Positions 1 to 64,000 of a stretch of 64,000 bases of DNA are shown piece by piece. Location of the stretch: NCBI RefSeq assembly GCF_000153725.1, contig NZ_DS022276.1, positions 1,397,386 to 1,461,385 on the forward strand, read 5' to 3'. Source of the stretch: Salipiger bermudensis HTCC2601. GTDB lineage: Bacteria; Pseudomonadota; Alphaproteobacteria; Rhodobacterales; Rhodobacteraceae. The notes beneath the pieces were generated by a model. It had not been told where the DNA came from. It worked only from the letters and a program-made list of their open reading frames with translations, and ran no database searches. Each line of letters starts with the position of its first letter. The stretch's first letter is position 1. The translations under genes were made by a program, and so were the position numbers.

Positions 1-1352
1 TCGACATCGTCGGCGATCTGGCTGTCCTGCGTGCGCAGCTCCTCGATGCGCTTCACCCCGTGCATGACGGTGGTGTGGTCGCGCCCGCCAAAGCGGCGGC
101 CAATCTCGGGCAGCGACCGGGCGGTGAGCTGCTTGCACAGGTACATCGCCACTTGGCGCGGCCGCGCAAAGTTGCGCACCCGCTTGGGACCGATGAGGTC
201 GCTGAGGCGGATGTGGTAATGCTCGGCCACCTTGCGCTGGATTTCCTCGATCGAGATCTTGCGATCCGAGGCACGCAGCACGTCGGCGAGGCAATCCTGC
301 GTCAGCTCCATGGTGATCGGCTGGCCGACCAGCGAGGCGAAGGCGAAGAGCCGGGTCAGGGCGCCCTCGAGCACGCGCACGTTGGTCGAGATGCGGTGGG
401 CGAGGAATTCCAGGATGCCGTCATCGAGTTGCAGCGCGGGATACTGCTCACGATAGTTCTGAACCTTGGATTGCAGGATGCCGAGACGCAGTTCGTAGTC
501 GGTGGGATGCAGATCGACCACGAGACCGGACTGGAGCCGCGAGCGGATGCGGTTCTCGAGGTCCTTGATCTCATCCGGGGCGCGGTCGGCCGAGATGATG
601 ATCTGCTTGTTCTGGTCAACCAGCGCGTTGAACGTGTGGAAGAACTCTTCCTGCGTGGAATCCTTGCCGGCGATGAACTGGACATCGTCCACCATCAGCA
701 CGTCGACCGAGCGGAACAGCTCCTTGAAATCCATCATCCGGCGCTCGCGCAGGGCCTGCACGAAGCGGTACATGAACTGCTCTGCGGAGAGGTAGAGCAC
801 GTTCAGGTCGGGCCGGTTGTTGCGCAGGTCCCAGGCGATGGCGTGCATCAGGTGGGTCTTACCAAGGCCCACACCACCGTAAAGGAACAGCGGGTTGAAG
901 GTCACCTGGCCACCCTCGGCCACGCGCTTGGCCGCGGCATGGGCCAGCTCGTTGGGCTTGCCGACGACGAAGCTGTCGAAGGTGAAGCGGCCGTCGAGCG
1001 GCGCGCCGGGCAGCAGGTCGCTGTTGGCGGGCGCCGCGGCGGCCGGGGCCGGCTGCGCCTGCGCCGCCGGGCGCGGCTGCTGCTGGGCCGGGGCGGGCCG
1101 GGTGTCGGCATTGGCGACCTGAAACTTCAGCCGGCGCACGTCGGTGTCCATCCCCGACAGCTTGGCAAGAAGAATGTCCCCGAAGTTCTGCGACACGTAG
1201 GTGCCAATGAAGTTGGTCGGCACGTTGAACACGGCCACACCACCCGGCTCCACGCCGTGGAATTCCATGGGTTCGATCCAGGTCTTGTAGTTGTTTTCCC
1301 CGATCGTACTGCTCAGCTGGCTCTGCAATGCGCCCCACTGGTCTTTTGTCAT
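1..1352 (-). CDS. dnaA: Chromosomal replication initiator DnaA (3' end cut by window edge)
   Basis: DnaA is the AAA+ initiator that binds DnaA boxes and opens oriC. The 450 visible codons run from ATG at 1352 to the window edge. Domain I occupies about residues 1-80. A flexible linker rich in Ala, Pro and Gln follows (about 84-110). The AAA+ core carries a Walker A motif GGVGLGKTH near 159-167 and a Walker B motif VLMVDDVQF near 218-226. The C-terminal helix-turn-helix includes the DHTTVMHG signature near residue 425. Only the last residues and the stop are missing. A GGAG sequence lies upstream of the ATG. The gene is separated from upstream rpsT by a strong terminator and a 519-bp spacer, so it probably has its own promoter. 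It lies about 47 kb from the candidate oriC. Confidence 0.97.
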
Positions 1353-1756
1353 TTGTCCCCGCTCCGAAAGCCTGACTGCCATTCATCCATCTCGTCATCT
1401 CGGGCGATCTGAGTGAGCCGCCCGGCGGACACATGTCATGCGGGAACAGGTCTCTGCCCCATGCCATGACGACATGGGCTGGAATGATACGCATTCCGGA
1501 CGGACAACACCTCACCGCGCCCTTGGCATCCCAACCAAGGACTGATCAAAGTGAGCGCTGTCCGCGCATTTGTATACCTCGGACTGGCAGGGCAAACGCC
1601 CTGTTCTGGCGGCTGGTGCAGCAGACCGCCAAAGCGCAGTGCATACGTCCCAAAAAACACGGGCGTTGCGCTGCTTGCCTGTCCCCCCAAAGCAATGTGA
1701 CTCGCTCGGTGAAATTAGCAATTTGGCGGGAAGCCCGGCAACCGAACTTAAATGTT

Positions 1757-1783
1757 GACTCAGAGGAATCCGAAAAAAGAATC
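1757..1783. promoter_or_regulatory. Cluster of three GANTC (CcrM-type) sites upstream of dnaA
   Basis: GACTC at 1757-1761, GAATC at 1766-1770 and GAATC at 1779-1783 lie within 27 bp, with a fourth site (GACTC) at 1699-1703. GANTC is the target of the cell-cycle methyltransferase CcrM in alphaproteobacteria, and methylation state of the dnaA promoter is known to affect dnaA expression in Caulobacter. The sites are seen directly; a regulatory role here is inferred from position. Confidence 0.45.
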
Positions 1784-1813
1784 TCCGATTTCAACGGATA
1801 GTATCTGGGTGAA

Positions 1814-1844
1814 AAAAAGGCACCACAGATTGTGGTGCCTTTTT
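1814..1844. terminator. rpsT terminator, bidirectional by sequence
   Basis: A perfect 14-bp stem (1814-1827 pairs with 1831-1844) closes a 3-nt GAT loop. It has an A-run on the left and a T-run on the right, so it can act on either strand. It lies 27 bp past the rpsT stop and insulates dnaA from rpsT transcription. Confidence 0.9.
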
Positions 1845-1871
1845 ATTCGTCTACAAATCCGGTGTGGCTTT

Positions 1872-2135
1872 TCAGCCCAGCGCTTTCACCCGCGATGCAA
1901 GGCGCGACATCTTCCGCGATGCGGTGTTCTTGTGGAACACGCCCTTGGTCACACCGCGCATCAGCTCGGGCTGTGCGGCCAGAAGAGCGGCCTTCGCGGC
2001 GTCTTGATCGCCCGAGGCGATCGCCTCTTCGACCTTGCGCAGGTAGGTGCGGATGCGCGAGCGGCGCGCCTTGTTGATTGCAAAACGCTTTTCGTTCTGA
2101 CGGGCGCGCTTCTTCGCCTGGGGGGAGTTTGCCAT
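1872..2135 (-). CDS. rpsT: 30S ribosomal protein S20
   Basis: S20 binds 16S rRNA in the body of the small subunit. The 87-residue product begins [17 protein letters not shown], the typical S20 N-terminus, and is Lys/Arg/Ala-rich and helical throughout, with the usual family length. An in-frame ATG exists at 2177, but the ATG at 2135 is preferred: it has an AGAGGA Shine-Dalgarno about 9 nt upstream and gives the canonical N-terminus. It is a single-gene unit ending in the terminator at 1814-1844. An rpsT-dnaA neighbourhood is common in Rhodobacteraceae. Confidence 0.97.
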
Positions 2136-2406
2136 GATGATCAGTCCTCTGTCTTCTGCCCCTCGCATGGGGGTCAACGGTATCCGGGTCGCGCAATGGC
2201 ACTCTGACCCGGACAGGTGTCGCCGGACCGATTCTTGCCTGAGCGGGCATCACGCGCATGTAGCCGCGGCGCATATACCAAAACTTCGGTCTTGCAAACC
2301 CCTATGCGGGTCAAGACGGACCCGAAGGTCGCAGAATCGGCCCTGAGCCCCTATATTCGGGGTCCTGCCACCGCAGGACCGTTCATTCTGAAAGGAGGAA
2401 TCAGAG

Positions 2407-2589
2407 ATGAATGCGATGCAAATTTCGGAGTATGCACAATCGCTCTACCGCGCCCACGGTGACCGGGCAGAGGCCGAGGCGGCCCAGAAGGCCCGCACCT
2501 GCGAGGAGAGCGGCAACACGGCTCAGGCCGAGGACTGGCGCGCCATCCAGGCCGCGATCCGCAGCCGTCGTGGCGCACTTCAGGGCTGA
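2407..2589 (+). CDS. Small uncharacterised protein (60 aa)
   Basis: I do not recognise a family with a known function. The predicted product is 60 residues, mostly helical, with an Ala/Glu/Arg-rich middle and one Cys, and has no signal peptide or membrane segment. It is very likely a real gene: a strong AAAGGAGG Shine-Dalgarno sits about 8 nt before the ATG, and a dedicated terminator follows at 2613-2638, making a free-standing monocistronic unit. The 271-bp spacer upstream, shared with divergent rpsT, must hold its promoter. It may be a small cytosolic or nucleic-acid-associated protein, but nothing in the sequence decides this. Confidence 0.75.
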   Translation: MNAMQISEYAQSLYRAHGDRAEAEAAQKARTCEESGNTAQAEDWRAIQAAIRSRRGALQG

Positions 2590-2612
2590 CGCCGCACCGA
2601 GGCCGAAACGCG

Positions 2613-2638
2613 AACGGCCCGCCGAGGGGCGGGCCGTT
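2613..2638. terminator. Terminator after the 60-aa gene
   Basis: A perfect 11-bp GC-rich stem (2613-2623 with 2628-2638) closes a GAGG loop and is followed by TTTTCTTG. It lies between the convergent 60-aa gene and the enoyl-CoA hydratase gene and probably serves the former. Confidence 0.85.
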
Positions 2639-2659
2639 TTCTTGTTCTGAAGCTTGGGC

Positions 2660-3436
2660 TCAGCGGTCGCGGAACTGCGCGGTGCGCTTTTCCTGGAAGG
2701 CCGCCATGCCCTCTTTCTGATCCTCGGTCGCGAACAGCGAGTGGAACAGCCGGCGCTCGAACAGCAGCCCCTCGGTGAGCGTGGTCTCGTAGGACCGGTT
2801 CACCGCCTGCTTGGCCGCGATGCTGGCCAGCATGGACTTCTCGGCGATCTTCTCGGCCGCTTTCTTGGTCTCGTCCATCAGCTGCTTGGCCGGCACGATA
2901 CGGCTCACCAGCCCGGCGCGCTCGGCCTCTTCGGCATCCATGAAGCGACCGGTGAGGTGCATGTCCATGGACTTGGACTTGCCGACATAGCGCGTCAGGC
3001 GCTGCGTGCCGCCGATCCCGGCGATGACCCCGAGATTGATCTCGGGCTGGCCGAACTTGGCGTTTTCGGCTGCAATGATGAAGTCGCACATCATCGCCAA
3101 TTCGCAACCGCCGCCCAGCGCGTAGCCCGCCACCGCGGCGATGATCGGCTTGCGCACCCGGGTCACGGCCTCGGTCGCCGGCTCGAAGAAATCTCCGAGA
3201 TACATGTCGACAAAGCTCTTCTCGGACATCTCCTTGATGTCCGCCCCGGCCGCAAAGGCCTTGGCCGAGCCGGTCACGATGATGCAGCGTACCTTGTCAT
3301 TGGAATCCAGCTCGCCCAGCGCCTGCGCCAGCTCCTGCAGCAGGTGGCTGTTGAGGGCGTTGAGGGCATCCGGGCGATTGAGTGTGATCGTTGCGACGTG
3401 GTCATCTATTTCGACGATGATCGTCTCATAGGCCAT
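2660..3436 (-). CDS. Enoyl-CoA hydratase (crotonase family)
   Basis: The 258-residue product is a complete crotonase-fold protein of normal length. It should hydrate trans-2-enoyl-CoA to 3-hydroxyacyl-CoA in beta-oxidation. The acyl-CoA oxyanion-hole segments are visible as [11 protein letters not shown] (about 61-71) and [15 protein letters not shown] (about 103-117). The catalytic Glu positions lie in GGGCE and QPEINLG. The ATG at 3436 has GGAG about 10 nt upstream and gives the usual N-terminus with its [13 protein letters not shown] stretch. It follows mutM on the same strand after 64 bp and may be co-transcribed with it. Exact chain-length preference cannot be read from sequence. Confidence 0.92.
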
Positions 3437-3500
3437 GACTTCGGGCTCCCGTCCGTTAGCGTCAGACGGCAGCCTTACCAGCTTGGCCCTCGCAATCAAG

Positions 3501-4352
3501 TTATCTTTGGCACCGCGGGCAGTAGAACGAGGACCGCCCTGATTGAACCATCCGGTGTACCGTAGCGCCGCAATCGGGGGTCCGGCACGGCTGCCCCTCG
3601 CGCCCGTAGACATCGAAGCTGTGCTGAAAATATCCAAGCTCCCCATCGGCTTGGCGGAAGTCCCGCAGGCTCGATCCGCCTGCCGCAATGGCCTCTTCCA
3701 GCACCTCTCGGATCACCGGCACCAACGAGGCGATGCGTTTCTCGGAAATCCGTCTGACGCGACGTCCCGGATGAATTCCGCAGCGATAGAGCGCTTCGCA
3801 GACGTAGATATTGCCGAGGCCCGCGACGATTTTCTGGTCGAGCAGAGCCGACTTGATCGGCATGTTGCGCCCCGCCAGCGCCGCCACCAGGTGGGATTCG
3901 CTGAACGCGTTGCCAAGCGGTTCCGGCCCCAGCGCCGCGAGGAGCGGGTGGGCTTCGGCCGTGGCGGTTTGCATCAGATCCATCGCCCCGAACCGACGCG
4001 GATCGTTGAAGGTGACGCGGGCGCCATCCGCCATGTCGAGCACCACGTGATCGTGCTTTTCCGGCGCCGGATGGTCGTGCACGAAGCGCCCCAGAGCGTC
4101 GCCCGAAACCAGCATCCGGCCGGTCATGCCAAGGTGGATCAGCAGCGTCTCGCCGCTGTCGAGATCGCCGAGGATGTACTTCGACCGCCGCCGCAGCTGG
4201 AGGATCCGTGCCCCGGTCAGCCGCTCGGCCATGCGCTCGGGGAACGGCCAGCGCAGATCGGGCCGGTTGACCTGCGCCTGGGCGATGCGGTTGCCCTCCA
4301 TCACGGGGGCGAGGCCGCGGCGCACGGTTTCCACCTCTGGCAATTCGGGCAT
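3501..4352 (-). CDS. mutM: Formamidopyrimidine-DNA glycosylase
   Basis: MutM (Fpg) removes 8-oxoguanine and ring-opened purines and cleaves the abasic site. The 283-residue protein starts MPELPEVET, so after Met removal it has the catalytic N-terminal Pro and the essential Glu. It ends in the C4 zinc finger CX4C...CX2C typical of the family (last about 30 residues, ending CPRCQR). Length is normal. It is divergent from ubiE with a 94-bp spacer and precedes the enoyl-CoA hydratase gene on the same strand. Confidence 0.97.
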
Positions 4353-4446
4353 GTTCTCTCCGGGTCACAGCGTCTTGTCGAAGGGCCGCATTGCAGCGCG
4401 CCCCCCGCGCCCTATAAGGAGATGCAGCAGCAAAACGGCAAGACCC

Positions 4447-5199
4447 ATGACCGACGACACCCAGAAAACCACGCATTTCGGCTTCACCGACATCCCCGAG
4501 ACCGAGAAGGCCGGTCGCGTGCAGGGCGTCTTCAACTCGGTGGCGTCGAAATACGACGTGATGAACGATGCCATGTCGCTTGGCATCCATCGGGTCTGGA
4601 AGGACGCGATGATGGACTGGCTGGCCCCGCGCCCCGGGCAGCGCCTGCTCGACGTGGCCGGTGGCACCGGCGACATCTCGTTCCGCTTCCTCAAGCGCGC
4701 CGGTCATGGCCACGCCACCGTGCTCGACCTGACCGAGCCAATGCTGGTTGAGGGCCGCAAGCGCGCCGATGCCGCGGCGATGGCTGAACAGCTCGACTGG
4801 GTGGTGGGCGACGCCATGGCGCTGCCCTTCCCCGACAGCACGTTCGATGTCTACACGATCTCCTTCGGCATCCGGAACGTCACCCGCCCGCAGGAGGCTC
4901 TGAACGAGGCGTTCCGCGTGCTCAAGCCCGGCGGCCGGCTCATGGTGCTCGAGTTCAGCCAGATCCCCAACGACATGATGCAGAAGGCCTACGATCTTTA
5001 TTCCTTCAACATCATCCCGCGCATGGGCCAGATGATCGCCGGCGATCGCGACAGCTATCAATATCTTGTGGAATCGATCCGCAAGTTCCCCGACCAGGAG
5101 ACCTTCCTCGGCATGCTGCGCGCCGCCGGGTTCGGCAACGCCAAGTACCGCAACCTGAGCATGGGCATTGCCTGCCTGCATTCCGGCTGGAAGATCTGA
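4447..5199 (+). CDS. ubiE: Ubiquinone/menaquinone C-methyltransferase UbiE
   Basis: UbiE is a class I SAM-dependent methyltransferase that C-methylates the ubiquinone ring. The 250-residue product has the SAM-binding motif [12 protein letters not shown] at about 67-77, plus the family blocks FGIRNVTRP and [14 protein letters not shown]. The ATG at 4447 gives [13 protein letters not shown], the standard N-terminus; the open frame extends further upstream but overlaps divergent mutM. ubiB follows after 3 nt, so the two form a ubiquinone operon. Confidence 0.96.
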
Positions 5200-5202
5200 G
5201 CC

Positions 5203-6735
5203 ATGCGCGGACCGCACAATATCTGGCGCCTGATCCGCACCGGCGCCACCTTCGAGCGCACCGGCGCCATGGGCGTTGTGCTCGACGCGTTCGACGCGCC
5301 GAAAGTGGTGCGCATCGCCTTCCGCACGCTGGTCTGGCCGTTCAAATGGACCGGCATCGAGGGCGATCCGTCGATGCCGCCCGCGCCCCGCGCGCTGAGC
5401 GCGCTCGGACCCGCCTATATCAAGTTTGGCCAGATTCTCTCGACCCGACCGGACGTGGTCGGTCAGGATCTCGCCAACCAGCTGCGGGTGCTGCAGGACA
5501 AGCTCCCCCCCTTTGGCATCGAACAGGCCGAGCGCCAGATCGAGGCCGAGCTTGGCGTGCCGGTCTCGGAGATCTTCAGCGAGTTCAGCGCGCCCGTCGC
5601 GGCGGCCTCGATCGCGCAGGTCCACAAGGCGCGCCGTGCCGATACGGGCGAGACCGTTGCAGTGAAAGTGCTGCGTCCGGGCATCGAGCGCGCCTTCCGC
5701 ACCGATATCGATGCGTTCTACTTCGCCGCGGACATGATCGAGACGCTGGCCCCGGCCGCACGCCGGCTGCGTCCGCGCGATGTCATCTCGCATTTCGAGA
5801 GCGTGGTGATGGGCGAGCTCGACCTGCGGCTCGAATCCGCTGCCGCCTCGGAATACGCCGCCAACACCGCCGACGACGATGGCTTCGAACTGCCATCGGT
5901 GGTCTGGGGGCTCTCGGGCCGGCGGGTCATGACCATGAGCTGGGCCGAGGGTGCACCGCTGGGCGACAACGCCGCGCTGGATGCCGCGGGACATGACCGC
6001 GAGCGGCTCAGCGAGCGGGTGCTGCAGCTGTTCCTGAACCATGCGCTGCGCGACGGCTTCTTCCACGCCGACATGCATCAGGGCAACCTCAAGGTCGCGC
6101 CGAACGGCAACATCATCGCCTACGATTTCGGCATCATGGGGCATATCGACGAGTATACCCGACGGGTCTATGCCGAGATCCTCTACGGCTTCATCCGGCG
6201 CGACTACAAACGCGTGGCCGAGGTGCATTTCGAGGCCGGATACGTGCCCGCCGACCGCGATGTCGACGAGTTCGCCCGGGCGCTTCGGGCCGTCGGGGAG
6301 CCGATCTTTGGCATGGACGCAACGCGGATTTCGATGGCGCGGCTGCTCTCCTACCTGTTCGAGGTGACCGAGCGGTTCGGCATGCAGACCCGGACCGAAC
6401 TGATCCTGCTGCAGCGCACCATGGTCGTGGTCGAGGGCGTCGCACGCTCGCTGAACCCGCGCATGAACATCTGGAACACCGCCAAGCCGGTGGTCGAGGA
6501 CTACATCAAGACCTCGATCGGCCCGCGCGCCGCGCTGCGCGACCTCGTGCAGACCGCCCAGGTGCTTGGCCGCTTTGGCCCGCGCCTGCCGGGGCTGGTG
6601 GAGGCCGCGCTGATCCGTCAGTCCGAGGGCGACGGCGCCGCGAAACGCAGCTCATGGCGCGTGCGGCTCGGCTGGGGCGGTGCCGGTGCGGCGCTCGGGG
6701 CGGCGCTCATGCTTGTCTGGCATACGTTCGCCTGA
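5203..6735 (+). CDS. ubiB: Ubiquinone biosynthesis protein kinase-like UbiB
   Basis: UbiB is an atypical protein-kinase-like ATPase needed for ubiquinone synthesis and lipid extraction. The 510-residue protein has the family KxGQ motif in YIKFGQILSTRPD (about residue 70) and the Ala-rich nucleotide loop AAASIAQVHKA (about 128-138). Also present are the catalytic-loop-like HADMHQGN and the DFG-like DFGIMG. A hydrophobic C-terminal segment (last about 25 residues) fits a membrane anchor. It starts 3 nt after ubiE, implying translation from one transcript. Confidence 0.95.
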   Translation: MRGPHNIWRLIRTGATFERTGAMGVVLDAFDAPKVVRIAFRTLVWPFKWTGIEGDPSMPPAPRALSALGPAYIKFGQILSTRPDVVGQDLANQLRVLQDKLPPFGIEQAERQIEAELGVPVSEIFSEFSAPVAAASIAQVHKARRADTGETVAVKVLRPGIERAFRTDIDAFYFAADMIETLAPAARRLRPRDVISHFESVVMGELDLRLESAAASEYAANTADDDGFELPSVVWGLSGRRVMTMSWAEGAPLGDNAALDAAGHDRERLSERVLQLFLNHALRDGFFHADMHQGNLKVAPNGNIIAYDFGIMGHIDEYTRRVYAEILYGFIRRDYKRVAEVHFEAGYVPADRDVDEFARALRAVGEPIFGMDATRISMARLLSYLFEVTERFGMQTRTELILLQRTMVVVEGVARSLNPRMNIWNTAKPVVEDYIKTSIGPRAALRDLVQTAQVLGRFGPRLPGLVEAALIRQSEGDGAAKRSSWRVRLGWGGAGAALGAALMLVWHTFA

Positions 6736-6771
6736 TAGATCGGCAGCCTGATCTCTTGGGGGAGGACGCTC

Positions 6772-7788
6772 ATGTCCACCGCGAAAACCGCGCTCGTGAC
6801 CGGATCTGCCGGCTTTATCGGATTTCACCTGTCGAAGCGCCTTCTCAACGAGGGCTACCGGGTCATCGGTTTCGACGCGATGAGCGACTATTACGACGTC
6901 GTTCTGAAGCAGCGCCGGCACGCGATCCTCGGCGAGCATGCAGCCTTTGAGCCGGTCATCGCGCATACCGAGGACGAGGGCCGACTGACCGAGCTCTGCG
7001 TCTCCGAGCGCCCCGAGATCATCGTTCATCTCGCGGCACAGGCTGGTGTGCGGTATTCGCTCGAGGCACCGAGGTCCTACGTTCAGTCCAACCTCGTCGG
7101 TGCGCTCGAACTGCTCGAGGCAGCCCGGGCGGCGCCGCCGAAGCACCTCCTGATGGCCTCGACCTCGTCGGTCTACGGCGCCAATACCGAGATGCCGTAT
7201 CGCGAAACGGCGAAGGCCGACCACCAGATGTCGTTCTATGCGGCGACGAAGAAGGCCAACGAGGCGATGGCGCATTCCTACGCGCATCTCTACGGGCTGC
7301 CGATCACCATGTTCCGCTTCTTCACCGTGTACGGACCTTGGGGCCGGCCTGACATGGCCCTGTTCAAATTCGTCAAGGCGATCCTCGAGGGCCGCCCGAT
7401 CGACATCTACAACCACGGCGACATGCGGCGCGATTTCACCTATATCGATGACCTGATCGAAGGTCTTGTCCGCCTGATCGGCCAGCCCCCGGTTCTGGGC
7501 GCACCGATCGAGGGCGACAGCCTGTCCCCGGTGGCACCCTGGCGGGTGCTGAACGTGGGACACGGCACGCCGGAACGGCTCGAGGATTTCGTGACCGCCA
7601 TCGAGCAGGCTCTCGGGACGCCTGCCCTGCGCAATTACATGGATATGCAGCCCGGCGACGTTCCCGCAACCTGGGCAGACAACGCGCTGCTGACCCGTTT
7701 GACCGGTACCTTGCCCCGGACCCCTCTCGCGGATGGCGTCGCGGCTTTTGTCGATTGGTACAAATCCTATTACGCCTCCGCGACCTGA
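6772..7788 (+). CDS. NAD-dependent sugar epimerase, UDP-glucuronate 4-epimerase type
   Basis: The 338-residue protein is an extended short-chain dehydrogenase. It has the nucleotide-binding GSAGFIGFHL (about 11-20) and the catalytic YxxxK in YAATKKANE (about 158-166), with Ser in MASTSSVYG. Features such as RFFTVYGPWGRPDMALFKF and NHGDMRRDFTYIDD resemble UDP-glucuronate 4-epimerases, which make UDP-galacturonate for cell-surface sugars. Substrate assignment is by resemblance only. A GGGGGAGG Shine-Dalgarno precedes the ATG. It follows ubiB by 36 bp and converges on flgD; the polysaccharide-export genes at 36-41 kb are possible functional partners. Confidence 0.85.
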   Translation: MSTAKTALVTGSAGFIGFHLSKRLLNEGYRVIGFDAMSDYYDVVLKQRRHAILGEHAAFEPVIAHTEDEGRLTELCVSERPEIIVHLAAQAGVRYSLEAPRSYVQSNLVGALELLEAARAAPPKHLLMASTSSVYGANTEMPYRETAKADHQMSFYAATKKANEAMAHSYAHLYGLPITMFRFFTVYGPWGRPDMALFKFVKAILEGRPIDIYNHGDMRRDFTYIDDLIEGLVRLIGQPPVLGAPIEGDSLSPVAPWRVLNVGHGTPERLEDFVTAIEQALGTPALRNYMDMQPGDVPATWADNALLTRLTGTLPRTPLADGVAAFVDWYKSYYASAT

Positions 7789-7817
7789 ACGCGGCCAGGG
7801 CTTTCGCGCTCTGCCCA

Positions 7818-8492
7818 TCAGCGCAGAGCAGTGACGGCCTTGGCATCGATTTCGCTGCCATCCGACAGGGTCAGCAGGGTTGCTTCACCCTCGCGGCGCA
7901 CCTCAATCACCGGATTGTAGACCTGGGCGGGTTGGCGCGCGACTGTGGTGCCGCCGGACAGGCTCTCGACCTCGAAACTGTAGATCCCAGATGCCATCGG
8001 TGTGCCGCTGTCACGAACCCCTTGCCACGCGACGACCGGTTGCGACGGATCGAGCGACAGGCGCTGCACCACGGAACCCGCAGCATCGCGCACTACAAGC
8101 CGGGCAGCATCCGCCCCGGGCTCGAACTCCGGCCGCATCACGAGAGGTGCTCCGTCAAAGCGCACCGCCGCATCCGCCAGAACATCTCGCCCGATCCAGG
8201 AGCCAAGTTGCTGCAACGTGCCTCCGGTCATGGCCTGCGCAAGATCCCCAAGAAGGTCGTTGGTCAGTACTTGCTGCTCCACCGACGAAAAGGTCGCGAG
8301 CTGGGTGGCGTAGTCCGTCGAATCAACCGGGTTGAGCGGATCCTGATTCTGCATTTGCGTGGTCAGCATCTTCAGAAACGTCTCGAAATCGCTGCTCAGA
8401 ACTGCCGCATTCTTGGTCTGTTCCTCGCCCGCCGAGCCGGTGGACTCGGCACGCCCGGTGGGGATGGCACCCGTTACCGCACTGCTTTGCAT
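7818..8492 (-). CDS. flgD: Flagellar hook-capping protein FlgD
   Basis: FlgD forms the scaffold cap on which FlgE hook subunits polymerise. The 224-residue protein has the conserved N-terminal stretch FLKMLTTQMQNQDPLNPVD (about 38-56), followed by TQLATFSSVEQQ. A beta-rich C-terminal region contains a GASG/Ig-like hook-cap fold with SGIYSFEVE. Length is normal. It is the second gene of a unit with fliK, 10 bp downstream of it, which fits because cap and ruler act together in hook assembly. Confidence 0.95.
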   Translation of the reverse strand: MQSSAVTGAIPTGRAESTGSAGEEQTKNAAVLSSDFETFLKMLTTQMQNQDPLNPVDSTDYATQLATFSSVEQQVLTNDLLGDLAQAMTGGTLQQLGSWIGRDVLADAAVRFDGAPLVMRPEFEPGADAARLVVRDAAGSVVQRLSLDPSQPVVAWQGVRDSGTPMASGIYSFEVESLSGGTTVARQPAQVYNPVIEVRREGEATLLTLSDGSEIDAKAVTALR

Positions 8493-8502
8493 GATGATCT
8501 CC

Positions 8503-11500
8503 CTAAAGCCTCATGTCCAAACCATCGGAGGCCCGCGCGACCGGGTCCGACACCGCGGCCTCGGTTACCTGGCCACCGATGGGATCCGGCCCCTGCGCAG
8601 CGGACTCCCTTGACGAGCGCGATTGCGAACCGGGCCGTTCCTCACCGAAGCTGAAGCTCGCCGACCCATAGCCGAGATCGGACAGATGCCGGGCAAGCTG
8701 ATCAACGTTGCGCCGCAGAAGATCCAGCGTTTCAGGCCGATCCGCAGTCACGCTCAGCATCAGTCCGGTCTCACCCTGGCCGATGCGGAACCGCAACTGG
8801 CCGAGTTCTTCCGGCCGGAGCTTCAGTTCAATGACCTGATCCTGGGCATCCACCGCGGCGGTCATCGCCTCGGCGGCCTGGCGCAGCACAGGAACGGCCG
8901 CCTCGCGGGCCACGACGCTCGTTGCGTGGCCGGGGGCCGAGGCCGACCCCGGAGCCGATCCGCTCGGCAGTGGTGCTGCGAAGAGCTCTTCTGAAAGCGG
9001 CTCCTCCAGATCAATCACGGGTGAAATGACCGAGATTGCAGGCCGTTCAACACTCGCACCAATGGCTGGCGATGGCAGTCCAGCCGACGCGGGGCTGGCC
9101 CCCATAGCCGGCTGGCCGGCGGCCACAAGCCCAGCACCCTGTCTCTGGTTCCGGCCCCGATGCCGGGTCTCGATCGATGACACGACCTCCCGCGGCTCGA
9201 CCGGTCGCCCATCCGGACTTGCCGGCATGACGATGTTCTCGTTTCGGCCTGACAACGGCACGGCCTGGATCTCGGGCGCAAAAGAGGATGTCCGTCCCCC
9301 TTGCACAATCAAAGCCCCTGCGGAGGCGGTCTTGTCGGGCAGTCCTTGCGCAGACCGTGTGACGATACGCTCAGAAACGGCGCCATTCTGGCCGGTTTCC
9401 GATGACGCAAGACCTTCCCTTCTGAGTTCGTGACCGCCCTCTTGCGGCAGAGGAACCACCCCATCCTGTGCCGAGCCTTTCATCACCTGTGGCACGGGAT
9501 GCGCTTCGGTTCGGGAGACCGCTGTTCTGCTTCGAAAGACCTCGACGGTGTCCGCCGGCTCCGTGGCCTCTTGATTTTGCTTCGGCGTGGCGCCGCCCCG
9601 CCCCCTGAACAAGACCGATGGAGCGTTTTCTGGCGCATTGCTTGCGAGCGGGCGGTCGGCGGGTTGTCCGGCCTGGACCGGGCGAGCGTCATGCGCGACA
9701 GCCACATCCGGCGCGCGGGGACCTTCGCTTGCACGCCCCTGTCGCGTCGGGATAACGCCCCGCTCAAGAGCGGATGATCCGTCCGGAGGCTGGACGCTTT
9801 GACGTGCATCGGAGGCCTGAACCGATACCTCGGGCAGAGGGGTTCCACGGCTCGGCACAGAGAATGCGCTGCGCTCGCTCTGTACACCGACCGGCAGCTT
9901 CGCGGACTCGACTTCTGGAGCGCGCGATCTCTGCATCCTGCCGTGCGTCGCAAGGTGATCTGCCTCAGCCTCATGCGCGAGTATGCGCTGTCGGGAGATC
10001 ACCGCATCACCTCGCGTTTCCGGACGCGGCGTTTCGGGCATCTCAGGCCGCGCGCGCAAATCGAAGCGCTGCGCTGTCGGAGGTCTTGAGACGGGCAGCT
10101 CCCCCAAAGCCCTGATTGCACTATCTTTCGGGGGTACTTTCTGGCGGTTTTCGTCTGCGCGCTTCTCTGCCACCCCGAGCAACGGCGCATCTCGCGGCTG
10201 TGCCACACCGGGAGGCACATCTCCGGATGGCGGCTTGGCGGCCGCATTGACGCTTCGCTCTGCGCCCGCACCGCTTAGCAAGGGAGGCGCCACCGTCACC
10301 GCCCGCGCGCGCCCCCCATCCGGGTGCGGTATGGGAGCCCAGCCGGAGGAGCGTCCACGAAGATCCACCGCAGGGCTCAACACGTCTGCCTTGGAGCGGT
10401 TCTCCGTTCGGTCCGAAGCGGCGCGTAACGGCTTGCCCCGGGTCTCGGGGCCATTCGGACGTGTCTTTGGCTGTCGTGCCTCCGGCTTCGGCTTCTCCGT
10501 GTCAGCGCCGTCGGGCGGGGCATTGGCCGAGAGAACCAAGCGGGTCGTCCTTGCAGTGGCGGCTCTTTCACGCATTTCACCAGGCCCGACATCAAGAGCC
10601 GGGGGCAACGCCTTTGCCGGAGCGTCTGGTGCAGGCCAAGGCAGACGCGCCGGGCTGGGCGCACTGTCCAAGCGGCCAGATGCGGGGCCCAGCCCCCTGC
10701 CCTTGGTCGCGCGCGTCAACGGGCTGAGATGCTCGGGCAGAACCACCTTCGAGCTTTGGGACAGAGCCCGATCAGGTTCGGAACCGGGCATTCCCCTTGG
10801 TTCAGGCTTGAGCTGCGCTTCCGCCGTAGGAACCGCGCCCGGATGAGCGGGATAGACACCTCTCTGCCCGGGCCTATGCACGACAGTGTCCACTATCGAG
10901 CTCCGTCGGCTCGCTTCCGTCCTGCGAAGACCGGAGGCGCACACCCCGACCTCTTCCACCCGCGACGTCGGTTCCGCCTCGAACCGCTCACCCAGGCGCG
11001 GGCGCTGGGACTCGACAGAGCTGGGCCCAGCGCCGTTCGGCGGCAGGGCCTCTCGCCTCGTATCGCTTCGCGCCTGATCGATCCCCTTTGCCGTTTCGGC
11101 CTTTGTGAGACCCTCATCTGCGCCTCTTGGCGCGTCACGCCGGGCACCCGGGCGCAATGACATATCGGGCGCTGAAGGGGCAATCGGCCGCTCGCGCCTC
11201 GATCTCGAGGACTGGACCGCATCGATCTGTTCGCCCTCGGGCTCCGGGCCGACAGGTGACGTCGAAACGTGGGTCTTTGGCACCGAGATCGCGCTCGTCG
11301 GCAATATCGGGACCTCCTCAAGTGGCTTCGAGGCCATCCGCTCAGATTGCGCGGGCTCGGAAGGCACGGATGGCCGCGCTGTCTCCTCCGCAGACATCCC
11401 TGCCCTCGCACGTTTGCCCTCAGGCTCGGGGAGCATCTCCATCGCATCATCCCGCGACACCCCGGTCGATGCCTCCCCGCCATCGACCTGAAACCGGGGT

Positions 11501-11832
11501 CGACCGTCGCCGCGCCCGAGTTCCTGTCGGAGCACCGGAGCGGACACTGTTTCGCCCCTGCCCTCCACCAAGGCCTCATCGTCCGCGACCGGATCGATAT
11601 CCGACATCTCAAGCGTCTGCTGCTGGCCATCGGATGGTGACAGCTTTGGCTCGTCCATGCTCTTCTCCGAGGTCTCTTCGCCCTCATCAGGCTCTGCGGA
11701 GTCCGGGGCCTCTTGGTCGAGCGAGGCGAACACATCGGCGAACGGCATCCCGCCCGCCTCCGGTCCTGTGTCATTCTCGCGAAGCGCCGTCGGCAGCGCG
11801 AGGTTCAGCAATCCTGACAGTGGCTTCAGCAT
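8503..11832 (-). CDS. fliK: Flagellar hook-length control protein FliK (very long)
   Basis: FliK is the secreted molecular ruler that switches export from hook to filament substrates. The C-terminal about 110 residues carry the hook-length domain: IELKLRPEELGQLRFRIG, then VTADRPETLDLLRRNVDQL and a final LGYGSASFSF block. The rest of the 1109 residues is low-complexity, predicted disordered sequence rich in Arg, Pro, Ser, Glu and Ala with no clear repeats. The family is often 400-700 residues, so this is unusually large. The ATG at 11832 has GGAG about 9 nt upstream. The frame is intact throughout with no sign of fusion. flgD follows 10 bp downstream. Confidence 0.85.
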   Translation of the reverse strand: MLKPLSGLLNLALPTALRENDTGPEAGGMPFADVFASLDQEAPDSAEPDEGEETSEKSMDEPKLSPSDGQQQTLEMSDIDPVADDEALVEGRGETVSAPVLRQELGRGDGRPRFQVDGGEASTGVSRDDAMEMLPEPEGKRARAGMSAEETARPSVPSEPAQSERMASKPLEEVPILPTSAISVPKTHVSTSPVGPEPEGEQIDAVQSSRSRRERPIAPSAPDMSLRPGARRDAPRGADEGLTKAETAKGIDQARSDTRREALPPNGAGPSSVESQRPRLGERFEAEPTSRVEEVGVCASGLRRTEASRRSSIVDTVVHRPGQRGVYPAHPGAVPTAEAQLKPEPRGMPGSEPDRALSQSSKVVLPEHLSPLTRATKGRGLGPASGRLDSAPSPARLPWPAPDAPAKALPPALDVGPGEMRERAATARTTRLVLSANAPPDGADTEKPKPEARQPKTRPNGPETRGKPLRAASDRTENRSKADVLSPAVDLRGRSSGWAPIPHPDGGRARAVTVAPPLLSGAGAERSVNAAAKPPSGDVPPGVAQPRDAPLLGVAEKRADENRQKVPPKDSAIRALGELPVSRPPTAQRFDLRARPEMPETPRPETRGDAVISRQRILAHEAEADHLATHGRMQRSRAPEVESAKLPVGVQSERSAFSVPSRGTPLPEVSVQASDARQSVQPPDGSSALERGVIPTRQGRASEGPRAPDVAVAHDARPVQAGQPADRPLASNAPENAPSVLFRGRGGATPKQNQEATEPADTVEVFRSRTAVSRTEAHPVPQVMKGSAQDGVVPLPQEGGHELRREGLASSETGQNGAVSERIVTRSAQGLPDKTASAGALIVQGGRTSSFAPEIQAVPLSGRNENIVMPASPDGRPVEPREVVSSIETRHRGRNQRQGAGLVAAGQPAMGASPASAGLPSPAIGASVERPAISVISPVIDLEEPLSEELFAAPLPSGSAPGSASAPGHATSVVAREAAVPVLRQAAEAMTAAVDAQDQVIELKLRPEELGQLRFRIGQGETGLMLSVTADRPETLDLLRRNVDQLARHLSDLGYGSASFSFGEERPGSQSRSSRESAAQGPDPIGGQVTEAAVSDPVARASDGLDMRL

Positions 11833-11880
11833 GGTCGCTCCGGGAATTCTTCCGCTGGAGACGGTCTAACGCGATTTTCC

Positions 11881-11895
11881 TTACCGCTTCTTTAC
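11881..11895. promoter_or_regulatory. CtrA-like site TTAC-N7-TTAC between fliK and flgJ-like
   Basis: TTAC CGCTTCT TTAC matches the spaced TTAA-N7-TTAA pattern of CtrA boxes with one change per half-site. It lies in the divergent spacer between fliK-flgD and the flgJ/flgN-like genes, 48 bp before the latter start. The 7-bp spacer is nearly the same as that of the site upstream of fliC (CGCTTCA). Confidence 0.5.
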
Positions 11896-11942
11896 CGACT
11901 TCCGCGCACTCTGCCGTTCGTTAGCTCGAATTGGAGAGACTC

Positions 11943-12203
11943 ATGGAGATTCACGGGCCACTTCCTCCTGATGGACGCACCTCCCTGCGCAACGCAGCGA
12001 TGGCGCTCGAGGCCAGTTTCCTGACCGAGATGCTGCGCTCTGCAGGGCTCGGCAAGAGCCGCGACACCTTCGGAGGTGGTGTCGGCGAAGACCAGTTCGC
12101 CTCAATGCTCGCGCGCGAACACGCGCAGGCGCTGACAGAGGCCGGCGGGATCGGACTTGCCGAATCGATCTTTCAGGCCCTTGTCAGGCACACCGATGAC
12201 TGA
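11943..12203 (+). CDS. flgJ: FlgJ-like rod-binding protein (single domain)
   Basis: The 86-residue product resembles the N-terminal rod-binding domain of FlgJ, which chaperones rod assembly. The pattern ALEASFLTEMLRSAGLGKSRDTFGGGVGEDQFASMLAREHAQ is typical: a hydrophobic helix followed by a GG turn and F-x-S-M-L. The muramidase domain found in enterobacterial FlgJ is absent, as in many alphaproteobacteria, where a separate lytic enzyme acts. The ATG at 11943 is chosen over a TTG at 11931 because GGAGAG sits 4 nt upstream of it. The stop overlaps the next gene by 8 nt. Confidence 0.75.
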   Translation: MEIHGPLPPDGRTSLRNAAMALEASFLTEMLRSAGLGKSRDTFGGGVGEDQFASMLAREHAQALTEAGGIGLAESIFQALVRHTDD

Positions 12204-12552
12204 CCCGGTGCCCGATCCATTCGATACGCTCGAGGCGCTCCTCATGCAGGAGCGCGACAGCCTGCTTGCCGGCGCTCTCGACGACATCGCCCCCTTGATG
12301 GAAGAAAAGATCGCTCTGATTTCACAGCTACGCCACGATCCCCCCGAGGATGCAGAGCGGGTGCAACGGCTTCATGCGACCATGGTCCGCAATCAGGCGC
12401 TTTTCGATCAGACGCTTGCGGGACTTCGCAACGCCGCGGAACGGGTCGGCAGCATGCGCCACCTGCGCCGGTCGATGGAGATCTACGACGCAACCGGGCG
12501 CCGGGCGACGATCGACATGCCGCCGGCGCAACAGGTCGAGCGCAGGGCATGA
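12196..12552 (+). CDS. FlgN-like flagellar export chaperone
   Basis: The 118-residue product is almost wholly alpha-helical: a long LEALLMQERDSLLAGALDDIAPLMEEK helix followed by a second helix with VRNQALFDQTLAGLRNAAERV. This is the layout of FlgN, the chaperone for the hook-filament junction proteins FlgK and FlgL. Overall similarity is weak and the name rests on architecture and context. It overlaps the FlgJ-like gene by 8 nt and precedes fliC. A FliS- or FliT-like role cannot be excluded. Confidence 0.65.
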   Translation: MTDPVPDPFDTLEALLMQERDSLLAGALDDIAPLMEEKIALISQLRHDPPEDAERVQRLHATMVRNQALFDQTLAGLRNAAERVGSMRHLRRSMEIYDATGRRATIDMPPAQQVERRA

Positions 12553-12591
12553 CGAATTTGCATTGAATCCAAGAAACGTCAGATGGCGGTC

Positions 12592-12606
12592 TTAGCGCTT
12601 CATTAG
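12592..12606. promoter_or_regulatory. CtrA-like site TTAG-N7-TTAG upstream of fliC
   Basis: TTAG CGCTTCA TTAG lies 153 bp before the fliC ATG. It has the spacing of a CtrA box with one mismatch per half-site, and shares the CGCTTC spacer core with the site at 11881-11895. Confidence 0.5.
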
Positions 12607-12759
12607 CTTCCGTGACCCAATGTCTGGCCTGCATCCGGTTCGGATGGCGCAGGGGGCAATCAGCCCGGCCTGCACTCGTCAGAAAGACGTTCAGAACGCC
12701 GGCCTCCGGCACATCGAAATACGGTGCAAAGCGCCGTTTGATCCCAAGGACGAACATCC
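12607..12759 (+). promoter_or_regulatory. Structured fliC leader, possible FlbT target
   Basis: Two perfect hairpins are visible: CATCCG-GTT-CGGATG at 12632-12646, extended by CCTG/CAGG after a 3-nt bulge, and GCCGG-CCT-CCGGC at 12698-12710. The latter lies about 50 nt before the ATG. FlbT, encoded just downstream of fliC, is known in Caulobacter to act on the flagellin mRNA leader. A role here is inferred. Confidence 0.4.
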
Positions 12760-14049
12760 ATGTCTAGCATTCTGACGAACAACGGCGCCATGGTGGCGCT
12801 CCAGACCCTGAAATCCATCAACTCGAGCCTCGCCACCACCCAGGGCGAAATTTCCACCGGCAAGCGCGTTGCCGACGCCAAGGACAATGCCGCCGTCTGG
12901 GCCATCTCCAAGGTGATGGAAGCCGACGTGAAGGGCTTCAAAGGCATCTCCGACAGCCTCAACCTCGGCGAGTCCACCGTCGCGGTGGCACGCTCCGCGT
13001 CGGAAACGGTCACTGACCTGCTGACCGACATCAAGGGCAAGATCGTCGCCGCGCAGGAGGAAAACGTCGACCGCGCCAAGATCCAGACGGATATCGACGC
13101 ACTGCGCGACCAAATCGACGCGGTGGTGGGCGCGGCCCAGTTCAACGGTCTGAACCTGCTGTCGAACACCGATTCGACCGCCGACTCCGGCAACATCAAC
13201 GTCCTTGCGTCGCTCGACCGTTCGGGCACCGGCGTTGCCGCCTCTGATATCGCTGTCGCGAAGCAGGATCTGGGGACCGGCGCAGCCTCCACCGCCACCG
13301 TGAACCTGGACGTCTCGGTGAACACGACCGGTGTGGCAAGCGGTGCCACGGCCGAATACGTCACCTTCGACGGGGTCGGCGCAGACGACGAGCTGGTCGC
13401 CGGCGCGAACTTCAAGGTGACCGGTAGCAGCAACTTCGCAGGCGATGTCTCTGCCGATGCGTTCGATTTCTCGGCAGATGTCGAGTACGTTGCCCGGGAC
13501 GGCGACACCCTTGCCGACGTCACCTCGGCGATGGTCGAGCGCCTGAACTTCCAGGCCGCTTCGGATGGTCTGGAAATCACCTTCTCGGTCAACGGGACCA
13601 ATGCAGGCCAGATCGACTTCACCAACAACTACGACGAAGCGATCTCTGACGACAACAGCGTGGTGGAGCAATCCGACATCGCCGACATTGCGACACTGGA
13701 AGCCGAAGCCGACGGAACCATCGGTGGCGGCCTGGAACTGCTGGCTGAATTCGACGTCACAACCGACGACGGTACCGACGCAGCTCTCGATAGCATCGAG
13801 GGCCTGCTTCAGACGGCCATCGACTCCGCCTCGGCCTTCGGTTCCGTTCAGGGCCGGATCGAGACCCAGACCGATTTCATCTCGAGCCTGATCGACTCGC
13901 TGAAATCCGGCATCGGCACGCTTGTCGACGCCGACATGGAGGAGGCTTCGGCCCGGCTTCAGGCGCTTCAGGTGCAGCAGCAGCTTGGTGTTCAGGCGCT
14001 CTCCATCGCCAACCAGGCCCCACAGTCGCTGCTCTCGCTCTTCCAGTAA
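12760..14049 (+). CDS. fliC: Flagellin
   Basis: This is the filament subunit. The 429-residue protein has the conserved D0/D1 N-terminus (SSILTNNGAMVALQTLKSIN, then TGKRVADAKDNAA) and the matching C-terminal helix (LQVQQQLGVQALSIANQAPQSLLSLF), which pair to form the filament core. The central region (about residues 150-320) is variable, Asp/Thr/Ala-rich and acidic, with no Cys, typical of the surface-exposed part. The ATG has AAGGACGA upstream. Transcription probably starts near the CtrA-like site, giving a structured leader. It is followed by flaF and flbT, its post-transcriptional regulators. Confidence 0.96.
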   Translation: MSSILTNNGAMVALQTLKSINSSLATTQGEISTGKRVADAKDNAAVWAISKVMEADVKGFKGISDSLNLGESTVAVARSASETVTDLLTDIKGKIVAAQEENVDRAKIQTDIDALRDQIDAVVGAAQFNGLNLLSNTDSTADSGNINVLASLDRSGTGVAASDIAVAKQDLGTGAASTATVNLDVSVNTTGVASGATAEYVTFDGVGADDELVAGANFKVTGSSNFAGDVSADAFDFSADVEYVARDGDTLADVTSAMVERLNFQAASDGLEITFSVNGTNAGQIDFTNNYDEAISDDNSVVEQSDIADIATLEAEADGTIGGGLELLAEFDVTTDDGTDAALDSIEGLLQTAIDSASAFGSVQGRIETQTDFISSLIDSLKSGIGTLVDADMEEASARLQALQVQQQLGVQALSIANQAPQSLLSLFQ

Positions 14050-14061
14050 GGCAGAACCTCG

Positions 14062-14082
14062 GGGACCGGTTCGTCCGGTCCC
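14062..14082. terminator. Stem-loop after fliC, no T-tract
   Basis: An 8-bp perfect stem (14062-14069 with 14075-14082, GGGACCGG/CCGGTCCC) lies 12 bp past the fliC stop. There is no U-run, so it may be an attenuator or mRNA-stabilising 3' structure that separates high fliC expression from flaF-flbT. Confidence 0.5.
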
Positions 14083-14132
14083 TGAACCGCTAGCAAACCG
14101 CTTCATCCGAAACACAGTCGGAAGGTTCCGCC

Positions 14133-14510
14133 GTGAACGCGCAGATCATGGCGCAGCGCGCCTATACCCAACCAACAACCAGCACACGGACAGACCGGGC
14201 CATCGAGTATGACCTGCTCGCGCGTGTGACTCACCGCATCAAATCCGCTGCCGAGGCTGGACCCAAAGCCTATCCGAGGCTTGTGCGGGCCCTCTATGAC
14301 AACCGCCGCCTCTGGACAGCACTGGCCGTCGATGTGGCCAGCACCGAGAACGCTCTGCCTCAGGAGTTGCGGGCGCAGATCTTCTACCTCGCGGAATTCG
14401 TGCAGCTGCATACCGGCAAGGTTCTCGCCCGCAAGGCACGGCTCGCCCCCCTGCTTGAAGTCAATGCCGCCATCCTGCGGGGCCTCGGCGGCCAGAGGCC
14501 AGGCCGATGA
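14133..14510 (+). CDS. flaF: Flagellin assembly/regulator protein FlaF
   Basis: FlaF is an alphaproteobacterial protein that promotes flagellin secretion and balances FlbT. The 125-residue product is helical, with the family features of an N-terminal Tyr/Thr-rich start and central DNRRLWTALAVDVAS, followed by LPQELRAQIFYLAEFVQLHTGKVL. No signal peptide. It lies 83 bp after fliC and overlaps flbT by 4 nt, so the two are translationally coupled. Confidence 0.92.
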   Translation: MNAQIMAQRAYTQPTTSTRTDRAIEYDLLARVTHRIKSAAEAGPKAYPRLVRALYDNRRLWTALAVDVASTENALPQELRAQIFYLAEFVQLHTGKVLARKARLAPLLEVNAAILRGLGGQRPGR

Positions 14511-14911
14511 GCGGCCTGGTTCTCAAGCTCGGCCCGCGGGAGCGGGTCCTGATCAACGGCGCGGTGATCGAGAATGGAGATCGCCGCAGCCGGCTTTCGA
14601 TCGTGACGCCCAAGGCCAATATCCTGCGCTTGCGCGATGCGATCCATCCCGAGGAAGCAAGAACACCGGTCCGCCGCCTCTGCTACATGACCCAATTGAT
14701 CCTGACCGGTGATATCGACCCGGATGAGGCCCAGCGGCAACTGATCCGTGGGATAGAGGAACTCAGCCGCATTCTCACCGATCCCGACAGCCGCGAGCTT
14801 CTGACCAAAGCAACAACAAGCTTGCTGGACGCACAGTATTATCAATCTCTCAAGGCGCTTCGAAGCCTGATCCCAAGAGAAGACCGGCTGCTCGCCGCGC
14901 GGCAGCAATGA
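14507..14911 (+). CDS. flbT: Flagellum biosynthesis repressor FlbT
   Basis: FlbT binds flagellin mRNA and lowers its stability or translation until the hook is done. The 134-residue product shows the family pattern: an N-terminal beta-rich part (LVLKLGPRERVLINGAVIENGDRR), then TPKANILRLRDAI and LCYMTQLILTGD. It is preceded by flaF (4-nt overlap) and followed by the DUF1217-like gene (4-nt overlap), giving a continuous coupled string. Confidence 0.93.
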   Translation: MSGLVLKLGPRERVLINGAVIENGDRRSRLSIVTPKANILRLRDAIHPEEARTPVRRLCYMTQLILTGDIDPDEAQRQLIRGIEELSRILTDPDSRELLTKATTSLLDAQYYQSLKALRSLIPREDRLLAARQQ

Positions 14912-16125
14912 CCTATACCCCCATGATCGGAGGTCCAGGGCTGGTCGGGTGGCAGATCCTGCAAAATACGATGGACACGCAGCGGACGGCCTTCAACAAG
15001 ACCCCGGAGATCACCCGCGAAGCCGCCTACTTCACCGAGACCATCGGCAGCATCGGCTCTGCGGAGGAGCTTGTCGGCAATCGGCGCCTGCTCAGCGTCG
15101 CGCTCACCGCCTTTGGCATGGAGGATGAACTCGACAGCAAGTATCTGGTGCGCCGCCTCATTGAAGAAGGGACCAAGGATGACGAGGCGCTTGCGAACAA
15201 GCTGAACGACAGCCGCTTCGTGGCCCTTGCCGATGCCTTCGATTTCGAACCCGTGATCACGCGCAAAACCCAGGAAGAGGGTTTTGCAGAGACGGTGCTC
15301 GTCCGCTACGAGGAACGCATTCGCGCCAACCTGGCGCAGACCCTGACCGAACCGGACTACGTGGCCGATCCCGACTATGCCGCGCTTTTTGCCGCGCAGG
15401 TCGAGGAGAATCTGGAAATCTCGCGCGCCTACTTCACCGAGAATATCGGCCGCATCACCTCAGCCGAAGAGTTGCTGCTCGATCCGGAGCTCAGGCAGGT
15501 TGCAACAACCGCGTTCGACCTTGGCGACCGCGCTCGGAGCACGACGCTGCTGCGCCGGGCCCTCGAAGAGGACCCCGCCGAAGCGACGGCCTTGTCCAAC
15601 GTTCTGAATGACAGGAATCTCCGCGCCTTTTCGATGGCCTTCGCATTCTACGAGACCGAAACCAGCACAGTGCTTCAGACCGAGGGGTTTGCCTCGAACA
15701 TCACCGAACAGTTCCGCTGGCAACGCTTCGAAGACGCTGTGAGTGATGTTAATGAGGCGATCGGCGCGGCTCTGAAGTTCCAGCGCTCCCTGCCCGAGCT
15801 TGCGGCCAATGACCTTAGCGAGACCGCCAAGTGGTACAATGTTCTTGGCAGCACCATGATGCGCGAGGTTTTCGAAACCGCGCTCTCCCTGCCGGACGGT
15901 TTCAGCCAGATCGATCTCGACAAACAGGTCGAGGTCATCTCTGACAGGGCACGACAGCGCTTTGGAATCGAAACCTTCTCGGACCTGCAGGACCCCAAGA
16001 CCCTGAACGGGATCATCCAGAGCTATCTTCTGCAGGACCAGATCTCGCAAAGCGGCGCTTTCGGCTCGCAACAGATCGCCCTTACCCTGCTCAGCACCAT
16101 TCGCTACGATCGCGACAGAGCCTAA
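14908..16125 (+). CDS. DUF1217-like flagellar-locus protein with internal duplication
   Basis: The 405-residue product is helical and soluble-looking, with no signal peptide, and matches my recollection of DUF1217 proteins found in alphaproteobacterial flagellar loci. Function is unknown. Two related blocks are visible: about residues 35-115 (YFTETIGSIGSAEELVGNRRLL ... LNDSRFVALADAFDF) and about 170-250 (YFTENIGRITSAEELLLDPELR ... LNDRNLRAFSMAFAF). A less similar third helical part follows. The stop-start overlap with flbT (4 nt) implies co-expression with flagellin regulators. It may be a structural or export-linked flagellar protein. Confidence 0.8.
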   Translation: MTYTPMIGGPGLVGWQILQNTMDTQRTAFNKTPEITREAAYFTETIGSIGSAEELVGNRRLLSVALTAFGMEDELDSKYLVRRLIEEGTKDDEALANKLNDSRFVALADAFDFEPVITRKTQEEGFAETVLVRYEERIRANLAQTLTEPDYVADPDYAALFAAQVEENLEISRAYFTENIGRITSAEELLLDPELRQVATTAFDLGDRARSTTLLRRALEEDPAEATALSNVLNDRNLRAFSMAFAFYETETSTVLQTEGFASNITEQFRWQRFEDAVSDVNEAIGAALKFQRSLPELAANDLSETAKWYNVLGSTMMREVFETALSLPDGFSQIDLDKQVEVISDRARQRFGIETFSDLQDPKTLNGIIQSYLLQDQISQSGAFGSQQIALTLLSTIRYDRDRA

Positions 16126-16130
16126 GACCG

Positions 16131-17492
16131 TCAGCCAGCGCCCGACAGGCGCCTCCTTTGTTGAGGCGGCCTGACACCAGAGCGACGCAGGATCAACCGA
16201 AGCTGATTGAACGCCGCGTGTGGCCCATGAGGTGCTGCCTCGGAGAAGAAGGTATCGAGGTCGGGCCAGGCTCTGATGGCCTGATCGAGCAGCGGATCCT
16301 CGCCCTCGCGGTAAAGCCCCGCACGGATCATCGTCTCGGATCGCGCATAGGCCCCAAGCAGGTGTCTGGCCTGAAGCAGGACGTCGTTCTCCTCCTCGGT
16401 TGCCGCCTCGGGGAGGCTGCGCGACACCGACCGCAAGACATTGATCGCCGGAAACCGGCCCCGTTCCGCGATCTCGCGGCTGAGAACGACGTGGCCATCG
16501 AGCACGCCACGCAGAATATCGGCGATCGGCTCCTCCATGTCGGACCCCGCGACGAGAACGCTGAAGATCGCGGTGATGTCGCCAGACCCGGCCAACCCGG
16601 GACCAGCCCGCTCAGCCAGACGCATGATCTGATTGGCGGTTGAGGGCGGGAAGCCGCGCAGCGCGGGCATCTCGCCGGCGGCGACCGCGACCTCGCGATG
16701 CGCCTCGGCAAAGCGGGTGATCGAATCGGCAAGAAAGAGAACCTGTCGGCCAGTGTCGCGAAAATGCTCTGCCACGGTCATCGCGGCAAGCGCGCAGCGC
16801 CGCCGTTCGAGCGGCGAACGATCCGAGCTTGCCGCGATGACCACGCTGCGCGCCATCCCTTCTGGCCCGAGAACATCATGCACGAAATCATGCACCTCGC
16901 GCCCCCGCTCTCCGATCAGCGCCAGCACGACGACATCCGCCTCGACGCCGCGCGCGAGCGAGGCCAGGAGCCGTGACTTGCCCACGCCGGACCCTGCAAA
17001 CAGCCCCACGCGCTGCCCCCGCACGATCGGCAGAAAGGTGTCGAACGCGGCGAGCCCGCTGCGCAAGCGCCCTCCGAGACCGCGCCGCTGCGCCGCCGGG
17101 GGCGGGCTGGCCCGAAACGGTCTCCGGAGCGACCCGGACGACAGCGACCGACCGTCGAGCGGCTGCCCGTAAGGGTCGATCACCCGCCCGACCCAATCAT
17201 TTGAAGGCGCCAGAACCGGCGGCCCGAGCACCGCAACGCGATCGTCCTGAGACACGCCCTCCGGCCCCTCGTCGGGCAGCATCGCGACGAGGTCGTCACG
17301 AATGCGCAGCACCTCTCCTCCGAGTTCACCGTCAGCGTGATAGAGCCGCAGGCGATCGCCGATGCAGGCAAGGTGCGCAAGCCCGCGGACCCAGATGACC
17401 GTTCCGTCGACCGAGCGAACCCGCCCGACCGCGCGGGCCGGGCGGATCTGCGTGATCTGCGCCAGCAGACCGTCGAGTTCGAGTTTCTCCAT
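16131..17492 (-). CDS. fliI: Flagellar export ATPase FliI
   Basis: FliI is the hexameric ATPase of the flagellar type III secretion system, related to F1-beta. The 453-residue protein has an N-terminal beta-barrel and NDWVGRVIDPYGQPLDG. The Walker A FAGSGVGKS is at 165-173, followed by ALIGERGREV and the Walker B region VLFLADSITRFAEA. Length is normal. It converges on the DUF1217-like gene with a 5-bp gap and is divergent from flgB across an 85-bp spacer with a CtrA-like site. Confidence 0.96.
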   Translation of the reverse strand: MEKLELDGLLAQITQIRPARAVGRVRSVDGTVIWVRGLAHLACIGDRLRLYHADGELGGEVLRIRDDLVAMLPDEGPEGVSQDDRVAVLGPPVLAPSNDWVGRVIDPYGQPLDGRSLSSGSLRRPFRASPPPAAQRRGLGGRLRSGLAAFDTFLPIVRGQRVGLFAGSGVGKSRLLASLARGVEADVVVLALIGERGREVHDFVHDVLGPEGMARSVVIAASSDRSPLERRRCALAAMTVAEHFRDTGRQVLFLADSITRFAEAHREVAVAAGEMPALRGFPPSTANQIMRLAERAGPGLAGSGDITAIFSVLVAGSDMEEPIADILRGVLDGHVVLSREIAERGRFPAINVLRSVSRSLPEAATEEENDVLLQARHLLGAYARSETMIRAGLYREGEDPLLDQAIRAWPDLDTFFSEAAPHGPHAAFNQLRLILRRSGVRPPQQRRRLSGAG

Positions 17493-17539
17493 CAGGCGCC
17501 CCCTTCAGCGGTCTCAAACCATTTCTAAAGGAATCAGCC

Positions 17540-17554
17540 TTAAGCCTTGGTTGA
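17540..17554. promoter_or_regulatory. CtrA-like site TTAA-N7-TTGA between fliI and flgB
   Basis: TTAA GCCTTGG TTGA has one mismatch to TTAA-N7-TTAA. It lies 23 bp before the flgB ATG and 47 bp before the fliI ATG, so it could serve either or both units. Confidence 0.45.
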
Positions 17555-17577
17555 AACCAATCGAGGGAGAAGCCCCG

Positions 17578-17955
17578 ATGTTCCAGAACCTGAACGTCTT
17601 CCAGACGGCGATGGCGCTTGCGAAGCATTCCGGCCTTCGGCAGGCCCTCAGTGCGCAGAATATCGCCAATGCCGATACACCTGGATATCACGCACTCGAT
17701 ATCCCGGATTTCGAAGCCACCCTCCGCGGGTCCGAGGGTTCCCAACGCGCCACCCGGGACAAGCACTTGCACGGGCTGCGCCAGGATCACCTGCCAGAGC
17801 CGACCCTGCGCCGGGCAAGCGTCGATCCGAACGGAAACTCAGTCTCTATCGAAGGGGAAATGGTGACGGCTGTCGCGGCGTCCCGCGGACATGGTCGCGC
17901 GCTGTCGATCTACCGATCAAGCCTCAACATCCTTCGCACGAGCCTCGGGCGCTAG
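17578..17955 (+). CDS. flgB: Flagellar proximal rod protein FlgB
   Basis: FlgB is a proximal rod subunit. The 125-residue product has the rod-family N-terminus with ALSAQNIANADTPGYHALDIPDF (about 23-45), and its C-terminal helix lacks signal-like features. GGGAGA lies 9 nt before the ATG. It is the first gene of the rod operon flgB-flgC-fliE-fliQ-flgF-flgG-flgA-flgH-fliL. Confidence 0.93.
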   Translation: MFQNLNVFQTAMALAKHSGLRQALSAQNIANADTPGYHALDIPDFEATLRGSEGSQRATRDKHLHGLRQDHLPEPTLRRASVDPNGNSVSIEGEMVTAVAASRGHGRALSIYRSSLNILRTSLGR

Positions 17956-17970
17956 ACACGGAGTGGATGA

Positions 17971-18363
17971 ATGAGTGCCTTTTCCGATGCCCTGTCGGTC
18001 TCTTCCAGCGGGCTGCGCGCCCAGGCCGACCGCCTGCGCGTGGTGTCCGAGAACATCGCCAATGTCGACACGCCCGGTTACCGCCGCAAGACCCTGCCGT
18101 TCGAACTTGGAGAGGGCAGTGACGGCGTCCGGGAAGTGCAGGCCGGCGATACGCGGCTCGACCGCAGCGATCTGGAACGGATCTGGGATCCTCATCACCC
18201 CCTCGCCGATCCTGCCGGCTTCTACGACGGGACCAATGTCGATCTGATCGTGGAGCTGGCCGACGCCCGCGAGGCGCAGCGCAGCTACGAAGCCAACCTG
18301 AAAATGTTCGAACAAACGCGGCAGATGTCCAGCAGTCTGATGGATCTGCTGCGCCGTGGATAG
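17971..18363 (+). CDS. flgC: Flagellar proximal rod protein FlgC
   Basis: FlgC is a second proximal rod subunit. The 130-residue protein has the N-terminal VSSSGLRAQADRLRVVSENIANVDTPGYRRK signature and a C-terminal YEANLKMFEQTRQMSSSLMDLL helix that packs with it. Spacing to flgB is 15 bp with GGAG before the ATG. Normal length. Confidence 0.95.
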   Translation: MSAFSDALSVSSSGLRAQADRLRVVSENIANVDTPGYRRKTLPFELGEGSDGVREVQAGDTRLDRSDLERIWDPHHPLADPAGFYDGTNVDLIVELADAREAQRSYEANLKMFEQTRQMSSSLMDLLRRG

Positions 18364-18392
18364 AGCCTAACACTGCGTGAAAGGAGACCAGA

Positions 18393-18683
18393 ATGGACGT
18401 CCGATCGCTTTTTGCTGCGCAGAAGTATGCGGCACAGCGCCCCGCAACAGAGCCGCAGCCCAATGCCGACAGCGCCGCCGCACGGCTGAGAGGCGCCGCA
18501 GAGGATTTCGCCACGACGCTGAACGAGGCCGAGACCACGGCGACGGCGGCCATGACCGGGGATGCCGACCCGCATGCGCTGGTTCAGGCGCTGGCCCAGT
18601 CCGAACTCGCGGTCGAGACGGTCGTCGCGCTTCGAAACAAGGTCGTCGAAGCCTACCAGGAAATTCTGCGGATGCCGGTCTGA
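18393..18683 (+). CDS. fliE: Flagellar hook-basal body protein FliE
   Basis: FliE joins the MS ring and export gate to the proximal rod. The 96-residue helical product has the family C-terminus SELAVETVVALRNKVVEAYQEILRMPV, where the last residues MPV are near-invariant. AAAGGAG precedes the ATG. It lies between flgC and fliQ, as expected. Confidence 0.94.
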   Translation: MDVRSLFAAQKYAAQRPATEPQPNADSAAARLRGAAEDFATTLNEAETTATAAMTGDADPHALVQALAQSELAVETVVALRNKVVEAYQEILRMPV

Positions 18684-18686
18684 ACC

Positions 18687-18956
18687 ATGCTGAGCGAAAC
18701 CATCTTCTATGACACGCTCAGGCAGGGCCTCTGGGTCGCAACCATCACCTCGGTGCCGATCCTGACCGCAGCGCTGCTCGCGGGCGTGGGCGTGGGCCTG
18801 TTTCAGGCGCTGACCTCCGTGCAGGAGATGACGCTGACTTTCGTCCCGAAGCTGCTCGCCATCGTGGTGGTGTTCTGGATGTCGATGAGCTTCATGTCCG
18901 AAACCCTGGTCGGCTTCTTTCAGGGCCGCATCATTCCCGTCATCACCGGGGGCTGA
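18687..18956 (+). CDS. fliQ: Flagellar export gate protein FliQ
   Basis: FliQ is a small membrane subunit of the export gate (FliP5-FliQ4-FliR1). The 89-residue protein has two hydrophobic segments (about 16-38 and 52-74) flanking FQALTSVQEMTLTFVPK, a conserved family loop. fliP, its usual partner gene, is not in the window. Start lies 3 nt after fliE. Confidence 0.95.
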   Translation: MLSETIFYDTLRQGLWVATITSVPILTAALLAGVGVGLFQALTSVQEMTLTFVPKLLAIVVVFWMSMSFMSETLVGFFQGRIIPVITGG

Positions 18957-18957
18957 C

Positions 18958-19671
18958 ATGGGCATCACCGACTACACAACCTTGTCCCGGCAGCAGGGCC
19001 TCATGCGCGAGATGCGGATGGTGGCGAACAACATCGCCAACATGGCGACGACCGGCTACCGCCAGCAGGGCGTGGTGTTCTCCGAATACGTTCGCCAGAC
19101 CGACCGGGATGGCAGCGTCGCCATGACCGCGAGCCACGTCCGAAACACCTCCTTCGCGCAGGGCAGCCTGACCCGCACCGGCGGGCAGCTGGACCTCGCC
19201 ATTGAGGGCGAGGGCTTTTTCCTCGTCCAGACCCCGGCCGGCGAGCGCCTGACCCGAGCGGGCAATTTCGCCAGCAGCTCCGCCGGCGATCTCGTCACGC
19301 AGGACGGGCATCTGGTGCTCGACTCCGGTGGTGCACCGGTCTTCATCCCGCCGGACGCGACAGATCTTGCCATCGGTCAGGATGGCACGCTCAGCAGCAA
19401 CGGCGCTCCGATTGGCCAGATCGGTATCGTGCAACCGCTCGATCCCGGGGCGCTGGTCCGCGAGGGTGGTGTGCTGTTCCGCGCCGAGGCCGGATACGAC
19501 CCCGCAGAGGCCCCCCGCGTGCGACAGGGCTTTGTCGAAAGCGCGAATGTCGATCCGATCCTGCAGATCGCCCGCATGATCGAGGTCCAACGCGCCTACG
19601 AGATGGGCCAGAATTTCCTGCAGCGCGAGGATGAACGCGTCCGCGCAGCCATCAAGTCCATGATCACATGA
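18958..19671 (+). CDS. flgF: Flagellar rod protein FlgF
   Basis: FlgF is a rod subunit below FlgG. The 237-residue product begins with a rod signature (MVANNIANMATTGYRQQGVVFSEY). It then has QTGGQLDLAIEGEGFF-like sequence (RTGGQLDLAIEGEGFFLVQTP) and a C-terminal QIARMIEVQRAYEMGQNFLQ helix. It is 1 nt from fliQ and 10 nt from flgG. FlgF and FlgG are paralogs; the order and shorter length identify this one. Confidence 0.93.
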   Translation: MGITDYTTLSRQQGLMREMRMVANNIANMATTGYRQQGVVFSEYVRQTDRDGSVAMTASHVRNTSFAQGSLTRTGGQLDLAIEGEGFFLVQTPAGERLTRAGNFASSSAGDLVTQDGHLVLDSGGAPVFIPPDATDLAIGQDGTLSSNGAPIGQIGIVQPLDPGALVREGGVLFRAEAGYDPAEAPRVRQGFVESANVDPILQIARMIEVQRAYEMGQNFLQREDERVRAAIKSMIT

Positions 19672-19681
19672 GGAGAGCGTC

Positions 19682-20467
19682 ATGCGTGCCCTGAAAATCG
19701 CCGCGACCGGCATGAGCGCCCAGCAAATGCGGGTCGAGGTCATTTCGAACAACCTCTCGAACATGAGCACGACCGGCTACAATGCCCGCCGGGCCGAGTT
19801 CGCCGATCTGCATTATCAACAGGTCGCCCGCGCCGGGACGGTCAGCGCCGCCGACGGGACCATGCTGCCGACCGGCGTGCAGCTGGGGCTGGGGGCACGG
19901 CCGGCTGCGGTCACGATGAAGCTTGCACAGGGGGCCTTGTCCCAGACCGGCGGAGATCTGGACCTGGCCATCGAGGGCCGCGGCTATTTCGAGGTGACCC
20001 TGCCCTCGGACCTTGCAGGCTACACCCGCGACGGGGCGCTCAAGCGCGATGGCGAGGGGCTTATCGTCACCTCCGACGGGCTTCCCGTCGCGCCGGAGAT
20101 CGTTATCCCCGACGACGCCACCAGCCTGTCGATCAATGCCGAGGGGGAGATCTATGCCTATTTCAACGACGCCGTCGAAGCCCAGCTTCTGGGTCAGCTC
20201 ACCCTTGTCGGCTTCACCAATCCCAAGGGGCTTGAGGCCATCGGCGGCAATCTCTTCACCGAGACCGAAGCCTCCGGCCCGCCGATCCAGACCACCGCGG
20301 GACAGGACGGGCTCGGCACGTTCCGGCACGGCTATCTCGAGGACAGCTCGGTCGATCCCGTCTACGAGATCACCGAACTGATCGAAGCGCAGCGCGGCTA
20401 CGAGCTCAATTCCAAGGTCATCTCCGCCGCTGACCAGATGCTCGGCGCAACGGTTCAGGTGCGCTGA
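19682..20467 (+). CDS. flgG: Flagellar distal rod protein FlgG
   Basis: FlgG forms the distal rod that crosses the peptidoglycan and outer-membrane rings. The 261-residue protein has the canonical start MRALKIAATGMSAQQMRVEVISNNLSNMSTTGYNARRAEF, the central SQTGGDLDLAIEGRGYFEV and the end EITELIEAQRGYELNSKVISAADQML. GGAG lies 7 nt before the ATG. It overlaps flgA by 1 nt. Confidence 0.96.
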   Translation: MRALKIAATGMSAQQMRVEVISNNLSNMSTTGYNARRAEFADLHYQQVARAGTVSAADGTMLPTGVQLGLGARPAAVTMKLAQGALSQTGGDLDLAIEGRGYFEVTLPSDLAGYTRDGALKRDGEGLIVTSDGLPVAPEIVIPDDATSLSINAEGEIYAYFNDAVEAQLLGQLTLVGFTNPKGLEAIGGNLFTETEASGPPIQTTAGQDGLGTFRHGYLEDSSVDPVYEITELIEAQRGYELNSKVISAADQMLGATVQVR

Positions 20468-20883
20468 TGCGATTGGCGCTGCTCCTCGGTCTTGCCGCGG
20501 CGGCTGCCGATGCTCAGACCGTGGTCGCGACCCGCACGGTGCGCGCTCAGGATATCGTGCCGGCGGATGCGGTCCGGCTGGAGTCAGCAGATGTCCCCGG
20601 CGCACATGTCGTCCTTGAAGATGTCATCGGGCAAGAGGCGCGGGTCACGCTCTATCCCGGGCGTGCCGTGATGCGGGGCGCGGTTGGCGCCCCGGCGCTG
20701 GTCGAGCGCAACCAGATCGTCGAGCTGATCTTTGCCCGCAACGGGCTTCACATCGTGACCGAGGGTCGCGCTCTCGACCGGGCCGGTGCCGGCGAACGGG
20801 TTCGGGTGATGAACCTGTCCTCGAGAAGCACGCTGTTCGGAACGGTCACCGCCTCCGGGACCGTGAGCGTTTTGGGAGACTGA
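20467..20883 (+). CDS. flgA: P-ring assembly chaperone FlgA
   Basis: FlgA is a periplasmic chaperone for FlgI. The 138-residue product has a short signal peptide (cut likely after ADAQ, about residue 17). A SAF-like beta-rich domain follows, with IVPADAVRLESADVPG, YPGRAVMRGAVGAPALVERNQIVEL and the end LSSRSTLFGTVTASGTV. It is shorter than enterobacterial FlgA but typical for alphaproteobacteria. The partner flgI is at 29851-30963. Confidence 0.92.
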   Translation: MRLALLLGLAAAAADAQTVVATRTVRAQDIVPADAVRLESADVPGAHVVLEDVIGQEARVTLYPGRAVMRGAVGAPALVERNQIVELIFARNGLHIVTEGRALDRAGAGERVRVMNLSSRSTLFGTVTASGTVSVLGD

Positions 20884-20886
20884 GCA

Positions 20887-21615
20887 ATGACATATCGCGT
20901 TCTGTGCCTCCTCGGGCTCCTCGTCCTCTTCGGGTGCAGCCGTCTCGACCACCTCGGCAAGGCACCAAGCTTCACCCCGCAGGAGCAGAGCCCGGAGCGG
21001 GTCGCCATGGCCTATTCCGGGGTCCCGACCGTTGCCTTGCCCCAACGTCAGACCGATCAGGCCTCTCTCTGGAGCCGTGAGCGAAGCTCGTTGCTCGGCG
21101 ATCGGCGGGCCATGAAACAGGGCGATATCCTCACCGTCGTGATCGAGATTGACGACGAGGCCAGCATCTCGAACAGCACATCGCGCTCGCGGTCAGGCTC
21201 GGAGAGCCTCTCTGTGCCCCAACTCCTTGGGATACCGCAACGCATCGACGAGGATCTTCCGCTCGGGGCCACCATGGCGGATGCGGTCGATCTTGGCAGT
21301 CAGGCTGCATCGGGAGGAGACGGGCAGGTCCAGCGCAGGGAAGAGCTTACCCTCCGGGTGGCTGCGACGATCACCGACGTGATGCCGAACGGGGTGCTGG
21401 CGATCGAGGGGGCGCAGGAAGTGCGGGTGAATTTCGAGCTCCGGGAATTGCTGGTGTCGGGCTTTGTCCGCCCTGAAGACATCACGCGGCAGAACGAGAT
21501 CACCTATGACAAGATCGCCTCGGCCAAGATTTCCTATGGCGGCCGCGGCCAGATCAGCGACATGCAGCAGCCGCGCTATGGCCAGCAGGTGCTCGACATT
21601 GTCCTGCCATTCTGA
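20887..21615 (+). CDS. flgH: Flagellar L-ring lipoprotein FlgH
   Basis: FlgH builds the outer-membrane L ring. The 242-residue protein starts with a lipoprotein signal ending LFGC (Cys17). It contains SLWSRERSSLLGDRRAMKQGDILTV and the C-terminal GFVRPEDITRQNEITYDKIASAKISYGGRGQISDMQQPRYGQQVLDIVLPF typical of the family. It is 3 bp from flgA and 10 bp from fliL. Confidence 0.96.
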   Translation: MTYRVLCLLGLLVLFGCSRLDHLGKAPSFTPQEQSPERVAMAYSGVPTVALPQRQTDQASLWSRERSSLLGDRRAMKQGDILTVVIEIDDEASISNSTSRSRSGSESLSVPQLLGIPQRIDEDLPLGATMADAVDLGSQAASGGDGQVQRREELTLRVAATITDVMPNGVLAIEGAQEVRVNFELRELLVSGFVRPEDITRQNEITYDKIASAKISYGGRGQISDMQQPRYGQQVLDIVLPF

Positions 21616-21625
21616 CGAGGCCGCG

Positions 21626-22141
21626 ATGAAAAAGCTACTGCCCATTCTCCTGGCCGTGATCGGCACCGCAGCGGGGATCGGCGCCGGCCTCTTCCTCGCG
21701 CCGGCGCCCACTGCCCACGATACAGCCGAGTCCGCCTCGGCAGGGGATGTGCATGACACCAGTGCGCATGACGGCGCCGGAGATCATTCCGATGCGGACG
21801 ATGAAGAGGGCGAGGGTGGCAATGAATACGTGCGGCTGAGCAACCAATTCGTGGTTCCGGTCGTCGGCAATGACCGAGTCGAGTCGCTTGTGGTCCTGTC
21901 GCTGAGCCTCGAGGTCGGTCCCGGCGATACCGAGGCGGTCTTTGCCCAGGAACCGAAGCTCCGCGACGTGTTCCTGCGGGTCCTCTTCGACCACGCCAAT
22001 ATCGGCGGGTTTGCGGGCAATTTCACCGAGCAGCATCGCATGGACCGACTGCGTCGCGCCCTCTGGGAAGCCGCCCGAAACGTAATGGGCAAGATCGTGG
22101 TCGATGTGCTCATCACCGAGATCGCCCGGCAGGATTCCTGA
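21626..22141 (+). CDS. fliL: Flagellar basal body-associated protein FliL
   Basis: FliL is an inner-membrane protein that surrounds the stator and supports torque. The 171-residue product has one N-terminal membrane segment (about 3-27), a His/Asp/Glu-rich acidic linker (about 30-65) and a stomatin-like periplasmic domain ending EAARNVMGKIVVDVLITEIARQ. It is the last gene of the rod operon. In several roseobacters fliF or fliP lies next to fliL, but here a convergent fliJ-like gene ends only 7 bp away. Confidence 0.9.
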   Translation: MKKLLPILLAVIGTAAGIGAGLFLAPAPTAHDTAESASAGDVHDTSAHDGAGDHSDADDEEGEGGNEYVRLSNQFVVPVVGNDRVESLVVLSLSLEVGPGDTEAVFAQEPKLRDVFLRVLFDHANIGGFAGNFTEQHRMDRLRRALWEAARNVMGKIVVDVLITEIARQDS

Positions 22142-22148
22142 CCTCGGA

Positions 22149-22574
22149 TCAGACCTCCGGATCCTTGAGAGCCAGCCTCCAAAGCGCATCCAGCCGGATC
22201 TCTTCCTGGTGAAGCCGCTTGTGCTGCAAGATGGCTGCCTCCTGCTCGTGCAACCGCTTGGTTGCTTCGGCCTGGGCCAGCGCAAGCCGCGCCCGAGCGA
22301 GACTGTGTTCCTGCTGCACGCGGCAGCGCGCCAGATCACGGTTCAGCTCGCCTCTCCTGCGCGACAGCCAGCCCTGCCAGAGCGTGTCGGCCCCGATCAG
22401 CCGCCGGTCCGCGAGGCTCTCGGTCTCGGAAAAGGCGGCCTGTCTCAACGCGTCGATCCGCGCAAGTTCATCCAGAAGACGCCGCTCCTCGTCCCGGTCG
22501 CGGCGGTTCTGCTCGAAGGCCCGGTCCTGCAGAAGCCGGGTGAGCTGACCAAGATCGCTCTGCGCACGGCTCAT
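22149..22574 (-). CDS. FliJ-like coiled-coil protein
   Basis: The 141-residue product is almost one continuous helix rich in Arg, Leu, Gln and Glu, with two long coiled-coil stretches (about 3-60 and 65-130). That architecture and its place immediately after flhB (4-nt overlap) match FliJ, the export-apparatus stalk that links FliI to FlhA. Sequence-level similarity is low, as is normal for FliJ. A FliH-like role is less likely because of the length. Confidence 0.65.
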   Translation of the reverse strand: MSRAQSDLGQLTRLLQDRAFEQNRRDRDEERRLLDELARIDALRQAAFSETESLADRRLIGADTLWQGWLSRRRGELNRDLARCRVQQEHSLARARLALAQAEATKRLHEQEAAILQHKRLHQEEIRLDALWRLALKDPEV

Positions 22575-23662
22575 CGACCGCCTCGCCGACGGCGCATCGT
22601 CTCGCGCATATCCTCTGCAAAGCGGATCGCCGCCGCCACCGGGCGGTAATGTTCTGGCGCGATCTGCTCACCGATCCGGGTGGTGGCATGCAGCGCCCGC
22701 GCGGTGGGCGGGTCGGAATGCAGCGGCACGCCCGCGTCCTCGGCGACTTCGCGGATCCTGCGGGCAATTTCGTCCACGCCCTTGGCGACACAGATCGGGG
22801 CGTCCCCTGGCTTGCGGCTCCAGCTCAGCGCCACGGCGTAATGGCTCGGGTTCACAATCACCACGTCGGCGCGTGGCACGTCGGCCATCATCTGGGTCTG
22901 GGCGATCTCCTGCGCCCGGGCGCGGCGCTGCTGCTTGAACATCGGATCGCCCTCGGCCTCCTTGTGTTCATCTCGGAGCTCTTTCTGGGACATCCGGTTG
23001 CGCCGCAAATGCTCGGCCCGTTGCCAGAGATAGTCTACCGCACCGATGCACAGAGCCACCACTGCGGCAATCCCGAGCAGCTGCAGCATGAGATTGAGCA
23101 TAAGCTCCGCGGCATCCGGCGCCGCGCCGCGAAGCACCCCGATGATGAGGTCATAGCGCGACGACAGGAACAGGCCGAGCACGACCGAGTAGACAGTCAG
23201 CTTGACGAAGCTCTTGAGAAACTCGAACAGGCCACGTCGGCCATACTTGTTGCGCGCATTTTCCATCGGAGAAAGACGGCTCGCCTTAGGTGCCAGCCGG
23301 GACGGTGCGAACACCAGACCACGGGTCGCGAAGAGCGCACACAGCACCACCGCCCCCGGCACCGCCAACCACGGCAAAACCGGCTTCAGCACCGCGCCAA
23401 GCACCGTGGCCGCGGGTGCCGTCGCCATCCCGTTGAAGAACAGCGATCCGAGCTTTTCGGGATGCTCGACAAACGGGAGCATCGCCTCGCCGAGACGCAG
23501 CACCGCGCCACCGCCTATCGAGAGGCCGGTCGCCAGCAGCCCGAGATAGGCTGCCGCGGTCAAAAGGTCCGGCGACCGCGGTATCTCCCCCTTGCGACGC
23601 GCCTCTTCGAGCTTGCGCGGTGATGGCTCATGGGATTTTTCTGCCGACTGTTCCTCTGCCAT
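22571..23662 (-). CDS. flhB: Flagellar export switch protein FlhB (NPSH variant)
   Basis: FlhB controls the switch of export specificity through autocleavage. The 363-residue protein has the N-terminal EKSHEPSPRKLEEARRKGEIPRS, four hydrophobic segments (about 32-54, 88-112, 145-167, 188-211) and the cytoplasmic domain. The cleavage loop reads N-P-S-H at 271-274, where the family consensus is NPTH. The Asn and Pro needed for cleavage are present. Stop and start overlap the fliJ-like gene by 4 nt; fliR lies 6 nt upstream. Confidence 0.96.
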   Translation of the reverse strand: MAEEQSAEKSHEPSPRKLEEARRKGEIPRSPDLLTAAAYLGLLATGLSIGGGAVLRLGEAMLPFVEHPEKLGSLFFNGMATAPAATVLGAVLKPVLPWLAVPGAVVLCALFATRGLVFAPSRLAPKASRLSPMENARNKYGRRGLFEFLKSFVKLTVYSVVLGLFLSSRYDLIIGVLRGAAPDAAELMLNLMLQLLGIAAVVALCIGAVDYLWQRAEHLRRNRMSQKELRDEHKEAEGDPMFKQQRRARAQEIAQTQMMADVPRADVVIVNPSHYAVALSWSRKPGDAPICVAKGVDEIARRIREVAEDAGVPLHSDPPTARALHATTRIGEQIAPEHYRPVAAAIRFAEDMRETMRRRRGGR

Positions 23663-23668
23663 GGGCGC

Positions 23669-24436
23669 CTAGGGGGTCTGACCGGAGAGAAAGCGGTCGA
23701 CGCTTGCGATCCACAGGGAGAGCATCAGCGGAGCGGTGACCAGAAGCAAGGCGATCGAGCCGAAGGTGATCACCGGGGCGCCAACGAAGGCCACCATCAG
23801 CTGTGGCATCGCCTTGTTGATGAATCCAAGCGTCAAGTTGTAGAGCGCCGAGAGGATCACGAAGGGCGCGGCGAGCGTGAAAGCCAGGGCGAAGGCCATC
23901 GCAATGTGCCCGCGCCCGGCCTGCGCGATAAGCGATGGATCGGGCAGGAGCAGAGCCGGAAACAGTTCGAAGGAAAGAATGATGAACCCTGCCACCTTGA
24001 CGTGAAAGCCCGTGCTCATCAGCAGCGCCAGCGCCGCCACCGTCAGCACATGCCCGATCGCCGGCATCGGATCCGCGGCGCTGTTGCCAAGCAGCTGCGC
24101 CAGCGAGGTGGATTGCGCCGCAATGCTGCCCGCGGTCTGCAGCGCGTGCATGAAGAGCCGAAGCCAGAGGCCGAGGATCAGGCCGATCACGGACTCGGTC
24201 ACCAGCGCCCAGGCCACCGTGCCGAGACCCGGCGGCGGCAGCGCCAGATCGGCGCCGGTCGCCGGCAGAACGGTGACGGTGAGCACGAGGCCAAGCGCCA
24301 GTCGGACCCGCATCGGAACCGTCTGCTCCCCCAGGCCCGGCAGCACCGCCATCATCGCCCCGACGCGCAGGAAAACGACCAGCGCCAGCCACCACCACCC
24401 CAGAAGAAGCGGCATGAACCCGGTCGCCCCGCTCAT
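23669..24436 (-). CDS. fliR: Flagellar export gate protein FliR
   Basis: FliR is a membrane subunit of the export gate. The 255-residue protein is hydrophobic over its whole length with about six membrane segments, and contains the family stretches FLRVGAMMAVLPGLGE (about 22-37) and PFVILSALYNLTLGFINKAMPQL (about 182-204). The ATG at 24436 overlaps the flhA stop by 4 nt (ATGA), so translation is coupled. Confidence 0.95.
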   Translation of the reverse strand: MSGATGFMPLLLGWWWLALVVFLRVGAMMAVLPGLGEQTVPMRVRLALGLVLTVTVLPATGADLALPPPGLGTVAWALVTESVIGLILGLWLRLFMHALQTAGSIAAQSTSLAQLLGNSAADPMPAIGHVLTVAALALLMSTGFHVKVAGFIILSFELFPALLLPDPSLIAQAGRGHIAMAFALAFTLAAPFVILSALYNLTLGFINKAMPQLMVAFVGAPVITFGSIALLLVTAPLMLSLWIASVDRFLSGQTP

Positions 24437-26508
24437 GCCGCCACAACCCCGACCAGCGCGGGCTTGGCCTCGATCCCGATCTCTTCGAAGGATAGCACCG
24501 GATTGGCGATCCCCTTGGCAGAGAGGATCGTGCGCAGGAACCGCCGGCGACGTGCGCTGGTGACAAGCGCGGGAAAAATCCCGCGGTTCCCGGCTTCGCT
24601 GACCTCGGCGGCGACACCGCTGGTCAGGCTCTCGAACAGATCGGGCGGCAGGGCGACGTCGAGCCCGCCAGCGGAGCCCTCGACCTGGTAGGTCGAAAAG
24701 GTATCTTCCCATTCCGGGGAGAGCTGGATCAAGGGAATCGTTCCGTCCTTCCGGCGCATCCCCGCGACCAGCTGGAACCCGATGCGCTGCCGCACGTGTT
24801 CACAGATCACGTCGGGCCGCGCCTGTTGGCCACGCATCTCCGAGATTGCCTCGAGAATCAGAGGCAGGTTGCGGATGCTGACCTGTTCCTCGAGCAGCAG
24901 CCGCAACACCTGATGCAGCGTATCGATCTGAACCTTGTCCGGGATCAGTTCATCAAGCAGACGACGGTTCGCCTCGGCCCGAGCGGGGTTGCTGAGGCTC
25001 ACCATCTCGTCCAGCAGCCGGCGGAGCGATTTGAGCGTGAGAAGCCGCCCGAAATTTCGCTTTATGACCTCGAGCAGATGGGTCGCCAGAACCTCGGTCG
25101 GGGTCACGATGGTCGCACCGGTGAGCGCCGCACGGTCGCGATGCTCGGGCTTGATCCAACGCGCCGGAGCGCCATAGACCGGCTCGGTCACGTCACGCCC
25201 GCCAGGAAGGCTGGCATGATCGTCGGGCATCAGCGCCAGGACCAAATCCGGGTTGAGCTCTCCGCGCGCGACCTCGACGCCGTGGATCCGGATCAGGTAG
25301 ATCCCGGTTTCGAGCGCCGGAGCATCGGTCAGCCGGATCTCGGGCAGGATGATGCCGAATCCCGAGGCGATGTGGCGCCGCATGTTGTCGATCCGCACAT
25401 CGAGCCCGGTGCCCGGATCGAGCACCATGTTCACGAGATCGGGAGCAAATTCGACATGGATCTCGTCGACATCGAGGATGTCGCCGATGGGGCGCTCGCG
25501 GGGGGGCTCGGGTGCCTCGGCCTCCGGGGCGGCCGTGGGCTCGGCCAGCCGCCGCGCCATGAAGATTGCAAGCCCACCGAGCACGCCCGAGCCGAGGATG
25601 AACGGCAGAAAAGGCAAGCCCGGCACGAGCGCGAACAGGGCCATCAGCACCGCGACCGTTCCCAGCGCCGCCGGGTGCCGGGCGAGCTGCCCCGCCACGG
25701 CCACATCGGTGGCCCCGATGGCGCCTCCGCGCGCCAGAAGAAGCCCCGAGGCGATGGAGATGATCACCGCCGGAATCTGCGACACGAGCCCGTCACCGAC
25801 GGTCAGGATGGCATAGGTTTCGAAGGCGCGGGACAGTGGCATGCCCTGGCCGAAGATCCCCATCACCATGCCCATCACGAGGTTCAGCAGCGTGATCAGA
25901 AGACCCGCGACCGCGTCGCCCTTGACGAATTTCGATGCCCCGTCGAGCGAGCCGAAAAAGGTCGTCTCCTGCTGTTCGCGTTCCCGCCGCGCCTTGGCTT
26001 CGGCATGGTCGATGGCCCCTGAGGACATGTCACTGTCGATCGCGAGTTGCTTGCCCGGCATGCCGTCGAGCGCAAAGCGCGCACCGACCTCGGCCATGCG
26101 CGCGGCCCCCTTGGTGATCACCGCGAAGTTCACGATCATCAAGACGCCGAACACGACGAGCCCAAGAAAGACACTGCCCCCCATGACAAAATTGGCGAAC
26201 CCCTCGATCACATCGCCTGCGGCGGAGGTGCCGGTGTGCCCCTGACCGATGATCAGTTTGGTCGAGCTCACGTTCAGTGAGAGCCGCAGCATGAGCGATG
26301 CCAGCAGGATCGTCGGGAAGGCCGAAAAATCCAGCGGGCGCTCGATAAACAGGGTGACTGTGAAGATCAGGATCGCGAGCCCGAAGGACGCGGCAAGACC
26401 GACATCCAGGATCCATGCGGGCACCGGGAGGATCATCATCACGATGACCGCCATCAGGGCCACGGCGAGAAGTACGGTGGGCTTGAAGAACATGCCGGTG
26501 GCCATCAT
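24433..26508 (-). CDS. flhA: Flagellar export gate protein FlhA
   Basis: FlhA is the large nonameric export-gate subunit. The 691-residue protein has an N-terminal membrane half of about eight segments and the conserved FHIPEP-type loop, including ANFVMGGSVFLGLVVFGVLMIVNFAVITKGAARMAEVGARFALDGMPGKQLAIDSDM. The C-terminal cytoplasmic substrate-docking domain starts at about residue 350. The frame stays open another 393 bp upstream, but ATG 26508 gives the normal length and start. No clear Shine-Dalgarno precedes it. It is followed by fliR and flhB. Confidence 0.94.
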   Translation of the reverse strand: MMATGMFFKPTVLLAVALMAVIVMMILPVPAWILDVGLAASFGLAILIFTVTLFIERPLDFSAFPTILLASLMLRLSLNVSSTKLIIGQGHTGTSAAGDVIEGFANFVMGGSVFLGLVVFGVLMIVNFAVITKGAARMAEVGARFALDGMPGKQLAIDSDMSSGAIDHAEAKARREREQQETTFFGSLDGASKFVKGDAVAGLLITLLNLVMGMVMGIFGQGMPLSRAFETYAILTVGDGLVSQIPAVIISIASGLLLARGGAIGATDVAVAGQLARHPAALGTVAVLMALFALVPGLPFLPFILGSGVLGGLAIFMARRLAEPTAAPEAEAPEPPRERPIGDILDVDEIHVEFAPDLVNMVLDPGTGLDVRIDNMRRHIASGFGIILPEIRLTDAPALETGIYLIRIHGVEVARGELNPDLVLALMPDDHASLPGGRDVTEPVYGAPARWIKPEHRDRAALTGATIVTPTEVLATHLLEVIKRNFGRLLTLKSLRRLLDEMVSLSNPARAEANRRLLDELIPDKVQIDTLHQVLRLLLEEQVSIRNLPLILEAISEMRGQQARPDVICEHVRQRIGFQLVAGMRRKDGTIPLIQLSPEWEDTFSTYQVEGSAGGLDVALPPDLFESLTSGVAAEVSEAGNRGIFPALVTSARRRRFLRTILSAKGIANPVLSFEEIGIEAKPALVGVVAA

Positions 26509-26632
26509 GCGGACCCGTTCGCGTCTTGCGTCCGATACCGGAGTGCCGCGCAGGCGCGTAAATCCCTCGCGGGAGCAGGCCGCACGCGGACTTGGCGCCG
26601 TAACTTTCGGAATTGGGCGCCCCGTGACACGG

Positions 26633-28885
26633 TTACTCCTCCGCCAGTCGTGTCTGGTCGAGCAGCGCCCGAAGCGTGTCCCGGGTTTCGGCCCCGGAGG
26701 TGGCAAGCGCTTCGACGACGGCCAGGCTCGGCTGCGGGCCGGCGCCGTCCGGAAGCGCCGATCCGACAAGCTCTGCCGCTGCGGCCAGGGCGTCCTCGCC
26801 TTCACCCAGCGCGGCCCAATCCCCTGCGAGCCAGGCGGCAGACCGCGCTGCGCCGTCCTCGCCGAGGGCCCCGAAGGCGGTTTGCGCATAGCTGTAGTCA
26901 CCCATCATCGCCCGAGCCTGCGCGCGCAGTGCAAGTGCGTCATCCCCCTGAAGGCCAATCAGCGCGATCTCGGCCTGTTGTGGATCGGAGCGGGCCAGAT
27001 GGATCTCCGAGAGCAACAGCCGGCGTTCACGAGACTCTCGATCGAGCACCGGAAGCGATGCCCAGGCCATTGCATCGTCCGCGAGGCCAAGACCGAGCAG
27101 CCGGCGCGCCACCGTGAGGGCCACATCCGCCTGGACGAGCGTCGCATACTCCGCGCGCCGTGGCACCGCTTCTTGCAGAAAGCCCGTGTCCGACCCCTGC
27201 ACCGAGAGCGCAGTCAGCAATTCTGAAGCCGCGGCCCGGCGGTGCTCCTCGGGCATGTCGTCTCCGTTGCGAAAGGCTTCGAAAGCGTCCTCGAAACGAT
27301 CGTTCGCCGCCAGCGCCCGCAGATGCGCAAGCCAGAGCTCCGGCCCTTTTTCGGTGGCGCGCAGCTCTGTCGAATAGGCCGCGGAGAGATCGGTCATCCG
27401 CGCGTTCACCGGCGCGCCGTTTTCGGAAGCAAGCGCAATGGTCGCTGCGACCGCATCGGGAGCATGCGCGCCCGCCCCGTGCGACAGGTCTTCGAGAACC
27501 GAATGCGCCTCTTGTACCGCGCCCTCGAGCCGGTCGATCTGGGCCTGACTGAAGCGCATTTCTGCGTCAGAGGCACCACCGGACCGGGCCAGCCGCGAGA
27601 GCAGGTTGCGTGCGGCGTCTGAATGCCCCGCCTCTGCCAGTCGGGTCGCAAGCGTCGGCCCCAGCACCGGTCGCAGGGTTGCGGGCAGAGCCTCGAAGGC
27701 GCGCCTCACCGAACGGTCATCGACCTCCGCCTCTTCCGGAAGCTCGGGGGCCCCGGCAAGCGCCCAGAGCGCGGCTGCGCCCTCGCACCCTGTCTGGCCC
27801 GCAAACACACCGGCGCGATCTGTCGCGCCATCCACGATACCAGCAAGCGCATAAAGCACCGGATCGCGCCGGTCGGGCAACAGCTCGAGCAGCGCGCGCG
27901 CCTCGGCCCCGAAACCGATATAGACATGGGCGCGCACCAGATCGGTAAGGATCTCCGGGTCGAGCGTGTCGAATTCACCGTAGAGCCGTCTGCGCAGCTC
28001 CGGGATGGTCTTGTCAAACGTCCCGTCCGTGCCCCAGGAGGCGATGTCGAGCGCGCCATCCGCGACGCAGCCGGTGCCGCCGATGCGGACGCGCGTCTGC
28101 ATGTCGGCGGGTTCGCGGCCAAGAATTGCTGCCTCGATCTGTGAATGCGCGCCCGCAAGTTCGGGCACCGGCATCCCGTGATCATTCGCATCGTCTCTCG
28201 CGGCGTCCGGTGTCGCTGCGTCCGTTGCTGCGAGACGTTGCGGCAGACCGTTTCTGCTCGGTGACAACAAACCGTCGCTGGCTGCCGTCGCGAGTTGTTC
28301 AGCCAAGGTCCGTCCGAGCGCAGCGGAATCCATGCGATCGGCTGCCTCAATCCGCTCTGACAGAGCCAGTTCAGGCTCGGTTGCGCGTTGTGGCACGAAG
28401 ACAGGCAGCAAATGGTTGCGCGCAGGCGACGGGCCTATGCCCGGCTGCGGACCGACCCGGATCCCGGAGAGCGGCCTCTTTTCTTCCGGCGTCGGTCCGG
28501 ATGCATCCGCCATTTGTGGAGGCTCTCCAGGCCGAATGTCGAGCACCAGCATGCCCGGCTCCGCGAGAAACGCCTCTGCAACGCAGTCACAGCCAAATTC
28601 GAGCGCAAGGCCTGCCCCGCCTGGAAGCGGGTCAAGGCCCGAGAGCCGCTCGGTGTTGATGCGCGCGAAGACATCGCTGCTGTCAAACCGGTAACCCCTG
28701 CCATCGAAGCGCAGCTCGATCCGCCGGGGCGCGACATACTCCGTCTGCCACCCCAGACCGTCGGGAATATCGAGCGCGAGCCGCGTGAAAGAGCCATGCT
28801 CTCCGGAGCGGACACGGATCTCCTGCGCCGAAGCTGCACCGGCACAGAGCCAGAGCGACGTGCAAAACAGCGCGATACGGATCAT
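26633..28885 (-). CDS. Large periplasmic protein coupled to motA, AMIN-like N-terminus, function unknown
   Basis: I do not recognise a named family. The 750-residue product has a clear signal peptide (cut after about AASAQ, residue 21). An AMIN-like beta domain (about 22-117) follows, with FTRLALDIPDG and MLVLDIRPG. Then comes a low-complexity linker (about 118-230) and a long Ala/Leu-rich helical part to the C-terminus that looks like degenerate TPR-type repeats (for example AGHSDAARNLLSRLARSGG, LARSDPQQAEIALIGLQGDDAL). Two Cys pairs may form disulfides. Its ATG overlaps the motA stop (ATGA), so it is probably made with the stator. A motor-scaffold role would fit, but this is inference. Confidence 0.85.
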   Translation of the reverse strand: MIRIALFCTSLWLCAGAASAQEIRVRSGEHGSFTRLALDIPDGLGWQTEYVAPRRIELRFDGRGYRFDSSDVFARINTERLSGLDPLPGGAGLALEFGCDCVAEAFLAEPGMLVLDIRPGEPPQMADASGPTPEEKRPLSGIRVGPQPGIGPSPARNHLLPVFVPQRATEPELALSERIEAADRMDSAALGRTLAEQLATAASDGLLSPSRNGLPQRLAATDAATPDAARDDANDHGMPVPELAGAHSQIEAAILGREPADMQTRVRIGGTGCVADGALDIASWGTDGTFDKTIPELRRRLYGEFDTLDPEILTDLVRAHVYIGFGAEARALLELLPDRRDPVLYALAGIVDGATDRAGVFAGQTGCEGAAALWALAGAPELPEEAEVDDRSVRRAFEALPATLRPVLGPTLATRLAEAGHSDAARNLLSRLARSGGASDAEMRFSQAQIDRLEGAVQEAHSVLEDLSHGAGAHAPDAVAATIALASENGAPVNARMTDLSAAYSTELRATEKGPELWLAHLRALAANDRFEDAFEAFRNGDDMPEEHRRAAASELLTALSVQGSDTGFLQEAVPRRAEYATLVQADVALTVARRLLGLGLADDAMAWASLPVLDRESRERRLLLSEIHLARSDPQQAEIALIGLQGDDALALRAQARAMMGDYSYAQTAFGALGEDGAARSAAWLAGDWAALGEGEDALAAAAELVGSALPDGAGPQPSLAVVEALATSGAETRDTLRALLDQTRLAEE

Positions 28886-29751
28886 GCCGCCGCCTGCTTG
28901 ACGTTCTTCAACGCTTCTTCGAGATCGGTGAAGCTGGGCCGGAAATGCGCCGGGGTGTTCTGGCGCCCGACCTCGATGCAGATGTTGGTGGCGTGATTGT
29001 GCAGGTTCGCGACAAGCACCTCGCGGATCAGCTGGTAGAAATGCAGATCCTCCTCGACCACCGCCTTGACCTTCACCGCAAACGGGCCGGCGAAACCGTA
29101 GGCCAGAAACACCCCGAGAAAGGTGCCCACCAGCGCCCCGCCGATCAGCTTGCCCAGAACCTCGGGCGGCTGATCGATCGAGCCCATGGTCTTGATCACC
29201 CCAAGGACCGCCGCCACAATCCCCAGCGCCGGCAGCCCGTCGGCCATGGCCTGCAGGGCATGGCTCGAGTGCATCCGATGATGCTCGAGCGCTTCGATCC
29301 GCTTGTCGAGCACCTCTTCAACCTGATGCGGATCATCGTAATTCATCGACATCGAGCGCATGGTGTCGCAGATCAGCTCGATGGCGATCTTGTCGCCCTG
29401 AATCTTCGGATACTTGGAGAAGATGGTCGATTCATCTGGAGATTCCACGTGTTCCTCGATGGCCACGGGGCTCTGGCGGGCCAGCCTGATCAACTCGAAC
29501 AGCAGGCAGAGCAGTTCCTTATAGTCCGCGGGCTTCCATTTCGCGCCCTTGAACACCTTTCCGACATCCTTGAGCGTGTGCTTCACCACGCCCGCGTCAT
29601 TGCCGATCAGAAACGTGCCGAGCGCGGCACCACCGATCATCATCATCTCGAACGGGAGCGATTTCAGGATGATCGACATCTTGCCGCCAGCGAGAAGATA
29701 TCCGCCAAAGACCATGCCGAAAATCACGACGATCCCGATGATTCCCATCAT
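28882..29751 (-). CDS. motA: Flagellar motor stator protein MotA
   Basis: MotA is the ring-forming stator subunit that turns ion flow into torque. The 289-residue protein has four membrane segments: two near the N-terminus and two in GLPALGIVAAVLGVIKTMG and LGKLIGGALVGTFLGVFLAYGFAGPFA. Between them is the cytoplasmic loop with charged residues that contact FliG. ATG 29751 is preferred over 29772 because GGAG lies 8 nt upstream. Partner motB is not adjacent (34879-35712). The next gene overlaps by 4 nt. Confidence 0.95.
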   Translation of the reverse strand: MMGIIGIVVIFGMVFGGYLLAGGKMSIILKSLPFEMMMIGGAALGTFLIGNDAGVVKHTLKDVGKVFKGAKWKPADYKELLCLLFELIRLARQSPVAIEEHVESPDESTIFSKYPKIQGDKIAIELICDTMRSMSMNYDDPHQVEEVLDKRIEALEHHRMHSSHALQAMADGLPALGIVAAVLGVIKTMGSIDQPPEVLGKLIGGALVGTFLGVFLAYGFAGPFAVKVKAVVEEDLHFYQLIREVLVANLHNHATNICIEVGRQNTPAHFRPSFTDLEEALKNVKQAAA

Positions 29752-29850
29752 TGCGGTGACTCCTTCACCCATCCCGCGCGCTCACTCGTGTCATCGTCTT
29801 GGTAGCGCGGGGGCGGTTAACAAAACCCTCAGCCCCGGAGGTTTCAGCGG

Positions 29851-30963
29851 TTACATCACGAGGAAATCAGCGTGCAGCGCGCCGGCGGCCTTGATGCTCT
29901 TGAGAATGTCGATCATGTCGCGCGGTGAGACCCCAAGCGCGTTCAGCCCCGCGATCACCTCGGAGAGCGAGGTACCGCCCGGCACCTCGGCCAGACCGAT
30001 CCCGGGCTCCTCGACGATATCGGCGCCGGTGCGCGGGACGATCACGGTCTCGCCTTCAGCAAAGGGGTTCGGCTGCACGGCAATCGGCGTCTCTTCGATG
30101 CGCAGGGTCAGATTCCCCTGCGACACGGCCACGCGGGAAATTCGTACGTCTTCGCCCATCACGATCGTGCCCGAGCGCTGATCCACCACGACGCGGGCGC
30201 GACGCTCCGGCTCGACCGGGAGGTTCTCGATCGCGACCACGGCCTGCGCCGGAGATCCGGTCCCCGTTTGTTGCAGGTTGACGGAGACCGTACCCGCATC
30301 GAGCATCTCAGCCGCACGGCGCCCGACCCGCCGGTTGATCGCCGCCTCGATCCGAGCCGCGGTGGTGAAGTCAGGTTCGCGCAGCGCCAGGCGCAGGGTC
30401 GACAGATCGGCAAAGGCGAACTCCACCTCGCGCTCGATCCGGGCGCCCGCGGGGATCATACCCGAGGTCGGGACCCCCTGCACCACCCGCGCGCCATCAC
30501 CCTCTGCATTGACGCCGCCCGCGATCACGGTGCCTTGCGCCACGGCGTAGATCTGTCCGTCCGCGGCATTGAGCGGGGTCATGATCAGGGTACCGCCCAG
30601 CAGGCTGCTGGCGTCACCGATCGCCGAAACCGTCACGTCGATCTGGCTGCCGGCTCTCCCGAAGGGCGGCAAGCGGCTGGTCACGAACACCGCGGCCACG
30701 TTGCGCGGCCGGAACTGCTCACCGGTCACGTTGACCCCGAGCCGTTCGAGAATGTTCTGCATGATCTCTTCTGTGAAGGGAGCATTGCGCAACCCGTCGC
30801 CGGTGCCGTTGAGGCCGACCACCAGACCATAGCCGACAAGATCGTTGGAGCGGACGCCGTCGAATTCCACCAGATCCTTGATACGTACGGACTGCGCAGC
30901 TGCGCTCTGGGTCAGGAGACACAGAGTGAAGGCTAGGCAGAGGCCAAGCAGACGCGTGATCAT
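29851..30963 (-). CDS. flgI: Flagellar P-ring protein FlgI
   Basis: FlgI forms the periplasmic P ring. The 370-residue product has a signal peptide (cut after about QSAAAQ) and the family stretch VRIKDLVEFDGVRSNDLVGYGLVVGLNGTGD. NVAAVFVTSRLPPFGRAGSQIDVTVSAIGDASSLLGGTLIMTPL and a C-terminal SLSEVIAGLNALGVSPRDMIDILKSIKAAGALHADFLVM complete it. Length is normal. The ATG overlaps the flgL stop by 4 nt. Confidence 0.97.
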   Translation of the reverse strand: MITRLLGLCLAFTLCLLTQSAAAQSVRIKDLVEFDGVRSNDLVGYGLVVGLNGTGDGLRNAPFTEEIMQNILERLGVNVTGEQFRPRNVAAVFVTSRLPPFGRAGSQIDVTVSAIGDASSLLGGTLIMTPLNAADGQIYAVAQGTVIAGGVNAEGDGARVVQGVPTSGMIPAGARIEREVEFAFADLSTLRLALREPDFTTAARIEAAINRRVGRRAAEMLDAGTVSVNLQQTGTGSPAQAVVAIENLPVEPERRARVVVDQRSGTIVMGEDVRISRVAVSQGNLTLRIEETPIAVQPNPFAEGETVIVPRTGADIVEEPGIGLAEVPGGTSLSEVIAGLNALGVSPRDMIDILKSIKAAGALHADFLVM

Positions 30964-31964
30964 CGCAGGAACTCCACCAGCGACATGCGTGAGGACCGCA
31001 CGGTGATGGCATAGAGACTTTCGAGCTGCGAACGGGTGTTCTCGTAGCGGGTGGCGGTCTCGAACTGGTCCGTTCCGACCAGCTCGAGCCGGGCGATGCT
31101 CGTGGCCGTGCGTTCGGCCGCGTTGCGCGCGGTGGTTTCTTCGATCCGTTGTTCGACCGTGCCGAGCCCGGCCCGCAACTCGACCATGCTGGCCATCGCG
31201 GTTTGCAGGTCAAGCGCCGCGCTCGAGATCAGGTCGACCTTGACCGCACCGGACAGGGTCAGCGTGTCGTCGCTGGCCAGAGCCGCCTTGGCCATCGCTT
31301 TCATGACATCGCGAAACACCGCATCGTCGCCCCGAATGTCGACGCCTGCGCTTTCGGTGGCACTCAACTGGAGAGGCGCAAGCGAGGTGGTCGATCCGAG
31401 ATAGCCGTCAGTCTCGAAGCCACCTCCCGGCGTGTTGAACCAGTCATCCAGGGCGGTCTCGACATCCGTTACGGTCGTGGCCCCGGCCAGCGCTGTCTGA
31501 AGCTCGGCGATCATCGCCTCGCCCTCGATCACCGCCGGGGTATCGGTGGCGGTGCCGGAGAACAGGAAGCGACCGGCGACCGATCGGTTGAGCCCGTTCA
31601 GCATGTGGCCCAGGGCGTTGCCAGCCTCGGTGGAGAGCGTGCGGAACATCTCGTCGTTCGGGGTCAGCTCGAGCGCGAGAAGCACCTGCGAGAGCAGTTC
31701 CGACCGTGTCTGGATCTCATCCAGCGTGGTCTGCATGGTGCCGGTGAGGAACGCGGCCTCGGTGGTATTCACCCGATAGGTTTCGAGCTGCGCCAGCCGG
31801 CGGTCGATCGAGACCAGCGACGAGACGTCTCCGCCAAGATGGGAGACCGGATCGCGGACGAAGCCGGTCGCGATCTCGGTGCCGAGCTGGTCGAGATCGC
31901 GGTTCAGGCGGGTCTGGTGGGTGCGCAGGACCAGGGTTCTGGCAAGATCTCCGACGGTATCCAA
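30960..31964 (-). CDS. flgL: Hook-filament junction protein FlgL
   Basis: FlgL joins FlgK to the flagellin filament. The 334-residue protein has a flagellin-like N-terminal helix (TLVLRTHQTRLNRDLDQLGTEIATGFV), GRFLFSGTATDTPA and a C-terminal helix. The sequence is divergent from enterobacterial FlgL, but the order flgE-flgK-flgL-flgI supports the name. It lies 10 bp after flgK. Confidence 0.9.
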   Translation of the reverse strand: MDTVGDLARTLVLRTHQTRLNRDLDQLGTEIATGFVRDPVSHLGGDVSSLVSIDRRLAQLETYRVNTTEAAFLTGTMQTTLDEIQTRSELLSQVLLALELTPNDEMFRTLSTEAGNALGHMLNGLNRSVAGRFLFSGTATDTPAVIEGEAMIAELQTALAGATTVTDVETALDDWFNTPGGGFETDGYLGSTTSLAPLQLSATESAGVDIRGDDAVFRDVMKAMAKAALASDDTLTLSGAVKVDLISSAALDLQTAMASMVELRAGLGTVEQRIEETTARNAAERTATSIARLELVGTDQFETATRYENTRSQLESLYAITVRSSRMSLVEFLR

Positions 31965-31974
31965 CGGTGCCTCC

Positions 31975-33435
31975 TCAGATGTTCATCAGGGTCTGCATGA
32001 GCTCGTCCACCGTGGTGATGACGCGCGCGTTCGCCGCGTAATGCTGCTCGATCCGGAGAAGCTCCTGCAGCTCGGCGTCGGTATCGACCCCCTTGGACAG
32101 TTCAAGCTCCTTCAGCGCGGTGTTCTGGGCGCTGCTGAAGCTCTGCTCGCCATCTGCCCGCAGCCGCGCGGCAGCGATGGCGGCATGGAAATCCGCGACA
32201 TGCTGGGCAAAGCTCTGTGCGCCTGACCCAAGCGCGGCCGATCCCGGGCTCATCAGCGCGTCCAGCGCATCGGAATAGCCCCGAAGAAGACGTGCCTCTC
32301 CGACCGGTCCCTGCACCGCGGCGCCAAGGCCATCCCGCAGGCGCCAGGTCCCGCTGCCGGCCGGATCGACCAGCGAATTGAGCGCGATCCGCCCTGCGAG
32401 CCCCGTTTCGTCCAACGGATCGAAGGCGGTGCCCGCATCGGTAAAGAGACCGGGGTCAGTAGCCCCGAGGGTGCTGTCCGGACCACCCGGGGCGAAGCGC
32501 TCGATCAGGTCACGGGCAATGCCATCGATCGCCGCCTGCATGTCCGGCGCAACGATATCGCGGATCTGGAACTGGGCACCGAGCGTGCCGCCGCCGAGCG
32601 CGCCATCATTGCTGCTGTTGACCGCCTTGCCATTGACCTCGAGCCCCGAAAGCGTACCGGCGCCAATGCTCAGATCGGCAGTGACCGGATCCTGCGGCGT
32701 GAAGCTGATCTCCACCGGGTCGCTGTGGAAATCCGGATCGAGAAGAACCGTGCCCGACGCCGCGTAGAGCGCAACGGCCCCGTTTTCGCGTGCCACGCTG
32801 CGGAGCGGCACGATGTCGGAGACGTCGTCGATCACCCGCTGGCGCTGGTCCATGAGCGATGCCGGATCGCCGCCGCGCAGCAGGCTGTCGCTGATCGCGG
32901 TGTTGAGCTCGGAAACGCGGCCGAGCGCGGTGTTGAACCGTGTGACCTGTGACCCGATGCTGCGGTCGGCATCGGTCCGGGCATCCTGGATCTCGACGCT
33001 GATCTGGTTCAGCATGGTGGTGAAATCCTCGGCCCTCTGCGCCACCAGCTTCAGCCGCTGGTCCGATGCCGGATCGGTGGCGGCAGAGAGCAACGCGGTC
33101 TCGAAGGCCGCATAGCGACCCACCAGAGATCCTGCCGTGTCGGTCGGCCCGAGCAGGGTTTCGACGCGGGATGCGAAGCTCTGCATCTCGTCGGCAAAGC
33201 CGGACTGGGCGTCGGACAACCGGCGGTCTGCCAGCACGGCGGGGTCGACATTGCGGGTGACCCCGTCGATCCACACCCCACCGGAATTTCCAAGCGTCCG
33301 GGCCGAAAGATCGAGCGTTCGGCGACCATAGCTTTCGGTCGTCGCGTTGGCGATGTTCGAGGCCACGAGGCCGGCCGATCGGCTGTTCGCGGTCAGCCCG
33401 CTCAGCGCGTTGGACAGTGCTCCGCTCAGTGACAT
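31975..33435 (-). CDS. flgK: Hook-filament junction protein FlgK
   Basis: FlgK is hook-associated protein 1. The 486-residue product has the hook/rod N-terminus SLSGALSNALSGLTANSRSAGLVASNIANATTESYGRR, the typical GDPASLMDQRQRVIDDVSDIVPL block (about 182-204) and a C-terminal ELEL..GVDTDAELQELLRIEQHYAANARVITTVDELMQTLMNI helix. It lies 39 bp after flgE in the same direction. Confidence 0.95.
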   Translation of the reverse strand: MSLSGALSNALSGLTANSRSAGLVASNIANATTESYGRRTLDLSARTLGNSGGVWIDGVTRNVDPAVLADRRLSDAQSGFADEMQSFASRVETLLGPTDTAGSLVGRYAAFETALLSAATDPASDQRLKLVAQRAEDFTTMLNQISVEIQDARTDADRSIGSQVTRFNTALGRVSELNTAISDSLLRGGDPASLMDQRQRVIDDVSDIVPLRSVARENGAVALYAASGTVLLDPDFHSDPVEISFTPQDPVTADLSIGAGTLSGLEVNGKAVNSSNDGALGGGTLGAQFQIRDIVAPDMQAAIDGIARDLIERFAPGGPDSTLGATDPGLFTDAGTAFDPLDETGLAGRIALNSLVDPAGSGTWRLRDGLGAAVQGPVGEARLLRGYSDALDALMSPGSAALGSGAQSFAQHVADFHAAIAAARLRADGEQSFSSAQNTALKELELSKGVDTDAELQELLRIEQHYAANARVITTVDELMQTLMNI

Positions 33436-33474
33436 GTGGTGCCCTCCGTGGAAGGGCTGACCCCGTTACCGGGC

Positions 33475-34773
33475 TCAGCGCTTCATGTTGGTGGTTTCCT
33501 GCAGCATCTCGTCGACGGTCTGGATCACCTTGGCGTTGGAGGAATAGGCGCGCTGGGTGCGGATCATGTCGGTCAGTTCCTGCGCGATGTCGGTGGCGGA
33601 TTCCTGTCTGGCATAGGACTTCACGCTGCCGGTCGGTCCGTCCCCGGCATCCCACAGAAAGAACGATCCGCTCTCTGGCGAGGGCCGGAAGGTCGAGCCA
33701 TCCACCGCGATCATGCCATTGTAATTGGGCAGGTCGACCAGCGGGATCTGGTAGAGCACCTGGCTCTGGCCGCTGTCGTAGAGCGCGCTGACATAGCCGT
33801 TCTCGTCGACCTCGACCGAGACCATGTTGCCGACCGAGGAGCCGTCCTTGGAGATCGAGATCGGCGCGAAACTGTCGCCAAGCTGCGACAGACCTCCTGT
33901 CGTGCCCGTGGCGCCGATGTCGAACTCGATCGGGCCGCCGGCCACGTCGACGGTGAAGAGGCCTGTCCCGGCATTGTAGGCGCCGCCCGTGGTTTCGACC
34001 ACGGTCGCGATCGTGCCGCCCGCACCGGTCGTCGCATCGAACGTGATGGTATAGTCACCGATCACCGCGCCGTCCTGCGCGGAGTCGGTCATCACCATGC
34101 TCCACTCATTCGAGATCCCGGTGGCGGGAACCGTCGGCGTGAAGGTGATCGAGATGCTCTGCGAGATGCCAACATTGTCGAAATACTCGATCTCGAGATA
34201 CTCTGCATCGCCCGCCGCGCCGGCCTGTGTCTCGGTGGCGGGCAGGTTCAGCGCCATGTCGACCGCGGTGGTCGGATCGCCGGTGAGGCTGAGGCTGAAC
34301 TTGACCGGCTCGAGACCGTTGATGGTATCGCGCGGATAGGGCGGAATCGAGCCGTCGAGCGCCGCCGGCCACCCCATCAGGTAGTAGCCGTTCTCGCTTG
34401 CCAGATAGCCGTTCTCGTCGATCCGGAAGGAGCCGGTCGATGTCAGCAATAGCTCGGGCTCGCCCGTGGCTTCGTATTGCGCTTGCGATGCCACCGGGAG
34501 CATGCCGATCCCGTCCACCGCCAGATCCGTGGCGTTGCTGGTCGAGACGATGGCCCCGCCCTCGTCGATCAGGCGCAGGTTGTCGATCGCGGTGCCACCC
34601 GCGGTGTAGGCCCGCTGACTTCCGCTCGACATCACGAGCGCGGTGAAATCCGTTTCGACCCTGCGATATCCATAGGTCGAGGAGTTCGCGATATTGTCGG
34701 AGATGGCGCTGAGGCGGCTGGCATTGCCCGCCAGCCCCGAAACGCCGGCATTGAGAGACGAAGAAATGGTCAT
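33475..34773 (-). CDS. flgE: Flagellar hook protein FlgE
   Basis: FlgE is the hook subunit. The 432-residue protein begins SISSSLNAGVSGLAG-like (TISSSLNAGVSGLAGNASRLSAISDNIANSSTYGYRRVETDF) and ends ELTDMIRTQRAYSSNAKVIQTVDEMLQETTNMKR. The long variable middle is Gly/Thr/Asp-rich. It is the first gene of flgE-flgK-flgL-flgI; a CtrA-like site lies 61 bp upstream of its ATG. Confidence 0.95.
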   Translation of the reverse strand: MTISSSLNAGVSGLAGNASRLSAISDNIANSSTYGYRRVETDFTALVMSSGSQRAYTAGGTAIDNLRLIDEGGAIVSTSNATDLAVDGIGMLPVASQAQYEATGEPELLLTSTGSFRIDENGYLASENGYYLMGWPAALDGSIPPYPRDTINGLEPVKFSLSLTGDPTTAVDMALNLPATETQAGAAGDAEYLEIEYFDNVGISQSISITFTPTVPATGISNEWSMVMTDSAQDGAVIGDYTITFDATTGAGGTIATVVETTGGAYNAGTGLFTVDVAGGPIEFDIGATGTTGGLSQLGDSFAPISISKDGSSVGNMVSVEVDENGYVSALYDSGQSQVLYQIPLVDLPNYNGMIAVDGSTFRPSPESGSFFLWDAGDGPTGSVKSYARQESATDIAQELTDMIRTQRAYSSNAKVIQTVDEMLQETTNMKR

Positions 34774-34833
34774 GGACGCGCCTTTCTGCTGTCACCTTCG
34801 AAGAACTCGCCACCAGACCTAACGGCACGGACT

Positions 34834-34848
34834 TAACCCGGAGCTAAC
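34834..34848. promoter_or_regulatory. CtrA-like site TTAA-N7-CTAA upstream of flgE
   Basis: Read on the flgE strand this is TTAG CTCCGGG TTAA, one mismatch from TTAA-N7-TTAA. It is 61-75 bp before the flgE ATG, in the short gap after the motB stop. Confidence 0.5.
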
Positions 34849-34878
34849 AGCTAAAATCCGCCGCATATCCGCCCGCGG

Positions 34879-35712
34879 TCAGCTGCGCAGAAAGATGATC
34901 TCGAGCCGCGTGTTGCGCGGGTCCATCGGGTTGTTCTTGGCCGGTTCACGGTCGGCATGCGCGGTGACCCGGTTGATCCGGGCCTTTGACAGCCCGTCCG
35001 CAAGCAGCAACTCGCGGAACCGGTCGGCATGTCGGGTCGAAACCTCCCAGGAGGGATCGCGCGCGAGAACGATCGGATAGGCCCCGACATGGCCCTCGAT
35101 CGCAAGCGGATTGGTCACCATGTCCGAGACCCCCGCGATCACGCCGGAGAGCGCGCGCAGCAGCTCGGTCGGGGCGCCCTGGGCGTCGAAGAGCGGCGCC
35201 TCCTCGGTTGCAAAAAGCTCGACCACGAGCCCCTCATCGGTGACGCGGGTCACGATATGGCGCATCAGCGTGTCGCTGATCATGCTTTCGCCGCCACGCC
35301 CCATGAGCAGATCCTCAACCGCTTCCAGCGCCTCGTCCTGCGCGCCGATCTCGTCGGCCTCGCCCGGGTCCGATGCGCCGCGCGCGGCATGTTGCGAGGT
35401 CGGCCTCAGGCTCGTGGCGCCGGTTCCGACCCGTGGCAACGTGTTCTCGGAGAAGATGCTGTCCCCACCGAGACTGCCATCGCCGCCACCGGAAACCCGG
35501 CTGATCGCGATGGTTGGGCTGAAGTAGTCCGCAAGCCCCTTGCGCTGTTTTTCCGTTGTCGCATTCAGCAGCCACATCAACATGAAGAAGGCCATCATCG
35601 CGGTGACGAAATCGGCATAGGCGACCTTCCATGCGCCGCCGTGATGCCCGTCACCGCCCGAAACCTTCTTCCTCTTGATGATGACCGGCGCGACACTGCT
35701 GTCGACCGCCAT
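34879..35712 (-). CDS. motB: Flagellar motor stator protein MotB
   Basis: MotB is the peptidoglycan-anchored stator subunit. The 277-residue protein has one membrane segment near the N-terminus (about 31-50) with the proton-carrying Asp34 in YADFVTAMMAFFMLMWLLN. A plug region and an OmpA-like peptidoglycan-binding domain (about 140-277) follow. Asp34 and the many aliphatic residues fit a proton motor. It is separated from motA by the flgI-L-K-E block. Confidence 0.95.
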   Translation of the reverse strand: MAVDSSVAPVIIKRKKVSGGDGHHGGAWKVAYADFVTAMMAFFMLMWLLNATTEKQRKGLADYFSPTIAISRVSGGGDGSLGGDSIFSENTLPRVGTGATSLRPTSQHAARGASDPGEADEIGAQDEALEAVEDLLMGRGGESMISDTLMRHIVTRVTDEGLVVELFATEEAPLFDAQGAPTELLRALSGVIAGVSDMVTNPLAIEGHVGAYPIVLARDPSWEVSTRHADRFRELLLADGLSKARINRVTAHADREPAKNNPMDPRNTRLEIIFLRS

Positions 35713-35763
35713 GTTCCACCACCTTCGTATTTCACCCCGAAGAGCGGTCTAGCGGTGCAGCGG

Positions 35764-35778
35764 TTACGCCTGCCTTAA
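35764..35778. promoter_or_regulatory. CtrA-like site TTAC-N7-TTAA upstream of motB
   Basis: TTAC GCCTGCC TTAA (followed by C) has one mismatch to the CtrA pattern. It lies 52-66 bp before the motB ATG, in the 212-bp divergent spacer shared with the YjbH-like gene. Confidence 0.5.
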
Positions 35779-35924
35779 CATTTAAAACTCTCGACGCATC
35801 CTGCCGGCAGGGACGTGCCGAGAATCCCACATGCAGAGACGCCCTCTCTACCGCCGATAGACAGGATCGCGGTTTCCGAATAGCTGTAGGTCCAAGAAAC
35901 CTTTCGAGACACGGGGTCGGCTTT

Positions 35925-38072
35925 ATGGCGGCGGTATCATCACATCGGGCAAAGCGCGTCGGCGCGCTGGCGACGGCGGGGGCGGCGTTCCTTCTGACCA
36001 GCTCCGCACAATCCGAGACGATCCCGAGCTACAACACCTATGGCTCCCCCGGCCTGATCGACATGCCGACCGCCGAGATGGCCCCTGACGCCACGATCGG
36101 CCTTACCTACGGCCGCATCGGTGACAGCAACCGGGCGGCATTCTCGTTTCAGATCACGCCGTGGCTGAGCGGGACCTTCCGCTACGCCGGGATCGAGAAC
36201 TTCGACGACCCCTCGAGTGTCGACGGCGTTTACTACGACCGCAGCTTCGACGTCCGCGTGCAGCTTCTGCGAGAGACCCGGCTTCGTCCCGCGGTCGCCA
36301 TCGGCCTGCAGGACTTCGTCGGCACCGGTCTCTATGGCGGTGAATATATCGTTGCCACCAAGGCCCTTGCGCCCGGGCTGAGGGTGACGGGCGGCCTTGG
36401 CTGGGGCCGGCTTGGCAGCTACAATTCCTTCACCACCATCGGCGAGCGCTCCGAGGTGATCCTGGGCGAAGGCGGTGTGCCGACCTACGATCGCTGGTTC
36501 CGCGGCGATGTCGGCGCCTTCGGCGGCATCAGCTGGTCTCCGAACGACAAACTCACCTTCGAGCTCGAGTATTCCTCTGACGCTTACACGCTCGAAAGCG
36601 CGCGCGGCGGGTTCGAGCACAAGTCTCCCTACAGCTTCGGGGCTCAGTACCGGTTCGACAACGACGCCCAGCTTGGGCTCTATTACGCCTACGGAGACAC
36701 GCTCGGCCTTCAGCTGACCTTCCCCACGAACCCGAAGACCTCCGGCATTCCGGGCGGGATCGAGGTGGCCGGCGTTCCGGTCAAGCGGCGCGCATCGGGC
36801 AGCGCCTCCGACTTGGGCTGGACCGCCGATCTCGAGGCCACCGAGCGCAGTATCGAACAGCGCATGACGACAAACCTCTCGCGCGAGAAGCTCGAGCTTG
36901 TGAATGTCGAGCTCCGGCCGCGCAGTGCGACGGTCTGGCTGCGCAATCCGACCTATGGCGCCCCCGCGCAGGCAATCGGCCGCACCGCACGGGTGATGTC
37001 ACGGACCCTGCCGGACTCGGTGGAGGAATTCATCATCGTCCCGACCGAGAATGGCATTCCCATGTCGGCGGTCACGATGAAACGCAGCGATCTCGAGGCG
37101 CTCGAGAATGACGCCGCGGTCGAGATGCTGGCACGGACCAGCATCACCGACGCCTACGGACGCGGCACGCCGGAGGATCTGGTCACCTTTCCCCGGTTCA
37201 ACTGGGTGGTGGCGCCCTACTTCGATTACTCGGGCTTCGACCCGGACATGCCCCTGCGCATCGATGTCGGCGCACGGGTGGCCGCGAGCTACGAAATCCG
37301 CCGCAACGTCGTGCTTTCCGGTGAATTGCGAAAGCGCGTGATCGGCAATCTCGACGAGATCAGCCGCGAATCCGAAAGCCTCCTGCCGCGCGTCCGCACC
37401 GACTATCGGCTCTACGCCGATGAAGGCGATCCCTTCATCAGGTACCTGACGCTGGAGCTCTACGGGCGCCCTGCCCCCGAGCTCTACAGCCGCGTTTCCG
37501 TTGGCTATCTCGAACGGATGTATGCCGGCGTGTCGGGCGAAGTCCTGTGGAAGCCGGCCGACAGCCGTCTCGCCTTCGGCGCCGAGCTCAACTACGTGCG
37601 GCGCCGGGCCTATGACGGGCTGTTCGGTCTGGAGGAAAACGTCACCGTCGATCCGGTTTCGGGCATCGAGCGCGAGATCCCGGATGTGAACGGTCACGTC
37701 TCGGGCTACTACGCCTTCGGCAACGGCTTTCACGGACAGGTCGATGTCGGCCGCTACCTGGCCGGCGATTACGGCGCCACCTTCACTCTGACGCGCGAGT
37801 TTGCAAACGGCTGGAGCGTCGGCGCCTTCGCCACCTTCACCGATGTCACCGAAGAAGAGTTCGGCGAAGGCTCGTTCGACAAGGGCATCATGCTGACGAT
37901 CCCGCTGAGCGCCGGCACCAGCCGCCCGTCCCGAACCCTGAGCCGTCAAACCATTCGCTCGCTTCAGCGCGACGGCGGCGCCCGCCTCGACGTCTCGTCG
38001 CGGCTCTACGATCAAGTCCGCACCTGGCATGAACCGGACGTGAGCAACACTTGGGGACGATTCTGGCGATGA
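35925..38072 (+). CDS. YjbH-domain outer-membrane polysaccharide protein
   Basis: The 715-residue product has a signal peptide (cut near SSAQSE, about residue 30). It then has the YjbH family start YNTYGSPGLIDMPTAEMAPDATIGLTYG, followed by many aromatic, Gly-rich amphipathic strands suggesting one or two beta-barrels. YjbH proteins are tied to exopolysaccharide export in YjbEFGH/Gfc systems. It overlaps the lipoprotein gene downstream by 4 nt (ATGA), matching the yjbF-yjbH pairing. The Shine-Dalgarno is weak. It is divergent from motB. Confidence 0.87.
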   Translation: MAAVSSHRAKRVGALATAGAAFLLTSSAQSETIPSYNTYGSPGLIDMPTAEMAPDATIGLTYGRIGDSNRAAFSFQITPWLSGTFRYAGIENFDDPSSVDGVYYDRSFDVRVQLLRETRLRPAVAIGLQDFVGTGLYGGEYIVATKALAPGLRVTGGLGWGRLGSYNSFTTIGERSEVILGEGGVPTYDRWFRGDVGAFGGISWSPNDKLTFELEYSSDAYTLESARGGFEHKSPYSFGAQYRFDNDAQLGLYYAYGDTLGLQLTFPTNPKTSGIPGGIEVAGVPVKRRASGSASDLGWTADLEATERSIEQRMTTNLSREKLELVNVELRPRSATVWLRNPTYGAPAQAIGRTARVMSRTLPDSVEEFIIVPTENGIPMSAVTMKRSDLEALENDAAVEMLARTSITDAYGRGTPEDLVTFPRFNWVVAPYFDYSGFDPDMPLRIDVGARVAASYEIRRNVVLSGELRKRVIGNLDEISRESESLLPRVRTDYRLYADEGDPFIRYLTLELYGRPAPELYSRVSVGYLERMYAGVSGEVLWKPADSRLAFGAELNYVRRRAYDGLFGLEENVTVDPVSGIEREIPDVNGHVSGYYAFGNGFHGQVDVGRYLAGDYGATFTLTREFANGWSVGAFATFTDVTEEEFGEGSFDKGIMLTIPLSAGTSRPSRTLSRQTIRSLQRDGGARLDVSSRLYDQVRTWHEPDVSNTWGRFWR

Positions 38073-38740
38073 ACCTGCGCACCACCCTTCCCCGCATCGG
38101 CCTGCTCGCACTGGCGTCGGTCCTGACCGGCTGCAGCAACGACCCCTATTTCGAGTTTCCGGTGCAATCGATCGTGCCGACCTCGCTGCGCCAGCAGGAG
38201 GCCAACGGCGAAATCACCCCTCAGGCGATCGTGCAGACGCTCTCGGCGACGGACCTTCCCGTCGCTTTCCTGGGGGTTCCCGACCGCGGATCGCAGGCGC
38301 TTCTGATCCGGATCGAACAGAACGGTCCCTACGAGACATTCGCCAACCCGGATCGCCAATCCGTCACCATGCGGCACGGCATGATCACCGGCACCCGCGG
38401 TCTGAGCGGCGACCTGATGTCGACGGAGGAAGAGGCGCTACTGGACCTGATAAGGGCGCGCCGCGCCGGCCAGGTCAGCTATATCCAGCGTTATCTCACC
38501 CCCGAGGATGTCACCGAGGTGGTCACCTATCGCTGCGGTGTCGAGCCCGACGCCACGGTTGATGTCTCGATCGGTCTCGTTCAGGACCGGGCGACCGAGA
38601 TGGTCGCGGCCTGCGAAAGCCCCGACGGCCCGCCCTTCGTTGATTACTACAAGGTGTCGGGCAGCGGAGAGATCCTCGCTTCGCGGCAATGGCTGGGCGA
38701 GAATCTCGGCTACGTCGCGATGCAGATGCTTCAGCGCTGA
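38069..38740 (+). CDS. YjbF/GfcB-like lipoprotein
   Basis: The 223-residue protein has a lipoprotein signal (LTGC, Cys22) and a beta-rich body. Resemblance to YjbF/GfcB lipoproteins is moderate: VPDRGSQALLIRIEQNGPYETFANPDRQSVTMRHGMITGTRGLSGDLMS is the recognisable stretch with a Met/His/Gly-rich centre. The frame is open upstream of the chosen ATG, but that ATG overlaps the YjbH stop by 4 nt, so the pair is coupled. Probable periplasmic or outer-membrane partner in polysaccharide export. Confidence 0.8.
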   Translation: MNLRTTLPRIGLLALASVLTGCSNDPYFEFPVQSIVPTSLRQQEANGEITPQAIVQTLSATDLPVAFLGVPDRGSQALLIRIEQNGPYETFANPDRQSVTMRHGMITGTRGLSGDLMSTEEEALLDLIRARRAGQVSYIQRYLTPEDVTEVVTYRCGVEPDATVDVSIGLVQDRATEMVAACESPDGPPFVDYYKVSGSGEILASRQWLGENLGYVAMQMLQR

Positions 38741-38750
38741 ACCGCTGCGC

Positions 38751-39362
38751 TCAGTGCAGCGGCAGGCGTCGGATGACCGTCGCCAGCATTAACCGCGCAT
38801 CAAAGCAGAGACTGCGCCGGCGGGCGTAGATCAGGTCGAGCCGGGCCTTGCGCGGTACGCAGCGCCGGCAATAGACCGCTTCGGTCTCTTCCTTGCTCCG
38901 GCACTCGGCCAGCAACCGCTCTTCGGTCCGGTGAAAGGCCAGCGTGGCAAGCCCGGTGACCCCCGGGCGCGATCTCAGCACGTCGGCGTAGAGCTCGGGA
39001 AACATCTCGGTGTAGCGGCGCAGCGGCGGTCGCGGGCCGACGAAGCTTATATCGCCGCGCAGGATGTTCCAGAGCTGCGGCAGTTCGTCCAGCCGGTAGC
39101 GCCGCAGAACCCGTCCGGTGGCCGTGATCCGGTTCGTCTTGTCGCCGCCCGACACGCCGCTGTCATGTCTGTCGCTTGTCATGGTGCGGAACTTCCAAAG
39201 CAGAAAGCCCTCGTCCGGGGTCTTCATGCGTTCGGAAAGGTAAAGGACCGGCGCACCATCACGCCAGAGGATGATCAGGGCGATGATCACGATCACCGGG
39301 GACAGGATCACGATCAACAGGACCGCAAGGCCGATGTCGACCGAACGCTTGGCAACACTCAA
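38751..39362 (-). CDS. Undecaprenyl-phosphate sugar phosphotransferase (WcaJ/PglC type)
   Basis: This enzyme should transfer a sugar-1-phosphate to undecaprenyl phosphate to start a polysaccharide repeat. The 203-residue product is the short monotopic form: KRSVDIGLAVLLIVILSPVIVIIALIIL (re-entrant hydrophobic segment), LWKFRTM, and the signature RRYRLDELPQLWNILRGDISFVGPRP. Start is uncertain. A TTG at 39362 has GGAG 8 nt upstream and is preferred; a GTG at 39371 is the alternative. The Cys/Arg-rich C-terminal tail (CRRCVPRK) is unusual. It converges on the YjbF-like gene. Confidence 0.9.
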   Translation of the reverse strand: MSVAKRSVDIGLAVLLIVILSPVIVIIALIILWRDGAPVLYLSERMKTPDEGFLLWKFRTMTSDRHDSGVSGGDKTNRITATGRVLRRYRLDELPQLWNILRGDISFVGPRPPLRRYTEMFPELYADVLRSRPGVTGLATLAFHRTEERLLAECRSKEETEAVYCRRCVPRKARLDLIYARRRSLCFDARLMLATVIRRLPLH

Positions 39363-39552
39363 AACACCCACTCCGTTGCTGACCGAAGGCCCTCGCGATC
39401 GGAAGGATTTTGCCTGTCGGCCGAGCGGAGCGCTGAAACTGTCACGATGGCCTGTCCGAAGAACGTTTTCGAGGATAGAAGATTGTCTAGCATCGGGCCG
39501 AAACGCTAAGAAGATCCGAGAGACGACCAAAGGTTTTCCGAGGGAGCCTGTA

Positions 39553-40671
39553 TTGCCGAGACCACACATCATTCTCGCCGTGCTGCTGGCACTGGTAGCC
39601 GCGGCCTGCTCGCAACTTCCGCGCGGCGCTGCCCTGCAGGCCGAGATCGTCAGCGAATACAACGTTGAAAACCCGACGTTTCAGGCGCTCCGCGTCACCC
39701 GTTCGAACCTTCCGATGATCGCCAGCTGGCCGCGCACGGGCTGGAAGAACGACTACCCCTGGCCAGGCACCTCGCAAGGCGCCAATTCCAGCGTGATCCA
39801 GACTGGCGACAAGCTCAACATCGTGATCTGGGACAGCCAGGAGAACTCGCTGCTGACCGGTGCCGCCGAGAAATCCGCCTCCTTGAACGGCGTCGAGGTC
39901 GGCCCGAACGGCGCGGTCTTCGTGCCGTATGTCGACGAGGTCTTCGTTCGCGGGCTGTCGCCGCAATCCGCCCGCGCCCGCATTCAGGAGAAGCTGATCC
40001 AGATCGCGCCCTCGGCGCAGGTTCAGCTGAGCCTGCAACAGGGGCGCAGCAACTCGGTCGAACTGGTCGGCGGGGTCAACAGCCCGGGCGCCTATCCGAT
40101 GCCGTCGCGCAACTACAAGATCCTCGGGCTGATCGCGGATGGCGGCGGGGTCAGCCCCAGCCTGAACAATCCCCGGGTCCGCCTGCTGCGCAGCGGCACC
40201 ACCTACGAGACCTCGATCGAGGACCTGCTCGAGAACGGCACCCGCAACACGCTGCTGATGCCAGGCGACACGGTCATCATCGAGGAAGACCGCAAGACCT
40301 TCTCGGCGATCGGCGCATCGGGAGTCGAAGCGCTGATCGATTTCCCCAAGGATGATCTCAGCGCCATCGAATCGGTGGCCCTTGTCGGCGGTCTCGCGGA
40401 TTCCCGCGCCGACCCGCAGGGCGTGCTGATCCTGCGCGAGTACGACGTGCACCAGCTGCGCTCCGATGGCAGCGCACCGAGCATGCAGCAGGTCGTCTTC
40501 GCCTTCGACCTGACCTCGGCCGACGGGCTCTTCGCGGCACGCAAGTTCCGGATCAATCCCGGCGACACCGTGCTCGCCACCGAAGCACCGCTGAGCCAGG
40601 CGCGGACCCTGTTCTCGCTGATCGGCACCGCCTTCGGCCTGACCCAGGACCTCAGCACACTCGGCGGCTGA
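39553..40671 (+). CDS. Wza-like polysaccharide export lipoprotein
   Basis: The 372-residue protein should form the outer-membrane export channel for capsule or exopolysaccharide. It has a lipoprotein-type signal ending VAAAC (Cys19). The polysaccharide-export domain is about 80-170 (IQTGDKLNIVIWDSQENSLL; GPNGAVFVPYVDEVFVRGLSP), followed by SLBB-type domains (VELVGGVNSPGAYPMPSRNYKILGLIADGGG). A TTG start at 39553 with AGGGAG upstream is chosen because no ATG fits. No tyrosine kinase (Wzc) or flippase gene is nearby, so the pathway must be completed elsewhere. Confidence 0.9.
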   Translation: MPRPHIILAVLLALVAAACSQLPRGAALQAEIVSEYNVENPTFQALRVTRSNLPMIASWPRTGWKNDYPWPGTSQGANSSVIQTGDKLNIVIWDSQENSLLTGAAEKSASLNGVEVGPNGAVFVPYVDEVFVRGLSPQSARARIQEKLIQIAPSAQVQLSLQQGRSNSVELVGGVNSPGAYPMPSRNYKILGLIADGGGVSPSLNNPRVRLLRSGTTYETSIEDLLENGTRNTLLMPGDTVIIEEDRKTFSAIGASGVEALIDFPKDDLSAIESVALVGGLADSRADPQGVLILREYDVHQLRSDGSAPSMQQVVFAFDLTSADGLFAARKFRINPGDTVLATEAPLSQARTLFSLIGTAFGLTQDLSTLGG

Positions 40672-40694
40672 CGCCTCGGCCCGCTGGAAATGTA

Positions 40695-40722
40695 AAAGGG
40701 CGCATCCGCGGATGCGCCCTTT
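40695..40722. terminator. Bidirectional terminator between wza-like and cytochrome genes
   Basis: A perfect palindrome: 40695-40707 pairs with 40710-40722, with flanking A- and T-runs (AAAGGGCGCATCC and its complement). It serves two convergent genes. Confidence 0.92.
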
Positions 40723-40782
40723 CTTCGTTGTGCTGCCAAGCGGCGGTCCTGACTCCAGCCGACGGCAAAGGTTTCGCGAAGT

Positions 40783-41211
40783 TTACATGTCGCCGCCGAG
40801 CGAGGCGAGATAGGCATAGACGTCAGCCGCGCCCTCGCGAAGCTTGAAGGTCATGCCCGAGCGCGCGCCGCTGTCGTCGAGATACTCGCGCAGGAAGCCG
40901 GTCGGATCCTGAACGTAGGCCTCGAACGAGGCCTCATCCCAGACCAGACCCTTCTCGCGGGCCTCTTCGATGGATTTCTTGTAGCGGAAATCCTCGACCG
41001 CGCCGGCCTCGCTGCCGATGATGCCGTAGAGGTTCGGTCCGGTGCGGCCGCCCCTGACGATGGTTTCGCCGGCATCGTCGACGATCATGTGGCATGAGCG
41101 GCAGCGCTTGCCGAACAGGTCTTCGCCGGCAGCCGCGTCGCCCGCCTCCTGAGCGACTGCGCTGCCTGCAAGAGTCACTGCGGCAATGGCCGTGGCTATC
41201 TTGAGTTTCAT
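40783..41211 (-). CDS. cycA: Cytochrome c2
   Basis: A soluble periplasmic electron carrier between the bc1 complex and terminal acceptors. The 142-residue precursor has a signal peptide (cut after about VAQ, residue 21), one CXXCH heme site (CRSCH, 37-41) and an axial Met in SGMTFKL (Met120). The body is close to Rhodobacter cytochrome c2 by eye: HMIVDDAGETIV, TGPNLYGIIG, YVQDPTGFLREYL. ATG 41211 has GGAGA upstream; an earlier in-frame ATG is rejected because it would precede the signal peptide. Confidence 0.9.
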   Translation of the reverse strand: MKLKIATAIAAVTLAGSAVAQEAGDAAAGEDLFGKRCRSCHMIVDDAGETIVRGGRTGPNLYGIIGSEAGAVEDFRYKKSIEEAREKGLVWDEASFEAYVQDPTGFLREYLDDSGARSGMTFKLREGAADVYAYLASLGGDM

Positions 41212-41349
41212 GGATTTTGTCTCCCGTGACGTATGTCCAGACAAAAACCTAGCGCAGGCTTGCAGAGCTCAACAATAGCCCGACCGGTCACATGCGACCA
41301 AATGGCAGTGCCAGCTTGACGCCATCGGCGCGGCGTTGGAAAGAAGCCC

Positions 41350-41871
41350 ATGACCAACGACATCCCCGCATGGGTCGACGGCACGCTGACGCCGATCGAC
41401 AAGCTCGAGGCACATCTCAGGGGCCTGCGGCACAAGGCCGTCTCGGTGTTCCTGCTGCGTGGCGACACGGTGCTGATCCAGCGCCGGGCGCTTGGAAAGT
41501 ATCACACGCCGGGTCTCTGGGCGAACACCTGCTGTACCCATCCGCACTGGGACGAAAGCCCGCTCGACTGCGCAACCCGCCGGCTGCGCGAAGAACTGGG
41601 GATCGAAGGCGTCACGCTCGCCCCGCGCGGGCAGGTCGAGTACCGCGCCGATGTCGGTGGTGGCATGATCGAACACGAGCTGGTCGATATCTTCGTTGGA
41701 TACGCCCCCAAGGGGCTCGAGGTCGCGCCGAACCCGGACGAGGTCATGGACACCGCATGGGTCCCGCTCGACGAGCTTCACCGGCAGACGCACGACGATG
41801 CCGCGCGCTTCACCCCATGGCTGCGGATCTATCTCGAAGAGCACTCCGAGCAGATCCTCGCGGATCTCTGA
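41350..41871 (+). CDS. idi: Isopentenyl-diphosphate delta-isomerase, type I
   Basis: Idi interconverts IPP and DMAPP for isoprenoid synthesis. The 173-residue Nudix-fold protein has NTCCTHP (59-65, active-site Cys) and the Nudix helix RRLREELGI (77-85). The catalytic acid lies in GMIEHE (Glu108) and metal-binding His residues are present. Type I is the animal/enterobacterial form; many alphaproteobacteria use type II or lack the enzyme because of the MEP pathway. The gene is divergent from cycA and ends 3 bp from the convergent Smr gene. Confidence 0.93.
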   Translation: MTNDIPAWVDGTLTPIDKLEAHLRGLRHKAVSVFLLRGDTVLIQRRALGKYHTPGLWANTCCTHPHWDESPLDCATRRLREELGIEGVTLAPRGQVEYRADVGGGMIEHELVDIFVGYAPKGLEVAPNPDEVMDTAWVPLDELHRQTHDDAARFTPWLRIYLEEHSEQILADL

Positions 41872-41874
41872 TCC

Positions 41875-42468
41875 TCAGCGGCGCTTGCGCAGGTAGACGT
41901 AATAGGCGCCCGAGCCGCCATGCCTGTTATGCGCCTCGGAGACCTGAAGCACCGCCTGCGCCGCCGCCGGCAGACGCAGCCATTGCGGCACCTGCGTCTT
42001 CAACACGCCGCGCCGGCGCGGCATCGGATCGTGCGGATCCTCGCGCATGCCCTTGCCGGTGATCACCAGCACCAGCCGCAGACCACGGGTCTGCGAGGTC
42101 AGGATGAAGCGGATCAGCTCGGGATGGGCCTGATCGATGGTCATGCCATGCAGGTCGATGCGGGCCTCGGGCACCAGCTTGCCACGCTTCATCCGCGTGA
42201 AGGCCTTGGAATCCATGCGCACAGGGTCGCGCGACAGCCGATCCGACGTGGTGCCGAGGAAATCGTGATGCTCGGGCGAAGGCTGAGACCGGCTGCCGAG
42301 ATCGAAGGCGGGCAGGGGGTCTCTGGGCGGCGGGGACTTGCGCGGCGGGAGCCTGCTCTCGGCCTCATCCGGATCCGGCAGCGGCTTCTGGCCCGGCAGG
42401 CGCTCGGCGGACCGTGCCACCTGCTGCCACAGCTCCAGTTCCTCCGGTCTTAGCCGACGCTTCCTCAT
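41875..42468 (-). CDS. Smr/MutS2-domain protein
   Basis: The 197-residue product has a basic, Pro-rich N-terminal half and a C-terminal Smr domain (about 105-197). The signature is IDLHGMTIDQAHPELIRFI and LVLVITGKGM. Smr domains cut or bind nucleic acid; the DLHG and GKG motifs are intact. The exact role in bacteria without MutS2 is uncertain. The start overlaps the mltA stop by 4 nt (ATGA). Confidence 0.88.
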   Translation of the reverse strand: MRKRRLRPEELELWQQVARSAERLPGQKPLPDPDEAESRLPPRKSPPPRDPLPAFDLGSRSQPSPEHHDFLGTTSDRLSRDPVRMDSKAFTRMKRGKLVPEARIDLHGMTIDQAHPELIRFILTSQTRGLRLVLVITGKGMREDPHDPMPRRRGVLKTQVPQWLRLPAAAQAVLQVSEAHNRHGGSGAYYVYLRKRR

Positions 42469-43508
42469 AGCACCGATTCCGGCAGCAGCGCGTAGGCGCG
42501 CTGGATCGGCAAGAGCACCACGAGGCGGCCCGGATCCATGATCTCGCCCGCCCGGCGGCCCGCCGCATCGCCGGTGCCGAAAAAGATGTCGGCCCGCTGC
42601 GCGCCCTTGATCGCCGAGCCGGTATCCTGCGCGATCATCAACCGGTGCAGCGGCTCGGCCCCGGCCTTTTCGATCCAGACCGGCGCACCCAGCGGGGTGT
42701 AGGCGGGATCGACCGCAATGCTGCGCATCGTGGTGATCGAGCGGTTCATCGCGCCCAGCGGTCCGCGCTCGGCGGGCACTTCGCTGACCTCGCGGAAGAA
42801 CACGTAGGACGGATTGTGAAAAAGCAGGTCCTCGCCATCGAACGGGTTGCTGCGCACCCAGTTCTTGATCACCTGCGCCGAGACCTGATGCGGATCGAAG
42901 GTCCCGCGGCGAATCAGTTCCTTGCCGATCGAGCGGTAGGGGTGGCCGTTGGCGCCGCCATAGCCGACCCGCAGATGCCGCCCGTCTGCCAGCCGGATAC
43001 GGCCCGAGCCCTGCACCTGCAGGAAGAACAGCTCGACCGGATCGTCGACCCAGGCGATTTCCAGCCCGCGATCCTGCATCACGTCGGTCGAGAGGATCTC
43101 GCGCCGGTCGAGCCAGGGCCGGGTCTCCGCCGCCTCGGGCGGCATGCGGTAGATCGGGTAGCGATAGCGCGGCGTCGGGGTCAGCGATCCGTCAAGCTCG
43201 GGCTCGAAATAGCCGGTGAACAGACCGTCCCTGCCATCCGAGATCTGCACCGGGCGAAAGAACAGCTCGAAGAAATCCTTCGCGTCCTCGGTCTCGCGCG
43301 CCACTGCGCAGAGGCTGCGCCAATCGGGTTCGTCGAGGTCGCCGCAGGTCTCCAGAAACACCGAAAGGGCGGCGGAGTGATCGTCCGCCGCCCAGCCGTC
43401 GAGATCCGAGAACTCGAGAATCCGGTATGTGGTGTCTGTGTCCGCCGCGCTCATGGTGCCTGCCAGTGCCATGCCGGCGAGGATCGCGGCACGGATCGCC
43501 TGTCGCAT
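42465..43508 (-). CDS. mltA: Membrane-bound lytic murein transglycosylase A
   Basis: MltA cleaves peptidoglycan glycan strands to 1,6-anhydro products. The 347-residue protein has a signal peptide (about 1-21) and no lipobox Cys. The MltA domain has GLFTGYFEPELDGS and VQGSGRIRLADGRHLRVGYGGANGHPYRSIGKEL. The C-terminal 3D domain carries IAQDTGSAIKGAQRADIFFGTGD, with the catalytic Asp in AQDTG. It is coupled with the Tim44-like gene (1-nt overlap) and the Smr gene (4-nt overlap). Confidence 0.92.
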   Translation of the reverse strand: MRQAIRAAILAGMALAGTMSAADTDTTYRILEFSDLDGWAADDHSAALSVFLETCGDLDEPDWRSLCAVARETEDAKDFFELFFRPVQISDGRDGLFTGYFEPELDGSLTPTPRYRYPIYRMPPEAAETRPWLDRREILSTDVMQDRGLEIAWVDDPVELFFLQVQGSGRIRLADGRHLRVGYGGANGHPYRSIGKELIRRGTFDPHQVSAQVIKNWVRSNPFDGEDLLFHNPSYVFFREVSEVPAERGPLGAMNRSITTMRSIAVDPAYTPLGAPVWIEKAGAEPLHRLMIAQDTGSAIKGAQRADIFFGTGDAAGRRAGEIMDPGRLVVLLPIQRAYALLPESVL

Positions 43509-44167
43509 TATTCGTCGGTCGCGACCAGCTGCCAGTTGGGATCGTCGCTGCCCATGCGGCGGGCATAGGTCCAGACATCCTTCTGGCGTTTCACCGCGGT
43601 CGGGCTGCCCTCGATCACCTCGCCGGCGGCGTTCTTCACCACCGAAGTCAGCTCGCCGACATATTTCACGGTAATCTCGGCCAGACGCTCGGTGTCGTCG
43701 AAGGTCGCATCCACCAGCGACAGCTCGCGCACGCCGACGAATTGCGCCTCGATGGTCAGGCCCTGCTGGGCGCGCTGCTCGATCACGTCGCTGAAGGTCT
43801 CGTAGATCTCGTCCGACAGGAACGGCTTGAGATCCTCGATCTCGCCATTGTCGAAGCCCATCAGGATCATCTCGTAGGCGCCGCGTGCGCCCGAGAGGAA
43901 CTCGCCCACACCAAAAGAGGGCTCGGCGCGTTTCATCTTGGCCAGCGCCTCGGCGGCGGGGCTGTTCTCGGGAACGTGATCGATGATATCGTGATCGGGA
44001 CCCCCTTCGATGACCTCGAAGTCGCGCGCGGTGTCATCGCGGCGGCTGGGCGAGGGGGATTCGGGCTTCTCGAAGCCGTCACGCGTTCCCAGAACGCTGC
44101 GCAACCGCAGGATCAGGAAGATCGCGATCCCGGCAAGGACCAGAAGCTGGACGATCGGCGTATTCAT
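43508..44167 (-). CDS. Tim44/TimA-like membrane protein
   Basis: The 219-residue product has one N-terminal membrane segment (about 5-22), a charged linker and a Tim44-like domain (about 85-215). The recognisable parts are FLSGARGAYEMILMGFDNGEIEDLKPFLSDEIYETFSDVI and VWTYARRM. Bacterial Tim44-like proteins sit at the inner membrane, and the function is poorly known. GAGGTG lies before the ATG. First gene of a coupled Tim44-MltA-Smr operon; divergent from fxsA and close to secB, suggesting a link to protein export. Confidence 0.85.
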   Translation of the reverse strand: MNTPIVQLLVLAGIAIFLILRLRSVLGTRDGFEKPESPSPSRRDDTARDFEVIEGGPDHDIIDHVPENSPAAEALAKMKRAEPSFGVGEFLSGARGAYEMILMGFDNGEIEDLKPFLSDEIYETFSDVIEQRAQQGLTIEAQFVGVRELSLVDATFDDTERLAEITVKYVGELTSVVKNAAGEVIEGSPTAVKRQKDVWTYARRMGSDDPNWQLVATDE

Positions 44168-44270
44168 CGGCACCTCATGCGCGCAAACGTGGAAGTTTTG
44201 TTGTTGCAATCCTATGTAGGGGCTGGGTCCCGGCAAGTCTACCGGCCCCCAACCGCAAGGGAGACCGCAT

Positions 44271-44822
44271 ATGTGGCTTTTTCTGGCATTTTTGCTCGTG
44301 CCGCTGATCGAAATCGGATTGTTCATCCAGGTCGGAGGGCTGATCGGCCTGTTTCCGACGCTGGCCATCGTCGTCATCACCGCGGTGATCGGCACCTGGC
44401 TGGTGCGCTCTCAGGGGCTGCGGGCAATGGGCGATCTTCAGGGCTCGTTCTCGCGGCTCGAGGATCCGACCACGCCTCTGGCCCACGGTGCGATGATCCT
44501 GCTCGCAGGTGCGCTGCTGCTGACGCCGGGCTTCTTCACCGACGCGGTGGGCTTCGCGCTGCTGACGCCGGCCTTCCGCAAGATGGTGCTGACCTACATC
44601 TCGCGCCGGGTGAGCGTGACCCGCTTCGAGATGGGCGGCCGTCCGGGCCCGCAACCCGGCCCGCGGCCCGGTCCCCAGCATGGCCCGCAGGCCGGCCCAC
44701 GACCAGATGCACGACAAAATCCCAAGCATTCTCCGCAAGGCGACGTCATTGACGGCGAATTTACGGAAGTCGGGCAAGACAAGAAGCCAAATCACCCCGG
44801 GTCTGGCTGGACGAAGCATTGA
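44271..44822 (+). CDS. fxsA: FxsA family inner-membrane protein
   Basis: FxsA is a small cytoplasmic-membrane protein known for affecting phage exclusion in E. coli. The 183-residue product has three or four hydrophobic segments in its first 105 residues (LFLAFLLVPLIEIGLFIQVGG; LFPTLAIVVITAVIGTWLV; ILLAGALLLTPGFFTDAVG). The C-terminal tail has Gly-Pro dipeptide repeats (GPQPGPRPGPQHGPQAGPRP). A GGGAGA Shine-Dalgarno precedes the ATG. It is followed by secB after 57 bp. Confidence 0.9.
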   Translation: MWLFLAFLLVPLIEIGLFIQVGGLIGLFPTLAIVVITAVIGTWLVRSQGLRAMGDLQGSFSRLEDPTTPLAHGAMILLAGALLLTPGFFTDAVGFALLTPAFRKMVLTYISRRVSVTRFEMGGRPGPQPGPRPGPQHGPQAGPRPDARQNPKHSPQGDVIDGEFTEVGQDKKPNHPGSGWTKH

Positions 44823-44879
44823 GGCACCGACACGGGGCTGCTATTGCATACCCAAACCTGCTTCGAGGAGTGAGACATC

Positions 44880-45389
44880 ATGGCAGAAGAAGCCACCCAG
44901 AATGGTGAGGCCGGGGCGCAGCAAGCACCGGTGAAGATGAACGTTCTCGCACAGTTCGTGCGTGACCTGTCGTTCGAGAACATCCTTGCCCAGAAGGGCA
45001 GCAACGGCGAAGTGCAGCCCGACGTTCAGGTTCAGGTGAACCTCGACGCCAAGAAGCGTTCGGCCGAGAACCAGTACGAGGTCATCCTCAAGCTGAAGGT
45101 CGAGTCGAAGTCCAAGGGCAGCGACGCGATGCTGTTCATCCTCGAAATGGACTATGCCGGCGTGTTCCACATCGAAAACGTCCCGGAAGAGCAGCTGCAC
45201 CCGTTCCTGCTGATCGAATGCCCGCGGATGATCTTCCCCTTCGCGCGCCGCATCGTCTCGGACGTGACCCGCGACGGTGGTTTCCCGCCGCTGAACCTCG
45301 AGATGATCGATTTCGTCGCGCTCTATCGCAACGAGATCGCGCGCCGTCAGCAGGCCGCGGCCAGCGGCGAGCAGAAGCTCGACGCCTGA
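44880..45389 (+). CDS. secB: Protein-export chaperone SecB
   Basis: SecB holds preproteins unfolded and delivers them to SecA. The 169-residue product has the SecB core (VLAQFVRDLSFENI; VILKLKVESK; FILEMDYAGVFHIENVPEEQLHPFLLIECPRMIFPFARRIVSDVTRDGGFPPLNLEMIDF) with a disordered acidic N-terminus and an Ala-rich C-terminus. Start chosen at the ATG with GAGGAG upstream. It converges on dnaQ with a 4-bp gap. Confidence 0.97.
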   Translation: MAEEATQNGEAGAQQAPVKMNVLAQFVRDLSFENILAQKGSNGEVQPDVQVQVNLDAKKRSAENQYEVILKLKVESKSKGSDAMLFILEMDYAGVFHIENVPEEQLHPFLLIECPRMIFPFARRIVSDVTRDGGFPPLNLEMIDFVALYRNEIARRQQAAASGEQKLDA

Positions 45390-45393
45390 TCGC

Positions 45394-46083
45394 TCAGCCG
45401 CGCGACCAGAGCGCGGCCTCTCCGAGTTTCTCGACAAAGGCGGCGTGAGCCGCCTTTTCTTCGTCGGTGATCCGCGGCGACAGCGGCTCCGGCCGGCGCT
45501 GCGGACGCCAGTTGTCATCGCCGCCATCGGATCCGCCGCCCTGGCGCACCGGGCTGAGAACCAGATCGGGCTGCTTGCCGCCGATCAGCTCGAGATAGAC
45601 ATCGGCCAGGATCTCACTGTCCAGCAGCGCGCCGTGCAGCGTCCGCGACGAGTTGTCGATGCCGAACCGCCGGCAGAGCGCGTCGAGCGAAGCCGGCGAG
45701 CCGGGAAACTTGCGCCTTGCGATGGCGAGCGTGTCGACGGCGCAATCCTTCGGCAGGAGAGGGCGCTTCGACCAGCCGAGCTCGGCGTTGAGGAATTTGA
45801 CGTCGAAGGTGGCATTGTGGATCACCAGCTTCGAGTCCCCGATGAATTCGAGAAACTCGTCGACGATCTGCGCGAAAAGCGGCTTGTCACGCAGGAAATC
45901 GTCGCCCAGCCCGTGCACCTCGAACGCCTCCTGCGGCATCGAGCGTTCGGGATTGATGTATTGGTGGTAGGTCTCGCCGGTGGGCACGTGATTGTAGAGC
46001 TCCACCGCGCCGATCTCGACGATCCGGTCGCCGGTCTCCGGCTCGAAACCGGTGGTTTCGGTGTCGAGTACGATCTCACGCAT
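45394..46083 (-). CDS. dnaQ: DNA polymerase III epsilon subunit (proofreading exonuclease)
   Basis: The 229-residue protein is a DEDDh 3'-5' exonuclease. ExoI is DTETTGFEP (7-15, Asp7 and Glu9), ExoII is [13 protein letters not shown] and ExoIII is [14 protein letters not shown], giving the His/Asp pair. The C-terminal extension (about 185-229) should bind PolC/DnaE alpha. It is the last gene of the maf-aroE-coaE-dnaQ operon and overlaps coaE by 8 nt. Confidence 0.95.
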
Positions 46084-46666
46084 GTCGCCGCCTTTCGATA
46101 TCCTGCATCACAGCCTGCACCTGAGCCTTGGCGTGCTCAAACGTGTCGGTTTCGATGACATAATCCGCCCGGGCGGATTTTTCATCATTCGGCATCTGCC
46201 GCGCAAGGATCCGCTCGAGATCCTCGGCACTCATACTGCCGCGCGCCATAACCCGCTCGCGTTGAAGATCGGGCGGGATCGAGACGCATGCGACTGCATC
46301 CATCGCGGCATCCCCGCCGGTCTCGAAGAGCAGCGGCACGTCAAGCACCACGATACGGGCGGGATGCGCGGCGATGAAATCGGCGCGGTCCTTCTGCACC
46401 AACGGGTGCACGATGGCTTCGATCCGGGGCAGGGCGGTCGGATCTTCGGCGATGATCTCGCGCAGCCGGTCGCGCGAGATCGCACCGTCCTCGATCGCGC
46501 CAGGAAACTCCGCCTGCATCGGCGCCACCGCGGCGCCGCCTTCGGAATAAAGCCGATGCACTGCCGCATCGGCATCCCACACGGCGCAGCCTTGCTCGGC
46601 AAAGAAGCCCGCCGTCGTTGATTTGCCCATGCCGATCGAGCCGGTGAGACCGAGAAGGAAGCGCAT
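46076..46666 (-). CDS. coaE: Dephospho-CoA kinase
   Basis: CoaE phosphorylates dephospho-CoA in the last step of CoA synthesis. The 196-residue protein has the P-loop [12 protein letters not shown] (6-17), the DAD stretch [12 protein letters not shown] and [10 protein letters not shown]. Length is normal. ATG 46666 is chosen; its A shares a base with the aroE stop (1-nt overlap). Together with the overlap into dnaQ this shows tight coupling. Confidence 0.95.
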
Positions 46667-47496
46667 CACAGGATCGCGGCGCGGGTCGCGTCGTCGACTT
46701 CTGGGCGCTTGCCGAACCAACGCTCGAACCCGGGCACCGCCTGATGGATCAGCATCCCCAGACCGTCGACGCAGGTGCAGCCCTGCTCGCGTGCCACCCG
46801 CAAGAGACGGGTTTCGAGCGGCGTGTAGACCAGATCCGTGACCACGGTTCCGGGCTGCAAACCGTCGAGCGGCACCCGCAGCTCCTGCTTGCCGACCATG
46901 CCCAGCGAAGTCGAGTTCACCACCAGAGCCGCATCGTCCATCGCGTTTCCGGCCTGAACCCATTCGACAACGCGGATCCGCGCGCCGAATTCCTCACGCA
47001 GCTGCTCGGCACGATTGCGGGTGCGGTTCGAGATGCGGATTTCGGGCACGCCGACCTCGAGCAACGAGGCGATCACCGCGCGCGCGGCCCCGCCTGCGCC
47101 CAGAACCATCGCCGGTCCGGCCTGCGGATCCCATCCCGGCGCGCCCTGGCGCAGGTTCTCGATGAATCCGTAGCCATCGGTGTTGTCGGCGTGGATCTTG
47201 CCGTCCTTGCGGAAGATGATCGTGTTCGCCGCGCCGATCAGCGTCGCCCGGTCCGAGACCAGATCCGCGATCTCCATCACCTTCTCCTTGTGGGGAATGG
47301 TGACGTTGACGCCGACAAAGCCCAGATCGGGCAGGGTGCGGAACGCGGTCTCGAGCTTGTCCGGCGCGATATCCATCGGAATGTAGTGCCCCTGAAGCCC
47401 GTAGGTCTTGAGCCAGTGGCCGTGCAAAAGCGGCGAGCGGGAATGCGCAACCGGGTGCCCGATGACCCCGGCCAGTGGAATTCGCGTGTCGGTCAT
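46666..47496 (-). CDS. aroE: Shikimate dehydrogenase
   Basis: AroE reduces 3-dehydroshikimate to shikimate with NADPH. The 276-residue product has GVIGHPVAHSRSPLLHG (9-25) with the substrate-binding Ser residues. The catalytic Lys is in VNVTIPHKEKVM and Asp in HADNTDGYGF, and the NADP-binding motif is VLGAGGAARAV. A start at 47496 gives the standard N-terminus. It overlaps maf by 4 nt. Confidence 0.96.
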   Translation of the reverse strand: MTDTRIPLAGVIGHPVAHSRSPLLHGHWLKTYGLQGHYIPMDIAPDKLETAFRTLPDLGFVGVNVTIPHKEKVMEIADLVSDRATLIGAANTIIFRKDGKIHADNTDGYGFIENLRQGAPGWDPQAGPAMVLGAGGAARAVIASLLEVGVPEIRISNRTRNRAEQLREEFGARIRVVEWVQAGNAMDDAALVVNSTSLGMVGKQELRVPLDGLQPGTVVTDLVYTPLETRLLRVAREQGCTCVDGLGMLIHQAVPGFERWFGKRPEVDDATRAAIL

Positions 47497-48092
47497 GCGG
47501 CAATGATCTCCCGGGCCTGCAAAAAGGCGATGAGCTCGAGCAGCGGCAGCCCGAGAATGGTGAAATGGTCGCCCTCGATGCGGGCGAAGAGGCGCACGCC
47601 CTCTTCCTCGAGCTTGTAGCCACCAACCGAGTGGCGCACGCTGTCCCAGTTCCGGGCGATGTAATCGTCGAGATAGGCGTCCGAGAAATCGCGCATCACT
47701 AGACGAGCGACGCCCACATGACGCCAGATCGGCTCGCCGTCCTGGTAGATCACGGCACCGGAATAGAGGTGATGACGCTCCCCGCGCAGCCGGATGAGCT
47801 GTTCGCGGCACGCGTCAGGCGTTTCGGGCTTGGCGAACACCTCTCTTCCCAGCGCAAGGACCTGATCGCAGCCCAGAACGAAGGCGCCGGGGTTCTTCTG
47901 CGACACGCGGCGCGCCTTATACTCCGACAGCGCGTCCGCCACGTCGCGCGGCGAGGCACCTTCGGCCGCCAGTGAGTCGCGGATGGCGGATTCATCAACG
48001 CGCGCGGGCTCGATTCGGTGCGGAACCGCCGCTTTCCGCAGCAGCTCGGCCCGAATTTCGGACCCGGAGGCCAGGATGAACGGCAGAGTCAT
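47493..48092 (-). CDS. maf: Maf family nucleotide pyrophosphatase
   Basis: Maf/YhdE-YceF proteins hydrolyse (modified) nucleoside triphosphates. The 199-residue protein has the N-terminal FILASGSEIRAELLRKA, the conserved EYKARRVS and FVLGCDQVL (catalytic Asp), and YSGAVIY with SVGGYKLEEEGVRL. ATG 48092 is preferred. It is the first gene of an operon leading away from the candidate origin; a near-match DnaA box (TGTGGAAAA, 48092-48100) overlaps its start. Confidence 0.92.
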   Translation of the reverse strand: MTLPFILASGSEIRAELLRKAAVPHRIEPARVDESAIRDSLAAEGASPRDVADALSEYKARRVSQKNPGAFVLGCDQVLALGREVFAKPETPDACREQLIRLRGERHHLYSGAVIYQDGEPIWRHVGVARLVMRDFSDAYLDDYIARNWDSVRHSVGGYKLEEEGVRLFARIEGDHFTILGLPLLELIAFLQAREIIAA

Positions 48093-48629
48093 GTGGAAAA
48101 ACCTGTCGAAAGCTTTGGGGTCTTGTCGGGGGATGGTTCTGAGGAAAATCACTCCGACATGCAAGCACGGGGAAAACCCGGCCGTTTCACGGCGCCCCGA
48201 GGTGATTCCTGAGTCTGTGGGCATGGATAACTCGCCTTTGGGGATGTACCCCGTGCTCCCCGGCCTGTCCCAGAGTTTTCCCAAGACCGTATATTTCAAA
48301 CAAGGTTATGATTGTGAACGATAATTCCGTTTAGTTTGCGCACTTCTCGTATCGCGCCCCACAATCTTATCCACAGGCCGTGCCGATCGGGAAAACTTTG
48401 AGAGAACTCAATAATCCACCGGACTCGAGGGGGCCTAAACCAAAATCATCCTTTCTCTTTCTTTCTTGAGATAAGGGAGGCCCCCACCTCACGCCCTCGA
48501 TCTCTCAGCAAGATTGACTCATCGGGCCGCGATGGCTAAATCCGAGTCCGACGCCCGTCCGGGCTGATCACTTCCCAGAGAAAGACAGTTTTGAGGCCGA
48601 CGAATACGCTTGGCCCGAAAGGATTCAGC
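48093..48629. other. oriC: Candidate chromosomal replication origin (oriC)
   Basis: This 537-bp gene-free spacer lies between divergent maf and rho, with genes on both sides pointing away from it. It contains a perfect DnaA box (48367-48375) and weaker ones (TGTGGAAAA at the left edge; TAATCCACC at 48412-48420). AT-rich tracts lie at about 48285-48340, and a pyrimidine-rich tract at about 48446-48467. Three copies of GGGAAAAC (48171, 48275 reversed, 48389) and six GANTC sites are also present. parS sites and parAB follow within 5-7 kb. In alphaproteobacteria oriC is known to lie near this gene group. The rho promoter must also be here. Confidence 0.65.
48367..48375 (+). other. DnaA box, perfect consensus
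   Basis: TTATCCACA matches the high-affinity DnaA box exactly. It is the only perfect match I saw in the spacers of the window. Confidence 0.75.
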
Positions 48630-49901
48630 ATGAGCAGCGAAACGCTCAACCTCTCTGACCTCAAGGCGCAGAGCCCCAAGGATCTGCTCTCGATGGCCGA
48701 GGAGCTCGAGATCGAGAACGCCTCGACCATGCGCAAGGGCGAGATGATGTTCCAGATCCTGCGCGAGCGGGCGGATGAAGGCTGGGAAGTGTCCGGTGAC
48801 GGGGTTCTCGAGGTGCTCCAGGACGGTTTTGGCTTCCTGCGCTCGCCGGAAGCGAACTATCTGCCCGGTCCCGACGACATCTACGTGTCGCCTGAGATGA
48901 TCCGGAAGTACTCGCTGCGCACCGGCGACACCATCGAAGGCGAAATTCGCGCGCCAGACAACGAAGAGCGCTACTTCGCTCTGGTTGATGTCTCGAAGAT
49001 CAACTTCGAAGATCCCGAGCGCGCCCGTCACAAGGTTGCCTTCGATAACCTGACGCCGCTCTATCCAGATGAGCGGCTGAAGATGGAGATCGAGGATCCG
49101 ACCATCAAGGATCGCTCCGCCCGGATCATCGACCTCGTGTCGCCGATCGGGAAGGGCCAGCGCTCGCTGATCGTGGCGCCGCCGCGGACCGGTAAGACGG
49201 TTCTGCTGCAGAACATCGCCACCTCGATCGAGAAAAACCATCCCGAGTGCTTCCTGATCGTCCTGCTGATCGACGAACGCCCCGAGGAAGTCACCGACAT
49301 GCAGCGGTCGGTGAAGGGCGAGGTTGTCTCCTCGACCTTCGATGAACCGGCGACGCGCCACGTGGCAGTGTCGGAAATGGTCATCGAAAAGGCCAAGCGC
49401 CTTGTGGAACACAAACGAGATGTTGTGATACTTCTTGACTCGATCACAAGACTTGGCCGTGCCTTCAACACTGTCGTGCCGTCTTCGGGCAAGGTTCTGA
49501 CCGGTGGTGTCGATGCCAACGCGCTGCAGCGCCCGAAGCGTTTCTTCGGCGCGGCGCGGAACATCGAGGAAGGTGGCTCGCTGACCATCATCGCGACCGC
49601 CCTGATCGACACCGGCAGCCGCATGGACGAGGTGATCTTCGAAGAATTCAAGGGCACCGGCAACTCGGAGGTCGTGCTGGATCGCAAGATCGCGGACAAG
49701 CGCGTCTTCCCGGCGATCGACATCCTCAAGTCGGGCACCCGCAAAGAGGATCTGCTCATCGACAAGGTCGATCTGCAGAAGACCTTCGTGCTGCGTCGGA
49801 TCCTCAACCCGATGGGCACCACCGACGCCATCGAGTTCCTGCTTTCGAAGCTCAAGCAGACCAAGACGAACTCGGAATTCTTCGACTCGATGAACAGCTG
49901 A
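48630..49901 (+). CDS. rho: Transcription termination factor Rho
   Basis: Rho is the hexameric RNA helicase that ends transcription. The 423-residue protein has the N-terminal [26 protein letters not shown], the RNA-binding [31 protein letters not shown] and Walker A APPRTGKT (183-190). [17 protein letters not shown] and a Walker B in [15 protein letters not shown] complete the motor. ATG 48630 has AAAGGA 7 nt upstream; an earlier ATG is rejected on N-terminus. Codons 262-275 are unlike the rest of the gene (see findings). Next gene mnmE starts after 19 bp. Confidence 0.97.
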
Positions 49902-49920
49902 CGCCGGCCGGGAGGCAGGT

Positions 49921-51204
49921 TTGGACACCATCTTTGCGCTTGCAAGTGCGCCGGCTAAGGCCGGCGTAGCGGTCATCCGTGTTTCCGGCCCGTCTGCCTG
50001 GCGGGCGGCGGAGCAATTGGCGGGTGAACTGCCGAAACCGCGCGAGGCCGTGCTGCGACGGTTGAAGGACCGCGCCGGCCAAGTGCTCGACGAGGCGCTG
50101 GTTCTGCTTTTTTCCAAGGGCGCGAGCTTTACCGGCGAGGCTGTCGCGGAATTCCACGTTCATGGCAGCGTCGCCATTCAGCGCGCTGTGTTGCGCGAGC
50201 TCGAAGAGATGGACGGGCTGCGCATGGCGGAGGCTGGCGAATTCACCCGCCGCGCGCTTGAGAATGACCGGCTGGATCTGACCCAGGTCGAAGCGCTGGC
50301 GGATCTCATCGAATCCGAGACCGAAAGCCAGCGCGTTCAAGCGCTCCGGGTTTTTGCCGGTGCGTTGGGAGAGCGCGTCGAAGACTGGCGCCGCGATCTC
50401 GTCCACGCGGCGTCTCTGCTTGAGGTCACCATCGATTTCGCCGACGAAGAGGTCCCGGTCGACGTCTCCGGCGAGGTTCGGGAATTTCTCGCGCGTGTCA
50501 TCGCTGGTCTGGATCGCGAAATTCGTGGCATGGACGGGGCCGAGCGGATCCGCACCGGTTTCGAGGTTGCCATCGTCGGGGCGCCGAATGTCGGCAAGTC
50601 GAGCTTGCTCAATGCGCTGGCAGGTCGCGACGCGGCCATCACCTCGGAAATTGCCGGCACCACGCGCGACGTGATCGAAGTGCGGATGGAGATTGCCGGG
50701 CTTCCGGTGACGCTTCTTGATACGGCGGGGCTGCGGGAGACGCAGGATCCCGTCGAGCAGATTGGCATCGCGCGGGCGCGTGATCGCGCCATGACCTCTG
50801 ATCTGCGGGTGATCCTGAGCGACGAACGCGGTATGCCGGACTTTGACGTGTCGGACGGCGACATCGTGTTGCGCTCCAAAGCTGATCTTGCCGGAGAGGC
50901 CGAGGGCATTTCTGCCAAGACGGGGCAGGGGCTTGATGCGCTGATTTCCGAGATTGGCGAACGCCTGTCCGACAAGGTTCAGGCGGCGGGGCTGGCAACG
51001 CGGGAGCGTCATCGCGTGGCCTTCCTTGAAGGTCGTATTGCGCTGGAAGACGCCATATCGCTGCTTGCGCGCGGTCCGGACAGCTACGACCTGGCGGCCG
51101 AGGAGATTCGGGCGGCAATCCGCGCGCTCGAACTTTTGATCGGTCGCATCGACGTTGAGAATCTGCTAGACGAGATCTTCTCAAGCTTCTGCATCGGTAA
51201 GTGA
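49921..51204 (+). CDS. mnmE: tRNA modification GTPase MnmE
   Basis: MnmE with MnmG installs the carboxymethylaminomethyl group on wobble U34 of tRNAs. The 427-residue protein starts at TTG (GGGAGG 6 nt upstream): [22 protein letters not shown]. The G domain has GAPNVGKS (220-227), GTT (246-248) and DTAG (267-270). The G4 motif reads SKAD at 319-322 instead of NKxD. It ends in FCIGK with the catalytic Cys. The gene order with mnmG fits the complex. Confidence 0.96.
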
Positions 51205-51208
51205 GGAG

Positions 51209-51224
51209 TGTTTCACGTGAAACA
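51209..51224. other. parS: parS site 1, overlapping the mnmG start
   Basis: TGTTTCACGTGAAACA is an exact 16-bp match to the bacterial parS consensus bound by ParB. It spans the mnmG ribosome-binding region and start codon, 2 kb from parA and 2.6 kb right of the candidate oriC. Confidence 0.93.
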
Positions 51225-53085
51225 TCGTGATTTCGACGTTGTCGTCGTGGGCGGCGGACATGCGGGCGCGGATGCCGCGTCTGCGTCTGCGCGCATGGGG
51301 GCACGAACCGCACTGGTGACGCTGACCGAGGCCGGAATTGGCGTCATGTCCTGCAATCCTGCCATCGGAGGGCTTGGAAAAGGCCATCTCGTGCGCGAAA
51401 TCGATGCGCTTGATGGCGTCATGGGCCGCGTGGCAGATCAGGCTGGTATTCAATACCGCCTTCTGAATCGTCGCAAGGGCCCAGCCGTGCAAGGACCACG
51501 CGCCCAGGCGGATCGCAAGCTCTATCGCGAAGCGATGCTGCGTGAGATGAAGGCCACGCCAAATCTCACCATCGTCCAAGGCGAAGTCGTCGACCTGATG
51601 ATGTCTGGCGACACGGTCGAGGGCGTGATCCTGGACGATGGATCCGAGCTGCGCTGCGGTTCCGTTGTCCTGACCACGGGCACCTTCCTGCGTGGCGTGA
51701 TCCATATCGGAGATAAAAGCCGCCCCGGTGGGCGCATGGGGGATCGCCCTTCCGTCCGGCTCGCCGAGCGGATCGACCATTTTGGGCTTGAGCTTGGGCG
51801 CCTGAAAACCGGCACGCCGCCGCGGCTCGATGGGCGCACCATCGACTGGTCGCAGCTCGAAGAGCAGCCGGGCGATGAAGAGCCGGTGCTGTTCTCGTTC
51901 CTGTCCCAGGCACCTGCCGCGCGGCAAATCAGCTGTGGCATTACTCACACGAACGAGCGCACCCACGAGATCATTCGCGACAACCTTGATCGCTCCGCGA
52001 TGTATGGAGGGCATATCGAAGGTGTCGGGCCGCGCTATTGCCCGTCGATCGAGGATAAGGTCGTGCGCTTCGCCGACAAAACCTCGCACCAGATCTTTCT
52101 CGAGCCCGAGGGGCTGGACGATCACACGATCTATCCAAACGGTATCTCGACCTCGCTTCCCGAAGAGGTTCAACTCGATTACGTGCGCTCGATCTTCGGT
52201 CTTGAACATGCTGAGATCCTGCAGCCGGGCTACGCGATCGAGTATGATTTCGTAGATCCGCGGTCGCTCGACCTGCGGCTTGCAGTCCGGAATGTCGGCG
52301 GGCTTTTCCTGGCTGGTCAGATCAATGGGACCACGGGCTACGAAGAGGCCGCGGCGCAAGGTCTGGTGGCAGGGGTGAACGCCGCGATGGACGCATTGGG
52401 GCAGGGGAGTGTTCATTTTGGGCGCTCGGAGTCCTATATCGGCGTGATGATCGACGATCTGACCTCGCGGGGCGTGAGCGAGCCCTACCGCATGTTCACG
52501 TCGCGCGCCGAGTTCCGTCTGTCGTTGCGGGCCGACAATGCGGACCAGCGTCTGACGCCCCGCGCCATTGAACTGGGCTGCATCTCTGAAGAGAGGCGTG
52601 CTGCGTTCAGTGAAAAGCTCGAAAAGCTGTCCTCTGGTCGAGAACTGCTTGAATCCCGTCAGTTTGCGCCGAAGGATCTTGGAACGATGGGGATCCAGGT
52701 GTCTCCGGATGGTCAGAAGCGCAATGGTTTTCAGCTCCTAGCGTTTCCCGATGTCACCATGAAGACGCTCGTGGCCGGCGAACCTGCCTTCGAAGGCATG
52801 GACGCAGAAATCGCGCAGCAGCTTGAACGGGATGCGCTTTACGCGAATTACATTGCCCGGCAGCAGAAAGACGTTGATGCCCTGCGTCGCGATGAGGCGA
52901 TGACCATCCCGCGTGCGTTTGAATTTGCCGCGGTGGAAGGGCTTTCGAATGAGCTGAAGCACAAGTTATCGCTCGCGCGTCCGGAAAATCTCGCTCAGGC
53001 GGCGAAGGTTGACGGCATGACGCCAGCGGCACTGTCGCTCCTGCTTCTTCGACTTCGCCGCCATGGACAGGCAAAATCGGCATGA
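51217..53085 (+). CDS. mnmG: tRNA uridine-modification enzyme MnmG
   Basis: MnmG is the FAD enzyme that partners MnmE. The 622-residue protein has the FAD motif [14 protein letters not shown], then [46 protein letters not shown] and YCPSIEDK, and [15 protein letters not shown] at 51208 would add Met-Phe-His but its Shine-Dalgarno would abut the start. GTG 51217 has GGAG 8 nt upstream and is preferred. The start region lies inside parS site 1. rsmG overlaps by 4 nt. Confidence 0.96.
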
Positions 53086-53705
53086 GCCTTCTCGACGCGC
53101 GTCTGCCAAAACTCGATGTTTCACGTGAAACACAAGAGCGGCTTCACCATTTCGCATCGATGCTCGAGAAGTGGTCTCCGAAGATCAATCTCGTCGCCAA
53201 GAGCACGCTGTCGGACGGATGGAATCGCCATATCATAGATTCCGCCCAGGTCTTTGATCTGCGCCAGCAAGATACCGGGCTCTGGGCCGATCTCGGGGCA
53301 GGGGGCGGTTTTCCCGGCCTTGTGGTCGCGATCCTTGCCCATGAGCTCGCACCCGAAATGAAGGTTGCACTGGTGGAGTCGGATCAGCGCAAGGCCGTCT
53401 TTCTGCGATCGGTCCTGCGCGAGACGGGTGTCAGCGCCGATGTAAAGGTCGCGCGGATCGAACAGCTCGCGCCGTTGGAAGCAGATATTCTGAGCGCCCG
53501 TGCGTTGGCAGACCTTCCGACGCTTTTGTCTTTCGCAGAGCGTCACCTCGCGCCGACAGGGCAGGGGGTGTTCCTGAAAGGTGCAAACTGGGAAAAAGAA
53601 GTCGCCGCGGCGCGGGAATCGTGGAAGTTCGATCTCGCACAGCGTACAAGCATTACAGATCCAAATGCAGTCGTTCTGACCATCGGAGAGCTGACACATG
53701 TCTGA
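53082..53705 (+). CDS. rsmG: 16S rRNA m7G527 methyltransferase RsmG
   Basis: RsmG methylates G527 of 16S rRNA. The 207-residue protein has the RsmG N-terminus [30 protein letters not shown] and the SAM motif [17 protein letters not shown], followed by [11 protein letters not shown]. Codons for VSRET are written by parS site 2. It overlaps mnmG by 4 nt and parA by 8 nt. Confidence 0.96.
53117..53132. other. parS: parS site 2, inside rsmG
   Basis: TGTTTCACGTGAAACA repeats exactly, 1908 bp from site 1, and is translated as part of RsmG in a different frame from that used in mnmG. Confidence 0.93.
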
Positions 53706-54507
53706 TCCGTCGCGGCCTCGTGCCCCCAAGATTATCGCCATCGCCAACCAGAAAGGCGGCGTCGGAAAGACCACGACGACGATCAATCTTGGCGCCGCAT
53801 TGGCCGAGAAAGGGCTCAAGATCCTGGTGGTCGACCTTGATCCGCAGGGGAACTCGTCGACCGGTCTCGGGATCGAGCCTGATGACCGCCAATACACGAC
53901 GTATGAACTTTTGCTCGACGATGTCGCGCTCGACGATGCGATCCTGCCGACGGATCAGGAGAACCTTCATCTGATCCCGGCGACCGTGGACCTCAGTTCG
54001 GCGGATATCGAGCTGGTTTCGAACGAGAAGCGCAGCTTTCTACTGCACGACGCCCTGCGCCAGACCGAGATTGACCAGTTCGGGTTCGATTACGTGCTGA
54101 TCGATTGCCCGCCTTCGCTCAACCTGCTGACGGTCAACGCGATGGTTGCCGCGCATTCTGTTTTGGTGCCGCTGCAAAGCGAGTTTTTCGCACTGGAGGG
54201 CCTGTCGCAACTCATGCTGACCGTGCGCGAAATCCGGCAGAGCGCGAACCCGGACCTGCGGATCGAAGGCGTGCTTCTCACCATGTATGACGCCCGCAAC
54301 AACCTGTCGCGGCAGGTCGAAGATGACGCGCGCGACAACCTCGGAGATCTGGTGTTTTCGACCGTGATCCCGCGGAACGTTCGTGTCAGCGAAGCGCCGT
54401 CCTACGCCATGTCGGTGCTGAATTACGACAGCCAGTCGAAGGGCGCAGCCGCCTATCGCGAGCTTGCCGATGAGTTGCTGCGCAAAGACGCGCGGCTCGC
54501 CGCCTGA
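53698..54507 (+). CDS. parA: Chromosome partitioning ATPase ParA
   Basis: ParA is the deviant Walker ATPase that pulls ParB-parS complexes. The 269-residue product has IANQKGGVGKTTTTINLG (P-loop with signature Lys), LVVDLDPQGNSSTGLG and VLIDCPPSLNLLTVNAM. Size and absence of an N-terminal HTH mark the chromosomal type. It is coupled to rsmG and 25 bp from parB. Confidence 0.97.
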   Translation: MSDPSRPRAPKIIAIANQKGGVGKTTTTINLGAALAEKGLKILVVDLDPQGNSSTGLGIEPDDRQYTTYELLLDDVALDDAILPTDQENLHLIPATVDLSSADIELVSNEKRSFLLHDALRQTEIDQFGFDYVLIDCPPSLNLLTVNAMVAAHSVLVPLQSEFFALEGLSQLMLTVREIRQSANPDLRIEGVLLTMYDARNNLSRQVEDDARDNLGDLVFSTVIPRNVRVSEAPSYAMSVLNYDSQSKGAAAYRELADELLRKDARLAA

Positions 54508-54532
54508 GAATAGAAAAGAAGAAAGAGCAGAG

Positions 54533-55444
54533 ATGGCAGAGAAAAAGGAAGCACGCCGGGGTCTGGGGCGCGGGTTGTCCGCGCTGATGTCGGATGTCGA
54601 TATTGCACCTGCCCGCGAGCAGGAAAGCATGACGCCGAAGACCCCGGACCGCATGGTCCCAATCGAGAGCCTTGTCCCGAACAAGGATCAGCCCCGCCGC
54701 ACCTTTACGCCCGAGCAGCTGCAGGAGCTGTCGGAGTCGATCAAGACGAAGGGTATCATCCAGCCGATCATCGTGCGCCCGGCGCCGGGGGCAGCGGAAG
54801 GTCAGTTCGAGATCGTTGCCGGTGAACGCCGTTGGCGCGCCGCGCAGATGGCGAAGCAGCACGAAGTCCCGGTCCTCGTGCGCGAGCTCGATGACCAGGA
54901 AACGCTCGAAATTGCCATCATCGAAAACATTCAGCGCGCGGACCTGAACGCGATCGAAGAGGCGGCGGGCTACAAGGCGCTGATGTTCCGGTTTGGCCAT
55001 ACGCAAGAGAAGATCGCCGAGGCGCTCGGCAAGAGCCGCAGCCACATTGCGAACCTTCTGCGCCTTCTGAACCTGCCCGACAGCGTTCAGGATTACGTGC
55101 GCAATGGCGATCTAAGCGCCGGTCACGCGCGGACACTGGTGACCGCGGAAAATCCCGATGCCATTGCGCGCGAGATTATGGCGAAGAAGCTGTCCGTGCG
55201 GCAGGCGGAGGCTCTGGTTCGTGGTGCATCCGAGCCGAAACGGCCGAAGGTATCCTCGTCGGCGCCCCAGGCGGTCGAGAAAGATGCCGACACGCGAGCG
55301 CTCGAGGGCGATCTTTCGGCGGCGCTTGGCATGAAGGTCTCGGTGGCTCACAAGCCGGGCACCGAGGGTGGCAAGCTCATGATCTCCTATGAGAGCCTCG
55401 AAGAGCTTGATACGCTCTGCATGGTCCTCAGCGCATCGCGCTGA
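54533..55444 (+). CDS. parB: Chromosome partitioning CTPase ParB
   Basis: ParB loads at parS and spreads as a CTP-dependent clamp. The 303-residue product has the N-terminal GLGRGLSALM (ParA contact). The CTP-binding motifs are GERRWR (97-102) and ENIQRADL (131-138). A helix-turn-helix lies near 156-180, and a C-terminal dimer domain follows. ATG 54533 is preceded by an AAGA-rich weak site. A terminator follows at 55465-55497. Confidence 0.97.
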   Translation: MAEKKEARRGLGRGLSALMSDVDIAPAREQESMTPKTPDRMVPIESLVPNKDQPRRTFTPEQLQELSESIKTKGIIQPIIVRPAPGAAEGQFEIVAGERRWRAAQMAKQHEVPVLVRELDDQETLEIAIIENIQRADLNAIEEAAGYKALMFRFGHTQEKIAEALGKSRSHIANLLRLLNLPDSVQDYVRNGDLSAGHARTLVTAENPDAIAREIMAKKLSVRQAEALVRGASEPKRPKVSSSAPQAVEKDADTRALEGDLSAALGMKVSVAHKPGTEGGKLMISYESLEELDTLCMVLSASR

Positions 55445-55464
55445 GAGGCGGCAAGCGATAAGAG

Positions 55465-55497
55465 AAAAGCCCCGGGCCGAATGGCGCCGGGGCTTTT
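55465..55497. terminator. parB terminator
   Basis: An 11-bp perfect stem (55465-55475 with 55487-55497) is flanked by A- and T-runs. It lies between convergent parB and hemW and can serve both. Confidence 0.9.
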
Positions 55498-55523
55498 TCA
55501 TGTCTGATATGGGCGATGTGAGA

Positions 55524-56675
55524 TCAGAGAAGCTCAGCGGTGAGCGTGTTGAGAAGCATCCGGCCCTGTTGCGTTGCGCCGAAGCGCGCCTCATTGCGCC
55601 AGATCAGGCCAAGTTCAACAAGCGGGTCGAGAGACAGTGCGGCGGTGCGCTTGGGGTCAATCATCCGAGCACGCTCGAGATCTAGACCCTCGCTAAGTCG
55701 CAACCCCATCATGAGGTATTCTGCCCAGACATCTTGCAGCATTAGGGACTCCACCTCCTGATCGGCAGATCCAGCTTCGGCGGCCTTGATCCAATCGCCA
55801 GGTGCACGGCGCGCCACGGTGGCGGAGCGCTGGCCGTTGACCGTCACCCGACCATGCGCGCCGGGGCCGATGCCGACGTAGTCACCGCCGCGCCAGTAGA
55901 CCAGATTGTGACGGGATTCATCGCCTTCACCGGAGTGGTTCGAAACCTCGTAAGCCGGCTTTCCGGCCGCTTCGCAGATCTCCTGCGTGGCGAGGTAGAG
56001 GTCGGCGCCAAGATCCTCGCTCGGAAGATCGCGTAGCTTTCCGGCCTGCGCACGATCCCAGAATGCGGTGCCTTCCTCGATTGTCAGCTGGTAGAGCGAG
56101 AGGTGATCGGCAGCGAGGTCGAGTGCCTCGCGCAGTTCGACCTCCCAGTCGGACAGGCTCTGACCCTGCCGGCCGTAAATCAGGTCGAAATTGACCCTGT
56201 TGAAGGTCGATTTGGCGATCTCGAGGGCGCGCACCGCGTCGTCCACGTCGTGCAACCGACCGAGGCGGCGCAGATCGTCAGGCCGCAGCGCCTGGACCCC
56301 GAGCGAGACCCGGTTGACGCCTGCCATGGCGAAGCCTTCGAACTTGTTGATCTCGACCGAGCGGGGATTTGCCTCGAGGGTGATCTCGATGTCATTGGCC
56401 CAGGCCCAGTGATCGCGCGAGGCATCAAGCACAGCGCGCACGGTCTCGGGGGCCATCAGCGAGGGGGTGCCGCCGCCGAAATAGATCGAGCGCAGAACCC
56501 GCCCCTCGGTCTGGCGACCGTAGCGGGCGAGTTCGCTGACCAGTGCCGCGGCCCAGCGGGTCTGATCCACGTGCGACACGACATGGCTGTTGAAGTCGCA
56601 ATAGGGGCACTTGGCCTCGCAGAACGGCCAGTGCACGTAGAGGCCGAAGCCTCCGTCTCTCCAGGTCTCAGCCAA
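55524..56675 (-). CDS. hemW: HemW, radical SAM heme chaperone
   Basis: HemW is a heme-transfer radical SAM protein related to HemN. The 383-residue product has CX3CX2C in HWPFCEAKCPYCDFNSH (Cys19, 23, 26), GGGTPSL and a C-terminal HemN_C-like domain. The N-terminal extra Cys of true coproporphyrinogen oxidase HemN is absent. It starts at TTG and overlaps rdgB by 8 nt, forming an rph-rdgB-hemW operon. Confidence 0.92.
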   Translation of the reverse strand: MAETWRDGGFGLYVHWPFCEAKCPYCDFNSHVVSHVDQTRWAAALVSELARYGRQTEGRVLRSIYFGGGTPSLMAPETVRAVLDASRDHWAWANDIEITLEANPRSVEINKFEGFAMAGVNRVSLGVQALRPDDLRRLGRLHDVDDAVRALEIAKSTFNRVNFDLIYGRQGQSLSDWEVELREALDLAADHLSLYQLTIEEGTAFWDRAQAGKLRDLPSEDLGADLYLATQEICEAAGKPAYEVSNHSGEGDESRHNLVYWRGGDYVGIGPGAHGRVTVNGQRSATVARRAPGDWIKAAEAGSADQEVESLMLQDVWAEYLMMGLRLSEGLDLERARMIDPKRTAALSLDPLVELGLIWRNEARFGATQQGRMLLNTLTAELL

Positions 56676-57279
56676 AACAGCCCGTCACGAACTTGGCGAA
56701 GGCATCGGCGCGGTGGCTGATCTTGTTCTTCTCCCAGCGATCCATCTCGCCGAAGGTGATGTCGTAGCCCTGCGGTTCGAAAACCGGGTCGTAACCGTGG
56801 CCTTGATCGCCGCGCATCGGCCAGACCACGCGGCCCTCCATCACGCCGGGGAACACTTCGTCATGGCCGTCGGGCCAGGCCAGCACCAGCGTGCAGCAGA
56901 AGCGCGCGGTCCACGGTTCGGGCTTGCCGGAGGCGGTGAGTTCGTCATGCGCGCGGGTCATGGCCATCACGAAGTCGCGGCCATTGCCGGTCTCGGCCCA
57001 GTCGGCGGTGTAGACGCCGGGCGCGCCGTCGAGCGCGTCGATGGCGATGCCGCTGTCATCCGACAGCGCGGGCAGGCCGGTGGCCTGTGCCGCGGCGTGG
57101 GCCTTGATGCGGGCGTTCTCGACGAAGGTGGTGCCGGTCTCTTCCGGCTCCGGCAGGTCCATCTCGGCCGCGCCGACCACCTCGACACCGTAGGGCTTGA
57201 GGAGATCGGCGATCTCCTCAAGCTTGCCGCGGTTGTGGGTCGCGACAAGGAGCTTCTTGCCCTCGAACTTGCGGGTCAT
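56668..57279 (-). CDS. rdgB: dITP/XTP pyrophosphatase RdgB
   Basis: RdgB removes deaminated purine nucleotides. The 203-residue protein has [12 protein letters not shown] (Ham1 start), [27 protein letters not shown] and [18 protein letters not shown]. It overlaps rph by 4 nt. Confidence 0.95.
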
Positions 57280-57989
57280 GCCGTGGCGGCCTTCTGTGCC
57301 TCGACGAGCTGCGCCACGCCGGATTCCGCGAGGTCGAGCAGGGTGCCCATCTGGTCGCGTGAAAAGGTCGCGCCCTCGGCCGACATCTGCACCTCGATGA
57401 GCTGGCCGTCGCCGCGCAGGATGAAGTTGCCGTCGACCCCGGCTTCGCTGTCCTCGGGGTAGTCGAGATCGAGCACCGGCTGGCCGGCGTAGATGCCGCA
57501 GCTCACCGCCGCCACCGGCGAGATCAGCGGGTCGGTGATCACGTCACCGGCCTTCATCAACTTGTTGACCGCGAGGCGCAGCGCCACCCAGCCGCCGGTG
57601 ATCGCGGCGCAGCGGGTGCCGCCATCGGCTTGGATCACGTCGCAGTCGACGCTGATCTGGCGCTCGCCAAGGGCCACGCGGTCGACGCCGGCGCGCAGGC
57701 TGCGGCCGATCAGGCGCTGGATCTCGACGGTGCGTCCGCCTTGCTTTCCGGTGGTGGCTTCGCGGCGCATCCGCGATCCGGTGGAGCGCGGCAGCATGCC
57801 GTATTCGGCGGTCACCCAGCCGAGGCCAGAACCTTTGATGAATGGAGGCACGCGGGGCTCAAGCGAGGCGGTGCAGATCACATGCGTGTCGCCCATCTTG
57901 ATCAGGCAGGATCCTTCGGCATGTTTCGTGACGCCCGTCTCGATTGAAACGGGGCGCATTTCGCTTAAATCTCGTCCTGACGGTCTCAT
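57276..57989 (-). CDS. rph: Ribonuclease PH
   Basis: RNase PH trims tRNA 3' ends by phosphorolysis. The 237-residue protein has [38 protein letters not shown] and [13 protein letters not shown], then [12 protein letters not shown]. Length is normal. It is divergent from hrcA across an 86-bp spacer. Confidence 0.96.
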
Positions 57990-58075
57990 GGAAGTCCCTT
58001 TCTCGGTTGCGCCCGGGATACTGGTGCCCCGCTATCCCCGCAACCCCGATTGACGGCACGGAGGGGGGGCTTTTA

Positions 58076-59167
58076 ATGGCCCAAGGACGCGGAGAGGCAC
58101 GGATGAAAGAGGGCAACAAGCTATTCGATGAAATGAACGATCGCTCGCGCGAGGTGTTCCGCAAGGTCGTCGAGAGCTATCTTGAATTCGGCGAGCCGGT
58201 GGGCTCGCGCACGCTGACGCGGTCGCTGAGCGAGAAGGTCTCGGCGGCGACGATCCGCAACGTTATGCAGGACCTTGAATATCTCGGGCTGCTCGACAGC
58301 CCGCATGTGAGCGCCGGGCGGATCCCGACGCAGCTGGGCCTGCGGATGTTCGTCGACGGGCTACTCGAGGTGCGCGACCTTGATCTGTCGGACCGCGAGA
58401 AGCTCGACGCCACGCTGGGCCCGGGCGGCGACGACATGGGCGGCATCCTCGACCGCGTCGGCTCGGCGCTGTCGGGCGTCACCCATGGCGCCTCGCTGGT
58501 GCTGACGCCCAAGCACGAGGCGCCGATCAAGCATATCGAGTTCGTCAGCCTCGGCCATGACCGGGCGCTGGTGGTGCTGGTCTTTGCCGACGGCCATGTC
58601 GAGAACCGGCTGTTCCGTCCGCCGCCGGGCCAGACGCCAAGCTCGATGCGGGAGGCGGCGAATTTCCTCAACGCGCTGATCGAGGGCAAGACGCTCTCGG
58701 AGCTGCGCGGGGTGATGGCCGAGCAGATCAAGCACCGCCGGCAGGAGATAGACACGCTGGCCGCCGACCTGATCGAGGCGGGCATCGCCACGTGGGAGAG
58801 CGATGCGGACAATTCGGCGCGGCTTATCGTGCGCGGCCGGGCGAATCTGCTTGGCACCGAGGCCGAGACCGAGGAGCTCGACCGCATCCGCAGCCTGTTC
58901 GACGATCTCGAGCGCAAGCGGGACATCGCTGAATTTCTGGAACTGGCCGAAACAGGCGACGGGGTGCGCATTTTTATCGGCTCCGAGAACAAACTTTTCT
59001 CACTTTCGGGTTCCTCTCTGGTGGTGTCTCCCTATATGAACGCGGATCGTAAGATCATCGGCGCGGTGGGCGTGATCGGCCCGACGCGCCTCAACTACGG
59101 CCGGATCGTCCCGATCGTGGATTACACGGCACAGCTGGTCGGCAAGCTGATTGCCGAGCGGAGCTAG
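58076..59167 (+). CDS. hrcA: Heat-shock repressor HrcA
   Basis: HrcA represses chaperone operons through CIRCE elements. The 363-residue protein has an N-terminal winged helix (VGSRTLTRSLSEKVSAATIRNVMQDLEYLGLL), the GAF-like domain and a C-terminal VGVIGPTRLNYGRIVPIVDYTAQL. ATG 58076 has GAGGGGGG upstream. I saw no CIRCE element in the rph-hrcA spacer, so targets (probably groESL) lie elsewhere. grpE follows after 9 bp. Confidence 0.95.
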   Translation: MAQGRGEARMKEGNKLFDEMNDRSREVFRKVVESYLEFGEPVGSRTLTRSLSEKVSAATIRNVMQDLEYLGLLDSPHVSAGRIPTQLGLRMFVDGLLEVRDLDLSDREKLDATLGPGGDDMGGILDRVGSALSGVTHGASLVLTPKHEAPIKHIEFVSLGHDRALVVLVFADGHVENRLFRPPPGQTPSSMREAANFLNALIEGKTLSELRGVMAEQIKHRRQEIDTLAADLIEAGIATWESDADNSARLIVRGRANLLGTEAETEELDRIRSLFDDLERKRDIAEFLELAETGDGVRIFIGSENKLFSLSGSSLVVSPYMNADRKIIGAVGVIGPTRLNYGRIVPIVDYTAQLVGKLIAERS

Positions 59168-59176
59168 AGGTGAAGA

Positions 59177-59734
59177 ATGGCAGACCCGAAGAACGACGAG
59201 TTTCTCGATGACATCGAAGCCGCCGAGGCCGAGGCCTACGCGGACGAGGCCGAGGAGATCGACACCGAGGCAGCGGAGATCGATGCGCTGCGCGCCGAGC
59301 GCGACGAGTTCAAGGACCGGTTCATGCGGGCGCTGGCGGATGCCGAGAACGCGCGCAAGCGCGCCGACAAGGACCGCCGCGAAGCGCAGCAATATGGCGG
59401 CTCGCGTCTCGCCCGCGATCTGCTGCCGGTCTATGACAACCTGCACCGCGCCCTTGGCGTCGCCCGCGAGGAAAACGCCGCCGATGCGCTGATCGAGGGC
59501 ATCGAGCTGACGCTGCGCGAGCTGACCAACACCTTCTCGAAGCACGGCATGACGACGATCTCGCCGCAGGTGGGGGACAAGTTCGACCCGCAGCAGCACG
59601 AGGCGATGTTCGAGGCTCCGGTGCCGGGCACCAAGGCGGGCGAGATCATCCAGGTGTCCGCCGAGGGCTTCTATCTCTACGACCGGCTGCTGCGCCCCGC
59701 ACAGGTCGGCGTGAGCTCGATGCCGGCGAGCTGA
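59177..59734 (+). CDS. grpE: Nucleotide exchange factor GrpE
   Basis: GrpE releases ADP from DnaK. The 185-residue protein has a disordered acidic N-terminus, a long coiled coil (about 38-90) with DRFMRALADAENARKRADKDR, and the beta domain ending GFYLYDRLLRPAQVGVS. It is not followed by dnaK, as often in this group. Confidence 0.95.
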   Translation: MADPKNDEFLDDIEAAEAEAYADEAEEIDTEAAEIDALRAERDEFKDRFMRALADAENARKRADKDRREAQQYGGSRLARDLLPVYDNLHRALGVAREENAADALIEGIELTLRELTNTFSKHGMTTISPQVGDKFDPQQHEAMFEAPVPGTKAGEIIQVSAEGFYLYDRLLRPAQVGVSSMPAS

Positions 59735-59756
59735 TCTCTTCGTTCCCGGCGCGGGA

Positions 59757-59821
59757 GGGGGGCGCTGCCCCCCATCCGCCTGCGGCGGACTCCCCCCGGG
59801 ATATTTTCGGCCAGAAGAAAG
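59757..59821. repeat. Putative Rhodobacteraceae intergenic repeat element
   Basis: Two perfect hairpins stand in tandem: GGGGGGC-GCT-GCCCCCC (59757-59773) and TCCGCC-TGC-GGCGGA (59775-59789). They are followed by a C-run and the tail GATATTTTCGGCCAGAAGAA. I recall very similar hairpin-plus-GGCCAGAAGAAA elements between genes in many Rhodobacteraceae. Only one copy is in this window, so repeat status rests on memory. It lies after grpE. Confidence 0.6.
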
Positions 59822-59850
59822 CCGGGGGTCTTTGAGAGATGTTGTGCGTG

Positions 59851-59877
59851 AAGCGGTCCCGTCGGGGCCGCTTTTTT
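59851..59877 (+). terminator. Terminator after grpE
   Basis: A stem of ten pairs with one wobble (59851-59860 with 59864-59873) closes a GTC loop and runs into a T-run reaching the mutS stop. It serves hrcA-grpE. Confidence 0.88.
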
Positions 59878-62519
59878 CATGTCTCGAGGCTGGCCTTGAG
59901 GTCGTAGAGCGCCTGCAGGGCCTCGCGCGGGGACAGGTCGTCGGGGCTGAGGGCGCCGAGTTTTTCTTCCAGCGGCGAGGGACCGACGGGGCGCGCGGGC
60001 TGCGGGGCGGCCTCGGCGGCGGCGGAGAACAGCGGCAGGTCGTCGATCAGCGCCTTGGGGGCGGCGCGCTCGCGTTCGCCCTGTTCCAGCGCGTCGAGGA
60101 TGGTCCGGGCGCGGTCGGTGACGGCGCGGGGCAAGCCCGCGAGCTGCGCCACCTGCACGCCGTAGGAGCGGTCGGCGGCGCCCTCGCGCACCTCGTGCAG
60201 GAAGATCACCTCGCCGTCCCATTCCTTGACCGCGACGGTGGCGTTACGCACCCCCTCGAGCTTGCCGGCGAGCACAGTGAGTTCGTGGTAGTGGGTGGCG
60301 AAGAGTCCGCGCACCCGGTTCACCCCGTGCAGGTGTTCGAGCGTGGCCCAGGCGATGGAGAGGCCGTCATAGGTGGCGGTGCCACGGCCGATCTCGTCGA
60401 GGATGACCAGCGCGCGGTCGTCGGCCTGATTGAGGATGGCGGCGGTCTCGACCATCTCGACCATGAAGGTGGAGCGGCCGCGGGCAAGATCGTCCGAGGC
60501 GCCGACGCGGCTGAAGATCTGGCTGACAAGTCCGAGATTGGCCGAGCGGGCCGGCACGTAGGACCCGATCTGCGCCAGTAGCGCGATCAGCGCGTTCTGC
60601 CGCAGGTAGGTCGACTTACCGGCCATGTTGGGGCCGGTGAGCAGGGTGACCGAGGCGGCGTCGCCCTGTGCCGAGAGACCGCAATCATTGGCGATGAAGG
60701 GGCTGCCGCCCTGTGCTTGAAGCGCGCGTTCGACCACCGGGTGGCGGCCGCCCTCGATGGCGAAGGCGCGGCTCTCGTCGACCTGCGGGCGGCACCAGTC
60801 CTGGGCCCGGGCGAGATCGGCCAGGCCGAGGGCGAGGTCGAATTCAGACAGGGCGAGCCCGGTTTCCGACAGCGCGGGCGCCTCTGCGAGAATGGCGTCC
60901 CTGAGGCTGGAATAGAGCCGCTTCTCGATGTCCAGAGCCTCGTTGCCGGCATTGAGAATGCGGGTCTCGAGCTCGGTCAGTTCGACGGTGGTGAAGCGCA
61001 CCTGGTTGGCGGTGGTCTGGCGGTGGATGAAGGTCTCGTTCAGCGGCGGCGACATCATCTTTTCCGCGTGGGTGGCGGTGGTCTCGATGAAGTAGCCGAG
61101 CACGTTGTTGTGCTTGATCTTGAGCGCGTTGACCCCGGCTTGCTGGGCGTATTGCGCCTGCATGGCGGCGATCACGCCGCGGCCCTCGTCGCGCAGCTTG
61201 CGGGCCTCATCGAGCGCTTCGTCAAAGCCGGGTGCGATGAAGCCGCCGTCGCGGGCGAGCAGCGGCGGTTCGGCCACCAGCGCGGCGTCAAGCAGGGAGA
61301 GTAGATCTTCGTGGCCGCGCAGCGCATCGCGGGAGGTGGCGAGAAGCGCAGGCAGGGGGGCCTCGTCGAGCGCTTGCGCGATCTCCTCGGCCTGGGCCAG
61401 CGCGTTGCGCACCGCAGCGAGGTCGCGCGGGCCGCCGCGGTCAAGGCCGAGACGCGACAGGGCGCGGTCGAGATCGGGCACCTTGCGCAGCAGATCGCGC
61501 AGAGCACTGGCGAAGGGCGTCTCGATGCCCCAGTCGAGCGCATCGAGGCGGGCGGAAATCACCGAGAGCTCGCGCGAGGGGGAAGAGACGCGGCGCTCGA
61601 GCAGGCGCGCGCCGCCCGGCGTCACGGTGCGGTCGATCACAGAGAGCAGCGAGCCCTGCCGACCGCCATTCATCGACTGGGTCAGTTCGAGATTGCGGCG
61701 GGTGGCGGCGTCGATCTGCAGCAGGCGCGAGCCGGCGTCGCGCTGCGGCGCGCGCAGCAGCGGCAGGCGGCCTTTCTGGGTGATGTCGAGATAATCGACC
61801 AGCGCGCCCATCGCCGCCAGCTCGGCGCGCTCGAAGCTGCCGAAACCGGACAGGGTCTGCACGCCGAAGAGGGTGCAGAGGCGGGCTTCGGCGCCGGCGC
61901 TGTCGAAGGAGGCGCGGCCCAGCACGGTGGGGTAAATGCCGAGATCACCGAGCACCGCGCGCAGTTCTTCCTCGGCGGCCTCGGAGACCAGCAGCTCGGA
62001 GGGCGCAAGCCGCGCCAGCTCGGCCCCGATGCGGGCCTGGCCAAGCGGCATCACGTGGAACGCGCCGGTCGAGATATCGGCCCAGGCCAGCGCCCATGCG
62101 TCTCGAACCTTGCCCAAAGCGGCCAGAAAATTGTGCCGCCGCGCCTCGAGCAGCGACTCCTCGGTGAGCGTGCCGGGGGTGACGAGCCGCACCACCTCGC
62201 GTTTCACCACCGATTTCGAGCCGCGCTTCTTGGCCTCAGCGGGGCTTTCCATCTGCTCGCAGACCGCGACGCGGAAGCCCTTGCGGATCAGCGTCAGGAG
62301 ATAGCCCTCGGCCGCATGGACCGGGACGCCGCACATCGGGATGTCGTCGCCCGCGTGCTTGCCACGCTTGGTCAGCGCGATGTCGAGCGCCTCGGCGGCG
62401 GCGGCGGCATCGTCGAAGAACAGCTCGTAGAAATCGCCCATGCGATAGAACAGCAGCGCGTCCGGGTGCCCTGCCTTGATCTCGAGATATTGCGCCATCA
62501 TTGGCGTGACTGCCGTCAT
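59877..62519 (-). CDS. mutS: DNA mismatch repair protein MutS
   Basis: MutS recognises mismatches and starts repair. The 880-residue protein has the mismatch-wedge motif in FYRMGDFYELFFDD (about 24-37). It has connector, core and clamp domains, then the ATPase domain with TGPNMAGKST (near 625) and ILDEIGRGTATYDG. A GGGGGA Shine-Dalgarno precedes ATG 62519. The C-terminal tail includes a likely tetramer or beta-clamp region. Divergent from the malic enzyme gene. Confidence 0.97.
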   Translation of the reverse strand: MTAVTPMMAQYLEIKAGHPDALLFYRMGDFYELFFDDAAAAAEALDIALTKRGKHAGDDIPMCGVPVHAAEGYLLTLIRKGFRVAVCEQMESPAEAKKRGSKSVVKREVVRLVTPGTLTEESLLEARRHNFLAALGKVRDAWALAWADISTGAFHVMPLGQARIGAELARLAPSELLVSEAAEEELRAVLGDLGIYPTVLGRASFDSAGAEARLCTLFGVQTLSGFGSFERAELAAMGALVDYLDITQKGRLPLLRAPQRDAGSRLLQIDAATRRNLELTQSMNGGRQGSLLSVIDRTVTPGGARLLERRVSSPSRELSVISARLDALDWGIETPFASALRDLLRKVPDLDRALSRLGLDRGGPRDLAAVRNALAQAEEIAQALDEAPLPALLATSRDALRGHEDLLSLLDAALVAEPPLLARDGGFIAPGFDEALDEARKLRDEGRGVIAAMQAQYAQQAGVNALKIKHNNVLGYFIETTATHAEKMMSPPLNETFIHRQTTANQVRFTTVELTELETRILNAGNEALDIEKRLYSSLRDAILAEAPALSETGLALSEFDLALGLADLARAQDWCRPQVDESRAFAIEGGRHPVVERALQAQGGSPFIANDCGLSAQGDAASVTLLTGPNMAGKSTYLRQNALIALLAQIGSYVPARSANLGLVSQIFSRVGASDDLARGRSTFMVEMVETAAILNQADDRALVILDEIGRGTATYDGLSIAWATLEHLHGVNRVRGLFATHYHELTVLAGKLEGVRNATVAVKEWDGEVIFLHEVREGAADRSYGVQVAQLAGLPRAVTDRARTILDALEQGERERAAPKALIDDLPLFSAAAEAAPQPARPVGPSPLEEKLGALSPDDLSPREALQALYDLKASLET

Positions 62520-62667
62520 GTCGTCCCCCGGGTGACTGCCTGTGTCTGCCTGCTCCGGCGAGACATATCAAAGCGCGCGACCCCGACGAAAGCCGAAATC
62601 CGCGCTGTTGAGCCGTGCTTGACCCTGCGCTAAGACAAAGCTCGCCCCTGCGCTGGAGAGAGACGAC

Positions 62668-64000
62668 ATGGCCAAGACGAAATATACCCGGGAAGAGGCG
62701 CTCGCCTTCCACCTCGAGCCCACCCCCGGCAAGTGGGAGGTGAAGGCCACCGTCCCGATGACCACGCAGCGCGACCTGTCGCTGGCCTATTCCCCGGGCG
62801 TTGCCGTGCCCTGCGAGGACATCGCCGAGAACCCCGAGCTGGCCTATGACTACACCAACAAGGGCAACCTCGTCGCGGTGATCTCGAACGGCACCGCGGT
62901 GCTGGGGCTGGGCAATCTCGGCGCGCTCGGCTCGAAGCCGGTGATGGAGGGCAAGTCGGTGCTGTTCAAGCGCTTCGCCGACGTGAACTCGATCGACATC
63001 GAGCTCGACACCGAGGACCCCGAAGAGATCATCCGCGCGGTAAAGCTGATGTCGCCGACGTTCGGTGGCATCAACCTCGAGGACATCAAGGCGCCCGAGT
63101 GTTTCATCATCGAGCAGCGCCTCAAGGAAGAGTGCGACATCCCGGTCTTCCACGATGACCAGCACGGCACCGCGGTGATCTGCGCCGCCGGCCTGATCAA
63201 CGCGCTGCACCTGAGCGGCAAGAAGATCGAGGAGTGCCGCATCGTGCTGAACGGTGCCGGCGCTGCGGGGATCGCCTGCCTTGAACTGGTCAAGGCGATG
63301 GGCGCCAAGCATGACAACTGCATCATGTGCGACACCAAGGGCGTGATCTACCAGGGCCGCAGCGAGGGCATGAACCAGTGGAAATCGGCCCACGCGGCGC
63401 GCACCGATCTGCGCACGCTGGAAGAGGCGATGGCCGGGGCGGACGTGTTCCTCGGCGTCTCGGCCAAGGGCGCGGTGACGCAGGCCATGGTCGAGAGCAT
63501 GGCCGAGAACCCGGTGATCTTTGCCATGGCCAACCCCGATCCCGAGATCACGCCCGAAGAGGCGCATGAAGTGCGGCCCGACGCCATCGTGGCCACCGGA
63601 CGCAGCGACTACCCCAACCAGGTCAACAACGTTCTGGGCTTTCCCTATCTCTTCCGCGGTGCGCTCGACATCCACGCCCGTGCGATCAATGACGAGATGA
63701 AGATCGCCTGTGCCGAGGCGCTCGCCGCCATTGCGCGCGAGGACGTGCCCGACGAGGTCGGCCTTGCCTATGGCAAGCAGCTGGCCTTTGGTCGCGACTA
63801 CATCATTCCCACGCCGTTCGATCCGCGCCTCATCCACCGCATCCCGCCCGCGGTGGCAAAGGCCGGCATGGAGACCGGCGCCGCGCGGCGGCCGATCATC
63901 GACATGGAGGCCTATGAAGAGACGCTTCGGGGCCGCATGGATTCGACCGCACCGATCATCCGCAGCATCAACAACCGGGCGCGTCAGGCGCAGGCGCGGA
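62668..64000 (+). CDS. maeB: NADP-dependent malic enzyme (3' end cut by window edge)
   Basis: The enzyme converts malate to pyruvate, CO2 and NADPH. The 444 visible codons contain the malic-enzyme N-terminal domain ([32 protein letters not shown]) and the catalytic [11 protein letters not shown]. The NAD(P) domain has [15 protein letters not shown] and [12 protein letters not shown]. The sequence runs off the edge where MaeB-type enzymes begin a phosphotransacetylase-like domain, so the long form is likely but not proved. GGAG lies before the ATG. Confidence 0.94.

Follow-up and report, generated by a model that had tools for sequence, protein, structure and literature searches.

The closest described counterpart of the protein considered here is MotK of Cereibacter sphaeroides (RSWS8N_12065), which is periplasmic and whose loss leaves the motK mutant paralysed (Velez-Gonzalez 2024, PMC10954123). 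According to the same article, MotK binds MotE and MotB2, MotK-sfGFP is found at the flagellated pole (a location that needs MotA2 and MotB2), MotE is degraded when MotK is missing, and a motE mutant keeps its filaments.

In Phaeobacter inhibens, a flagellar cluster with the gene order fliL, CP2, CP3, motA, CP4, sltF, flhA has been described (mSystems 2025, PMC12363192). CP4 (PGA1_c35690) is essential for motility, the mutant being non-motile; its loss shrinks the set of exported flagellar proteins, with FliC, FlgK, and FlgE still exported. Complementation used the whole operon, so polar effects may contribute to the CP4 phenotype. CP3 mutants lack flagella. The article calls CP1–4 uncharacterised and exclusive to fla1-type clusters of Rhodobacterales, and the term MotK is absent from it.

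A third protein, FssB (CC_2058) of Caulobacter crescentus, is a secreted TPR protein; cells with an fssB deletion carry filaments, are paralysed, and do not swim (Hershey 2021, PMC7885107). The gene for FssB comes after the one encoding the MotE-like CC_2059 (PMC13023049). PMC10954123 reports no BLAST similarity between MotK and Caulobacter proteins. A FEMS review (2026, PMC13023049) and a preprint (2025, PMC11870540) both liken MotK, CC_2058, and the MotC protein of Sinorhizobium meliloti to PflA, described by Drobnic (2025, PMC12222027). PflA belongs to the motor spokes of Campylobacter jejuni, consists of an AMIN-like beta-sandwich, an unstructured linker, and a TPR superhelix, and acts with an E-ring protein and the stators (PMC11870540, PMC12222027). 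MotC is periplasmic, acts with MotE, and is mainly TPR (PMC13023049); it has no AMIN domain and is encoded behind motB rather than motA (PMC13023049, PMC10954123). Our literature searches found no further paper joining the names MotK, CP4, FssB, and PflA.

The motK gene, its predicted fold, and its relatives

The window (the whole stretch of 64,000 nucleotides of Salipiger bermudensis HTCC2601 that was analysed) contains a flagellar gene cluster in which the minus-strand order is motB, flgE, flgK, flgL, flgI, motA, motK, flhA. The relevant features are as follows.

26633..28885, minus strand: motK, encoding a predicted periplasmic AMIN–linker–solenoid protein of 750 residues (open frame, family-wide homologues, purifying selection)
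28882..28885, minus strand: ATGA overlap of the motA stop and the motK start (sequence)
28826..28885, minus strand: signal peptide, residues 1–20 (sequence; cleavage after ASA judged by eye)
28529..28825, minus strand: AMIN beta-sandwich, residues 21–119, with conserved C99 and C101 (AlphaFold model, superposition on AmiC 4bin)
28076..28528, minus strand: low-confidence, fast-evolving linker, about residues 120–270 (pLDDT, conservation, dN)
26654..28060, minus strand: alpha-helical TPR-like solenoid, residues 276–744, with conserved C367 inside and C273 just before it (structure models)
28882..29772, minus strand: motA, stator A subunit (TIGR03818, MotA1, 369.3 bits, cut-off 303.8)
29851..34773, minus strand: flgI, flgL, flgK, and flgE, upstream and in the same direction (NCBIfam)
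34879..35712, minus strand: motB, stator B subunit (MotB_plug, 70.7 bits; GHVG where other MotBs carry GHTD)
24433..26508, minus strand: flhA, downstream (TIGR01398, 808.1 bits from residue 142 of a longer listed ORF; start near 26508 placed by eye)

The initial annotation of this DNA, made from the sequence alone, had proposed a 750-residue protein whose start overlaps the motA stop (ATGA) and had given no strand. Both the length and the overlap hold: the interval 26633–28885 is interrupted by stops on the plus strand and carries a single open frame of 750 amino acids on the minus strand. That this frame is a real, well-conserved gene under purifying selection is confirmed, since homologues occur in 129 of 198 genomes, comparison with the nearest named relative (an S. 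bermudensis protein, 81% identical) gives dN 0.116 against dS 0.637, and the four-base overlap recurs, all of which is more than chance would produce. Between the same two proteins the linker is looser (dN 0.233, dS 0.794). The mean conservation of the linker is 0.26 against 0.39–0.49 in the other parts of MotK.

The signal peptide that had been claimed is plain by eye (MIRIALFCTSLWLCAGAASA/QE), and Cys14 is unlikely to belong to a lipobox because the nearest relative (L033/L004) has Tyr at that place. Searches of Pfam, NCBIfam, and PDB sequences with the motK product gave no match above any cut-off: the Pfam AMIN-like family PF24837 scored 12.2 bits (E 0.2, cut-off 27), Pfam listed no TPR family, and the PDB sequence search yielded no chain at E < 0.3. 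Sub-threshold TPR matches were seen in a divergent homologue (L118).

An AlphaFold2 model from 78 sequences (mean pLDDT 86.5) consists of a signal helix, a sandwich at 21–119, a linker at about 120–270 (pLDDT < 60 in 10 of its 15 ten-residue blocks), and a solenoid at 276–744; residues 265–750 folded alone again give an all-helical solenoid (pLDDT 93.1). Predicted residues 16–120 superpose on the AMIN domain of Escherichia coli AmiC (4bin) with Z 11.4 and an rmsd of 3.2 over 104 residues, which bears out an AMIN fold for the N-terminal domain of the model despite the Pfam score under cut-off. The AMIN-like N-terminal domain and the TPR-like C-terminal part that had been suggested from the sequence thus both reappear in the predicted fold, the latter as the solenoid. 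C273 and C367 are present in 78/78 aligned rows, and C99 and C101 each in 75, being missing together in the remaining three; this pattern suggests two disulphides. A GEH motif found in 78/78 aligned proteins was discarded as circular evidence, because the scan for named loci had used GEH as its pattern.

With the full-length model, Foldseek ranked chain K of 9hmf first among the PDB matches (E 1.7e-7). This entry is the periplasmic scaffold of the C. jejuni motor; the E-value is about 100-fold better than that of the runner-up, yet the TM-scores are low (0.16, 0.15). Chain K has 773 residues and starts at residue 16 in the model; from that length and the full length of PflA, we take it to be PflA minus its signal peptide, so that the top match is probably PflA. 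With the solenoid alone, the C. jejuni chain came ninth (E 6.4e-4), on a par with PPR and other unrelated solenoids. Because the solenoid by itself is unspecific, the likeness of MotK to PflA is one of layout, and we rejected the match as proof of homology. The C. jejuni chain does not appear in the VIA-align listing, an absence that carries no weight as evidence. The analogy with Pfl proteins drawn in the initial annotation therefore stands as regards layout, the best full-length match being to the C. jejuni scaffold, although the solenoid alone does not single out that chain.

By architecture, operon, and lineage, the window gene appears to be motK. It shares with C. sphaeroides MotK the signal peptide, the AMIN sandwich, the disordered middle, and the helical TPR-like part, as well as a gene directly behind motA, a motE in the system, and membership of the same order of bacteria. 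The C. sphaeroides protein is shorter (652 against 750 amino acids), and its gene forms one operon with motE and motA, whereas in the present genome motA and motK follow flgI and motE lies about 164 kb off. By gene order, the window gene is also CP4 of P. inhibens: both come immediately after motA within flagellar clusters of a single bacterial order, matched by gene order only, CP4 being followed by sltF and the window gene by flhA. CP2, CP3, and CP4 would then be PflI, MotE, and MotK, and against a plain equation count that the CP3 mutant lacks flagella, whereas the C. sphaeroides motE mutant has filaments, and that CP4 was complemented with its whole operon. In C. crescentus, unlike in the window, motA is apart from fssB (CCNA_00787 versus CCNA_02137; PMC7885107). 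MotC does not fit, as the window protein has an AMIN domain and its gene lies behind motA. For C. sphaeroides MotK, P. inhibens CP4, and CC_2058 alike, the equation is by order, architecture, and lineage.

The initial annotation had also called this gene the most plausible undescribed component of the window, which is wrong: MotK had been named and its mutant found paralysed in 2024 (PMC10954123), and the P. inhibens counterpart was reported as essential for motility in 2025 (PMC12363192). The gene itself adds one member to a known family. What the comparison contributes is to connect names that were given separately (MotK with CP4, probably also with FssB, and, on grounds of layout, with PflA of the motor spokes) and to give CP2–CP4 likely identities; the remaining interest lies in a class-wide family and in the anchoring of a stator with an altered MotB.

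Occurrence and gene order

Among the 198 sampled genomes of the family Rhodobacteraceae, 129 have a motK homologue and 141 a MotA1 match above cut-off. Linkage to motA is close to general: motK lies on the same strand as, and at most 3 kb from, a MotA in 123 of the 126 genomes with listed places, so the gene is not mostly away from flagellar loci. In four of the 123 it is split over contigs, with the N-terminal piece adjoining MotA. The three exceptions concern the ends of sequences, one gene apparently spanning the origin of a genome made up of a single contig (G175), one near a contig start (G118), and one at a contig end (G040). Also paired with MotA are the motK genes of three genomes whose matches fall outside the listed places (G004, G056, G097) and of two that the first search had missed (G125, G194). 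The G113 contig stops shortly after motA.

Ten genomes are left with MotA1 above cut-off and without a motK match. In eight of them, MotA is about 50–55% identical to the window MotA; seven of these eight proteins share 64–85% identity with the MotA encoded on contig C2 here, and for the eighth (G006) the comparison covers the window MotA alone. Two genomes suggest that motK is not indispensable everywhere: G023 (locus L264) has a window-type MotA, a MotE, and, at the expected motK place, a 235-aa ORF with no recognisable motK, and G039 (L265) keeps motA and motE and has a 348-aa form with the AMIN sandwich and without the solenoid. Two further genomes (L189 of G141, L192 of G104) keep a motB-flgE pair with neither a MotK match nor a MotA1 above cut-off, perhaps as remnants of a lost flagellar cluster.

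The named loci (the best 80 of 135, without C. sphaeroides and with the other Paracoccaceae Gemmobacter, Tabrizicola, and Rhodovulum) give the same picture at finer scale. MotK adjoins MotA in 79, the 80th locus beginning at a contig end, and an ATGA-type four-base overlap is found in 71 of the 79, counted by picking the nearest start codon. A plasmid search with the motK product gave one distant match (Paroceanicella profunda, 31%).

Where the named loci have no FlgI match, an ORF of about 198 amino acids, taken as MotE, ends a median of 70 bases before motA (52/53) and is itself preceded by a 131-aa ORF (50/53), an order that appears to match the published fliL-pflI-motE-motA-motK (PMC10954123). 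Salipiger and several other genera have motA-motK placed after flgI instead. An HMM based on 54 MotE ORFs in the named loci located the motE of the present genome (E 3.6e-75) at C6:1590801–1591466, on the contig that carries the window and about 164 kb from motK; the product also matches MgtE_N (29.2 bits, cut-off 25.9). As a family-wide probe for MotE, the HMM outperformed MgtE_N, which was swamped by stronger matches in longer ORFs of about 460–940 amino acids, presumably Mg transporters. New here is that motA and motK stay paired while motE stands 164 kb off.

Beside this motE, a small ORF, a FliL-like ORF, and a FliF-like ORF can be recognised by eye, the FliL-like one adjoining motE at L113:8830–9396; it is the second of its kind, as another FliL-family ORF lies behind flgH in the window (21464–22141, plus strand; 28.8 bits, cut-off 24.6). 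An ORF at 22104–22649 (plus strand) was considered as a MotE candidate and rejected, since it looks like an antisense frame of a 141-aa ORF at 22149–22574 (minus strand). The latter is coiled-coil-like and FliJ-like by eye, its start overlaps the end of flhB, and it is also present near flhB in many named loci.

In a wider set of 289 genomes from the class Alphaproteobacteria, 101 contain matches to the MotK profile, three of them belonging to the family. Many of these matches lie in ORFs of about 1,000–1,400 amino acids; those in ORFs of about 390–540 amino acids may be amidases caught by AMIN alone. Of 20 class loci picked by hand near the top of the list, with some rows skipped and hence no random sample, 19 contain the profile-matching ORF, and 17 of these 19 have MotE on the stretch as well. 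A query with the solenoid only matched 45 of the 289 genomes (again three of the family), and 20 further loci picked by hand from that list, several on short contigs and some from small genomes without MotE, yielded the ORF in 18, with MotE in nine of the 18. To what was known, the profile thus adds a link between MotK and AMIN-TPR proteins of about 1,000–1,400 amino acids beside motE in other alphaproteobacteria, which are likely relatives. Such relatives would speak against CP4 being confined to Rhodobacterales, and the profile seems to bridge part of the BLAST gap between MotK and Caulobacter.

Gene arrangement in the class is varied. A plasmid of Azospirillum brasilense carries a MotK-like gene directly before motA and motB (profile E 6.9e-21). 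At thirteen other alphaproteobacterial loci (L140, L141, L143–L146, L151, L153, L155, L157, L248, L250, L262), the MotK-like gene stands behind two MotB-like genes, preceded in several cases by cheY- and cheZ-like genes (checked with Pfam in L155 only). In the 13 MotB-like pairs read, the membrane Asp is always present in the second gene, which in nine pairs also shows an OmpA-type motif; the first has no OmpA-type motif and, where its membrane stretch was caught, mostly no membrane Asp (L153 keeps it).

A proposed periplasmic arm for the stator, and its alternatives

We consider it about 80% probable that the Salipiger motK orthologue provides a periplasmic arm for MotE and MotB that is tethered by its AMIN domain and recruits or keeps the stators. 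MotK would be exported to the periplasm, where its solenoid would most likely act as the arm holding MotE (a protein of the E-ring/FlgY type) and the periplasmic part of MotB; the AMIN domain, on its flexible linker, would attach the complex to the cell wall or another scaffold component, and MotK would thereby recruit the MotA/MotB stators or keep them in working position. We infer by analogy that the protein acts like C. sphaeroides MotK, that the domains have these partners, and that the AMIN domain binds peptidoglycan. This is the best explanation we can offer for the C. sphaeroides-like architecture and neighbourhood, the presence of motE in the genome, the linkage to motA, the predicted fold, and the published mutants of C. 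sphaeroides, P. inhibens, and C. crescentus. It also agrees with the guess, made from the sequence before these comparisons, that the protein could be a periplasmic scaffold for stators, a guess in keeping with the C. sphaeroides work and with the FEMS review (PMC10954123, PMC13023049).

It is possible, if distinctly less probable than this main reading, that the AMIN domain binds another protein instead of the wall and that MotK is a link inside the scaffold, much as PflA contacts PflB through its beta-sandwich and linker; MotK has the same predicted layout. Against this, no PflB-like gene was recognised among the neighbours of motK in scans that would miss relatives detectable by structure alone, and the AMIN domain of AmiC is called peptidoglycan-binding in PMC10954123.

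The degradation of C. sphaeroides MotE in the absence of MotK (PMC10954123) could be read as meaning that MotK serves chiefly to chaperone or stabilise MotE, with loss of rotation as a secondary effect. We regard this as unlikely, given the polar position of MotK-sfGFP and its dependence on MotA2 and MotB2 (PMC10954123) and the coupling of motK to motA, with motE 164 kb away, in the present genome. Slightly less likely still is a flagellar assembly or export factor outside the stator, which the reduced export of the P. inhibens CP4 mutants (PMC12363192) and the flanking non-stator genes flgI and flhA would favour, because filaments are present but do not rotate in the motK mutant of C. sphaeroides and the fssB mutant of C. 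crescentus (PMC10954123, PMC7885107), and P. inhibens lacking CP4 continues to export FliC, FlgK, and FlgE (PMC12363192).

The altered MotB motif and a second flagellar system

The comparison offers a testable idea of how a stator is held whose MotB lacks the usual aspartate of the OmpA motif. In OmpA, this aspartate contacts diaminopimelate. The window MotB reads GHVG where two second-system MotBs (L114, L121) read GHTD, and its OmpA match (18.2 bits) is below the cut-off of 27.2. Fifty MotBs of the window type (34879–35712) were compared, 30 being the best matches and 20 taken from further down the list (L159–L188, L224–L243); three rows missed by the pattern and one mis-shifted row were read by eye. 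The GHxD aspartate is lost in 47 of the 50 and kept in three (L227, L231, L234). Of the 21 distinct MotB rows obtained from 20 class genomes that had been chosen for their MotK-like matches, 20 retain the aspartate (L213 and L215 gave no row, and L217–L222 repeat genes already counted).

The loss in window-type MotB is a new observation and suggests, without proving, that wall anchoring has shifted in these stators. A strict coupling of the loss to MotK was rejected: the aspartate is also lost in the MotBs of G023, with no recognisable motK, and G039, with a reduced motK (L242, L243), and is kept in 20 of the 21 MotB rows from class genomes with MotK-like matches. Since the loss extends to G023, the link between the MotB aspartate and MotK is suggestive only. 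Searches for literature on the wall-binding residues of MotB gave nothing on point. More speculative than any of this, and in our view doubtful, is the wider proposal that the Rhodobacteraceae stator has given up its own hold on the wall, with MotB losing the aspartate and MotK, produced in step with MotA thanks to the gene overlap, now tying the stator to the wall or the E-ring through its AMIN domain. On this proposal, MotK, FssB, and the long AMIN-TPR proteins (about 1,000–1,400 amino acids) beside motE would form one class-wide spoke family, MotK being its short, motA-coupled form.

A second flagellar system is present in this genome on a 116-kb contig (L114, L115, L280; G000:C2, 60000–107500). 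Its MotA is 51% identical to the window MotA, and its MotB reads GHTD. A MotE-like ORF (L115:13018–13635) adjoins FliL and FliM, and a 625-aa ORF (L280:3283–5160), with a signal peptide by eye and no AMIN match, aligns with the solenoid portion of a profile built on 19 class ORFs (E 6.4e-26). Each of the two flagellar systems thus seems to have its own MotE and its own TPR-like protein.
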